Assembly: GCA_030695565.1 (NCBI GenBank)
Contig: JAUYRZ010000021.1
Span: forward strand, 1-44,210
Length of the DNA: 44,210 nt
Direction of reading: 5' to 3'
Origin: Archangium sp.
GTDB taxonomy: Bacteria; Myxococcota; Myxococcia; Myxococcales; Myxococcaceae
Shown: piece by piece, positions 1-44,210 of the stretch
Position numbering within the stretch: position 1 is the first letter of the stretch
Layout: every line of letters starts with the position of its first letter
Notes under the pieces: model-generated
Databases searched by the model: none
The model's input: only the letters and a program-made list of their open reading frames with translations
What the model was told of the DNA's origin: nothing
Made by a program: the position numbers and the translations under genes

Positions 1-108
1 GCGCTTGGTGCTTCGGTTTTTCCGTCAGCGTGGAAATGGCCTCCTGAGCCACTCCAGATCCACTTACCTTCGTCACCCGCCGCGACCTGTCCGCGACGGG
101 CTATTTCA

Positions 109-140
109 CCGCTCTCTTCGGGAGAGGGTCAGGGTGAGGG
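109..140 (+). repeat. Dispersed GGGAGAGGG...GGTGAGGG palindromic repeat, copy 1
   Basis: A short inverted repeat (CTCTC, short loop, GGGAGAG) is followed by the tail GGGTCAGGGTGAGGG. The same hairpin-plus-tail layout recurs at 5868-5910 and 44171-44210. This copy has the shortest left arm. It lies just beyond the 3' end of the minus-strand isocitrate lyase gene, and its tail points toward that gene, so relative to isocitrate lyase it is inverted compared with how the other two copies sit behind their genes. Repeats of this composition are common between genes in GC-rich proteobacteria. A terminator or transcript-end role is possible, but there is no T-tract. Confidence 0.6.
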
Positions 141-153
141 CCTCTCTCTATTC

Positions 154-1434
154 CTAAAACTGGTGCTGCTCGGTCGAGTCGACCATCGCGCGGGTCGACG
201 CGTTGCCGCCCGAGATGATCTCGGTCACCTGATCGAAGTACCCGGTGCCGACCTCGCGCTGGTGCCGGGTCGCCGTGTAGCCGTACTGCTCGCTCTCGAA
301 CTCGGCCTGCTGCATCTGGCTGTACGCCGCCATGCCGCTCTCCCGGTACTGCGAGGCGAGCTCGAACATGCCGTAGTTGAGCGAGTGGAAACCGGCCAGG
401 GTGACGAACTGGTAGCGGTACCCCATCGCGCCCAGCTCACGCTGAAAGTTGGCGATGGTGGTGTCGTCGAGGTTCTTCTTCCAGTTGAACGAGGGCGAGC
501 AGTTGTACGCGAGCATCTTGTTGGGGAACTTCTCGTGGAGCGCCTCGGCGAACCGCTTGGCCTGCTTCAGGTCGGGCGTGCTGGTCTCGCACCACACGAG
601 ATCCGCGTACGGCGCGTAGGCCAGGCCGCGGGCGATGGCGAAGTCGTCGCCGTTGCCCTTGAGGCGGTAGAAGCCTTCGGCCGTGCGCTCCTTGCCGTCG
701 ATGAAGGGCTGATCACGCTCGTCGATGTCGGAGGTGAGCAGCTTGGCCGACTGCGCGTCGGTGCGGGCCACCACCAGCGTGGGCACGTCGCACACGTCGG
801 CAGCGAGCCGCGCGGCGACCAGGGTGCGAATGAACTGCGAGGTCGGCACCAGCACCTTGCCGCCCATGTGACCGCACTTCTTCTCGGACGCGAGCTGATC
901 TTCGAAGTGCACGCCGGCAGCGCCCGCGTCGATCATCGCCTTCATCAACTCGAAGGCGTTCAACGGGCCGCCAAATCCAGCCTCGGCATCGGCGATCATG
1001 GGGACGAGCCAGTGGCGCTCCTTGCGGCCCTCGGCGTGGTCGACCTGGTCGGCGCGGCGCAGGGAGGCGTTGATGCGGCGCACCAGGTTGGGCACCGAGT
1101 CGACGGGATAAAGGGACTGATCAGGGTACATCTGGCCGGCGGTGTTCGCGTCGGCGGCGACCTGCCAACCCGAGATGTAGAGCGCCTCCAAACCCGCGCG
1201 CACCATCTGCACGGCCTGGCCACCGGTCATGGCGCCCAGCGTGTTCACGTACTGGCGGGTGTGGAGCAGCTCCCACAGCCGCATGGCGCCCTGGCGCGCG
1301 AGCGAGTGCTCGACCTTGATGGAGCCGCGGAGCTTCTCCACGTCGGCCTTCGAGTACGGGCGCTTGATGCCGTCGAAGCGGCGCGCGTGGAGATCACCGG
1401 GGGTCAGGTTCGTCGGCTTGGCCATTTCAGTCAT
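154..1434 (-). CDS. aceA: Isocitrate lyase
   Basis: Cleaves isocitrate to glyoxylate and succinate in the cytosol, the first step of the glyoxylate shunt, which allows growth on acetate and fatty acids. The 426-residue product is a normal length for the shorter bacterial class. The signature KKCGH loop is at residues 185-189, with C187 the expected catalytic cysteine, and the metal/substrate-binding stretch ADAEAGFGG lies near 148-156. The ATG at 1434 is supported by an AAGGAG Shine-Dalgarno at 1440-1445; a second in-frame ATG three codons in is less well placed. It lies 109 bases downstream of malate synthase on the same strand, where I see no clear separate promoter, so the two are probably co-transcribed as aceB-aceA. 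Identification is firm. Confidence 0.97.
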
Positions 1435-1543
1435 GACAACTCCTTGGAGGGCGTGTGGCGGGGCAAGACGGTGCCGCTCGCGGCCTCCGAATGAGGTCGC
1501 GTGAGATCACCGAGAGATGTGTGGGATTCAGACGGCTGAGACT

Positions 1544-3055
<1,512 letters not shown>

Positions 3056-3107
3056 CGTGCGGCTCCCCGTAAATCAGCTAATGGCGCAACCAGCTAGAAC
3101 GACACCC

Positions 3108-3136
3108 AAAGTAGCGTCTCAATTCCCAAATGACAA
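3108..3136 (-). promoter_or_regulatory. Candidate sigma-70 promoter for the aceB-aceA pair
   Basis: On the minus strand, TTGTCA (3131-3136, five of six matches to TTGACA) is separated by exactly 17 bases from TACTTT (3108-3113, three of six matches to TATAAT). It lies about 50 bases upstream of the malate synthase start, in the most AT-rich part of the gap. The -10 match is modest, so this is a candidate read from spacing and the -35. I saw no convincing repressor palindrome beside it. Confidence 0.35.
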
Positions 3137-3276
3137 GATGCGTCAGAGGGTTAATTTCGCGGCACTTGTAAATCTTGTTAAGTCAACGATTCGGCGTTGG
3201 TAAATCGCTGGGTTGACAGATTCACACAGGCTTCCTGGTTCTGAAACTCAGTTTGAAAATCGCAGAGCGGGTCTTC

Positions 3277-3300
3277 ATGGCTAACAAGTTCGACGCGTGA
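3277..3300 (+). promoter_or_regulatory. Possible 7-codon leader ORF coupled to the helicase start
   Basis: An ATG at 3277 opens a seven-codon frame (MANKFDA) that ends at TGA 3298-3300. That stop overlaps the helicase GTG start at 3297-3299 as GTGA. A purine-rich GAGCGGG lies just upstream of the ATG, whereas the GTG itself has no clear ribosome-binding site. It could be a translational-coupling leader, or the true helicase N-terminus displaced by a one-base shift. Confidence 0.25.
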
Positions 3301-5867
3301 AGAAGCGGGCGTGGTCTCTTCGCGCCGCCTTGAGTCCCGCACCCCTCGCCGCCCTCCTCCCGAAACCCGGGGAGCCTCGCCTCACCCCTGATGCGGTGCT
3401 CGACCGCTTCGTTCAATACGTCACCACCACGGGCCTCTCGCTCTACCCCGCTCAGGAAGAAGCGGTGCTCGAGCTGCTGGGAGGCAAGCACGTGGTGCTC
3501 GCCACGCCAACGGGTTCCGGCAAGTCGCTGGTGGCGCTCGCGTTTCACTTCCTCGCGATGTCGCAGGGCAAGACGAGCTTCTACACCTGCCCCATCAAGG
3601 CGCTGGTGAACGAGAAGTTCTTCGCGCTGTGTGACGCGTTCGGTGCGGAGAACGTGGGCATGATGACCGGTGACGCGGCGATCAACCGCAAGGCGCCGAT
3701 CATCTGCTGCACCGCGGAGATCCTCTCCAGCTTCGCGGTGCGGGAGCAGCGGCAGTTCGCAGACTGCGTGGTGATGGACGAGTTCCACTACTACGGCGAC
3801 AAGGATCGCGGCGTGGCGTGGCAGGTGCCGCTCATCTCGATGCCCGAGACGCAGTTCCTGTTGATGTCGGCCACCCTCGGCGACACCACCGCGATCGCCA
3901 CCTCGCTGACCGACATCACCAAGCGTGAAGTGATCGAGGTGCGATCGGCGCAGCGCCCGGTGCCGCTGGAGTTCACCTACGCAGAGACGCCGCTCCACGA
4001 GACGGTGGGCAAGCTGATGGAGCAAAACAAGGCGCCCATCTACCTGGTGAACTTCAGCCAACGATCGGCGGCTGAGCAGGCGCAGAACTGCATGTCGATC
4101 GACGTGAGCACCAAGGAAGAGAAGCAGAAGCTCAAGGAGGCGCTGGTCGGGGTGAAGTTCGACACGCCCTTCGGCAAGGAGCTCAAGCGCTTCCTCATGC
4201 ACGGCATCGGCATTCACCACGCGGGGCTTCTGCCGAAGTACCGGCGCCTGGTGGAGCGGTTGGCGCAGTCGGGTCAGCTCAAGGTGATCAGCGGCACCGA
4301 CACGCTGGGCGTGGGGGTGAACGTGCCCATTCGCACGGTGCTCTTCACGCAACTGTGCAAGTTCGATGGCGAGAAGACGGTCGTTCTTCCGGTGCGCGAT
4401 TTCCACCAGATCGCCGGGCGCGCAGGGCGAAAGGGCTTTGATGACAACGGCTACGTGGTGGCGCAGGCGCCCGAGCACGTGATCGAGAACCTGAAGCTCC
4501 AGCAGAAGAAGGCGGAGGGCAAGAAGGTCACGATGCAGAAGCCTCCGCAGAAGGGGTACGTGCACTTCGACGCGGCGACGTTCGAGAAGCTGCGCACGAA
4601 CCTGCCCGAGAAGCTGGAGTCGCGCTTCACCGTTACGCATGGGCTCATCGTGAGCCTGCTGCAGGCGTACGAAGGCGCGAGCACGAGCGGGTATCGGCGC
4701 CTGGTGGAGTTGATCGGTCTTTCGCACACGTACGACATCAACAAGATGCGGCTGCTCAAGCATTCGCGCACGGTGTTCCGCGCGCTGGTGGATGCGGGGA
4801 TCGTCGCCGTCGTTCGCCGCACGGCCACGATGCCGGCGCACGTGAAGGTGGCCGACGGGCTGCAGCGTGACTTCTCGCTCAACCACACGCTGTCGATGTA
4901 CCTGCTCGAGGTGTTGCTCAAGCTGGACCCCGCGAGTGAGACGTACGCGCTCGACGTGGTGTCGCTGGTGGAGTCGATCCTCGAGAGCCCGGATCCGGTG
5001 CTCTATGCGCAGCGCAACAAGGCGAAGGGCGAGAAGATCCAGGAGTTGAAGGCGCAGGGCATGGACTACGACCAGCGGATGATCGAGCTCGAGAAGGTCG
5101 AGCATCCCAAGCCGCTGGCGGATCTGATCTACGGCACGTTCGACGAGTTCGCGGCGAAGCACCCGTGGGTGGCCAAGGAGAACGTGCGGCCCAAGTCGAT
5201 CGCGCGCGATCTGTTCGAGAGCTGCCAGACGTTCAACGAGTACATCAAGGAGTACGAGCTGCAACGCAGTGAAGGCGTGCTGCTGCGGTACCTGTCTGAC
5301 GTGTACAAGACGATCGTGCAGAACGTGCCGGAGTCTTCACGCAACGAGGCGCTCGAGGACATCGCGGCGTACGTGCTGACCACGCTCAAGCACACCGACA
5401 GCTCGCTGGTCGCGGAGTGGGAAGCGATGCGCTACGGCACGACGGAAGAAGTCGATGAGCCGGTGGCGAACGCGCCGCGTAAGAAGCCCGATCTCGCTAA
5501 GAACCCGAAGGCACTGGCGGCGCGCGTGCGTTCGGAGCTGCATCAGTTCGTTCGGTTGATCTCGCGCAAGTCGTACGAAGCGGCGGTGGAGCAATTGGGA
5601 GGCGCGGAGTCAGGCTGGACGGAAGACGCCTTGGAGAAAGCCCTGGAGCCGTACTGGGCCGAGCACCCAGTCCTCGATACGACGCCGAGAGCACGCCAAC
5701 CGCTCCTCACGCAAATGATCCCCGGCGAGGATCGCCAGTGGACGGTGCGTCACGCGTTGATCGACTCGAAGGGTGAGCAGGATTGGTACCTGGAAGGCGT
5801 GGTGGACCTCAAAGGCCGGGAAGACGTCGATGGAGCCCTGGTGACGATTCGCCATGTCGGCAAATGA
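3297..5867 (+). CDS. Ski2-like DExH-box RNA helicase with long C-terminal region (DUF3516-type)
   Basis: An ATP-dependent nucleic-acid helicase of superfamily 2, 856 residues. Visible motifs are Walker A ATPTGSGKS (69-77), the DEFH box (161-164), SAT (191-193), the HHAGLLP region typical of Ski2-like enzymes (about 307-313), and motif VI QIAGRAGRKG (371-380). The rest, from about 400 onward, is a mostly helical C-terminal part like that of bacterial Ski2 relatives annotated with DUF3516; its role is not established. The assigned GTG start lacks a good ribosome-binding site and overlaps the stop of a 7-codon leader. The 3' end overlaps the next gene by 14 bases if that gene's ATG is used. RNA unwinding or turnover is inferred from family only. 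Confidence 0.88.
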   Translation: MKKRAWSLRAALSPAPLAALLPKPGEPRLTPDAVLDRFVQYVTTTGLSLYPAQEEAVLELLGGKHVVLATPTGSGKSLVALAFHFLAMSQGKTSFYTCPIKALVNEKFFALCDAFGAENVGMMTGDAAINRKAPIICCTAEILSSFAVREQRQFADCVVMDEFHYYGDKDRGVAWQVPLISMPETQFLLMSATLGDTTAIATSLTDITKREVIEVRSAQRPVPLEFTYAETPLHETVGKLMEQNKAPIYLVNFSQRSAAEQAQNCMSIDVSTKEEKQKLKEALVGVKFDTPFGKELKRFLMHGIGIHHAGLLPKYRRLVERLAQSGQLKVISGTDTLGVGVNVPIRTVLFTQLCKFDGEKTVVLPVRDFHQIAGRAGRKGFDDNGYVVAQAPEHVIENLKLQQKKAEGKKVTMQKPPQKGYVHFDAATFEKLRTNLPEKLESRFTVTHGLIVSLLQAYEGASTSGYRRLVELIGLSHTYDINKMRLLKHSRTVFRALVDAGIVAVVRRTATMPAHVKVADGLQRDFSLNHTLSMYLLEVLLKLDPASETYALDVVSLVESILESPDPVLYAQRNKAKGEKIQELKAQGMDYDQRMIELEKVEHPKPLADLIYGTFDEFAAKHPWVAKENVRPKSIARDLFESCQTFNEYIKEYELQRSEGVLLRYLSDVYKTIVQNVPESSRNEALEDIAAYVLTTLKHTDSSLVAEWEAMRYGTTEEVDEPVANAPRKKPDLAKNPKALAARVRSELHQFVRLISRKSYEAAVEQLGGAESGWTEDALEKALEPYWAEHPVLDTTPRARQPLLTQMIPGEDRQWTVRHALIDSKGEQDWYLEGVVDLKGREDVDGALVTIRHVGK

Positions 5868-7014
5868 CTCCCTCTCCCTGCAAAGCGGGGAGAGGGCCGG
5901 GGTGAGGGGCCACTTGTGGCCACTGGCCAGATCGCTCCCAATCGGAATCCTCTCGGTAGCGCTGGCCACGCTCGGCTCGATCCTCTACCCGCCGACCAAC
6001 TGGATGCCCCCAGACGTCCCCGACATCGCCTTCATCGAGGCGCTGATCCGCTGGGACGCCGGTTGGTACGGCGAGATCGCGACGAACGGCTACTGGCTGA
6101 AGCCCGGCGAACAATCTCCAGTGGCCTTCTTCCCGCTGTACCCGCTGCTGATCCGAGCGGTCACCTGGCTGGGAATCAACCGCTGGGTCGCCGGCATCAC
6201 GGTCTCCTTCCTCTGCGCGATGGGAGGTCTCTACGTCTTCAGCCGTTGGGCAAAGCAGTTGGCCCCAGGTTCCTGGCAGACCGCCTTCTGGCTGCTCGCG
6301 CTCTACCCCTTCGCTGAATATCTCTACGGGGTCGTCTACTCCGATGCGTTGTTCCTGCTACTGGCGGTCGCCGCCTTCCTCGCGTTGGAAAAAGATCGGC
6401 CAATCCTGAGCGCACTGCTCGGAGCGCTCGCCTGCGCCAGCCGCCCCGTCGCGCCTGCGGTGGTGATTGGCCTGTTGGTACGCAGCCTGGAACGCCGCCG
6501 TGGTTTGCCGCTGCGCCTGATCGACCTGGTGCCCGCGCTGGCAGGTCTGGGACTGGTCGCGTTCATGGCGTACCTCGAGCTGCGCTTCGACGACCCGATC
6601 GCCTTCGTGCACGTGCAAGCCGCGCCGGGTTGGGCACAACCACCCGGCTGGCACTCCTGGCTCAAGCTGGAGTGGTTCAAGACGATGTTCCCGCAGGTCG
6701 AGCCGCGCATCGGCATTCGCCTCGGAGGCCACGCGCTGGTGACGGTGCTCGCGTTGATCATGGTGGTGCCCACCTTCAAGAAGCTGGGCTGGGGCTACGG
6801 CATCTTCACGTTGTTGATCGTGGGAATCCCCGCGGTCTCCAGCAAAGACTTCCAGGGCCTGGGCCGGTACGTGATCGCGGCCTTTCCGCTCTTCCTGACC
6901 ACGGCGATGTTGCTGACGGAGCGGCCGGTCCTGCGCCGGGTGGTGCTGGGCATCTTCGCCGTCCTGCTGGGGCTCCTCGCGATGGCACTCGGCGCGGGGA
7001 CGTACGTGGCGTAA
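5854..7014 (+). CDS. PIG-V-like polytopic mannosyltransferase family protein (GT-C type)
   Basis: An integral membrane protein (up to 386 residues) with roughly eight to ten hydrophobic helices. The first extracytoplasmic loop holds RWDAGWYGEIATNGY, the signature of PIG-V-like glycosyltransferases, which transfer a sugar from a polyprenyl-phosphate donor on the outer face of the membrane. Donor and acceptor are unknown. The start is uncertain. The ATG at 5854 lies inside the helicase gene, and its first twenty or so codons translate the dispersed repeat at 5868-5910, so they are probably not genuine protein. GTG 5902 or TTG 5914 would keep the first membrane helix; ATG 6004 would remove it. 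A paralogue sits at 28154-29323. The next gene follows after 9 bases. Confidence 0.82.
   Translation: MSANDSLSLQSGERAGVRGHLWPLARSLPIGILSVALATLGSILYPPTNWMPPDVPDIAFIEALIRWDAGWYGEIATNGYWLKPGEQSPVAFFPLYPLLIRAVTWLGINRWVAGITVSFLCAMGGLYVFSRWAKQLAPGSWQTAFWLLALYPFAEYLYGVVYSDALFLLLAVAAFLALEKDRPILSALLGALACASRPVAPAVVIGLLVRSLERRRGLPLRLIDLVPALAGLGLVAFMAYLELRFDDPIAFVHVQAAPGWAQPPGWHSWLKLEWFKTMFPQVEPRIGIRLGGHALVTVLALIMVVPTFKKLGWGYGIFTLLIVGIPAVSSKDFQGLGRYVIAAFPLFLTTAMLLTERPVLRRVVLGIFAVLLGLLAMALGAGTYVA
5868..5910 (+). repeat. Dispersed GGGAGAGGG...GGTGAGGG palindromic repeat, copy 2
   Basis: A clear hairpin: CCCTCTCCC, an 8-base loop, GGGGAGAGGG, then the tail CCGGGGTGAGGGG. It begins on the base after the helicase stop codon (5865-5867), which mirrors copy 3 after the final gene. 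It is nearly identical in sequence to 44171-44210. Position at a gene end suggests a transcript-end or intergenic mobile repeat; there is no T-tract. Confidence 0.75.
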
Positions 7015-7023
7015 GCACTGCGC

Positions 7024-8280
7024 ATGAGAAAAGTCGGCACGGTGATCATCGGTGCAGGCATGAGCGGGCTCGCCACGGCGGCGGCGCTCGGCAAGGGCAG
7101 TGACCTGGTCATCCTGGAGCGAGACTCCGCGATTGGCGGGTACTGCAAGACGGTGAAGAAGGACGGCTTCGTCTGGGACTATTCCGGGCATTTCTTTCAC
7201 TTCAAACACCCCGAGATCGAACGCTTCCTGCTCGACCGCATGCCGGGGCAGCAGGTGCGCAAGGTGGTGAAGAAGTCGTTCATCTCGTACGCAGAAAAGC
7301 AGATCGACTTCCCGTTCCAGAAGAACATCCACCAGCTGCCGCAGGCGGAGTTCATCGACTGCCTGCACGATCTGTATTTCGCGAAGCCGACCGACCCGCA
7401 GACCAACTTCAAGGAGATGCTCTACGCGCGCTTCGGCCGCTCCATCGCCGAGAAGTTCCTCATTCCGTACAACGAGAAGCTGTACGCGACCGACTTGGCG
7501 ACGCTCGACAAAGACGCGATGGGCCGGTTCTTCCCGCACGCGGATCTGACCGACATCATTCGCAACATGAAGCAGTCGGACAACGCGTCGTACAACGCGA
7601 CCTTCACGTACCCGGAAGGAGGGGCGATCGAATACGTCAACGCGATCGCCAGCGAGGTCGAGCCGTCAGCGATTCACTTGAACGAGTCGGTGATCGCCAT
7701 CGACGTCGCCGCGAAGACGGTGCGCACGAACAAGGACGAGTACCAGTTCGAGCGACTCGTCTCGTCAGCGCCCTTCCCTGCCCTGATGCAGCTGTGTGGG
7801 CAGCCGGTCGACGCGAAGCGGTTCACGTGGAACCAGGTGCTGGTCTTCAACCTGGGCTTCGACGCGAAGGGCCCGAAAGACGTGCACTGGGTCTACTACC
7901 CCGATCGCTCGTTGCCGTTTTACCGGGTGGGTTTCTACGACAACATCTTCGAGACCGACCGCATGAGCCTGTACGTGGAGCTCGGTTCACCCCATGGCGC
8001 GAAGCTCGACATCCCCGCACTTCGCAACGCGGTCCTCGAGGGGCTGAAACGCGAAGGCGTGATCACCACGCAGCAGCTGGTGGCGGAACACTCGGTGCTG
8101 ATGAGCCCGGCCTACGTGCACATCACCCGCGACTCGACCGCCGAGGTGAACGCTACCAAGGAGCGCTTGGCGAGCGCAGGCGTGCACACCATCGGCCGCT
8201 ACGGCGGGTGGACCTACTGCAGCATCGAAGACAACATCGTCGAAGCAAGAGCGCTCGTGACTTCAACGAGGAACGGCTAG
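7024..8280 (+). CDS. FAD-dependent oxidoreductase resembling UDP-galactopyranose mutase
   Basis: A 418-residue flavoprotein with an N-terminal dinucleotide-binding fold: GAGMSG at 10-15 and the ribose-binding E32 in VILERD, followed by the GGYCKT turn. The YSGHFFHF stretch and the C-terminal GRYGGWTYCSIED segment, which closes the FAD site, match the UDP-galactopyranose mutase/amine-oxidase-like family. A true mutase would convert UDP-Galp to UDP-Galf for furanose-containing glycans. In polysaccharide loci this subfamily is often only mutase-like, so the exact reaction is not certain. The ATG at 7024 is the obvious start because the FAD motif follows at once. It lies 9 bases after the PIG-V-like gene and is probably co-transcribed with it. 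Confidence 0.8.
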   Translation: MRKVGTVIIGAGMSGLATAAALGKGSDLVILERDSAIGGYCKTVKKDGFVWDYSGHFFHFKHPEIERFLLDRMPGQQVRKVVKKSFISYAEKQIDFPFQKNIHQLPQAEFIDCLHDLYFAKPTDPQTNFKEMLYARFGRSIAEKFLIPYNEKLYATDLATLDKDAMGRFFPHADLTDIIRNMKQSDNASYNATFTYPEGGAIEYVNAIASEVEPSAIHLNESVIAIDVAAKTVRTNKDEYQFERLVSSAPFPALMQLCGQPVDAKRFTWNQVLVFNLGFDAKGPKDVHWVYYPDRSLPFYRVGFYDNIFETDRMSLYVELGSPHGAKLDIPALRNAVLEGLKREGVITTQQLVAEHSVLMSPAYVHITRDSTAEVNATKERLASAGVHTIGRYGGWTYCSIEDNIVEARALVTSTRNG

Positions 8281-8580
8281 CACCCTAAAGCGGTGCGCCG
8301 TCCGAGTGTTCAGATGTGCCGCGTCGAATCTCAGTCACGGTGTTGCCAGTGAGCGCGCAACGAACGGCATGGTCGAGCTTGGAATTTGGTTTTTCGAGTT
8401 GGGTCGAGTGCCGCTTGGCGAAGCTGGATGCCCTCGTCGAGACCTGAGCGAGTTCAGCTGAACGAGGAGCTTTGCCTGAAACGGTTGGACGTGCTCTACA
8501 CCGCGTCTTCGCCCGGCCGAGGGCACGAAGGCCAATTCATTCAGATGGTTAGACGATGCTGACGAAGGTCCAGAGCCCGG

Positions 8581-8593
8581 GGTGTACGACACC
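8581..8593 (+). promoter_or_regulatory. Inverted repeat GGTGT-ACG-ACACC, possible operator
   Basis: Perfect 5-base arms around a 3-base spacer, about 46 bases upstream of the TTG start of the first FkbM gene. It could bind a dimeric regulator or form a small hairpin in the leader. An inverted repeat this short can arise by chance. Confidence 0.2.
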
Positions 8594-8624
8594 ATGCGTG
8601 CGCTTGTTTGGCCGGCAGCCAGCT

Positions 8625-8632
8625 GAGGGAGG
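8625..8632 (+). promoter_or_regulatory. Strong Shine-Dalgarno (GAGGGAGG) that sets a TTG start
   Basis: GAGGGAGG ends six bases before TTG 8639. The reading frame from that TTG begins ISYAQNFEDV, which aligns with the paralogue at 15196 starting MPFVSYAQNFEDV. Both facts support the TTG start; there is no better ATG nearby. Confidence 0.65.
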
Positions 8633-8638
8633 TCTGCG

Positions 8639-10471
8639 TTGATCTCCTATGCTCAGAACTTCGAAGACGTGATGCTTTGGCGCGCCCTGCGCCACATCGA
8701 GAATGGCTTTTACGTCGACATCGGCGCCCAAGACCCAATCATCGACTCGGTCAGCATGGGGCTCTACGAGCAGGGGTGGCGAGGCGTTCACGTCGAGCCC
8801 ACGCCCGCCTACGCTGAGGCGCTGCGGGTCGCCCGTCCCGGCGAGAGAGTCGTTCAAGTCGCGATCGGGACCGAGGCTGCGCTGATTCCCTTCTTCGAGA
8901 TTCCGGGAACGGGCATCAGCACGGGCGACGCCGAGATCGCTGGACGGCATGAAGCAGCGGGCTACGCCCACAGGCGTATCGAAGTGCCCTGCATCACCTT
9001 GAGCACCCTCTTCGATACCTTGCCCGCGCGCGACGTCCACTGGCTCAAGGTTGACGTCGAAGGAATGGAAGGCCAGGTCCTGCGCAGTTGGGCTCCCTCT
9101 CCGGTGCGCCCCTGGATCGTGCTTGTCGAATCGACCCGACCTCGCACTGCTGACCCGAGCTTCGAAGATTGGGAATCGGTAATCCTGGGTCTGGGCTACC
9201 AGTTTGCCTACTCGGACGGCCTGAATCGCTACTACGTCTCGGAGGCGCATCCGGAGTTGCTGGCCAAGTTCGCGACCCCTCCGAACGTCTTCGATGACTT
9301 CTCGCTGTCGGGGTTTGCATCGAACGGGTTCTGCGCCCGGCTCACCGAGGTCATCGAGAAGCAGCGCGCCCGCATCGACGAGTTGGACTCCGCGTGGCAC
9401 GCGCACGAAGCAAAACTCGAGAGCCTGCGCGCAGATGCGGCCTTTCGCGAACGTTTCGTCGAGTTGGAAAAGACGCTGGTCGAGCAAAGAAGGGCCGCTG
9501 ACGCACGGCTCGACGAAGCTCTCGCGCATGCGCGGCAGATCAACACCGCCCTGCAGCAGATGACGGCGGCCAAAGACGAAGTCAGTGTACGACTGGCAAA
9601 GCTTCAAGAGCAGGAGCAGGTCCGCTTGCATGACCTCTCGCTACGCAATCAGGAACTGGCCAGCTTCGAGCGCGTAGTGGCCCAGCGCGACGCGCTGATC
9701 GATGGTCTCCAGACGCAGCTCATCTCGGTTCGCGCCAACGCGACCCAGCTCAAAGAAGAGTTCGAGCGGCAGCGAGAGGCCGCCAATGCAAAGTTCAACC
9801 TTCGGTCCGTGCTGACGAAGAACCCATTGCGTTCGTTCCTGGGCCGAGAACGCGACGGCGAATTAATCGAGAAAGCACCCATGACAGTGCCGAAGAATCC
9901 CCCTTCTCCCTCGCCGCAAGCGAGCGTCTCATTCCTGCTCACCCTCTTCGACGTGGCTTTCGTGCGTGCCGCCTACGAAGTGCTGCTCGGGCGCGAGGCT
10001 GACCCGAGCGGGCTCGAGACGTACCTGGGCTCACTGCGCGGCGGTGTCACGCGTGAAAGCATCATCGTGGAGATCGCCCTCTCGGAAGAAGCGAAGGGCT
10101 TGGGCAGGGTCGTAGCAGGGCTGCCGGAGCTGCTCGAAGAGGCCGAAGCCAACCGCCCCAACCTGGCCCGGCGGCTCCAGCAGCGCCTCGGTGGCCCGGA
10201 CTCGCTCGAGTCAATCGCTCGCATGCTGCGCGCTCAGGAAAACCGGAACGCAGCATTTTCTACCGATCTCGACCAGCGGCTGAGCCGATTGGAGTCGTCG
10301 GTGGAGCACGTGCAGTCGATCTTCGCCGAAGGTGAGAGCCTGCACTCGCTCTCACAGGCGCACCGTTCAGAGACGATCGAAGGACTCAGGTTGATGGCGA
10401 AGACGCGGACCACCCATCGAATCCTTCAGGACAATCTCTTTCATCGGCTCAAAGCCGCGACGAAGCGCTAG
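8639..10471 (+). CDS. FkbM-family methyltransferase fused to coiled coil and DUF4214 domain
   Basis: A 610-residue multidomain protein. Residues 1-227 are an FkbM-type SAM-dependent methyltransferase: VDIGA near 26-30 in the SAM-binding loop, HVEP at 51-54, and KVDVEG at 137-142, expected to O-methylate a sugar. Residues about 235-395 are heptad-rich with charged residues, a predicted coiled coil. After a proline-rich linker, about 436-485 (AAYEVLLGREADPSGL) matches DUF4214, a small domain found in glycan-related proteins. The C-terminus is helical again. The start is TTG, supported by a strong Shine-Dalgarno. The methyltransferase part is paralogous to the gene at 15196, and the DUF4214 to the end of the gene at 14346. 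It is the first gene of the 8639-19920 run; the next ATG is 9 bases away. Confidence 0.82.
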   Translation: MISYAQNFEDVMLWRALRHIENGFYVDIGAQDPIIDSVSMGLYEQGWRGVHVEPTPAYAEALRVARPGERVVQVAIGTEAALIPFFEIPGTGISTGDAEIAGRHEAAGYAHRRIEVPCITLSTLFDTLPARDVHWLKVDVEGMEGQVLRSWAPSPVRPWIVLVESTRPRTADPSFEDWESVILGLGYQFAYSDGLNRYYVSEAHPELLAKFATPPNVFDDFSLSGFASNGFCARLTEVIEKQRARIDELDSAWHAHEAKLESLRADAAFRERFVELEKTLVEQRRAADARLDEALAHARQINTALQQMTAAKDEVSVRLAKLQEQEQVRLHDLSLRNQELASFERVVAQRDALIDGLQTQLISVRANATQLKEEFERQREAANAKFNLRSVLTKNPLRSFLGRERDGELIEKAPMTVPKNPPSPSPQASVSFLLTLFDVAFVRAAYEVLLGREADPSGLETYLGSLRGGVTRESIIVEIALSEEAKGLGRVVAGLPELLEEAEANRPNLARRLQQRLGGPDSLESIARMLRAQENRNAAFSTDLDQRLSRLESSVEHVQSIFAEGESLHSLSQAHRSETIEGLRLMAKTRTTHRILQDNLFHRLKAATKR

Positions 10472-10480
10472 GCCGAAAAT

Positions 10481-13420
10481 ATGCACATCGCTCTTGATTT
10501 GCAGTCATGCCAGACGGGCTCCCGGCTGGGAGGCATTGGGCGCTATTCGCTCGAACTTGCGAAGGCAATGGTGCGCCGCCGCTCTCGGCACGAGTTCTCG
10601 TTGATTCTGAGCGAAGGCGCTGAGGGTGGCTCTCAGGTCCGCGCGGCATTCGCCGATCTGATCGCGCCCGATCGCATTCGCACCTTCGCGACACCGACTC
10701 ACACCGCGGAGTTTGGAAACCCGCTGAGCATGGTGCGTGCAGCTGAGCTGGTACGTGAGCAGTTCCTCCTCGAGCTGGCCCCCGACTGTGTGCACGTGTC
10801 GAGTTTGTTCGAGGGTCTGCACGAGCCGTTCGTCACTTCAGTGGGTCAGGTCTACCCGTCGGACCGTACGGCGGTGACGCTCTACGACCTGATCCCCTGG
10901 GCGCAGAAGGAGCGCTACCTCGCCGACAAGCGGGCCCTCGGCCACTACGTCACCAAGCTCGAGTACCTCAAGCGGGCAGGCTTGCTGCTGGCGATCTCCG
11001 ACTTCTCGCGGCGTGAAGCCAGCGACCTGTTGAACATCGATCCCGAGCGGGTGGTGAACATCAGCTCGGCGGTCGACGCCCGGTTCCACCACCTCGACCT
11101 GAGCATCGCTGCGCAGACCGAGCTCAAGGGCCGCTTCGGGATCGCCGACAAGTTCTTGATGTACACGGGCAGCTTCGACGTTCGGAAGAACCACGCCACT
11201 TTGATCCGAGCATTCGGGCAGATCCCCGCGGCAGCCCGTGCCAACTACCAATTGCTGATGGTCGGCAACGGGTGGGATGGCATGTACAGCCAGCTGCGGA
11301 ACGTCGCCGCCGAATCGGGGCTCAAGGAGCGCGATCTCGTCTTTGCGGGCCATGTCGCCGAAGCGGACCTCGTACCGCTGTACAACGCGTGCAGCCTGTT
11401 CGTGTTTCCGTCGCTGGCCGAAGGCTTTGGCCTGCCGGTGCTCGAGGCCATGTCGTGCGGAACCCCCACGTTGTGCTCCGACACCACCAGCCTCCCCGAG
11501 GTGATGGGGCTGCCGGCAGCGATGTTCGACCCCAGTGACGTCAAGAGTGTGGCCGCCCGCATTCAGCAGGCGCTCGTCGACCCCGACTTCAGGGATGCCT
11601 TGCGGGCTCACGGGCTCGAGCGGGCCAAGCTCTTTTCGTGGGACGAATCGGCCCGGCTCGCTCTGGCCGCCCTGGAGGAGAAGTTCGAGCCTTCGGTCTC
11701 TCGGCCCCGCGTCGCGCCCAGCGTGATCGCCGGGCCTCCGGTGGAGAAGCTGCTCTCGCGCATTCACGAAATCCCGGGCGCTGTGAAGCTGCCCGACGCT
11801 GCCTTCCGCGACCTCGCTCGCTGCATCGCCACCAACCACCTCACCTTGCGCGCCTCGACGTCAATCGACGCGGGCGCGCTCTCGGCGATCAGAACGGGCT
11901 GGGTCACCAGCTGGAACACCCGCTGCGGCATCGCGGCGTACTCGAAGTTCCTGCTGGCCAGCTGGCCGGCACCGGTCACCGTCTTCGCCCCGCACACCGA
12001 CTGGACCACCGAATTCGACGGTCCCAACGTGGTGCGCTGCTGGAATCAGGGCATCACCGACGACCTCGAAGATCTCACCCGGGAGATTCTCCGGGAGAAC
12101 CTCGAGATGGTTATTCTCCAGTTCAACTACGGGTTCTTCAACCTGCAATCGCTGGAGAGGCTGATCAACCGGCTCTCGAATCTCGGCGTGCGCGTGGTGA
12201 TCACCTTCCACTCCACCCAGGATCCCGAGCCCGCGCGCCGCCTGAAGGACATCGCCCCCGCCCTCCAGCGATGCACGGCGCTGATCGTGCACACGCTGCG
12301 CGACACCGCGGCGCTCGGTGCGATCGGCTGCAAACGCAACGTCACCTTGCTTCCCCAGGGCGTCATCGAGAGTTCGAAGACGGCACCGGCACGTACGGGG
12401 CCGGGCAAGACGATCGCCACCTACGGTTTCGCTTTGCCCAACAAGGGGCTGATGCAGGTACTCGAGGCGTTCGCTCACCTGCGCCAGCACACCAAGACGC
12501 CGCTGCGGCTGCTGATGGTGAACGCGGAGTACCCGCAAGGCCTCTCGGCGGCAGTGCTGGCCGAGCTGGCAGCCCGGGTCGAAGAACTCGGACTGCAAGA
12601 CTGCGTGGAGTTGCACTCCAAGTACCTGCCTGAAGCGCAAAGCCTCGATCTGCTCCGGCAGGCAGACCTGATCGTCAATGCCTACCAACAGACCGGCGAG
12701 TCATCGAGCGCCGCCATTCGCATGGCCCTCGCTTCCGGGCGGCCCGTGGTGGTGAGCCCGCTGCCCATCTTCGATGATGTCAAGGCGTGCACCTTTGCGT
12801 TGCCTGGCGTCGACGCTGAGGCGATCGCCGCGGGTCTGGCGAAGGTGTTCGAAGAGCTCGACACCGGCTCAGGTCACGCGCAGCAGATCGAAGCAGCCGC
12901 CGACCGGTGGCGCGCGGCACACGTCGTGAAAACGGTGACCAAGGCGCTGTTTCTCACCTCGGCAAAGTTCCTGGACGAAACCGAACAGTACGACGCCTCC
13001 ACCGACTACGAGCTGGCGCCCGGCGGAACGTCGTTCAGCTTTTTGGGAGCAGACCCGGCGCTCAAGACGCAGGTGGGCAGGGTGCAGGGGCAACTTTTGG
13101 TCTCCACCGCTCGGGGAGGGCACCTGCTGCATGGCCCCTACATTTCGGCGGCACCAGGTCAGTACCGCGCCCGGCTGGCGGGGCGGCTTTCAGGCAAAGG
13201 CCGGGCGGTGATGGACGTGTGCGCCAAGGCGGGAGCGCTGGTTTTGACGCAGGTCGCGCTCGAGCCGACCGATGAGCTGTCGACGCTCGCCAACATCAGC
13301 TTCCTTGTGCCCCTGGGAGGTGTGAAAGATCTCGAGGTCAGAGTGGAGGTCGACGCGAACGTCTCACTCGAGCTCGCGCGGCTGCACCTGGAACCTGTCG
13401 TCGAACCGCAGGCGGAGTGA
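10481..13420 (+). CDS. Two-domain glycosyltransferase (tandem GT4 units) with C-terminal beta-rich domain
   Basis: A 979-residue cytosolic glycosyltransferase. Residues 1 to about 410 form a complete GT4 (GT-B fold) enzyme: the GGIGRY glycine loop near 17-22, TGSFDVRKNH in the donor domain around 229-238, and the E-x7-E motif as EGFGLPVLE (314-322). A second GT4-like unit runs from about 474 (SWNTRCGIAAYSKFL) to 840, with QTGESSSAAIRMALASGRP in place of the classic E-x7-E region. Residues about 868-975 are a beta-rich module (LLHGPY, PGQYRA) resembling one in the 949-residue membrane protein at 19937. Two transferases in one chain would suit consecutive or alternating linkages. The first unit looks canonical; donor and acceptor cannot be read. 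The next gene starts 3 bases after the stop. Confidence 0.87.
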   Translation: MHIALDLQSCQTGSRLGGIGRYSLELAKAMVRRRSRHEFSLILSEGAEGGSQVRAAFADLIAPDRIRTFATPTHTAEFGNPLSMVRAAELVREQFLLELAPDCVHVSSLFEGLHEPFVTSVGQVYPSDRTAVTLYDLIPWAQKERYLADKRALGHYVTKLEYLKRAGLLLAISDFSRREASDLLNIDPERVVNISSAVDARFHHLDLSIAAQTELKGRFGIADKFLMYTGSFDVRKNHATLIRAFGQIPAAARANYQLLMVGNGWDGMYSQLRNVAAESGLKERDLVFAGHVAEADLVPLYNACSLFVFPSLAEGFGLPVLEAMSCGTPTLCSDTTSLPEVMGLPAAMFDPSDVKSVAARIQQALVDPDFRDALRAHGLERAKLFSWDESARLALAALEEKFEPSVSRPRVAPSVIAGPPVEKLLSRIHEIPGAVKLPDAAFRDLARCIATNHLTLRASTSIDAGALSAIRTGWVTSWNTRCGIAAYSKFLLASWPAPVTVFAPHTDWTTEFDGPNVVRCWNQGITDDLEDLTREILRENLEMVILQFNYGFFNLQSLERLINRLSNLGVRVVITFHSTQDPEPARRLKDIAPALQRCTALIVHTLRDTAALGAIGCKRNVTLLPQGVIESSKTAPARTGPGKTIATYGFALPNKGLMQVLEAFAHLRQHTKTPLRLLMVNAEYPQGLSAAVLAELAARVEELGLQDCVELHSKYLPEAQSLDLLRQADLIVNAYQQTGESSSAAIRMALASGRPVVVSPLPIFDDVKACTFALPGVDAEAIAAGLAKVFEELDTGSGHAQQIEAAADRWRAAHVVKTVTKALFLTSAKFLDETEQYDASTDYELAPGGTSFSFLGADPALKTQVGRVQGQLLVSTARGGHLLHGPYISAAPGQYRARLAGRLSGKGRAVMDVCAKAGALVLTQVALEPTDELSTLANISFLVPLGGVKDLEVRVEVDANVSLELARLHLEPVVEPQAE

Positions 13421-13423
13421 CCC

Positions 13424-14341
13424 ATGACGCTCAGAGCCGAGTCGTATCGAAGGTACAAGCACGCCCTTCGCGGCGCGTACAACTCGCTTTCGCTGTTTCA
13501 AGACGTCGACGACGAGTCGATGGCCTTCGTGAGCGCGGGCGAGTTGGAGGGGAAGTCGGCGCTCGAGGTGCTGGCGATCATGGAAGGGCCGATTCGAAAG
13601 CGGCTCCAGCGGGTAGGCCCTTCGTTGCTAGGCAAGTTCCTCGAGAAGCCTCGAACGCGCGAGCTCTTCTTCAACAACCAGAAGCTGACGATTCCAGTGC
13701 TCAACGAGCAGGCGGTCGAGTGGTACGAAACGAGCGACGTCTTCAACTTCGACTGTGTCCTGGAGACGTTCTTGGGCCTGCACCACGGCGCTCGCACGAT
13801 TTACGACCTGGGTGGACACCAGGGTCTGTGGGCGGCGTACTACGCGGGGCTCTGCGGCGAGGGCGGGCGCGTGTACAGCTTCGAGCCGTCGATCATCAAC
13901 TTCGAGAGCTCGTGCCTGCTTTTCTTGATGAACGACCTGGTCAACGTCATCAACGTTCCATTCGGCGTGGGCGACAAGCCGGGCCTCGTTCGCAATGTCG
14001 ACAGCGGCGGCATCCTGGTCGACTTCGTCGAGCACAACCTGGGCATCCTGCGCTTCGACCAGGTTTTCTTCGAGCCACCCGACTTCATCAAGATCGACAT
14101 CGAAGGCTTCGAGCACGAGCTGCTCGCCTCCTTCCCGAACCTGTTCAAGTTCTGCCGCAACATGCACCTCGAGTTGCACATCCCCCACCTCGAGCGGCGC
14201 GGGGTCGATTACCTCGAGACCTTCAGGAGGATCCCGTTCGAATCGGTGAGGGTGCGCAACTATCAGTACGGCCAACTGACCGAGGTCGGGCCGAACGACA
14301 AACTCAGCGGCTACTGCAGCCTGATGATCACCCCCCGGTGA
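13424..14341 (+). CDS. FkbM-family SAM-dependent methyltransferase
   Basis: A 305-residue protein whose central and C-terminal part is an FkbM methyltransferase: YDLGGHQG for the SAM-binding loop, SFEPS as the acidic strand-2 motif, and KIDIEGFEHELL as the family signature. A helical N-terminal segment of about 115 residues precedes it and is not a domain I recognise. It probably O-methylates a sugar in the growing glycan. The ATG at 13424 is 3 bases after the preceding stop and the next gene begins 4 bases after its own stop, so it sits firmly inside the operon. It is more distant from the FkbM genes at 8639 and 15196 than those are from each other. Confidence 0.85.
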   Translation: MTLRAESYRRYKHALRGAYNSLSLFQDVDDESMAFVSAGELEGKSALEVLAIMEGPIRKRLQRVGPSLLGKFLEKPRTRELFFNNQKLTIPVLNEQAVEWYETSDVFNFDCVLETFLGLHHGARTIYDLGGHQGLWAAYYAGLCGEGGRVYSFEPSIINFESSCLLFLMNDLVNVINVPFGVGDKPGLVRNVDSGGILVDFVEHNLGILRFDQVFFEPPDFIKIDIEGFEHELLASFPNLFKFCRNMHLELHIPHLERRGVDYLETFRRIPFESVRVRNYQYGQLTEVGPNDKLSGYCSLMITPR

Positions 14342-14345
14342 CACG

Positions 14346-15140
14346 ATGAAGGAGCAAGCGCACAAGAGGTTGAACGTCGGTTGCGGGTTCGACTACCGCC
14401 CCGGCTACGTCAACGTCGATATGCACCAGCGTCACGGCCCAGACGTGGTGGCCGACGTGCTCGACCTCGCCACCTTTCCCTCGGGGTTCTACGAAGAGCT
14501 CGTTGCGCAAGACGTGCTCGAGCACGTGGCCCGATCTGACGTGCGCCGCGCCTTGTTCGAGTGGAATCGGGTGCTCGCGGTGGGTGGTCAGATCTTCGTT
14601 CGCACGACCGAGCTGGGCGGCCTTGTGCGAGCCCTCGAGGCGCCCGAGCACCAGGGCATCTACGATCAAGAACGCCTCATTCAGAACGTCTTCGGAACTC
14701 AGGCCTATCAGGGTGACTTTCACCTGAGCGGTTTCACCGAACCGCTGTTTCGTTTCTACATGTGGGAGGCGGGCTTCGAGGTCAGCTCGATCACGCTCCA
14801 CCAGGGCGTCTTTCTCGACGCCCACGCCCGAAAGTTGAACGATCTGGGCTTCGAGCTCGACCGGGCGGACACCCCCGCCCCGGCCTTCGTCAGCCAGCTC
14901 TTCCGCGCCGTGCTTGGTCGCGAGCCGAACCCCGAGGAGCTTCGCCAGGAGACCGCCGCACTCGATGGCACTTCGCGGCGCAGCCTCATCATGAAGCTGC
15001 TGTTGAGCGACGAGCGCAAAGAGATCATGGCTCGCCGGGTGCCCCCTTTTCCCAGAGCCTTGCACCGGCCGGGGCTTCTCCGTCGTGTGGCGAGACGAGC
15101 CAAGCGCCTTGTCAAAGCGGCGGTGGCTCCGCTGCGGTAG
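14346..15140 (+). CDS. Type 11-like SAM methyltransferase with C-terminal DUF4214 segment
   Basis: A 264-residue protein. The N-terminal half is a small class I methyltransferase: LNVGCGFDYRPGYVNVD is the SAM-binding loop and acidic strand, and QDVLEHVARSD resembles the DVLEHV motif of Methyltransf_11 enzymes encoded in glycan loci. From about residue 180, SQLFRAVLGREPNPEELR and the following MKLLLSDERKE match the DUF4214 pattern also seen in the 610-residue protein at 8639. The last 30 residues are strongly basic with repeated RR/KR, perhaps a membrane- or glycan-associating tail. The substrate is unknown. The start lies 4 bases after the preceding stop. Confidence 0.78.
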   Translation: MKEQAHKRLNVGCGFDYRPGYVNVDMHQRHGPDVVADVLDLATFPSGFYEELVAQDVLEHVARSDVRRALFEWNRVLAVGGQIFVRTTELGGLVRALEAPEHQGIYDQERLIQNVFGTQAYQGDFHLSGFTEPLFRFYMWEAGFEVSSITLHQGVFLDAHARKLNDLGFELDRADTPAPAFVSQLFRAVLGREPNPEELRQETAALDGTSRRSLIMKLLLSDERKEIMARRVPPFPRALHRPGLLRRVARRAKRLVKAAVAPLR

Positions 15141-15195
15141 CGGGCGCCGTCGCCATTGTCTCAAGCACTTCATTCAGTTAAGCCGCGCGGGCCCG

Positions 15196-16197
15196 ATGCC
15201 CTTCGTCTCCTACGCCCAGAACTTCGAGGATGTGCTCCTGTGGCGGGCGCTCAAGAGTGTTCCCAAAGGCGTGTATCTCGACGTGGGCGCCAGTCACCCC
15301 GTGGCAGATTCGGTGACCTTCGCTTTCTACGAGCGCGGCTGGCGAGGCATCAACATCGAGCCCGTGGCCGCTGATCACGCGCTGCTGGCTGAACAGCGCC
15401 CCGGTGACATCAACCTGAACCTCGCGGCGGGTGACCGGAACACCGTGTTGCCGCTCTACCAGTTCGGGGTGAGAGGCCTGGCGACGTTGTCCCCGGCGGT
15501 GACCGATCACCACAAGAAGTTCGGTCTGTCGGCGACGAGCATCGACGTCAAAGTCGTGCCGCTCAGAGACATCTGCGCGGAGTACGTGACTGGCGAGATT
15601 CACTTCCTGAAGATCGACGTCGAAGGCAGCGAAGCCGAGGTGCTGCGCGGCATGGACTTTCAGCGGTGGCGCCCCTGGGTGCTGCTGGTCGAAGCCACCC
15701 TGCCCAACTCGCAAGAACCCACCCACCTGTCCTGGGAGTCGCTGCTGCTCGAGCAGGGCTACGTGTACTGCTACTTCGATGGCCTGAGCAGGTACTACGT
15801 GGCCAAAGAAAGGGAGCGCGCGCTCGCGCCGTTGCTGTCGTGCCAGCCCAACGTGTTCGATCACTTCACCACCGCCCCCCTCGCCCGGGCACAGACCGAG
15901 TTGGAGAAGGCCCGTGCTTCGGTCGATGAAGTCAACCGCAGGTGGGCAGCGGTGCCTGACGGCCCCGCCCTCGCTCGAAAAGTGGCTGATCTCGAGAAGC
16001 AGGTGACGGGTCTTCAGACTGAGCTGACAGCCGCGCGAGAAGCGTGGGCCTCCATGGAAGTGGCAGCCATGGGCGCGCGTCGCACCATCGTCGAGCTCGA
16101 AGGCCGAATCGCCGGCCTGCACGCTGACCCGTTCTTCAAGACGGGCAAGACGCTTCGAGCCCTGACCCAGCGCCTTGCCAAGCGCTCCAACCCTTGA
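15196..16197 (+). CDS. FkbM-family methyltransferase with C-terminal coiled coil
   Basis: A 333-residue protein starting at ATG 15196. The longer frame from 15085 overlaps the previous gene and adds non-homologous residues, so I reject it. FkbM motifs: SYAQNFEDVLLWRAL at the N-terminus, DVGASHP for SAM binding, NIEP, and KIDVEGSEAEVL. The domain ends with QPNVFDHF, parallel to PPNVFDDF in the gene at 8639, so the two are duplicates of one ancestor. Residues from about 230 on are a short coiled coil; this copy lacks DUF4214. It probably O-methylates a sugar. A 55-base gap separates it from the previous gene, and its TGA overlaps the next gene's TTG. Confidence 0.85.
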   Translation: MPFVSYAQNFEDVLLWRALKSVPKGVYLDVGASHPVADSVTFAFYERGWRGINIEPVAADHALLAEQRPGDINLNLAAGDRNTVLPLYQFGVRGLATLSPAVTDHHKKFGLSATSIDVKVVPLRDICAEYVTGEIHFLKIDVEGSEAEVLRGMDFQRWRPWVLLVEATLPNSQEPTHLSWESLLLEQGYVYCYFDGLSRYYVAKERERALAPLLSCQPNVFDHFTTAPLARAQTELEKARASVDEVNRRWAAVPDGPALARKVADLEKQVTGLQTELTAAREAWASMEVAAMGARRTIVELEGRIAGLHADPFFKTGKTLRALTQRLAKRSNP

Positions 16198-17423
16198 GGG
16201 CCCCGTTGTCCGGTTCTCCTTCTGTTCTTTTCCTGACCACCTACCCGCTGGTCGCACCTCGCCACGGTGGCCAGCTCCGGTCGCGCGCCCTGGTGGAGTG
16301 CTACCGGGCGGCGGGATTCACGGTGCAGACCCTCGCCGTGGTCGAGAAGGGCGCCTTCCCCCGGAAGGCCCTCGGCGATCACGATCTCGAGTTTCCCACC
16401 GACGATCCGCGCTGGTTCCTCGATGGCAAGGCGACGCCCATCACCGGCGATCTCCGGTCAGGTGACTTCGCGACTTCTACCGAGGCGTACCAGCGGGTTC
16501 TCGCTTCCCTCCCCCGAACGATCGACGTCTTCCATCTCGAGCAGCCCTGGCTGTTGCCCTTGGTGCTCAAGCTGAAAAGCGAGCCGCGCTACGCAGGTGC
16601 CCGGCTCGTCTATGGCTCGCAGAACATCGAAGCCGCCCTGCGTGAAGCCATCTACCGGCAGATGGGCTTTGCGGGCGGCGCCGCGGTGATCGAACGCGTC
16701 CTCGCGGTGGAGACCTCGGCCTGCCGGCTGGCAGACCTGACGCTGGCGGTCTCACCGAGTGATCACACGACGCTGGAGAAGATCGGTGCACGCTGGGTGT
16801 TGCGCGCCCCCAACGGCATCTCGACGTGGCAGGCGAACCCCCGGCTGGTCGACCGATGGAACGCGAAGATCAACGCCCGCCGCATCGCGCTGTTCGTGGG
16901 CAGCGCCCACCCGCCCAACATCGACGGCTTCATTCGCGCGTTCGGTGATTCCCTGGGGTTCGTTCCCCCTGATTGCCGAATCGTCATCGCGGGCGGCGTG
17001 GGGCCGCACCTGCGCAATCACTACCACCGGGCGAGGTTCGACACCCTCAACCTGTCCCGGCTCGAGGTGACGGGCGAACTCGACGACGATGATCTGGCCG
17101 CCATCAAGAGCCTCACCAGCGTGTTTTTGCTGCCGATCTTCGAAGGTGGCGGCTCGAACATCAAGACGGCGGAGGCAATTCACTCGGGGAAGCCAGTCAT
17201 CGCTACGTCGGTGAGTCTGCGCGGCTTTGAGGCCTACACGCACCTTCCGGAGATCTCCGTTGCAGACGACAAGGAGCGTTTTCGGCTCGCGGTGCGCAAG
17301 GCGCTCTCACCTCAGCCGCCCATTCCGCCCCAGCCCGGAGAGGGAGCGCTGCGGGCGAAGTTACTGTGGCATGAGTGCCTGGCCGTCGTTCCCCCGGCCG
17401 TGCAGAAACTCCTGACCCGATGA
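16194..17423 (+). CDS. Glycosyltransferase, GT4-like family 1 type
   Basis: A 409-residue GT-B-fold enzyme. LTTYPLVAPRHGGQLRS at the N-terminus is the acceptor-domain glycine loop, GSQNIEA and LAVSPSDH mark the middle of the fold, LFVGSAHPPNIDG opens the donor domain, and IFEGGGSNIKTAEAIHSGKP occupies the nucleotide-sugar E-x7-E region. The start is TTG 16194, overlapping the preceding stop as TTGA; TTG 16206 is an alternative. It transfers a sugar from a nucleotide donor to a lipid-linked glycan; specificity cannot be read. The next gene's ATG overlaps its stop as ATGA, indicating translational coupling. Confidence 0.85.
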   Translation: MRAPLSGSPSVLFLTTYPLVAPRHGGQLRSRALVECYRAAGFTVQTLAVVEKGAFPRKALGDHDLEFPTDDPRWFLDGKATPITGDLRSGDFATSTEAYQRVLASLPRTIDVFHLEQPWLLPLVLKLKSEPRYAGARLVYGSQNIEAALREAIYRQMGFAGGAAVIERVLAVETSACRLADLTLAVSPSDHTTLEKIGARWVLRAPNGISTWQANPRLVDRWNAKINARRIALFVGSAHPPNIDGFIRAFGDSLGFVPPDCRIVIAGGVGPHLRNHYHRARFDTLNLSRLEVTGELDDDDLAAIKSLTSVFLLPIFEGGGSNIKTAEAIHSGKPVIATSVSLRGFEAYTHLPEISVADDKERFRLAVRKALSPQPPIPPQPGEGALRAKLLWHECLAVVPPAVQKLLTR

Positions 17424-18862
17424 GCGCCATGCAGACGATCTGGTTCGACGTCACGACGATTGTGCACTGGCATCGGCCGCCGGTGGGCGTGGTTCGCGTC
17501 GAGGCAGAGTGCTTCAAGTACCTGGCGAAGTTGGGGCAGCCCAACATTCGTTTCTGCCACTTCGACAAGCGGGCGCTCTCGTACCATGAGATCGAAGCCA
17601 GCTACGTGCTCGACATCATCAGCCGCTACGGCCAGGAGCAACCTCGCCCGCCGCTTCCCAACACGGAGACGACGGCGAAGCGCGCGACCCAGCGCGCGAA
17701 GCTAGTGCTGCAGAAGCTTTCGCCCACGGTGCGAGAGCCGGTGATCGACTTCGCCACCAAGGTCACCCCCACGCTGCGAAACGCGCTGCATCACTATCGG
17801 CGCGCCTCGAGCGCAGCCAGCCAGGTAGCGACCCAGCTTCAGCAACTGTCGCGGCCTCTTCGTGAGCGCGCAGACAGCAGCGCGGCTGCAGCACCGCCCC
17901 CCGCACCTTTCCGCTCTGGCGACGTGGTGATCTCGGCGGGTTTGGACTGGGATCAGAAAGATCGCGTCTACCTGTATCAGCTCAAGCTGGCGCTCGGGCT
18001 CAAGGTGATCCTGTTCTGCTACGACTTGATCCCCGTGCTGCTGCCCCACCTCTGCGTGGGGGAGGTGGCCGGAATGTTCGCGCGCTACTTCGTCGACGTG
18101 GCTTGGTGCGCCGACGAGGTGATGTGCATTTCAAGGTCGAGTCAGCGCGACTTTCTCAACCTCGTGCACGAAACGGGGGCGCCCGAACCGAAGACCTCCA
18201 TCGTTCGTCTTGGCGCGAACCTCCCTCTCGAGACTGGGGGTGAAGGGGTCGAAGAGCTCGTTCAGGGAAAGTACCTGCTCTTCGTCTCGACCATCGAACG
18301 GCGGAAGAACCACGAAGTCATCTACCGGGCGATCGCCCAGTTGGTGGAGTCGGGGCGCACCGACCTTCCTCAAGTGGTCTTCGTGGGCATGATGGGCTGG
18401 GGCGTGAGCGACTTCCTGAGCGACCTGCGCATCGACCCTCGCGTTCGGGGCCGTTTCACGGTGCTCAACCACGTGACCGACGCTCAGCTCTCGATGCTGT
18501 ACAGCAAGGCCCTGTTCACACTTTACCCGTCACTCTACGAGGGCTGGGGCCTGCCGCTGGCAGAGAGCCTGGCGCACGGGAAGTTCTGCATCGCCTCGAA
18601 CAGCTCCTCGCTCCCTGAGGTGGCCGGGCCGCTCGTCGACTACGTCGACCCATGGGAGAGCCGCCGCTGGGGCGAGCGCATCGCTCACTACCTCGATCAC
18701 CCCGAGGAGCTGGCGCAGAAGGAAAAGGCGATCCGCGAGCGGTACCGGGTTCCGAGTTGGGAAGACACCGGTCGCACCGTCTTCCAGGCTGCACAACGGT
18801 TGCTGAATTCCCCTCCTGCCTCCCCCGAGACGAATGACTCCTCTTCTGCCCCGGCTCTCTGA
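17420..18862 (+). CDS. Glycosyltransferase, GT4 family
   Basis: A 480-residue enzyme starting at ATG 17420, which overlaps the previous stop as ATGA; the upstream extension to 17375 is a frame artefact. The N-terminus (FDVTTIVHWHRPPVGVVRVE) is typical of a GT4 subfamily acting on deoxysugar-containing chains. An insert of about 100 basic, low-complexity residues (about 75-175) separates it from the rest. The donor domain shows STIERRKNHEVIYRA and the E-x7-E motif EGWGLPLAE (E374, E382). The role is to add one sugar to the repeat unit in the cytosol. The 3' end overlaps the start (18834) of the apparent N-terminal fragment of the next gene. Confidence 0.86.
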   Translation: MSAMQTIWFDVTTIVHWHRPPVGVVRVEAECFKYLAKLGQPNIRFCHFDKRALSYHEIEASYVLDIISRYGQEQPRPPLPNTETTAKRATQRAKLVLQKLSPTVREPVIDFATKVTPTLRNALHHYRRASSAASQVATQLQQLSRPLRERADSSAAAAPPPAPFRSGDVVISAGLDWDQKDRVYLYQLKLALGLKVILFCYDLIPVLLPHLCVGEVAGMFARYFVDVAWCADEVMCISRSSQRDFLNLVHETGAPEPKTSIVRLGANLPLETGGEGVEELVQGKYLLFVSTIERRKNHEVIYRAIAQLVESGRTDLPQVVFVGMMGWGVSDFLSDLRIDPRVRGRFTVLNHVTDAQLSMLYSKALFTLYPSLYEGWGLPLAESLAHGKFCIASNSSSLPEVAGPLVDYVDPWESRRWGERIAHYLDHPEELAQKEKAIRERYRVPSWEDTGRTVFQAAQRLLNSPPASPETNDSSSAPAL

Positions 18863-19043
18863 AGGTTTGATGCAGCAGGTCGACCGCGCCGCCGATCGGC
18901 TGCGCGAACGCCTTCGCCCTGGCGCGCGCAGGCCGGGCTCGCAGCCGGCCGTGCACGCCCAGCCCGATGCCGCAGCGCCCCAGGGGCGCGTCAACCAGGC
19001 GATCGCCGCGCGAGCCACGCTGGGCAACGATTTCTTCGGCGGT
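18834..19043 (+). other. Apparent N-terminal coding segment of the following FkbM gene, out of frame by one base
   Basis: From ATG 18834 (overlapping the preceding gene by 29 bases) this frame encodes about 70 plausible residues, with RAADRLRERLRPGARR as an amphipathic basic helix and ending GNDFFGG. The sequence that naturally continues it, VPEDLQLFEKYRFE, is read in the next frame from GTG 19042. Skipping one base at about 19041 joins them. The 18834 frame on its own ends at 19112 after unconvincing sequence. This is either a real frameshift mutation or a one-base assembly error in a G/C-rich run (GGCGGTGCCGG). Confidence 0.5.
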
Positions 19044-19920
19044 GCCGGAAGATCTTCAGCTGTTCGAGAAGTATCGCTTCGAGGCGAGCGGCCTCGAGGG
19101 GCACATCACTGACTATTTCGGGGTGCGAACCCCGGTCGAATATGTGCCCTGGGCCCGGGCCAGCGCTGGCCAGGTTCAAACCGAGGCCCCTCTTCCTGAC
19201 GATGGGGTTCGAGCCGAGGCGATCGAGTATTTCGCGCTGCTGGACACCCTGGAGAACTCGCGAGGTTCAGAGTTTTCGATGATCGAGCTCGGCGCTTCTT
19301 ACGGCCCGTGGACGTGCCTGGGTGGCGTTCTGGCCGCGCGCGCCGGGAAGAAGAAGGTCTCGCTGCGCGCCGTGGAGGCTGCTTCGTTTTTCATGAAGCA
19401 CATTCCTGCCTACTTCGCCCTGAACGGCCTGAAAGGCGGTCGCAAGACGAAGTTCGAGTTGAAGGCGATCCACGGAGCGGTGGGCATCAAGCCGGGCACC
19501 ATGCACTTTCCCAAGGTGACCAGCGCCACGGAGAACGGCGGCCAGGCGCTCTATGAGAACGCCACTTCCGATTACGTCGGGCGAACGGTCGAGCACGAAC
19601 CCGTCGACGTGAAGACGCTCGATGACGTCTTCGAGGGCCTGCCGACGATCGATCTGTTGCACTGCGACATTCAAGGTTCAGAGGATGAAGTGCTCACTTT
19701 TGGTGCAGCCCTTCTCACCCAGCGGGTGCGCCGAATGTTCATCGGCACTCACAGCCGGATCATCGAAGGAAAGCTGATCGAGTGTTTCCACCGGCATGGC
19801 TGGTCGCTGAAGCGCGAGCGGCCAACGCATTTCGAGCACCGCCTCGACACGCTCTCGACGACCGGGATGACGCTACGCGACGGCGGCCAGTATTGGGTGA
19901 ACAACAAGCTCGCGCGGTGA
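18967..19920 (+). CDS. FkbM-like methyltransferase, probably frameshifted near its N-terminus
   Basis: The 317-residue frame holds a full methyltransferase core: MIELGASYGPW for SAM binding, VEAASFFMKHI for the strand-2 region, and LLHCDIQGSEDEVL, the family signature with HCDIQG in place of KIDVEG. The first 25 residues, from ATG 18967, are arginine/serine-rich and look like an out-of-frame reading; convincing sequence begins at VPEDLQLFEKY (19042). The natural N-terminus appears in another frame from 18834, so the intact gene was probably 18834-19920. If the shift is real, a short form from GTG 19042 may still be made. It is the last plus-strand gene of this run and ends 16 bases from a convergent gene. 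Confidence 0.72.
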   Translation: MPQRPRGASTRRSPREPRWATISSAVPEDLQLFEKYRFEASGLEGHITDYFGVRTPVEYVPWARASAGQVQTEAPLPDDGVRAEAIEYFALLDTLENSRGSEFSMIELGASYGPWTCLGGVLAARAGKKKVSLRAVEAASFFMKHIPAYFALNGLKGGRKTKFELKAIHGAVGIKPGTMHFPKVTSATENGGQALYENATSDYVGRTVEHEPVDVKTLDDVFEGLPTIDLLHCDIQGSEDEVLTFGAALLTQRVRRMFIGTHSRIIEGKLIECFHRHGWSLKRERPTHFEHRLDTLSTTGMTLRDGGQYWVNNKLAR

Positions 19921-19936
19921 GCCAGCACCCCGAGTT

Positions 19937-22786
19937 CTAAGGGATCGACTGGATCGAGACGGTTCGCGAAGTCGTCGCCTCGAACCGCCCCCCGAGGCCC
20001 CAGGCTGGGTCAAGCAGGCCCTTTTGAGAGCGATACACCTCGATGAGGACCGCGCAGGTCTCTGATTCGTGGCCCGGGCGGCTCTTGAAGCCCGCGAGGA
20101 GGTGCGACTCAGCGAGCGGATCCAGCTCGGCGTCGACCCGCTCGATGCAGTCCCCGCGCGCGATCAGGTGCTGCCTCTCGTCAGCCCACGGGTTCCACCT
20201 CACGGTGAGCCCAGCGGTGCGTGGAACCCGGGTGCCGGAGGCCGGGGTCGTGAAGGCAATCACGCGCGGCAAACGTACTGTCGACGCCGGCGCGCCGACC
20301 TCAGCGTTCCGGGAAAATGCGATCTGCACGGGCGTGCCCGGGCCCGGGTTGTCGAACTGGGCCGTGTATTCGGTAGCGGCGCCCTGACGCATCATCTCGC
20401 GCGTCGTGTCACCGAGCGTGGCGGTCAGGGTGTCACCGGGCCCCAGTTCGACGGGAATGAGAGAGTCGGAGCGCGTCTTGAGGATGGCCCTGGCTGAAAG
20501 CTTGCCCTCCGCAGGCAGGTCGACAACGAGCTCTGCAGAGAGACCCGATGTCTTGAGGGAGGTCGAACTCAAGGCCTCCCTGCTCGCCAGTGCGTTCCAA
20601 CTGGGGCGAGGCGCTTGGTCGGGCAGCTGCAGCAGCACTCGCTCTGGTCTTTGCACCTCGATGGAACGAAGGGCGAGGCGAGCATTTCCTTCGGTGATGA
20701 CCCGGAACTCCGCTGAGAACACTTCTTCGCGCAGGGTGAAATCGACATGGGCGTCGAGCGTGCCGTCAGAGAGCGCATCGGACGCGCGAACCGTCGTACT
20801 GCCGAAGACCCGGGCCGGCGTCAGGAAGAAGTCGGCAGCGTCCACCGACGCGATGACCGTCTCCGCGGCCACTTCATCGAGCAGCTGAAGATGAAAAGTC
20901 ACCCGGTGCGCGCCAGGGCCGAGTCGCACATAGGGGCCATACGCGAGGTATCCCCTCTCGCGCTCACTGATGCGCTCGCCGGCGGCCCCGCCCTTCACCA
21001 GGCTCAACATCTGCGAGGGCTGAAGCACGAGCACCCTCGGGGTGAGCGTCGCGAAGATGATCCAGTATTCGTGCTCCCCATGGTGCTGCCGCACCCGCCG
21101 GGTTTCGGTCATCGCGATTCCGATTTCCGAGAACGACTGCCTGGCCCGCTCAAAACGGTCGGTGGTTACGTCGAGAATGACCACCGGGTCGCCCGTCTCG
21201 AAGAAGCGGTGCGAGCCATCGGAGTTGCTCATCGTGCACCGGGCCCCACGTGGATAGGTGCTCTCCAAGCTCGACGAGAAGGCCAGATGCGCCGATGAAA
21301 TCGTCAGAAACAGGCGAGACAGGGGGCTGGCCTCGTCGAACCAGTACGCCGGCCTTTGGCCTTTCAGTTCGTCCTGGATGAGCACGATGGCTCGAGCGAC
21401 CGAGGCAGCGGCCTCGGCCCTGATCGCATCTCCAGAGCTCACTCGGTTGATCGGCGCCCCGAGCACCAACGCGATCAGACCTGCTGCGAGGAGCTTCGCG
21501 CCCCGCCGCGGGCGGTTCACCCGCGACCTCCACACCATGATGCCCGCCAGGGCAACTGCGGCGATGAAGGCCTGCAGCCCCGCCAGCGAGCTCGTTCCCC
21601 ACCACGGCAAGGTGAGCTCCATCGATCTGTAGTGATCGTCGAGAGGAGGAAGGATGAACGGTATCTCGAGCCGGTACGCGAGCGCCGAACCAACGACCAA
21701 CACCGCCATCAACGCGGTGCTGTGGCCAATCGACGAGCGGGCGCTGGCGCGCTCCCCGAGCAGCGCCGCGAGCGCCAAGAGCGCAGCGGGAAGGAAGTAC
21801 GAGGCAAACCAAGCGTACTGAAGCCAGTAGCCCGCGCTGAAGATCTCGGCGATGGCCATAAGCGTCATCAACAAGACGAGGTTTCCGTAGGCAAACAATT
21901 CGAAACCAGTCAGCCGGGTGTGACGAAACCACGACATCACCAGCGTGCAGGTGGCCGCCAGCCACGCGAACCCAAGGAGCAGCACCCAGTTCGCTTCAGC
22001 CCACCAGGCCGCGATGGGCTGCTTCCAGCTGGTGCTGGAGATCGCCAGGGCCGCGTCGATGATGGGGCCGAAGAAGAAGAATCTGCCGTAGAGCGCAAAA
22101 CAGAGGCAACCCATCACCACCACGCTGCTCACTGCGCCGGCGGCCAATTCGATACACAACACCCAGCTCTGCGCCGGCCGCTTTGCCTGGTGCAGCCAGA
22201 CCACGAGCGCGGCGGGTGTGAGCAACATCGGGAGCGACATCGGGTGGGTCAAGAGCATGGCTGCGAAACAGCCGCCGGCGACGAAGCCCGCGACGAACCT
22301 GTTCCTGGCGGAGGTGCCCGGCCTGTGCCGACGAGCGATCCCCGCGAGGCCGACCATGAACCACGTCAGCAGTGAACCATCGATGTAGCCCCAGCCAAGG
22401 GACCGCAACAAATACATACAAGTGCCGAAAAGCAGCACGCCGGTCAGTCGGGTCGAAGGGCGGGCGATGCCCGTCAACAGGTCGAGCACGGCGAAGAGAA
22501 CGACGTGCGCGCAAAACAATCCGTAGACAGTGTGCGCGGCCCCTTCGAGGAGAAACCTCGTCAGCAGGTACCGCGGCACGAGCACGAAGGGGCGAGCCGA
22601 GTAGTAGTAGTCGCCGAGCGAAACGCTCGCGTTCACCAGATCCCGGCCCAGCGCCCGGTAGATCCAGGCGTCCAGCATTCCGACCGGAGTGACTGTCCAG
22701 TCGGTCACCAACAACATCAACCAGGGCAGCGACAGCGCCGCGAAGATCGCGAACCGCCGTTCGGGGTCGCCCTGGGCGGGTTTCAT
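19937..22786 (-). CDS. Large polytopic membrane protein (GT-C-like) with long soluble C-terminal region
   Basis: A 949-residue protein. Residues 1 to about 465 contain roughly a dozen hydrophobic helices, with acidic residues in the first large loop (TPVGMLDAWIYRALGRDL), as in polyprenyl-phosphate-dependent glycosyltransferases. Residues about 470-949 are soluble and probably extracytoplasmic. Within them about 605-725 (YLAYGPYVRLGPGAHRV onward) is beta-rich and resembles the C-terminal module of the 979-residue glycosyltransferase at 10481. The last 200 residues look like further beta-sandwich domains (VRLPRVIAFTTPASGTRV). The ATG at 22786 overlaps the upstream reductase stop as ATGA, so it is the last gene of gmd-reductase-membrane protein. 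Glycosyltransferase activity is inferred from topology and context, not from a definitive motif. Confidence 0.72.
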   Translation of the reverse strand: MKPAQGDPERRFAIFAALSLPWLMLLVTDWTVTPVGMLDAWIYRALGRDLVNASVSLGDYYYSARPFVLVPRYLLTRFLLEGAAHTVYGLFCAHVVLFAVLDLLTGIARPSTRLTGVLLFGTCMYLLRSLGWGYIDGSLLTWFMVGLAGIARRHRPGTSARNRFVAGFVAGGCFAAMLLTHPMSLPMLLTPAALVVWLHQAKRPAQSWVLCIELAAGAVSSVVVMGCLCFALYGRFFFFGPIIDAALAISSTSWKQPIAAWWAEANWVLLLGFAWLAATCTLVMSWFRHTRLTGFELFAYGNLVLLMTLMAIAEIFSAGYWLQYAWFASYFLPAALLALAALLGERASARSSIGHSTALMAVLVVGSALAYRLEIPFILPPLDDHYRSMELTLPWWGTSSLAGLQAFIAAVALAGIMVWRSRVNRPRRGAKLLAAGLIALVLGAPINRVSSGDAIRAEAAASVARAIVLIQDELKGQRPAYWFDEASPLSRLFLTISSAHLAFSSSLESTYPRGARCTMSNSDGSHRFFETGDPVVILDVTTDRFERARQSFSEIGIAMTETRRVRQHHGEHEYWIIFATLTPRVLVLQPSQMLSLVKGGAAGERISERERGYLAYGPYVRLGPGAHRVTFHLQLLDEVAAETVIASVDAADFFLTPARVFGSTTVRASDALSDGTLDAHVDFTLREEVFSAEFRVITEGNARLALRSIEVQRPERVLLQLPDQAPRPSWNALASREALSSTSLKTSGLSAELVVDLPAEGKLSARAILKTRSDSLIPVELGPGDTLTATLGDTTREMMRQGAATEYTAQFDNPGPGTPVQIAFSRNAEVGAPASTVRLPRVIAFTTPASGTRVPRTAGLTVRWNPWADERQHLIARGDCIERVDAELDPLAESHLLAGFKSRPGHESETCAVLIEVYRSQKGLLDPAWGLGGRFEATTSRTVSIQSIP

Positions 22787-23697
22787 CTCGCGCGCGATTC
22801 CATCTCTTCAAGGATCTCGCCGAGCGCAGACTCCACCGTGCGGCTCGGCGCCCAACCCAGCGCCTTCAACTTCTGCACGTCGCCGATCAGCGTGGGGATC
22901 TCGACCGGGCGAAGCCGCTTCGGGTCGACCTTCACCGTCACCTCACGGCCCGACTGCGCCACCAGCAACTGCAACATCGACTCGATGGTGCGGCCCACGC
23001 CGGAGCCCAGGTTGTAGATCTCGCCCGCCTTGCCCTTCGAGAGCATCAGCACGTACGAGTCGACGATGTCCTGCACGTGACTGAAGTCGCGCACGGCCGA
23101 CAGGTTGCCGACCTCGAGAGTGACCTTGCCACCGCGGTGCACGGCGGCGAGCTGCTGTGCGAACGAAGGCAACACGAAGGTCGGCGTCTGCCCCGGGCCG
23201 ATGTGGTTGAACGGCCGGGCGATCATCACGTCGAGGCCCTGGTGCCGGTGCTGCAGCGCGATGATCTCCCCGGCCCGCTTAGTGGCGCCGTAGACGTTCA
23301 TCGGATCAGGCAAGACCTGCTCGTTCATCGGCCCCGTACCAGCGGCAGCGCCGTACACCTCACCCGAGCTGACCAGCAGCACCCGGCAAGGGCTCTTCGC
23401 GGCCAGCACCGCCTGCACCACGCTCAAGGCCCCGCTCGCGTTGATCTGAAACGCGCGCATCGGGTCTTTCGAACACTCCGCCACCGAGGAGAGCCCGGCG
23501 AGGTGAACGACCGCGTCGGGCTTCACCTTCGCGACGGCGGCCGCGGTGGCGGTCGCATCGGTGACGTCTGCGACGATGTCGATCCCGCCCTCATGCAGAT
23601 GCAGCCCGAGACCGAGCACCTCGGCCCCTGCGGCCTGCAGCGCCCTGCGCAAGTGGGGACCGACGAAGCCCCCCGCTCCTGTGACGAGGACGCGCAT
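22783..23697 (-). CDS. rmd: GDP-4-dehydro-6-deoxy-D-mannose reductase-like SDR enzyme
   Basis: An extended short-chain dehydrogenase of 304 residues. It has the TGAGGFVG nucleotide-binding loop (6-13), SSGEVYG around 110-116 and the catalytic Y136-x3-K140 pair (YGATK). Beside gmd, the likely reaction is NAD(P)H reduction of GDP-4-keto-6-deoxymannose to GDP-D-rhamnose. GDP-6-deoxy-talose synthesis (the opposite C4 configuration) is an alternative that sequence reading cannot exclude, and it is less like the GDP-fucose synthase family. It starts 7 bases after the gmd stop and overlaps the next gene by 4 bases, so all three are one operon. The symbol rests on context and general similarity. Confidence 0.82.
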   Translation of the reverse strand: MRVLVTGAGGFVGPHLRRALQAAGAEVLGLGLHLHEGGIDIVADVTDATATAAAVAKVKPDAVVHLAGLSSVAECSKDPMRAFQINASGALSVVQAVLAAKSPCRVLLVSSGEVYGAAAGTGPMNEQVLPDPMNVYGATKRAGEIIALQHRHQGLDVMIARPFNHIGPGQTPTFVLPSFAQQLAAVHRGGKVTLEVGNLSAVRDFSHVQDIVDSYVLMLSKGKAGEIYNLGSGVGRTIESMLQLLVAQSGREVTVKVDPKRLRPVEIPTLIGDVQKLKALGWAPSRTVESALGEILEEMESRAR

Positions 23698-23704
23698 GAT
23701 CAGC

Positions 23705-24718
<1,014 letters not shown>

Positions 24719-24775
24719 TCAACGCTTTCCTTGGCCGTTGACCCCCGCGGGCAGGGTCACTACGCACGGCTCCAA

Positions 24776-25795
24776 ATGAACGTTCTCGTCACCGGCGGCT
24801 GCGGGTTCATCGGCTCGAACCTCGTGAAGTACCTGCGCAAGCACCGGCCGCAGTGGAAGATCGTCAACTTCGACAAGCTCACCTACGCCGGCAACCTCGA
24901 GAACCTCACCGACCTCGAGAACGACCCGCAGCACGTGTTCGTGCGCGGTGACATCGGCAACCGCGAGCTGGTCGACCACGTCATCCTGTCCCACAAGATC
25001 GACGCGATCATGCACCTGGCCGCGGAGAGCCACGTCGACCGCTCCATCCTCGGGCCCGAAGCGTTCATCGTCGCCAACGTGCTGGGCACCAACGTGCTGC
25101 TCGAGGCCGCGCGCCACGCGAAGCTCTCCCGCTTCCTGATGGTCTCCACCGACGAGGTGTACGGCTCGTTGGGCCCCACCGGCCTGTTCACCGAGACCAC
25201 CCCGCTCGACCCCTCCTCGCCCTACTCGTCTTCCAAGGCGGCGGCCGACCTCATCACGCTGGCCTACGAGCGCACCTTCGGGCTCGACGTGGTGGTGACG
25301 CGCTGCTCGAACAACTACGGGCCCTACCAGTTCCCCGAGAAGTTGATCCCCCTCATGGTGGCCAACGCCATCAACGACAAGCCGCTGCCGGTCTACGGAG
25401 ACGGCACCAACGTGCGCGACTGGCTGCACGTGGAAGATCACTGCGCCGCGCTCACCCTCGCGCTCGAGAAGGGCAAAAAGGGAGAGTGCTACAACATCGG
25501 CGGCAACTCCGAGCGGCAGAACATTCAGATCGTCAAGGCGATCCTCTCCGCTGTCGGCAAGCCCGAGTCGCTCATCAAGTACGTCAAAGACCGCCCCGGT
25601 CACGACAAGCGCTACGCCATCGATGCGTCGAAGAGCAAACGGGAGCTGGGCTGGGCCCCCACCCACGTCTTCGAGCAGGCGCTGGGTGAGACGGTGAAGT
25701 GGTACCTCGACCACAAGCCCTGGTGGGAGCGCATCCTCTCCGGCGCGTACAAGAGCTACTTCGACACGCAGTACGCCGCGCGGCTCAAGGCCTGA
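24776..25795 (+). CDS. rfbB: dTDP-glucose 4,6-dehydratase
   Basis: Forms dTDP-4-keto-6-deoxyglucose, the second step of dTDP-L-rhamnose synthesis. 339 residues from ATG 24776, chosen because the TGGCGFIGSN NAD loop (6-15) follows immediately; an upstream in-frame start adds unrelated residues. STDEVYG (124-130) contributes the dehydration residues and YSSSK carries Y150-x3-K154. The C-terminal part (CNIGGNSERQNI-type region, GHDKRYAID) is also family-typical. It is the first gene of rfbB-D-A-C, and its stop overlaps the next ATG (TGATG). It diverges from gmd. Confidence 0.97.
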   Translation: MNVLVTGGCGFIGSNLVKYLRKHRPQWKIVNFDKLTYAGNLENLTDLENDPQHVFVRGDIGNRELVDHVILSHKIDAIMHLAAESHVDRSILGPEAFIVANVLGTNVLLEAARHAKLSRFLMVSTDEVYGSLGPTGLFTETTPLDPSSPYSSSKAAADLITLAYERTFGLDVVVTRCSNNYGPYQFPEKLIPLMVANAINDKPLPVYGDGTNVRDWLHVEDHCAALTLALEKGKKGECYNIGGNSERQNIQIVKAILSAVGKPESLIKYVKDRPGHDKRYAIDASKSKRELGWAPTHVFEQALGETVKWYLDHKPWWERILSGAYKSYFDTQYAARLKA

Positions 25796-26694
25796 TGCGG
25801 ATCCTCGTCACCGGCGCCAACGGATTGGTGGCAGGCCGCCTGCTGCCCCTCCTCGCCTCCAAAGGCCACGAGGTCATTGGTCTGGGCCGCGGTCCTCAAC
25901 GCGCCCCGGGTGGCACGTACCTGTCGATGGACCTGGGCGACGCGCAGAAGCTCTCGTCAGCTGTCCAGGAACTTCGCCCCCAGGTGATCATCAACTGCGC
26001 GGCAATGACCGACGTCGACGGCTGCGAGCGTGACCCACTCGGCGCGTACACCGCCAACGTCGAAGGCGTGGCCACCCTGGCTCGCTCCGCTCGGGAGTTG
26101 GGCAGCCACCTGCTGCACGTGTCGACCGACTACGTCTTCGATGGCGACGCGGGCCCCTACGACATCGACGCGATCCCCAACCCGCGCGGCACGTACGCGA
26201 TCACCAAACACGCGGGCGAAGAAGCGGCTCGCGCGTTGTTGCCCAAAGGCAGCTGGACCATCGCTCGCACCGCGGTGGTCTACGGTTGGCCGTCGACCGG
26301 TAAGAACAACTTCGGCTCGTGGCTCATCGACGCGCTGAGCAACGGCAAGAACGTGAAGCTGTTCACCGATCAGTGGGTCTCCCCCACGCACGCCAGCAAC
26401 GCCGCCGAGATGCTGGCCGAGCTCGCCGAACGCCGACTCGCCGGCATCTGGCACACCAGCGGCGCCGACGTGGTCGACAGGGTCGCCTTTGGCCGGGCGC
26501 TCTGCGCGCGTTTCGGGTTCGATTCGAGCCTCATCCAGCCCAGCCGAATGGCCGACGTCAACCTGCCCAGCCCGCGGCCCGCGAAGAGCGGTCTGAATGT
26601 CAGCAGGACGTCGGAGGCACTGAGCGCGAAGCCACTCTCGCTCGAGGCCGCCCTCGCTCGCCTCTACGCCGAGTACAAAGGAAGCACCTCATGA
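25795..26694 (+). CDS. rfbD: dTDP-4-dehydrorhamnose reductase
   Basis: Reduces dTDP-4-keto-L-rhamnose to dTDP-L-rhamnose, the last step of the pathway. 299 residues, RmlD family: TGANGLVAG at the N-terminus, STDYVFDG (110-117), the catalytic Y134-x3-K138 (YAITK), and the WHTSG region late in the protein. The ATG at 25795 shares a base with the rfbB stop, and its own stop overlaps the next ATG. A more distant RmlD-like paralogue sits at 32432 in the CDP-sugar operon; this copy is the one placed for rhamnose synthesis. Confidence 0.94.
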
Positions 26695-27563
26695 AGGGTA
26701 TCGTTCTGGCCGGTGGATCAGGCACGCGGTTGTACCCGCTGACCCGGGTCGTCTCGAAGCAGCTGCTCCCGATTCACGACAAGCCGATGGTCTACTACCC
26801 CATCAGCACGCTGCTGCTGGCGGGCATCCGGGAGATCCTGATCATCTCCACCCCGCAGGACCTGCCGCGGTTCCGCGAGCTGCTGGGTGACGGCAAGCAG
26901 TGGGGGGTCTCGTTCTCGTACGCCGAGCAGCCCAGCCCCGATGGCCTGGCGCAGGCCTTCATCATCGGCCGCGAGTTCGTGGGCAACGACAGCGTCTCGC
27001 TGGTGCTGGGCGACAACATCTTCTTCGGCGAAGGCTTCAGCGCGATGGTGCAGCACGCCGCGAAGCTCACCAAGGGTGCGACCGTCTTCGGCTACCAGGT
27101 CAGCGATCCCGAGCGCTACGGCGTGGTGGAGCTCGATGCTCAGGGCAAGGCGCTGTCCATCGAAGAGAAGCCGAAGGTGCCGAAGTCGAACTACGCCGTC
27201 ACCGGCCTCTATTTCTACGACAACGACGTGCTCGACATCGCGCGCACCTTGAAGCCCTCGGCCCGCGGCGAGCTCGAGATCACCGCCGTCAACGACGTGT
27301 ACCTGAAGCGCAACGCGCTGACCGTCGAGGTGATGAGCCGCGGGTTTGCCTGGCTAGACACCGGCACGCACGAGTCGTTGATGGAGGCCTCGCAGTTCAT
27401 CCACGTGATCGAGCGGCGCACCGGGCTCAAGGTGGCCTGCCTCGAGGAGATCTGTTGGCGCATGAAGTACATCGACGACGCGCAGCTGGAGAAGCTCGCC
27501 GAGCCGATGAAGAAGAATGGCTACGGCGAGTACCTCTTCTCGTTGCTCAAGAAGCGCTCGTGA
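26691..27563 (+). CDS. rfbA: Glucose-1-phosphate thymidylyltransferase
   Basis: Makes dTDP-glucose from glucose-1-phosphate and dTTP, the first step of dTDP-rhamnose synthesis and the point where dTDP-rhamnose inhibition normally acts. 290 residues, the usual size of RmlA. It has the [11 protein letters not shown] nucleotidyl-transfer loop (8-18), K23 in [17 protein letters not shown] with the metal-binding aspartate, and [10 protein letters not shown] near the C-terminus. The ATG at 26691 overlaps the rfbD stop (ATGA), and its stop overlaps the rfbC GTG. Confidence 0.97.
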
Positions 27564-28105
27564 ACGTCGACGCCACGCCACTGCCGGGGGTGTTGTTGAT
27601 CACCCCGCGCGTGTTCTCCGACGCACGCGGCTTCTTCATGGAGACCTTCCACGCCGAGAAGTACGCCGCCCACGGTGTGCCGGGCCCGTTCGTTCAGGAC
27701 AACTGGAGCCACTCGGTCAAAGACACCCTGCGCGGGCTGCATTTTCAGAACCCGAACGCGCAGGGAAAGCTGGTGTGTGTCACCCGTGGGGCCGTGTTCG
27801 ACGTGGCGGTCGACGTGCGGGTGGGCTCACCCCACTTCGGCAAGTGGTACGGCTGCGAGCTGTCGGAATCGAACCGCAAGCAACTCTGGGTGCCCCCCGG
27901 CTTTGCGCACGGCTTCTGCTGCCTGTCTGACGAGACCGACTTTCTCTACAAGTGCACGGCGCTCTACGCACCGGGCAGTGAGCACTCGATTCTCTGGAAC
28001 GACCCGGCCATCGGGATCGAGTGGCCCACCAAGAGCCCGCTGCTCTCGAAGAAGGATCTCGAGGCGCCGGTCTTGGCGAAGGTCACGGGGCTTCCCTCGC
28101 TCTGA
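27560..28105 (+). CDS. rfbC: dTDP-4-dehydrorhamnose 3,5-epimerase
   Basis: Epimerises C3 and C5 of dTDP-4-keto-6-deoxyglucose to give the L-rhamno configuration. 181 residues, a cupin-fold Rml[17 protein letters not shown] with catalytic H61, and FLYKC with catalytic Y130, both residues intact. The start is GTG 27560, overlapping the rfbA stop as GTGA. This completes a four-gene dTDP-L-rhamnose cassette in which every junction is an overlap. A shorter relative at 33292 belongs to the CDP-sugar operon. Confidence 0.96.
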
Positions 28106-28153
28106 GGTTTGCGCGCTATCAGGTGCCGCCGACTTCCTCTAGAAGCGGCCCCC

Positions 28154-29323
28154 GTGGAACGACTCGACGATTCGAATCGACCGGCCTCCGCAGCCCAGCG
28201 GTTGAAGGCGTTTCTCACTTCATTCCCCTTCTTGCTGTTCGCCTTCACCCGTCTTGCCTACGTGGGCATGTCGTGGATGGGCCTGAACGCGGTCAACACG
28301 CTCTTCTACAACGACTACGACCGGCACCGGGTGCTGCAGCCCTACACTTGGATTGACGGGTTGTGCCGCTGGGACTGCGGCTGGTTCCACAACCTGGTGG
28401 TCAACGGCTACCTGAACGTCGAATACGCCAAGGTCTTTCCGTTGCTCGCGGTGATCGGTGGTGGTGTCGAGAAGCTGACCGGCATCAATCACCTGGTCGT
28501 CTTCATCATCGTGGCCAACATCTGTTCGCTGGCGGCCTACGTGGTGATCTACCGGCTCTTCACCGAGATCGAGAACGAGGAGGCAGCGCGTTTCGCCCTC
28601 CTGCTCCTCACCGCGTTCCCCTTCGCGTATTACTCAGCAGCGGGTTACCCCGAGTCGATGATGATGCTGGCGACCGCCTACAGCATCGACCTTGCGCGCC
28701 GCGGCAAACACATCGGGGCAGGCTTTGCGCTCACTCTGGGGTTCGCCGCCCGGCATCTGACCCTCGCAGGAGGAGCCGGAATTCTGGCCGCACAGATTCG
28801 ACAGCGAGGCCTGAACCCGAAGAAGTTTCTGCTCAACCCCGCGGTGCTCGGGCTGCTGCTTCCGTGGCTGTTCCTTGCGGGCTTCAGCTTCTATCTCTCG
28901 TGGAAGGTCGGCGACCCGCTGGCGTGGTGGAACTCGCGCAAGATCGGGTGGAACGACTGGGTCTGGTACAGCTTCCGGCAGACCCTGATGTACGTGCCGT
29001 ACTGGGATCGGCCCGAGTACTTTTACTACATCCTCTTCTCCATCCCCGTGGTGGGCGGCGCGGTCGGCTTGCTGATCGCGCTCAAGAACAAGCGCTGGGA
29101 GTACGTGGAGATCTCAGCGTACGGCCTGGCGCTGCTCTTCGTGGTGATGAGCAGCGGCGCGGCCGGCATGGGCCGTTACCTCGCCAGCATCTGGCCCTGC
29201 TTCCTCCCCTTGGGTGTGTGGCTCGCGAAGAGACCCATGCTGCAGGGGCCGGTGCTGGGCTTCTTCTGGCTCTTTCAGGGCCTGTGGTTCTTCCTCTTCA
29301 GCCACCAGTGGCGGGTGCTCTAG
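28154..29323 (+). CDS. PIG-V-like polytopic mannosyltransferase family protein (GT-C type)
   Basis: An integral membrane protein of about 389 residues with around ten hydrophobic helices. The first extracytoplasmic loop carries LCRWDCGWFHNLVVNGYL, equivalent to RWDAGWYGEIATNGY in the paralogue at 5854, and helix 4 carries the AFPFAYYSAAGYPES stretch typical of PIG-V-like enzymes. It probably adds a sugar from a polyprenyl-phosphate donor outside the cytoplasm. GTG 28154 is preferred; TTG 28109 is possible but its purine run lies too close. It follows rfbC by 48 bases. Its TAG overlaps the convergent rfbG stop in the palindrome CTAG at 29320-29323. Confidence 0.82.
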   Translation: MERLDDSNRPASAAQRLKAFLTSFPFLLFAFTRLAYVGMSWMGLNAVNTLFYNDYDRHRVLQPYTWIDGLCRWDCGWFHNLVVNGYLNVEYAKVFPLLAVIGGGVEKLTGINHLVVFIIVANICSLAAYVVIYRLFTEIENEEAARFALLLLTAFPFAYYSAAGYPESMMMLATAYSIDLARRGKHIGAGFALTLGFAARHLTLAGGAGILAAQIRQRGLNPKKFLLNPAVLGLLLPWLFLAGFSFYLSWKVGDPLAWWNSRKIGWNDWVWYSFRQTLMYVPYWDRPEYFYYILFSIPVVGGAVGLLIALKNKRWEYVEISAYGLALLFVVMSSGAAGMGRYLASIWPCFLPLGVWLAKRPMLQGPVLGFFWLFQGLWFFLFSHQWRVL

Positions 29324-30414
29324 GCCTCGTAGGCGGCGATCTGCTCGAGGGTCAGCGCCTTGAGCTGCGCGACCGAAGCGCCGTCGACCTGCGCGCGGTA
29401 CCACGCGACCGTGCGGGCGATGGTCTCATCGAAGCGCCACCGCGGCTGCCAACCCAGCTTCGCGTGCGCCTTGTCGATCGAGAGTCGCAGCAACGACGCC
29501 TCGTGGTGCGACTTCGGATCGCTCTGGTCGATCCACTCGCCCTTGCCCCACGCCTTCACCAGCGCGCCGGCCAACGCCGAGACCGGCTGAGCCGACGCCG
29601 CTTCGGGGCCGAAGTTCCAGCCATCGCAGAAATCCTGCGGGCGCGCGGTGCCGAGCAACTTCACGCCCAGCAGCAGGTACCCGCTCAACGGCTCGAGCAC
29701 GTGTTGCCAGGGGCGAATGGCATGCGGGCTGCGCACGCCGATGGGCTCGCCCTTCGCCAACGACCGAATGCAGTCGGGCACGATGCGATCGGCCGCCCAG
29801 TCACCACCACCGATGACGTTGCCGGCGCGCGCCGAAGCGATGCCCACGCCGTGTTCGGCCAGCCTGGCTGGAGCAAAGAAGCTGCGCCGCCACGACGAGG
29901 TCACCAACTCAGTGGCGCCCTTGCTCATCGAGTACGGGTCGAACCCGCCCATCGCGTCGTCTTCGCGGTAGCCGTAGACCCACTCGCGATTTTCGTAACA
30001 CTTGTCGCTCGACACCACGACGACCGCGCAGCGCTGCTTCGTGACGCGGATCGCCTCGAGCACGTGCGCCGTGCCGTTGATGTTCGTCTCGATCGTCGCC
30101 AGCGGTTCGGCGTAGCTCTTCCGCACCAGCGCCTGCGCCGCGAGATGAAAGACGATGTCGGGTTTGCACGCCTCGACCGCGTCACGCACCTGCACGAAGT
30201 TCCGCACGTCAGCCACTCGGTGATCACACGAGCTGGCCACGCCCGCGGTGGTGAAGACTGAATCGGCCTCCGGCTCCAGCGCCAGGCCCGTGACCTTCGC
30301 GCCCAGCCGCTCGAGCCACAGGGTCAACCAGCCACCCTTGAAGCCGGTGTGCCCCGTCAGCAGCACCTTCTTGCCGGCGTAGGTCGCACGCAGCTCGGCG
30401 GCGGTCGGCTTCAC
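29320..30414 (-). CDS. rfbG: CDP-glucose 4,6-dehydratase
   Basis: Converts CDP-D-glucose to CDP-4-keto-6-deoxyglucose. 364 residues from GTG 30414, which overlaps the rfbF stop as GTGA; the longer frame to 30459 lies inside rfbF. Family marks are LLTGHTGFKGGWL (about 18-30), HLAAQALVRKSY, SSDKCYENREW and YSMSKGATE for the catalytic tyrosine/lysine, then ARAGNVIGGGDW. In other bacteria the next enzyme is usually the 3-dehydrase of 3,6-dideoxyhexose synthesis (RfbH type). No such gene is here; a C-methyltransferase takes its place in the operon, which points to a branched 6-deoxysugar. Confidence 0.95.
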   Translation of the reverse strand: MKPTAAELRATYAGKKVLLTGHTGFKGGWLTLWLERLGAKVTGLALEPEADSVFTTAGVASSCDHRVADVRNFVQVRDAVEACKPDIVFHLAAQALVRKSYAEPLATIETNINGTAHVLEAIRVTKQRCAVVVVSSDKCYENREWVYGYREDDAMGGFDPYSMSKGATELVTSSWRRSFFAPARLAEHGVGIASARAGNVIGGGDWAADRIVPDCIRSLAKGEPIGVRSPHAIRPWQHVLEPLSGYLLLGVKLLGTARPQDFCDGWNFGPEAASAQPVSALAGALVKAWGKGEWIDQSDPKSHHEASLLRLSIDKAHAKLGWQPRWRFDETIARTVAWYRAQVDGASVAQLKALTLEQIAAYEA

Positions 30415-31208
30415 GGCCCGTCCTTCCACGTCTTCCACGGCGCCTTGCCCTTGCTCCACAGCTCGTTGAGCATGTTGAACTCACGCAGCGTGTCCATCGG
30501 CTGCCAGAAGCCCGTGTGTCGAAACGCCTGCAGCTCATCCTTCAGGGAGAGCTGCCGCATCGGCTCCTGCTCCAGGGTGAGCTTCTTGTCGTTGGGCAGC
30601 ACGTCCCAGATTTTCTTGCTGTCGCAGACGAAGAAGCCGCCGTTGATGAAGCCTTCGGTGGCCTGCGGCTTCTCGTTGAACTCCGAGACCGCTTCGCCAT
30701 TGAGGCGCATCTCGCCGAAGCGGCCGGGCGGGCGCACCGCGGTCACGGAGCAGGCTTTGCCGTGCCCGCGATGAAAGGCGAGCAGCTTGGTCACGTCGAC
30801 ATCGGAGACGCCGTCGCCGTAGGTCAGGCAGAAGAGCTCGTCGTTCTCCACGTACTTGCGGATCGCGGCGACGCGGCCACCGGTCATGGTGTCTTCGCCG
30901 GTCTCAGCGAGGATGACCTTCCAGTCCTCTTCGCCGCTGCCGCCGATCTCCACCGCGTGGTTCTTGCCCATGGTGACCGTCACGTCGGACGTCATCGCGC
31001 GGTAGTTGAGGAAGAACTCCTTGATGACCCAGCTCTTGTAGCCGAGGCAGAGCACGAACTCGGTGATGCCGTGCGCCGCGTACATCTTCATGATGTGCCA
31101 GACGATCGGCTTGCCGCCGATGGGCAGCATGGGCTTGGGCATCGAGTCGCTGGCTTCGCGAATGCGGGTGCCCTGCCCTCCGCAGAGAATGACGGCCTTG
31201 ATTCCCAT
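30411..31208 (-). CDS. rfbF: Glucose-1-phosphate cytidylyltransferase
   Basis: Activates glucose-1-phosphate with CTP to CDP-glucose, committing it to the CDP-deoxysugar route. 265 residues, the standard RfbF length: ILCGGQGTRIRE (7-18), MPKPMLPIGGKPI, LTYGDGVSDVD with the metal-binding aspartate, and GFWQPMDTLREF near the end. The ATG at 31208 overlaps the stop of the upstream C-methyltransferase (ATGA), and the gene overlaps rfbG. The coupled order methyltransferase-rfbF-rfbG ties C-methylation to the CDP pathway. Confidence 0.96.
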   Translation of the reverse strand: MGIKAVILCGGQGTRIREASDSMPKPMLPIGGKPIVWHIMKMYAAHGITEFVLCLGYKSWVIKEFFLNYRAMTSDVTVTMGKNHAVEIGGSGEEDWKVILAETGEDTMTGGRVAAIRKYVENDELFCLTYGDGVSDVDVTKLLAFHRGHGKACSVTAVRPPGRFGEMRLNGEAVSEFNEKPQATEGFINGGFFVCDSKKIWDVLPNDKKLTLEQEPMRQLSLKDELQAFRHTGFWQPMDTLREFNMLNELWSKGKAPWKTWKDGP

Positions 31209-32428
31209 CACCGCACCTTCGGGGCGGGAACCGGCACGACGAACTTTCCGCCGGCCTGCTTGTACGCATCCTGCTGCTTGACGATCTCGTCGAAGAAGTT
31301 CCACGCGAGCACCAGCAGGTGCGTGGGCTTCTCTTCGAGCACCTTCTCCACACCCACCACGGGGATGTGCATGCCCGGCATCAGCTTGCCCACCTTGTAC
31401 GGGCTGCGATCGGCGGTCCACGAGAGCAGGTCGGTGCCGATGCCGCAGTAGTTGGTCAGCACCACGCCCTTCGCGGCGGCGCCGTAGGCGGCCAGGGTGC
31501 CCTTCTTCTTCAGCTCGGTGAGGAACTCAGGCAGCGCGGTCTTCAGCTTGCGCGTGCCCTCGGCGAAGGCGTGCAGCTTGGCGTTGGCCGTGTAGCCCTG
31601 GGCCTTCTCCATCGCGAGGTACTGCGCGACCGCAGGCTTGGCCGGGCCCTTGCGCTTGCCGCGCGCAATCAGGCTGCCACCGTGGAGCGGGATCTCCTCG
31701 ACGTCCCACAGCACCATGCCCGCTTCTTTGAAGAGCCGGTCGAGCGCCGTCACGGAAAAGTACGAGATGTGCTCGTGGTAGATGGTGTCGAACTCGAGGT
31801 GGTCGACCATCGGCTTCAGGTACGGCGCCTCGACGTGGAAGATGCCGTCGTCAGACAGCCAGTGCTGCACGCCCTTCACGAAGTCGATCAGGTCGGGCAC
31901 GTGGGCGAGCACGTTGCGCGCCATGATCAGGTCGGCCGGGCCGTGCTTCTCAAGGAGCTGCTGACCCATCGCGAAGTTGAAGAACTCGGCCACCGTGGGC
32001 ACGCCGTCTTTGTTGGCCACCTCGGCGATGTTCTTGGCGGGCTCCACGCCGAGCACGCGGCAGTGCGAGCGGAACGGCTTCAAGATGCAGCCGTCGTTGC
32101 TGGCGAGCTCGGCGACCAGGTGCTTCTGCTCGAGGAAGATCTCGGTGGAGTACCGCGCGGCGAGCTGTTCGCCCCAGCGCACGATCGACTCCGACATCGA
32201 GGAAAAATAGACGTAGTCGGTGAAGACGTCTTTGGGGTCGAGCTGGTGGGTCAGCTGCACGTGCGAGCAGGTTGCGCAGAACGCGATCGCCAGAGGTGCC
32301 TTCGTCTCGCGCGCGAAGTCAGCGGGGCCGTTGAGGAAGCTGTTCACCGGCGGCATGTCGCCCAGCGAGAGGATGGGCTCGAGGTTCGTCTGACCGCAGA
32401 TGCGGCACTGGGGGATGGGAGTGGCCAT
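31208..32428 (-). CDS. NDP-hexose C-methyltransferase (TylC3/TcaB9/NovU type)
   Basis: A 406-residue three-part enzyme of the sugar C-methyltransferase family. The N-terminal zinc site is complete (C8, C11, C51, C54); the middle SAM domain has ELASNDGCILKPF near 107-119 and GVEP at 127-130; and YHEH (217-220) matches the catalytic Tyr/Glu/His cluster of TcaB9-like enzymes. The C-terminal domain has YGAAAKG. Known members methylate a carbon next to the keto group of a dTDP-4-keto-6-deoxysugar (C3 or C5). Here the neighbours imply a CDP-linked substrate, which is the unusual point. It starts 3 bases after the reductase stop and overlaps rfbF by one base. Confidence 0.88.
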   Translation of the reverse strand: MATPIPQCRICGQTNLEPILSLGDMPPVNSFLNGPADFARETKAPLAIAFCATCSHVQLTHQLDPKDVFTDYVYFSSMSESIVRWGEQLAARYSTEIFLEQKHLVAELASNDGCILKPFRSHCRVLGVEPAKNIAEVANKDGVPTVAEFFNFAMGQQLLEKHGPADLIMARNVLAHVPDLIDFVKGVQHWLSDDGIFHVEAPYLKPMVDHLEFDTIYHEHISYFSVTALDRLFKEAGMVLWDVEEIPLHGGSLIARGKRKGPAKPAVAQYLAMEKAQGYTANAKLHAFAEGTRKLKTALPEFLTELKKKGTLAAYGAAAKGVVLTNYCGIGTDLLSWTADRSPYKVGKLMPGMHIPVVGVEKVLEEKPTHLLVLAWNFFDEIVKQQDAYKQAGGKFVVPVPAPKVR

Positions 32429-32431
32429 GTT

Positions 32432-33295
32432 TCAGTTCACTTTCGAGAGGAGCGCAGTGCGTTCCCGGGTGAGCAACTCCAGCAACGGAGGGTGGTGCAA
32501 TTCGTGTCGGGTCGAGCGCAGGCGTACGCGCTCCGGCCGGGGCGCAATCTGCCCCGAGTCCTGCCACGGGACCTCGACGATTTCCACGTTCGGGAGCGTC
32601 AGGCCGGCCGCCAGCATTGCCGCCCACTGTGCCTTGGTGAGCACTTCGGGCCCGGTCAGGTGGGCGATGCCCGTAAAGCCCCGCCCGAGCAGGTCGAGTG
32701 AGGAAGCCGCCAGCCAGCGCGACCAGGTCGGCATGCCCGCCTGGGCCGAAGGCACCTTGAGCGGGGTGCGCTGCTCCGAGGCGTCGATCACCCGGTACAT
32801 GAAGTTCTTCCGCCGCGCCTCGGCCCCGAAGACGTAGCTGGTGCGCGCGATGAGGCTGTTGCCTCGTTCGAGCAGCAGCGTCTCCACGTCTCGTTTGTGC
32901 TTTGCGTACACGCTCAACGGGTTCGTCGGCGAGTTCTCGTCGTAAGCGTCGGCGAGCCCATCGAAGACGTGTTCGGTCGAGAAGAACACCACCTTCGTCG
33001 AAGGCCCCAACACGGTCAGCAGGTTGCGAACCGTCTGCACGTTCTCGCGTTCACTCCGGGCGGGATCCTGCTCGCACCCGTCGACCCACGGCCAGGCCGA
33101 GGCGATCACCACCGCGTCGGGGTTGAAGCGGTTCATCACCTTTTCGGTGGCGCTCAGATCGAGCAGATCCATCGCTTCGGTGGCCAGACCCTCCACACGG
33201 CGGGCCACGCCCTGGGTCGACCACCCTTGCGCGACACGCAGCACTTCGGAGCCCACCAGGCCCGACGCACCGACCACGAGCAGCCGACCGCTCAT
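32432..33295 (-). CDS. RmlD-like NDP-4-ketosugar reductase
   Basis: A 287-residue SDR of the dTDP-4-dehydrorhamnose reductase family: VVGASGLVG (7-15), FSTEHVFDG in place of STDYVFDG (105-113), catalytic Y130-x3-K134 in YAKHK, and IAHLTG near the C-terminus. It is clearly diverged from the rhamnose-pathway copy at 25795. Its place between an RmlC-like epimerase and a C-methyltransferase suggests it reduces the C4 ketone of the CDP-linked C-methylated sugar. The ATG at 33295 overlaps the epimerase stop (ATGA). The stereochemistry of the product cannot be read. Confidence 0.85.
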   Translation of the reverse strand: MSGRLLVVGASGLVGSEVLRVAQGWSTQGVARRVEGLATEAMDLLDLSATEKVMNRFNPDAVVIASAWPWVDGCEQDPARSERENVQTVRNLLTVLGPSTKVVFFSTEHVFDGLADAYDENSPTNPLSVYAKHKRDVETLLLERGNSLIARTSYVFGAEARRKNFMYRVIDASEQRTPLKVPSAQAGMPTWSRWLAASSLDLLGRGFTGIAHLTGPEVLTKAQWAAMLAAGLTLPNVEIVEVPWQDSGQIAPRPERVRLRSTRHELHHPPLLELLTRERTALLSKVN

Positions 33296-33741
33296 CGGTC
33301 TTTCGTCGCCCAGTCGTAGGGGATGTGGCTCTTGTGCGGGTCGAGCCGCACGATCTCGTTGGGGTCGTGGGGAATGCTGGCGCAGTTCGCCACCACCGCG
33401 GGGGTGGGCCCCACGCACTTGAAGCCGTTCCACACGAAGGGGGGCACCTTCACCAGCACGTGGTTGTCGTTGCCCAGGTAGATCTCGTTGATCTCACCCT
33501 TCGTCTTGCTGCCTTCACGATCGTCGTAGCAGACCAGCTTGATCATGCCGTGAGGCACCGCGTAGTTGATGATCATCTCCTTGTGGAGATGCCACCCCTT
33601 CACGATCCCCGGGAAGATGGTCGAGAAGTAGATCTCGCCGAACTTCACGAACTCGGGGTCCGTGGCCTTGAGGTGGTGCATCACCTTGCCGCGGTCATCC
33701 GCAATGACGCGACGGGGAGAGACGACGACGCCTTCGATCAT
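33292..33741 (-). CDS. RmlC-like NDP-sugar epimerase, short form
   Basis: A 149-residue cupin-fold relative of dTDP-4-dehydrorhamnose 3,5-epimerase, about 30 residues shorter than RfbC at 27560. KGWHLHKE replaces the RGLHFQ motif but keeps the first histidine, and VKVPPFVWNGFKC matches the VPPGFAHGF segment. A tyrosine equivalent to Y130 of RfbC is not evident, so single-position epimerisation (for example at C5) or another cupin role is possible. It is the first gene of the coupled CDP-sugar set, 24 bases downstream of the kelch gene on the same strand. Confidence 0.8.
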   Translation of the reverse strand: MIEGVVVSPRRVIADDRGKVMHHLKATDPEFVKFGEIYFSTIFPGIVKGWHLHKEMIINYAVPHGMIKLVCYDDREGSKTKGEINEIYLGNDNHVLVKVPPFVWNGFKCVGPTPAVVANCASIPHDPNEIVRLDPHKSHIPYDWATKDR

Positions 33742-33765
33742 GGGAGGGCGCGTAGCAGATGCGCG

Positions 33766-34899
33766 TCATGGGGCGAAGCGCACGATTCGATCGAGGAAAG
33801 CGCCGTTGGGGCCGTAGCCGCCGAAGATGTAGCCCCGCCCGGGTACCGCGGCGCTGCACGAGCTCATCGCTGAGGCCCCGGAGAGGGTCACGCCCTGCAT
33901 GGTGGACGCCTGACCCGAGGCCGGATCGAAGGAAATCACCGAGGTGACCGAGTCACCGCCGCAGAGGTAACCGAGCCCGTCGATGACCAGGGGCGCGGGT
34001 TGCCAGGCCGCGTACGGCAGCACCGAATTCGCGACGCTCAGCTGACCCGTCGACGTCTCGAAACGGAGAATCTCTGCCCGCTGACCGCTGTTGTCAGAGC
34101 CGCCAAGCACGAAGAACGCGCTCCCGAAGGGAACAGCCACTGGCGATTCCAGGCCCGGCGAGAGCTGCGTCGGGAGGACCGCGAGTGAGTCGGTGGCCGG
34201 GTCGAAGCGGATGATCTCGCGGACCTTGGTGTAGTCGTAGCCGCCGATGAGGAAGATCGCGTTGCCGATGGCCACCGCGCCCATGTTGTAGCGACCGGTC
34301 GGGAGCACAGAGTTCATCGGGGTCATCGCGCCAGTGGTCGGATCGAAGCGGACGATCTGCGTCATCAGGGCCGTCATCGTGCTGCGGCCACCGAAGAGAT
34401 AGATGAAGCCGCCGAGGGCCACTGCGGAGCTGGCCTGCCTGCCGTAGGGAAGCCGGAAAGATGTCGCGTGCACGGTCTCGGCTTCGGGGTCGAAGCGAAG
34501 CACGGCCTCAGAGAAGACGCCGGATCCGGTGAGCCCTCCGAAAATCCAGATCTGCTGACCGTCCCAGGCAGCTGCTGCGCCGTGAAGCCCCTGCGGAAGC
34601 CGTGCTGCGAGTACCGCCGAGGTGGGTCCCACGCCGCCGCCACCTCCGACACCGCCACCTCCGACGCCACCACCTCCGACGCCGCCACCTCCGACGCCGC
34701 CACCTCCGACGCCGACGCCGCCACCTCCTCCGCCACCTCCGACGCCGACGCCGCCACCTCCTCCGCCACCTCCGCCGCCGCCATCAACCGATGCGTCAGG
34801 CACCAATTCATCGACTGGAACGAAGCACCCGCAGCTGGAGGGTGACATCGCCACGAACACCCCTACGACAAGCCACGGCCAACCCCGACGCTGGTGCAT
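33766..34899 (-). CDS. Secreted kelch-repeat protein, possible lipoprotein, with Gly/Val linker
   Basis: 377 residues from ATG 34899, which begins a normal export signal (MHQRRGWPWLVVGVFVAM); the upstream extension to 34974 adds residues that do not look like a signal. Cysteines at 23 and 25 (SSCGC) make lipid attachment possible, but the lipobox is poor. Residues 40-91 are almost entirely glycine with valines. From about 100 on there are six kelch blades marked by IWIFGG, IYLFGG, IFLIGG, FFVLGG, GYLCGG and GYIFGG, enough for one beta-propeller. A surface-exposed binding protein is likely; the ligand is unknown. It is on the same strand as the CDP-sugar operon and 24 bases upstream of it, so it may share a transcript. 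Confidence 0.82.
   Translation of the reverse strand: MHQRRGWPWLVVGVFVAMSPSSCGCFVPVDELVPDASVDGGGGGGGGGGGVGVGGGGGGGGVGVGGGGVGGGGVGGGGVGGGGVGGGGGVGPTSAVLAARLPQGLHGAAAAWDGQQIWIFGGLTGSGVFSEAVLRFDPEAETVHATSFRLPYGRQASSAVALGGFIYLFGGRSTMTALMTQIVRFDPTTGAMTPMNSVLPTGRYNMGAVAIGNAIFLIGGYDYTKVREIIRFDPATDSLAVLPTQLSPGLESPVAVPFGSAFFVLGGSDNSGQRAEILRFETSTGQLSVANSVLPYAAWQPAPLVIDGLGYLCGGDSVTSVISFDPASGQASTMQGVTLSGASAMSSCSAAVPGRGYIFGGYGPNGAFLDRIVRFAP
34627..34782 (-). repeat. Low-complexity tandem repeat encoding a poly-Gly/Val linker
   Basis: On the plus strand this tract is built from repeats of CCACCTCCGACGCCG and shorter variants. On the coding minus strand it gives runs such as GGGGVGGGGV, residues 40-91 of the kelch protein. 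Its units are multiples of three, so slippage would change linker length without breaking the frame. The same tract produces a spurious Pro/Thr-rich plus-strand frame. Confidence 0.9.
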
Positions 34900-34972
34900 C
34901 ACGCGAGTGTCGAGCAGATCACCCCTCGCAATCCACTCGGTCCTCCGGGCTTTTCTGGCATACCCCCCGGCC

Positions 34973-36334
34973 ATGGATCGTCAGGTTCCGGTCGGGTACG
35001 CCGCAGCGCTCCTCGCCAGCTTTCTCTTTGGTTGGGCCATCACCCCTTCACGAGGTGCGTACTCCGACCCCGCGATGACGATGGTGCTGCTCGCGACGAT
35101 CGTGGTCGGCTGGAGATACGTGGTCAATTTCGGCGGGCGCGTCGATCAGATTCCCGCGCGCGTGCTCGCTCCTCTGGTCTGGGGCTGCGCCATCGCGATG
35201 GCGTTCACGGCCTACAACGACGCAGAGATCATCATCTACCCGGTGAAGTTCTGGGAGACCGGTCGCAAGGCCCAGGGCTGGAGCCTGATCGCCCTGCTCG
35301 CCTATCTGCCCTCGATGCTGAAGTGGCCCGAACCACGCTGGGCCCGGCACCTTCGTTTCGTCTTCATCGCGGGCTGCATCACCCTCGCCGGCGTCGACAC
35401 TTACCGAACCTCCCCGACCCCGCGCATCGACGTGTGGACCGTGCAGCAGCAAGGCGCCGCCTTCTTCTTTGAAGGCAAGAACCCGTTCCAGGAAGTCCAC
35501 GCGGGCGATACCGGGCCGCGCACGGCCAACGACGTGCCCTACGTGTACCCGCCCATGCAGCTCTACGTGACCTCGATCGCGTGGAAGCTGACCAACGACG
35601 TGCGCTTCGCGATCCTCGCGGCCGCCATCCTGCTCGGGTTCTCGGTGCGAGCCATCGGCACGCGTTTCGGTGCGAAGGCACTGCCGGCGATCCTCGAAGA
35701 CGCTCCCGCGCTCTTCATCTGGTTCACGCCCAAGTTCTTCTTCATTCTCGAGCAGGCGTGGGTCGACCCCGTGCAGATCTTCTGGTGCAGCGCGCTCATC
35801 CTGGTGGCGGCGTTCAACCGGCCCTGGGCCACCGCGGTGCTGGTGGGCCTGGTGGTGGGCGCCAAGCAGACCATGCTGCTGTTCGCCGGGCTGATCGGCC
35901 TGGGTCTGCGCTTCAACTGGCGCCAGTGGGTGCTGGCCGGAGGCGTGAGCCTCGCCACCTTCCTCCCGTGGATGATCTGGGACTTCAAGGCGTGGAAGTT
36001 CTCCAACTTCGACTTCTTGAGCGCGCTGCCCGTGCGGCCTGATGCCCTCACGTACATCACGTGGGTGCGCCGCAAGTTCAACGTGGAGATCCCCTACCTG
36101 ATCGCGTTCCCCGCGGCGTTCGCCCTCGCGGGTCTGGCCGCCTGGAGATTGCGCAAGGGGCTGGGCCCCCTGACGATGGCCGCCGTGGCCTCGATGACCG
36201 TGCTCTTTGTGTTCAACAAGTGGGCCTTCGCCAACTACTACTTCACCCTGCTCGGGCTCTCCTGCATCGCTGCGGCAGCGGCGCTCGGAGATACGGCCCC
36301 CGAGCCTGCTCCGTCGAAAGACGCCGCCGCCTGA
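34973..36334 (+). CDS. Polytopic membrane glycosyltransferase, GT87/DUF2029-like
   Basis: 453 residues from ATG 34973; the frame continues upstream through the proline-rich antisense of the kelch linker, which is not real protein. About ten to twelve hydrophobic helices are visible. A large loop near residues 168-195 holds GKNPFQEVHAG and VYPPMQLY, like the G-NP(Y/F)...YPP pattern of GT87-type enzymes that use polyprenyl-phosphate mannose or related donors. A second characteristic stretch is ALVVGLVVGAKQTM-like (GLVVGAKQT visible), as in the KQ(T/P) region of the family. It is divergent from the kelch gene with a 73-base gap, and convergent with the next gene, 3 bases apart. Function is inferred from fold and context. 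Confidence 0.8.
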   Translation: MDRQVPVGYAAALLASFLFGWAITPSRGAYSDPAMTMVLLATIVVGWRYVVNFGGRVDQIPARVLAPLVWGCAIAMAFTAYNDAEIIIYPVKFWETGRKAQGWSLIALLAYLPSMLKWPEPRWARHLRFVFIAGCITLAGVDTYRTSPTPRIDVWTVQQQGAAFFFEGKNPFQEVHAGDTGPRTANDVPYVYPPMQLYVTSIAWKLTNDVRFAILAAAILLGFSVRAIGTRFGAKALPAILEDAPALFIWFTPKFFFILEQAWVDPVQIFWCSALILVAAFNRPWATAVLVGLVVGAKQTMLLFAGLIGLGLRFNWRQWVLAGGVSLATFLPWMIWDFKAWKFSNFDFLSALPVRPDALTYITWVRRKFNVEIPYLIAFPAAFALAGLAAWRLRKGLGPLTMAAVASMTVLFVFNKWAFANYYFTLLGLSCIAAAAALGDTAPEPAPSKDAAA

Positions 36335-36337
36335 CGA

Positions 36338-37276
36338 TCAGTTCGGCGTGGCGACCACGGTGAGCGCAGCGGCCTTGTTGCTCTGGGCCGCCACGAACTC
36401 GAGAGGGATCGAAGCAGCGAAGAGCGGCACCGAACCCGCGACCGACGCGGCGAAGTGCAGCGCGCGTTCGGCGGTCGACATCGAAGAGAGCGCGCCGCGA
36501 TCCTTCACCCACTCGTACAGAAAGTTCTGGTGAGGGAGCACGCGGTTGAGCGCGCTCTGAATCCACCCGCTGGTGCCGTACTCGGGCAGGAAAGGCACCT
36601 GCTTCGAGACCGAGAAGCCGCCCCGTCGCAGGCAGTCTTCCAGCGTCGAGGGCTCGAACTGCAGCAGGTGACGCGGCGGATCGAGGTGGAACCAGCCGCC
36701 CTTGAAGACCTCGCTCTGCCAGCTGGCGAAGTTCGGCACCGAGACCACCAACACACCACCGGGCGCCAGCATCGAGCGCAGCTCGGCGAGCAGCTGCACC
36801 GGCGTCTCCAGGTGCTCCAGCACGTGCCACATGGTGATCACGTCGAACTTGCCCAGCGAGTCTTTCACCTGCGCGAGCGGCGCACGCACGAGGCGCAGGT
36901 TGGGCTCTTCGAGCGTCGTGCCCAGGCTGTACGGCTCGAGACCCACGGCCTCGAAGCCGCGCCCCGCCATGAAGCGGGCAAAACCACCCGCGCCTGCGCC
37001 GTAGTCGAGCAGCCGGCCCGACGCTTTCGCGCTCTCGACCAGCTTCGCGCGCTGCAGCGTGAACAACGACAGTGCAGAACGGGCGCTGCGCTGAGCCGCC
37101 GTGTCGTTCTGCTCGAAGGGCGGGTACAGCTCGGAAGGCGGCGGGGCCGTGCGCGCGTCGGTGAAGACCAGCCGGCAGTCGCGGCAACGCACGATGTCGT
37201 AGCCGGCCTCCGACTTGAACTCGGTGGCCATGTCTTTACCGCTGCACATCGGACAAATCAGAACGGCGTCAGTCAT
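36338..37276 (-). CDS. Class I SAM-dependent methyltransferase with N-terminal zinc ribbon
   Basis: 312 residues from ATG 37276. The N-terminus has a four-cysteine knuckle pair (C8, C11, C31, C34) of the kind common in methyltransferases of polysaccharide loci. LLDYGAGAGGF (89-99) is the SAM loop, VGLEPYS the acidic strand, and MWHVLEHLETP the post-motif used by Methyltransf_23-like enzymes. A hydrophobic segment near the C-terminus (ASVAGSVPLFAASIPLEF) suggests membrane association. The start overlaps the end of the upstream GT2 gene by 8 bases. The substrate is probably a glycan or lipid-linked sugar; it cannot be specified. Confidence 0.84.
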   Translation of the reverse strand: MTDAVLICPMCSGKDMATEFKSEAGYDIVRCRDCRLVFTDARTAPPPSELYPPFEQNDTAAQRSARSALSLFTLQRAKLVESAKASGRLLDYGAGAGGFARFMAGRGFEAVGLEPYSLGTTLEEPNLRLVRAPLAQVKDSLGKFDVITMWHVLEHLETPVQLLAELRSMLAPGGVLVVSVPNFASWQSEVFKGGWFHLDPPRHLLQFEPSTLEDCLRRGGFSVSKQVPFLPEYGTSGWIQSALNRVLPHQNFLYEWVKDRGALSSMSTAERALHFAASVAGSVPLFAASIPLEFVAAQSNKAAALTVVATPN

Positions 37277-38240
37277 GGTGGGACCGGGGGGTGATGGTGG
37301 AGTGTTTGGGATCGGCCACGTAGAGCGGCAATCCGATGCCGTCTTTGTACACGCGCGCCAGGTAGATCCCGAGAACACCGAAAGCGAGGGCCAGCCAGCC
37401 CAGGTGAATGGCCACGCCGGCCGCAAACCAGCGGAGCAGCTGTTCGGCAGACACTGCGGGCACCAGCAAGAAGGCAGGCGCAGCCACCAGGTCGACGGCG
37501 AACAACATGACGCCGACATAGGCCAGCAGGCGCAGCGGCAACGTCGATGACGAGAGAATGCCCGCGATGCCGAACCGGATCGCGCTGATCAGGTTGTAGT
37601 GCGTCTCTCCGATGATCCGCTTCTCGCGCTTGTACGCGATGCCTTCACGGCGAAAACCGACGTAGCCGACCTGCCCGCGCACGAAGGGAAAGGTGCTGCG
37701 GGTGGCGAGCACGTGCTTCTTCACCCGCGCGTCGATCAGGAAGAACTCGGCCATGTCGAGCACGATCTCGTGATCAGAGACGCGCTTGGTCACCCGGTAG
37801 AAGAGCTTGCGCGCCAGGTGCATCAACACGAACTCTTCGCGGCGGGCCCGGATGCCGTAGGCGATGTCGGCGCCGGCGAGCCATCGCTCGATGAACTGGG
37901 GGATCATCTCCGGCGGATCTTCGCAGTCGACGTCGATGTTCACCGACGCCTCGCCCGAAGCGTGACGCATGCCCGCAGAGATCGAGGCCTGGTAGCCGTA
38001 GTTCCGGCTCATCGTCAGCAGCTGCACCCGCGGGTCCTTCTCGCGCAGCGCCATCACCTGCGCCTCGGTGCTGTCCGTGGAGCGGTTGTTGACGAAGAGG
38101 ATCTCGAAACGAACCCGGTCTTCGACCAGCGCGATCGCCTTGATCAGCCGGTCGTAAAACAAGGGAACCGCCTGCTCTTCATTGAAGACAGGACAAACGA
38201 TGGTCACGAACCTGCGACTGTCCTGCGACGGAGCTTCCAT
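37269..38240 (-). CDS. GtrB/DPM1-like family 2 glycosyltransferase with two C-terminal membrane helices
   Basis: 323 residues. The N-terminal GT-A domain shows IVCPVFNEEQAVPLFY, the metal-binding D103-V-D105 in NIDVDCEDPPE, and RGQVGYVGFRREGI with the GETHYNL segment that precedes the membrane anchor. Two hydrophobic helices follow (about 225-295), as in enzymes that transfer a sugar from a nucleotide donor to undecaprenyl phosphate. It would supply the lipid-linked donor for the GT-C proteins here. Oddity: the usual VDDGSTD is VNNRSTD (51-56), losing both first aspartates, and the usual GDFRLMD is AEFFLID. It may therefore use a different donor. It begins 15 bases after the stop of the upstream DUF6311-like gene. 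Confidence 0.86.
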   Translation of the reverse strand: MEAPSQDSRRFVTIVCPVFNEEQAVPLFYDRLIKAIALVEDRVRFEILFVNNRSTDSTEAQVMALREKDPRVQLLTMSRNYGYQASISAGMRHASGEASVNIDVDCEDPPEMIPQFIERWLAGADIAYGIRARREEFVLMHLARKLFYRVTKRVSDHEIVLDMAEFFLIDARVKKHVLATRSTFPFVRGQVGYVGFRREGIAYKREKRIIGETHYNLISAIRFGIAGILSSSTLPLRLLAYVGVMLFAVDLVAAPAFLLVPAVSAEQLLRWFAAGVAIHLGWLALAFGVLGIYLARVYKDGIGLPLYVADPKHSTITPRSHHD

Positions 38241-38255
38241 TTTCGAGCGGCCCTC

Positions 38256-39923
38256 CTAGCGCAACGCGCTGCGGCGGAGAAGCTCTTGCGAGAGCGCCGT
38301 CGGGCGTGACGGGGAGACGCACAACGCGGAGCCCTCGACCGGGGCGCAGATGAAGCCGGCGTTGGTGAAGTCGCTCACGAACGGCGCAAAGTAGGGCAGG
38401 TACACCGTGTCGTCGCGCAGCTCGGTGGGGGCGAAGTGCCGATTGCAATCGGTGCCTGCGGGCGCGCGGCCGACGTGACCACTGTTGATGCTCAGGTGCT
38501 GCGTGACGGCCTCCCAGGACAGCTTGGCGACCAGGTCGTGATTGAACGGGCACGTCCACTGAATCTGGATGGGGTGAATCACCACGTGGCGGTAGTCCTT
38601 CAGCAGCGCCCAGGTGGGCTCCTTGAAGGGCTCGAAGACGGGGTACGGCTTGCGCAGCGGCGTGCGCGTGGGGTCGAAGTCGACCAGCTGAAGCAGCACC
38701 GCTCCCCCCAGCACGAACTGCCGCACCCAGGGCGTCTTCACGCGGCTGACGGCGAGCGCGGCCGTCAGGGTCAACCACGCGAACAGCGGCCACACGAAGC
38801 GCCCCGAGCTGCGGAAGACAGAGGGCCACGGGCCCAGCTTGGCGTAGAAGTTCGAGAGGTCGGCGATGGGCTGGCCGGCCACCGTCACGTGGTTCGAGCC
38901 CGCGAAGAAGGCCATCACCGCCATCGCGAGCCCGAGCGGCAACCACGTCGCGAGCTCTGAACGGCTCGGCCTGAACTTCCACAGCAGCCCCACCCTCAGG
39001 AGCAGCAGCACGAGGGTGCCCAGGCCCAGATACGCGAAGCCTTCGTATTGGCGCCCGCCCATCGCGATCGGGGGCAGCAAGCGGCTCCACGTCGCGGGGT
39101 TCACGAAGGTGAGCAGGTCGGCGGAGAACTGCCCGAAGCCTTCGATGGCCAGGTTGCCCATCGGCGACGAACGCGCGCCCGCGATGAAACCGAACAACCA
39201 CAACGCGGTGAGCGAGGTGACGGGGCCGGCCACCAACCAGCCGAGCGCCTCGGGCGCCTTGAAGCTGCGGCTCACCCACGCCAGCCGCGCCAACGAGGCC
39301 CCCACCAGCAACGAGGCCATCACCGCGAGGTAGGCGTTGGTCGCGCAGGCGAGAAACCCGAGTAGCAAGGTGACGGCGGCGGTGCGACGCGCGCTCTGCA
39401 GGCTGGTCACCGGCCACAGGCACGCGCCCACCAGGCCGCTGAGCATCCAGAAGGCGAAGAACGGAGGGTGGCCGTAGCGCGTGCTGACGATGGGGTTCAT
39501 CACGAACAGGCAGCCGGCCAGCGCGAGGCTCGCCGTGTCTTTGAGCCAGGCCCGGCACACCAGCACGCCCGCCAGCCCCGTGCCCATCACGCCGGTCACC
39601 ATCCACAACCCGAACAGCTGCATCCGGTCGCCGAAGAACGGGGAGACCAGCTTGCCGAAGACCGACAAGAGCGGAATCGCGTCGGTCAACGCGGCGCTGC
39701 TCCCTGCGGGCGCGACCAGATCGGGTGCCTGTGCGAGTGGAATTCCCCACGGCCCGTTTCGGGTGAACAGCCAGCCGAAGAGATGCCCCATCCAGTCGCC
39801 TTCGATCATCCAGTCGATGAAGGTCGGATCTGCGAACTGCGTCAGCCCCAGCGCGTGCGCCCAGACGAGCCCGAACACCGAGACGATCAGCAGCGCGCGG
39901 ACGGTGACGGAGCGGGGAGCCAT
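38256..39923 (-). CDS. DUF6311-like polytopic membrane protein
   Basis: 555 residues from ATG 39923; the frame to 40049 runs into the divergent gene and is rejected. About eleven hydrophobic helices fill residues 1-430, with the first periplasmic loop rich in charged and proline residues (IPLAQAPDLVAPAGSS, then ALTDAIPLLSVF), which I associate with the DUF6311 family, GT-C-like proteins of unproven activity. Residues about 450-555 are a soluble extracytoplasmic tail with several cysteines, possibly disulfide-bonded. It is first in the order DUF6311-GT2-methyltransferase, where the GT2 would make its lipid-linked donor. The family name is from memory of the motif and is the least certain part. 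Confidence 0.74.
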   Translation of the reverse strand: MAPRSVTVRALLIVSVFGLVWAHALGLTQFADPTFIDWMIEGDWMGHLFGWLFTRNGPWGIPLAQAPDLVAPAGSSAALTDAIPLLSVFGKLVSPFFGDRMQLFGLWMVTGVMGTGLAGVLVCRAWLKDTASLALAGCLFVMNPIVSTRYGHPPFFAFWMLSGLVGACLWPVTSLQSARRTAAVTLLLGFLACATNAYLAVMASLLVGASLARLAWVSRSFKAPEALGWLVAGPVTSLTALWLFGFIAGARSSPMGNLAIEGFGQFSADLLTFVNPATWSRLLPPIAMGGRQYEGFAYLGLGTLVLLLLRVGLLWKFRPSRSELATWLPLGLAMAVMAFFAGSNHVTVAGQPIADLSNFYAKLGPWPSVFRSSGRFVWPLFAWLTLTAALAVSRVKTPWVRQFVLGGAVLLQLVDFDPTRTPLRKPYPVFEPFKEPTWALLKDYRHVVIHPIQIQWTCPFNHDLVAKLSWEAVTQHLSINSGHVGRAPAGTDCNRHFAPTELRDDTVYLPYFAPFVSDFTNAGFICAPVEGSALCVSPSRPTALSQELLRRSALR

Positions 39924-39984
39924 CGACCGTCCAGATAGCTGATCGCCGTTCGGGCCGCCTCCAATGAAATCAACGCCCTTTCGC

Positions 39985-40000
39985 TGGCACCAAGTGTGCT
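39985..40000 (+). promoter_or_regulatory. Sigma-54-like -24/-12 promoter element
   Basis: TGGCACCAAGTGTGCT has the invariant GG and GC dinucleotides separated by exactly ten bases, a perfect TGGCAC at -24, and TGCT at -12; it differs from TGGCAYR-N4-TTGCW at two less critical positions. It lies 26 bases upstream of the ATG at 40027, in the 103-base gap between divergent genes. No activator-binding palindrome is obvious, but the gap is short and such sites can lie farther upstream. Confidence 0.45.
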
Positions 40001-40026
40001 CGGCACCCACCTCAGGGGGGCGACAC

Positions 40027-40527
40027 ATGGAGCTGTGGCAGGTGCGCAAGGAGTACCGCCAGGTGGCGATGCGGTTGAGGCGAAGGCGCGAGCCGATCGA
40101 TCGGCACCTGGAGGAAGTGGAGGAGCAGGTGCTGTCGGCGCTGGTGTTGTGTGATCGGTACGAGACCGAGCTGTGCGTGCTGCGGCTCGCGCGACGGTGT
40201 GCCCGCGCCCGGCTGCGGCGGCTGCGTCACTGGGTGGAGAGCTCGGGCCTCTTCAAGTCGGTGCCGGCCACCCTCGCGCGCAAAGACGACGAGCCGGCGG
40301 CCGACGAGCTGGCCCGCGCGCTGGAAAAAAGGGGCCGCGAGACGAGCTACCTGCGGCAGATCCTCGATGAGCTGGCGCACCTCGATCGCCGGCTCGACGA
40401 CACCCGCGAACGGTTGCTGCGAGTGACCGCACAAGGTGTTCGGAGCCTTCAGCTGCTCTTCACTCACCTCCGCGTACGGGGCGAACACTTCTCGCTTGGG
40501 CTTGAACCACCCTCGCCCGGCGACTAG
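40027..40527 (+). CDS. Small helical/coiled-coil protein of unknown function
   Basis: 166 residues from ATG 40027, preceded by a G-run (40015-40020) that could serve as ribosome-binding site. The protein is almost all helix, very rich in Arg, Leu and Glu, with heptad-like patterning (for example EEVEEQVLSALVLCDRYETE and LAHLDRRLDDTRERLLR) and no signal peptide or membrane helix. I recognise no family. It lies 12 bases upstream of the 1209-residue oxidoreductase and should be co-transcribed with it. The N-terminal region of that protein is also helical with a similar charged composition, so a binding partner or assembly factor is a reasonable guess. Confidence 0.68.
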   Translation: MELWQVRKEYRQVAMRLRRRREPIDRHLEEVEEQVLSALVLCDRYETELCVLRLARRCARARLRRLRHWVESSGLFKSVPATLARKDDEPAADELARALEKRGRETSYLRQILDELAHLDRRLDDTRERLLRVTAQGVRSLQLLFTHLRVRGEHFSLGLEPPSPGD

Positions 40528-40539
40528 TGCTGACGGCCC

Positions 40540-43500
40540 ATGTTGCAGCTCGGCTTCGACGGTTTTTCTTTCGATGATCTCTACCGTCCCGCAGGGCTGC
40601 AACGGCTGCACGTGCGCTTCCTCACCCAGGTGCGCGACGCAGATCCCGCGCTGTCGACCCGCTTGGCTCAGTATCGAGAAGCCATGGCGGCGGGTGTCGC
40701 GCGAGGTGGGCTCTCGGCGCCCCTCGAGTCGGCGTTGCTCATCGACGTGGCGGATCAGATCAGCCGGTTCCTCGGCAAGCTGTTCAAGCTGGAGACCGAG
40801 CTCGAGCAGCTCAGAACGAAGCTCTCCAGCGAAGCGCGGTTGTTCGAGTTCAAGCGCGAGTTCGTCACCCGTCGGGTCTTCAAGAAGGGCGCTCCGGCGC
40901 GGCCCACCCGCGACGAGCTGCCCGAACTCGACGCGCGCGTCGGCCTGCTCCTCTCGTTGGGTTTCGGCGCCGAGCTGCCGCCCTCGCACCGCGGTCACGC
41001 AGGTGTCGATCATGAACGCGCGCTGGCTGAAGCCACGCTGACGCTCATGCACCACGAGCGATCGGCCGGCACCGAGCTCGAGCCGCTCCGCCTCAAGCTG
41101 CTCGCCACCTCAGAAGGCAAAGCCGCCTTCGGCTCATCGCTGGTCGGTGAACCGGTCGAGCAGGTGCGCGCCCTGCTCTCGCTCATCGATCGGTGGACCT
41201 GGGCTCGCGCCAGCTACACGCACACCTTCCACGGCTGGAGCACCATCACCCAGCAGAAGCCGCTCATCCCCGACAAGCTCGTCGAGCTCAAGGTGGCCGC
41301 GCCCGACACCTTCGAAGGCCCCGATCAACACCTGCGCCGCCGCGATGGTTTTGCCCTCACCGACGCCCGCGGTGATGCGCGCCAGGTGATGGCGGAGATC
41401 GATCTCTGCGTGCTGTGTCACGAGCGCGAGAAAGACTCGTGCAGCCACGGGTTCGTGGAGAAGCCACCCGCGCCCGAAGGCACGTACAAGAAGAACCCGC
41501 TGGGCATCGAGCTGACCGGTTGCCCGCTCGAGGAGCACATCTCCGAGATGCACCTGCTCAAGGGCCGCGGTGATTCGCTGGGCTCGTTGGCGATGGTGAT
41601 GCTCGACAACCCGATGTGCCCGGGCACCGGTCACCGCATCTGCAACGACTGCATGAAGGCCTGCATCTTTCAGAAGCAGGAGCCGGTGAACATTCCGCAG
41701 ATCGAGACGAGCGCGCTGACCGACGTGCTCGCGCTCCCGTATGGCTTCGAGCTGTACGGCCTGCTCACCCGGTGGAACCCGCTCAACGTGCGCCGCCCGT
41801 ACGCCGCGCCGGCGATCGGCAAGAACGTGATGGTGGTGGGCCTGGGCCCCGCTGGCTACACGCTCGCGCACTACCTGATCAACGAAGGCTTCACGGTCGC
41901 CGGCATCGACGGCCTGAAGATCGAGCCCTTCCCTGCTTCGCTCACCGGCACCGAAGGTCACACCCTCGAGCCGATTCGCGATTGGCGCGACATCGCGGCG
42001 CCCCTGGAAGAGCGCGTTCAAGAAGGCTTTGGCGGCGTCAGCGAGTACGGCATCACCGTCCGGTGGGACAAGTCGTTCCTCACGCTCATCCACCTCACGC
42101 TGGCGCGGCGAGAGGGTTTCCGCATCTACGGCGGCGTACGGTTCGGCGGCACGCTCACCATCGACGACGCGTGGACGCTGGGCTTCGACCACATCGCCAT
42201 CGCGGCGGGCGCGGGCAAACCGACGCTGGTGCCGATGAAGAACAACCTCATTCGCGGCATTCGTGCGGCGAGCGACTTCTTGATGGCGCTGCAGCTCACG
42301 GGCGCCTCCAAGCGCGACTCGTTGGCGAACCTGCAGGTGCGGCTGCCGGCGCTGGTGATCGGCGGCGGGCTGACCGGCATCGACACGGCCACAGAGCTGT
42401 TCGCGTACTACCCGGTGCAGGTCGAGAAGACGCTCAAGCGCCACGAGGTGCTCTCGGCCTCGATGACCGAAGCGGCGATCTTCGCGCGCATGAACGCCGA
42501 AGAGCTGGTGGTCTACCGGGAGTTCCTGGAGCACGGCCGGGCGATCCGCGCTGAACGTGAACGCGCGGCGAAGACCGGTGAAGCGCCCGACTTCATCAAG
42601 CTGGTGCGCTCGTGGGGCGGCGTGGCGCTGTGCTACCGGCGCAGCCTGATCGAATCGCCTGCCTATCGCCTCAACCACGAAGAGGTGGCCAAGGCCCTCG
42701 AAGAAGGCATCCGCTTCGTCGAGCGCGTGGCGCCCATCGAAGCCGTGCCTGATGAGTTCGGTGCGGTCTCGGCGCTCAAGTTCGAGCGCATGACGATGAT
42801 CGACGGAAAGCTCGAGAGCAGCGGCCAGCACCTCGAGCTGGCCGCGCGCACCGTGTGTGTGGCGGCGGGCACCTCGCCCAACGTCACCTACGAGCGCGAG
42901 TACCCCGGCACCTTCGCGCTCGACAAACGCGGCTCGTACTTCGAGGCCTTCGACGTGGTGAACGACGGCGAGCTCGCTCCGGCCCGCGGCGGCTTCTTCA
43001 CCAGCTACGCGAAGAACGGGAAGTTCATCTCGTTCTACGGCGACAACCACCCGGCCTATGCAGGCAACGTGGTCAAGGCGATGTCGTCGGCGAAAGACGG
43101 CTACGTGCACGTGGCGAAGCTGTTCCGTTCGCACGTGAGCGCCTTGCAGCCGGCGGGGCAGGCGCAGCGTGAGGCCGATCGACGCGCCTTGTTCGCCCGG
43201 CTCGATGACGCCTTCCACGCGACGGTGGTGGCGGTGAACCGGCTCACGCCGACCATCGTCGAGGTGATCATCAGGGCGCCCTTCGCCGCGCAACACTTCG
43301 AGCCCGGCCAGTTCTACCGGCTGCAGAACTTCGAGCGCACCGCGCGCGTGGTCGATGGCATTCGCCTCACCATGGAGGGCCTCGCGCTGACCGGTGCCTG
43401 GGTCGACAAGGAGAAGGGCCTGATGTCGACCATCGTGCTCGAGATCGGCGCGAGCTCGCGCATGTGCGCGATGCTCAAGCCCGGTGAGCGCGTGGTGCTG

Positions 43501-44169
43501 ATGGGGCCGACCGGTGCGCCCACGCACATCGCCACCAACGAGACGGTCGTGCTGGCGGGTGGTGGCCTCGGCAACGCGGTGCTGTTTTCCATCGGTCAGG
43601 CGCTGCGGAAGGCGGGCTGCAAGGTCCTCTACTTCGCGGGCTACCGGAAACACGCCGACGTCTACATGCAGGACCAGCTCGAGGCGGCGGCCGATCAGGT
43701 GATCTGGGCGGTCGACACAGGCGAGCCCATCGTGCCCCGGCGACCCCAGGATCGCGGCTTCGTCGGCAACATCATCAAGGCGATGGAGGCGTTCGCGCGC
43801 GGTGAGCTCGGGGCGTCTGAGCTCTCGTTGAAGCAGGTCGACCGGGTGATCGCGATCGGCAGCGACAAGATGATGCGCGCGGTGAAGCTCGCTCGTGACG
43901 GCGTGCTCAAGCCCTTCATGAAGGAAGGTCACTGCGCGGTCGCCAGCGTCAACTCACCGATGCAATGCATGATGAAGGAGATCTGCGCGCAGTGCCTTCA
44001 GCGCCACGTGGATCCGCGCACCGGCAAGGAGACCTTCGTCTTCTCGTGCTTCAACCAGGATCAGGATCTCGACACCGTCGACTTCGCGCACCTCGACATG
44101 CGGCTGCGAGCGAACTCGGTGCTCGAGAAGCAGGGCGAACTGTTCCTCACGCACCTGCTCAAACGCTGA
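40540..44169 (+). CDS. Large flavin/iron-sulfur oxidoreductase, NfnB- plus NfnA-like fusion
   Basis: 1209 residues in four parts. (1) 1 to about 280: helical, unrecognised. (2) 285-400: a GltD/DPYD-type [4Fe-4S] domain with C290, C293, C301, C328 and C360, C368, C371, C375. (3) 425 to about 880: FAD/NAD(P) disulfide-reductase fold, GLGPAG (434-439) and GGGLTG (608-613), with insertions. (4) About 900-1209: a ferredoxin-reductase-like unit (FEPGQFYRL, GPTGAP, VLAGGGLGNAVLF) ending in a PyrK-like cysteine set C1143-x5-C1149-x2-C1152-x17-C1170 for [2Fe-2S]. Parts 2-4 resemble the NfnB and NfnA subunits of the NADH-dependent ferredoxin:NADP+ oxidoreductase joined in one chain. Electron transfer between pyridine nucleotides and a low-potential carrier is inferred. 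The substrate is unproven. Confidence 0.83.
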   Translation: MLQLGFDGFSFDDLYRPAGLQRLHVRFLTQVRDADPALSTRLAQYREAMAAGVARGGLSAPLESALLIDVADQISRFLGKLFKLETELEQLRTKLSSEARLFEFKREFVTRRVFKKGAPARPTRDELPELDARVGLLLSLGFGAELPPSHRGHAGVDHERALAEATLTLMHHERSAGTELEPLRLKLLATSEGKAAFGSSLVGEPVEQVRALLSLIDRWTWARASYTHTFHGWSTITQQKPLIPDKLVELKVAAPDTFEGPDQHLRRRDGFALTDARGDARQVMAEIDLCVLCHEREKDSCSHGFVEKPPAPEGTYKKNPLGIELTGCPLEEHISEMHLLKGRGDSLGSLAMVMLDNPMCPGTGHRICNDCMKACIFQKQEPVNIPQIETSALTDVLALPYGFELYGLLTRWNPLNVRRPYAAPAIGKNVMVVGLGPAGYTLAHYLINEGFTVAGIDGLKIEPFPASLTGTEGHTLEPIRDWRDIAAPLEERVQEGFGGVSEYGITVRWDKSFLTLIHLTLARREGFRIYGGVRFGGTLTIDDAWTLGFDHIAIAAGAGKPTLVPMKNNLIRGIRAASDFLMALQLTGASKRDSLANLQVRLPALVIGGGLTGIDTATELFAYYPVQVEKTLKRHEVLSASMTEAAIFARMNAEELVVYREFLEHGRAIRAERERAAKTGEAPDFIKLVRSWGGVALCYRRSLIESPAYRLNHEEVAKALEEGIRFVERVAPIEAVPDEFGAVSALKFERMTMIDGKLESSGQHLELAARTVCVAAGTSPNVTYEREYPGTFALDKRGSYFEAFDVVNDGELAPARGGFFTSYAKNGKFISFYGDNHPAYAGNVVKAMSSAKDGYVHVAKLFRSHVSALQPAGQAQREADRRALFARLDDAFHATVVAVNRLTPTIVEVIIRAPFAAQHFEPGQFYRLQNFERTARVVDGIRLTMEGLALTGAWVDKEKGLMSTIVLEIGASSRMCAMLKPGERVVLMGPTGAPTHIATNETVVLAGGGLGNAVLFSIGQALRKAGCKVLYFAGYRKHADVYMQDQLEAAADQVIWAVDTGEPIVPRRPQDRGFVGNIIKAMEAFARGELGASELSLKQVDRVIAIGSDKMMRAVKLARDGVLKPFMKEGHCAVASVNSPMQCMMKEICAQCLQRHVDPRTGKETFVFSCFNQDQDLDTVDFAHLDMRLRANSVLEKQGELFLTHLLKR

Positions 44170-44170
44170 G

Positions 44171-44210
44171 CTCCCTCTCCCTGCGAAGCGGGGAGAGGGT
44201 CGGGGTGAGG
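44171..44210 (+). repeat. Dispersed GGGAGAGGG...GGTGAGGG palindromic repeat, copy 3 (cut by window end)
   Basis: CTCCCTCTCCC, loop, GGGGAGAGGG and the tail GGGGTGAGG. It starts one base after the final stop codon and differs from copy 2 (5868-5910) at only two positions over the shared length. Like that copy it begins at the very end of a plus-strand gene. Confidence 0.75.

Follow-up and report, generated by a model that had tools for sequence, protein, structure and literature searches.

The window analysed here is a 44,210-nucleotide stretch of Archangium sp. (contig JAUYRZ010000021.1), in which two proteins, P0001 and P0002, carry a common segment that had been noticed in a first-pass annotation and is called the GPY module in the following. 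The features considered, in window coordinates, were:

9950..10099, plus strand: DUF4214 domain on an FkbM methyltransferase, upstream of P0001 (Pfam)
10481..13420, plus strand: P0001, 979 aa, two tandem GT4 (GT-B) domains followed by a C-terminal GPY module (Pfam)
13016..13396, plus strand: GPY module of P0001, residues ~846-972, a predicted all-beta CBM-like jelly roll (HMM)
13118..13168, plus strand: motif GxLxxGPYxxxxPGxxR of P0001, residues 880-896, GHLLHGPYISAAPGQYR (pattern match)
14877..15023, plus strand: another DUF4214 domain, on a different methyltransferase of the locus (E 8e-4, under the Pfam cut-off)
19937..22786, minus strand: P0002, 949 aa, a multi-pass membrane part, a GPY module and a third, C-terminal domain (ORF and translation, hydropathy, loop charges)
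19940..20581, minus strand: third domain of P0002, residues 736-949 (kinship to stand-alone Myxococcota proteins)
20645..21046, minus strand: GPY module of P0002, residues ~581-714 (HMM)
20903..20953, minus strand: motif GxLxxGPYxxxxPGxxR of P0002, residues 612-628, GYLAYGPYVRLGPGAHR (pattern match)
21437..22786, minus strand: membrane region of P0002, residues 1 to ~450, resembling GT-C enzymes in topology only (hydropathy)

The Pfam models Glyco_trans_1_4 and Glycos_transf_1 each matched two stretches of P0001 (E 9e-39), and a phmmer search against solved structures (E up to 0.001) returned only GT4-type chains, which aligned to the first domain. A relative from Methylosinus is 38% identical to P0001 over the full length and has the same C-terminal end. 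The membrane part of P0002 had no match among Pfam or NCBIfam models and no sequence match among PDB structures. The hydropathy plot of P0002 is GT-C-like: the protein crosses the membrane several times, its first span is followed by a large loop, and its soluble end is large as well. On this topology P0002 is a putative GT-C-type transferase. The proposal that the module occurs in two glycosyltransferase architectures therefore holds for the tandem GT4 protein P0001, but no family model calls P0002 a glycosyltransferase. A tblastn search for P0002 in plasmids found nothing. In the relative of P0002 from genome G184 a DUF4214 domain occupies the place of the GPY module.

The two copies are expected to lie on opposite sides of the inner membrane. 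No stretch of P0001 exceeds the usual hydropathy limit. The last hydrophobic span of P0002 comes after a loop that contains 6 K/R but no acidic residue, and it precedes the C-terminal 500 residues. Because the third domain is related to stand-alone Myxococcota proteins, many of which have a lipobox, and because its Cys880/Cys911 pair is conserved (21 of 21 rows), the C-terminal end of P0002 was assigned to the periplasm. Judged from these sequence features, the P0001 copy would be cytosolic and the P0002 copy periplasmic. It is therefore unlikely that the two copies pair with one another, a candidate role that was rejected.

Homology of the two modules

The motif GxLxxGPYxxxxPGxxR was found in both proteins at the positions given in the first-pass annotation, once in each, and in none of 40000 shuffled copies of P0001 and P0002. 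The region delimited as the module was also recovered, but the HMM places the start about 20-30 residues ahead of the borders claimed; likewise, the spacing between landmarks is similar as described, except that the P0002 copy is about 10 residues longer between the GPY strand and the phenylalanine-rich strand. The HMM (built including the P0001 sequence) matched the P0001 module with an iE of 7e-32 and detected only the P0001 and P0002 copies in the window, in line with the earlier view of a single copy on each of two proteins of the locus, one soluble and one in the membrane. Conservation is highest in the GPY strand (G, P, Y, E and R) and in a late strand, and these positions may be structural in role.

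Aligned to each other alone using BLASTP, P0001 and P0002 share 9 of 23 residues around the motif (E 1e-4), a result that is thin by itself. Significant profile matches were obtained using hhalign, in which three cytosolic-type modules were compared with two membrane-protein modules (probability 95.1, E 3e-8, 93 columns), and using cross-family HMM tests (16 modules, 3200 shuffles). An HMM of GT4-type modules only found the P0002 module at E 6.8e-8 (best of 3200 shuffles 2.7), and an HMM of the membrane-protein modules of other bacteria found the P0001 module at E 2.3e-19 (best shuffle 7.7) and the P0002 module at E 1.5e-10. Cross-hits were weak for an HMM restricted to the two window-type membrane modules (P0001 module E 0.017, best shuffle 0.89). 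The shuffled copies and the cross-family tests together rule out a chance motif, and the profile comparisons confirm that the two segments, as had been proposed, share a module and are homologous well beyond the GPY motif.

It is highly improbable that both window modules arose by a recent duplication within the locus, in which case their sharing would say nothing general. They do lie within one 44-kb contig that holds no other copies, but nothing else points to such an event: they are just 23% identical, and the module is present in many other loci. Among 27 modules placed in a tree, that of P0001 was nearest to a Halothiobacillus GT4 module (85/44, support not strong) and the P0002 module grouped with that of a genus relative (100/99), so that the two are not sisters, though the backbone was without resolution.

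Carriers of the module at other loci

Single-sequence searches using the P0001 module alone were misleading. Two matches of such a phylum search (L007 and L008) were discarded since their reading frames were not gene-like; the match L006 in genome G119 is a genuine SAM methyltransferase-GPY protein. A contig scan using the P0001 module alone gave no match, and contigs were scanned using the C-terminal halves of two tandem-GT4 proteins, which yielded 75 loci encoding a protein related to P0001 in its second half. In 71 of them at least 350 residues precede the matched second half, with the first half checked by Pfam as a GT4 domain in a few loci (L061). The tail after the second glycosyltransferase domain is 39 aa or less at 66 of the 75 loci; a GPY module follows at 4 and a different tail of 407 aa at 1, with 4 loci not judgeable. 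At 5 other loci of the 75 a GPY module is present on a membrane protein encoded close by. The module is thus not special to the window pair. Outside the P0001-like frame, 7 modules (6 genes) were found in 0.75 Mb at the 75 loci vs 0 in 0.18 Mb at 54 other loci, a rough comparison in which the control is too small to claim enrichment. One of these 7 (L135) adjoins a glycosyltransferase just 27% like P0001.

The module recurs on many protein types: tandem-GT4 proteins, a methyltransferase, a sulfotransferase (Sulfotransfer_2), a DUF6492 protein with the module on its N-terminal side, secreted proteins, FG-GAP proteins among them, and membrane proteins that fall into at least four groups with no detectable relationship. 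The groups were delimited using profiles built from one to three sequences and may be distantly related. A membrane protein (L076) has two copies in tandem. A GxGYxYP putative hydrolase from Myxococcota (L058, confirmed by Pfam) has three modules, and proteins like it have at least two. The carriers with a recognised catalytic domain act on glycans, or plausibly so; five further carriers are without a recognised catalytic domain (L156, L158, L159, L161 and L059). Weak rows were left out of the firm members (L162, iE 5e-7; L163, 1e-5; L161, 1e-10). L162 is a sulfatase-family membrane protein. In genome G067 (L037/L052) the module match is good and the carrier gene ill-defined. Searches using tblastn found nothing in plasmids for the L061 module or a secreted module, and nothing in phages for the same secreted module.

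Predicted fold and place among domain families

Structure models of the two window modules were made from separate alignments without relatives in common. The model of the P0001 module had a pLDDT of 93.1 and that of the P0002 module a pLDDT of 76.5, which is of middling confidence. The best match of the former was a porphyran-binding CBM (8xmz; Z 13.6, rmsd 2.2, 120 aligned), with chains of CBM16, CBM4, CBM6, CBM35 and CBM36 among its lower matches. The latter aligned to 8xmz as well (Z 11.9, rmsd 2.7, 118 aligned), and its further matches included chains of CBM15, CBM16, CBM35 and CBM6, with an enzyme (8jmr) as joint first. Both models cover residues 10..146 of 8xmz and have the main strands in the same order. 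As a comparison via shared PDB chains, this bears out the expectation that the two folds would correspond, since the two models pick out the same solved CBM chains and cover corresponding residues of them. A CBM-type fold was taken to be a jelly-roll beta-sandwich that aligns to solved CBMs along the greater part of its length, at a Z clearly exceeding 8, and both models fall in this class, which is shared by unrelated functions; the same match lists include Eph receptor, MAM (protein-binding) and toxin domains, the CBM fold being common to all. The GPY module is thus predicted from the models to be a beta-sandwich of the CBM fold. When solved structures were searched by sequence using the module profiles, no convincing relative came up (best E 0.38 and 0.15).

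None of 20 GPY modules had a convincing match in Pfam or NCBIfam. At E up to 0.1 not one of the 20 was matched by the Pfam models of CBM6 (PF03422) and CBM35 (PF16990), and the other Pfam CBM models matched none either; phrog_22113 matched 2 of the 20 (E 4e-4). For CBM6 and CBM35, the two families of the fold lists that were included in the profile comparison, the probability was 48.7 (E 1.8e-4 for a single comparison; no more than 0.9 in 100 column shuffles) and 20.7 (no more than 1.0 in 100 shuffles), respectively. The profile link between CBM6 and CBM35 (98.9) is far stronger than that of GPY to either, and the profile kinship of GPY to CBM6 is only suggestive. Likeness to known families lies in the predicted fold, in which both models align over nearly the whole module to CBM6, CBM35, CBM36, CBM16 and CBM4, and, by eye, in two features of the secreted modules: a YEAE-like start resembling the EAE start of CBM35 rows, and a conserved Asp in the last strand (IDKV), which resembles the LDSL-type end of those rows. 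In contrast to the CBM families, GPY modules have no Pfam CBM match and the window copies have no Trp. Aromatic platforms are common in CBMs, and the window modules are poor in such residues (both with 0 Trp and 3 Tyr). Among the open-licence PMC papers listed, the GPY module was not described in literature on CBM-type modules of polysaccharide enzymes, nor in that on porphyran-binding CBMs, GxGYxYP proteins or DUF4214 with glycosyltransferases. We therefore regard it as a predicted CBM-fold family outside the Pfam and NCBIfam models tested, with profile comparison covering CBM6 and CBM35.

Possible roles of the module

We favour, with a probability of roughly 60%, that GPY is a mobile glycan-recognition module of ~130 residues that holds its carrier on a polysaccharide. 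Its carriers would be proteins that synthesise, decorate or cleave polysaccharides, mostly with the module at one end, and it would anchor them to the growing or finished chain, whereby the local acceptor concentration would rise or the choice of chain would be set. In P0001 it would tether the tandem GT4 enzyme to a lipid-linked chain in the cytosol; in P0002 it would act from the periplasmic side and tether the membrane protein to the exported glycan that P0002 would modify. Binding of sugar, the ligand and an effect on catalysis are thus putative properties of the module. The predicted fold, the carriers with glycan-related catalytic domains and the three-copy GxGYxYP putative hydrolase, the usual setting of a CBM, argue for recognition. 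Against it stand the 66 of 75 loci at which relatives of P0001 are without GPY, the occurrence of the fold in protein-binding, toxin and enzyme chains, the low aromatic content of the window modules, the possibly structural role of the most conserved positions, the middling confidence of the P0002 model, the dispensable CBM of GT136 described below and the several carriers without a recognised catalytic domain.

Some of this evidence would also fit a protein-protein module, serving homodimers or the gathering of locus enzymes without a sugar ligand. Eph receptor and MAM domains use the same fold, Trp is absent from both window copies, and the locus has another add-on, DUF4214, on two methyltransferases, which also replaces GPY on the G184 relative of P0002 as if docking parts were exchangeable. 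We consider this reading rather unlikely, as the window copies are expected on opposite membrane sides and should not dock to each other, the secreted hydrolase-type and FG-GAP proteins carry GPY where CBMs are usual, and one membrane protein has two copies in tandem. Quite improbable is that GPY is a structural cap, a CBM fold that lost its ligand and stabilises the protein end. The low aromatic content would agree with this, as would the strong divergence of the copies (mostly ~15-33% identity to the P0001 module) and the lack of both GPY and a compensating tail in most P0001 relatives; however, the carriers (at least four membrane-protein groups, tandem GT4, methyltransferase, sulfotransferase) have no common end to cap, and on the DUF6492 protein the module is on the N-terminal side.

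Precedents for glycan recognition have been described. According to the sections cited here, ORF12 of Citrobacter youngae (GT136, a GT-C enzyme) has a C-terminal CBM, termed immunoglobulin-like, which in isolation binds the O-polysaccharide of ORF12 and proved dispensable for function in the conditions used (PMC11127046). This CBM is periplasmic, as expected for GPY in P0002, and terminates a multi-pass enzyme of an O-polysaccharide locus, and a predicted CBM is also present in that locus on the cytosolic transporter part Wzt, a precedent for CBMs on both membrane faces, but the cytosolic one is on a transporter and not on a glycosyltransferase, and kinship of the two CBMs is unstated in those sections (PMC11127046). 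The chain terminator ORF6-O7 contains a CBM-like domain, and here and in the C-terminal CBM of the O-antigen ABC transporter Wzt an add-on beta domain reads, or may read, the nascent glycan; as far as the cited text describes them, the carriers are a methyltransferase-kinase and a transporter, respectively, and not tandem GT4 proteins (PMC11231755). There is no Pfam model in common between these domains and GPY. GxGYxYP putative glycoside hydrolases often carry carbohydrate-binding domains such as CBM6 and CBM32, and the add-ons reported in the part cited are known Pfam domains, with no GPY-type module (PMC4071793). The Myxococcota member L058 carries three GPY modules.

An extension of glycan recognition that we regard as doubtful is that the same type of GPY reader reads one glycan epitope on both faces of the inner membrane, before and after flipping. 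If this were true, swaps of the reader between proteins (GPY, DUF4214 or none) would be the means by which such loci reassign enzymes to chains. Annotation of bacterial surface-polysaccharide enzymes usually considers just the catalytic domain, and the way in which these enzymes choose the right chain is largely open. The GPY family would provide a handle on chain choice, as the isolated module is small and directly testable for polysaccharide binding, and it could let annotators flag membrane proteins without a recognisable catalytic domain as likely glycan enzymes.

The GPY module in the GT4 protein and the membrane protein

The first-pass annotation had claimed that the end of a 979-residue GT4 protein (P0001) and the middle of a 949-residue membrane protein (P0002) share the motif GxLxxGPYxxxxPGxxR together with beta-like strands, and had suggested a domain for carbohydrate binding or dimerisation. 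Both proteins were recovered, with one motif per protein and none in 40000 shuffled copies of P0001 and P0002. The segment is referred to here as the GPY module.

10481-13420, + strand: P0001 gene, 979 aa, GT4 protein
P0001 residues ~846-972: GPY module, HMM borders
19937-22786, - strand: P0002 gene, 949 aa, membrane protein
P0002 residues ~581-714: GPY module, HMM borders
19940-20581, - strand: third domain of P0002, residues 736-949, after the GPY module

Since BLASTP of the pair alone covered just 23 residues (9 identical, E 1e-4), profile evidence was needed as well. The proposed profile-profile comparison, performed in hhalign with three cytosolic-type modules (from P0001, a Methylosinus protein and a methyltransferase-GPY protein of genome G119) against two membrane-protein modules (from P0002 and its G119 relative), was significant (probability 95.1, E 3e-8, 93 columns). 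For the cross-family HMM tests 16 modules and 3200 shuffles were used. An HMM restricted to GT4-type modules matched the P0002 module at E 6.8e-8 (best shuffle 2.7). Another, built from the membrane-protein modules of other bacteria with no window sequence among them, matched the P0001 module at E 2.3e-19 and the P0002 module at E 1.5e-10 (best shuffle 7.7). The HMM of the window-type membrane pair gave weak cross-matches (E 0.017 for the P0001 module against 0.89 for the best shuffle) because a profile of two close sequences is narrow. The two modules are 23% identical and are not sisters in the module tree, whose backbone is unresolved, and the HMM search found no third copy in the window.

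Predicted fold and family standing

Modelling of the P0001 module was limited to four GT4-type relatives and that of the P0002 module to six membrane-protein modules, so that agreement between the models was not built in. Both models (model 1, P0001: mean pLDDT 93.1, pTM 0.86; model 2, P0002: pLDDT 76.5, pTM 0.76) were chiefly beta with the main strands in identical order, and for both the top Foldseek match was 5fui, a CBM6 (E 1.6e-4 and 6.1e-5, respectively). In VIA-align, the porphyran-binding CBM 8xmz headed the list of model 1 (Z 13.6, rmsd 2.2, 120 aligned). In the list of model 2 it took second place (Z 11.9, rmsd 2.7, 118 aligned), in a tie, within 1, with hinokiresinol synthase 8jmr (Z 12.6); both models aligned to 8xmz over chain residues 10-146. 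CBM6, CBM16 and CBM35 chains occurred in both match lists and, judged from the solved chains matched in common, the module is predicted to have a CBM fold. The lists also held Cry toxin, MAM and Eph receptor domains, which have the same fold and other functions.

Neither Pfam nor NCBIfam gave a convincing match for any of 20 modules: five different Pfam families were each hit by a single module (best E 0.04-0.09), and one module had an NCBIfam hit at E 0.02. Module profiles found no convincing relative among the solved structures searched by sequence. Against profiles built from the retrieved loci, the GPY profile scored a probability of 48.7 (E 1.8e-4) for CBM6 and 20.7 for CBM35; the maxima of 100 column shuffles each were 0.9 and 1.0, and reversed profiles reached 0.2. 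CBM6 against CBM35 scored 98.9, and GT-type against secreted-type GPY modules 98.5 (E 3e-15, 128 columns). Given these scores and the lack of convincing Pfam and NCBIfam matches, GPY was not filed as CBM6 or CBM35; it is a family of its own, and its kinship to the CBM6/CBM35 clan is suggestive. A phage family with no known function (phrog_22113) matched 2 of the 20 modules at E 4e-4; phages may carry the module.

Carriers, genomic context and membrane sides

The window is an entire contig of an 8.5-Mb genome. Nearby genes encode GDP-mannose dehydratase, epimerase, RmlD-like reductases, four FkbM-type and other methyltransferases, GT4 and GT2 proteins, and two further membrane proteins that match PMT_2 or PIG-V weakly, below the Pfam cut-offs; by gene content this is a surface-polysaccharide cluster. 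The scanned ORFs, which are part of the window's ORFs, included no Wzt-like ABC transporter. DUF4214 is another add-on domain in such loci, occurring on two window methyltransferases, in a P0002 relative and with GPY in Methylobacterium.

9950-10099: DUF4214 on an FkbM methyltransferase
14877-15023: DUF4214, weaker match, on a second methyltransferase

P0001-like proteins with a C-terminal GPY module were found in Methylosinus (38% identical to P0001 over the full length, and followed by an FkbM methyltransferase gene as in the window), Halothiobacillus, Acinetobacter brisouii, Agrobacterium vitis and a Rubrivivax MAG. Each of 75 P0001-type loci encodes a protein related to the second half of P0001, and 10 of them contain 11 GPY modules. 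Beyond the second GT domain, 66 loci have a tail of no more than 39 aa, four have GPY and one has a different 407-aa tail, while four were not judgeable (truncated or partly aligned); this slot is therefore nearly always empty or filled by GPY. The module was on both the P0001-like protein and a neighbor in 0 of the 75 loci within the DNA stretch examined, whereas the window has both.

GT4 enzymes carry an E-x7-E motif. At this site the second GT domain of P0001 reads GESSSAAIRM (residues ~739-748, window ~12695-12725), and the second Glu is absent there and in the Methylosinus relative; this domain may rely on different residues or lack activity.

C-terminal modules on multi-pass membrane proteins near a GPY-less P0001-like gene were found in Desulfosporosinus, a Desulfobacteraceae genome (L076 7889-8686, two tandem, strongly different modules), a deltaproteobacterial MAG, Thiocapsa marina and a Cystobacterineae MAG; Rhizobium jaguaris and Peteryoungia also have membrane-protein GPY, with no P0001-like neighbor seen. 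The membrane parts form at least four groups (window type; L076/L096; L079/L203 with L117 and perhaps L201; L065) without kinship detectable by BLAST or small profiles, so the module was probably added to membrane proteins repeatedly.

Other carriers are the G119 methyltransferase-GPY protein, a DUF4214-GPY protein (Methylobacterium, L135), Sulfotransfer_2-GPY (Azospirillum), GPY-DUF6492 (Sphingobium) and a secreted-type Myxococcota protein (L058), a Pfam-confirmed GxGYxYP putative hydrolase with three copies; proteins similar to it have at least two. Five secreted-type Myxococcota carriers (L059, L156, L158, L159, L161) have no recognised catalytic domain. Matches at E up to 1e-4 occurred in 28 of 193 genomes of the phylum, own genome counted. 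A sulfatase-family membrane protein (L162, G158:C9:1737-2018), possibly a phosphoethanolamine-transferase-like enzyme, has a weak GPY-like segment near the N-terminus (iE 5e-7).

The membrane part of P0002 had no match among the family models and solved structures searched. Of its same-genus relatives, the one in G119 (729-aa open frame, 51% identical) ends directly after GPY, and in the one of G184 (L013) DUF4214 (PF13946, E 3.7e-8) replaces GPY; an FG-GAP-repeat protein with GPY (L159, G184:C66:426531-426848) lies ~13 kb away. The third domain belongs to a Myxococcota family without Pfam match, with relatives as stand-alone open frames of 248-462 aa in 18 other genomes of 193 and a 42% identical copy elsewhere in the own genome (L032, G000:C130:70310-70960). 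The loop at residues 419-431, before the last hydrophobic span, has six K/R and no acid, a simple lipobox pattern occurs in 9 of 20 third-domain relatives (one doubtful), and all 21 of 21 aligned rows retain the Cys pair (880, 911). Together these features place residues 451-949, GPY module included, on the predicted periplasmic side. P0001, with no 19-residue stretch above hydropathy 1.6, is expected to be cytosolic.

Putative glycan recognition

The closest experimental precedent is the GT-C enzyme ORF12 (PMC11127046): its C-terminal CBM binds the enzyme's own O-polysaccharide in vitro, although under the assays used ORF12 did not need it to function. GPY carriers with a recognised catalytic domain are glycan-acting, or plausibly so. 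From these carriers, the fold and the ORF12 precedent, GPY is most likely a putative glycan-recognition module that would keep its carrier on the polysaccharide. Against this stand the lack of Trp in both window copies (1 to 5 in secreted copies), the carriers for which no catalytic domain is known and the other functions that this fold also serves.

As described in the same source, the Citrobacter youngae locus has one CBM on Wzt and one on ORF12, thus on both membrane faces, so this arrangement is not new as such. If GPY recognises glycan, the P0001 and P0002 modules may read different parts of it or, in the boldest reading, the same epitope on two membrane faces. If true, the new point would be one module family on two catalytic carriers across the membrane.
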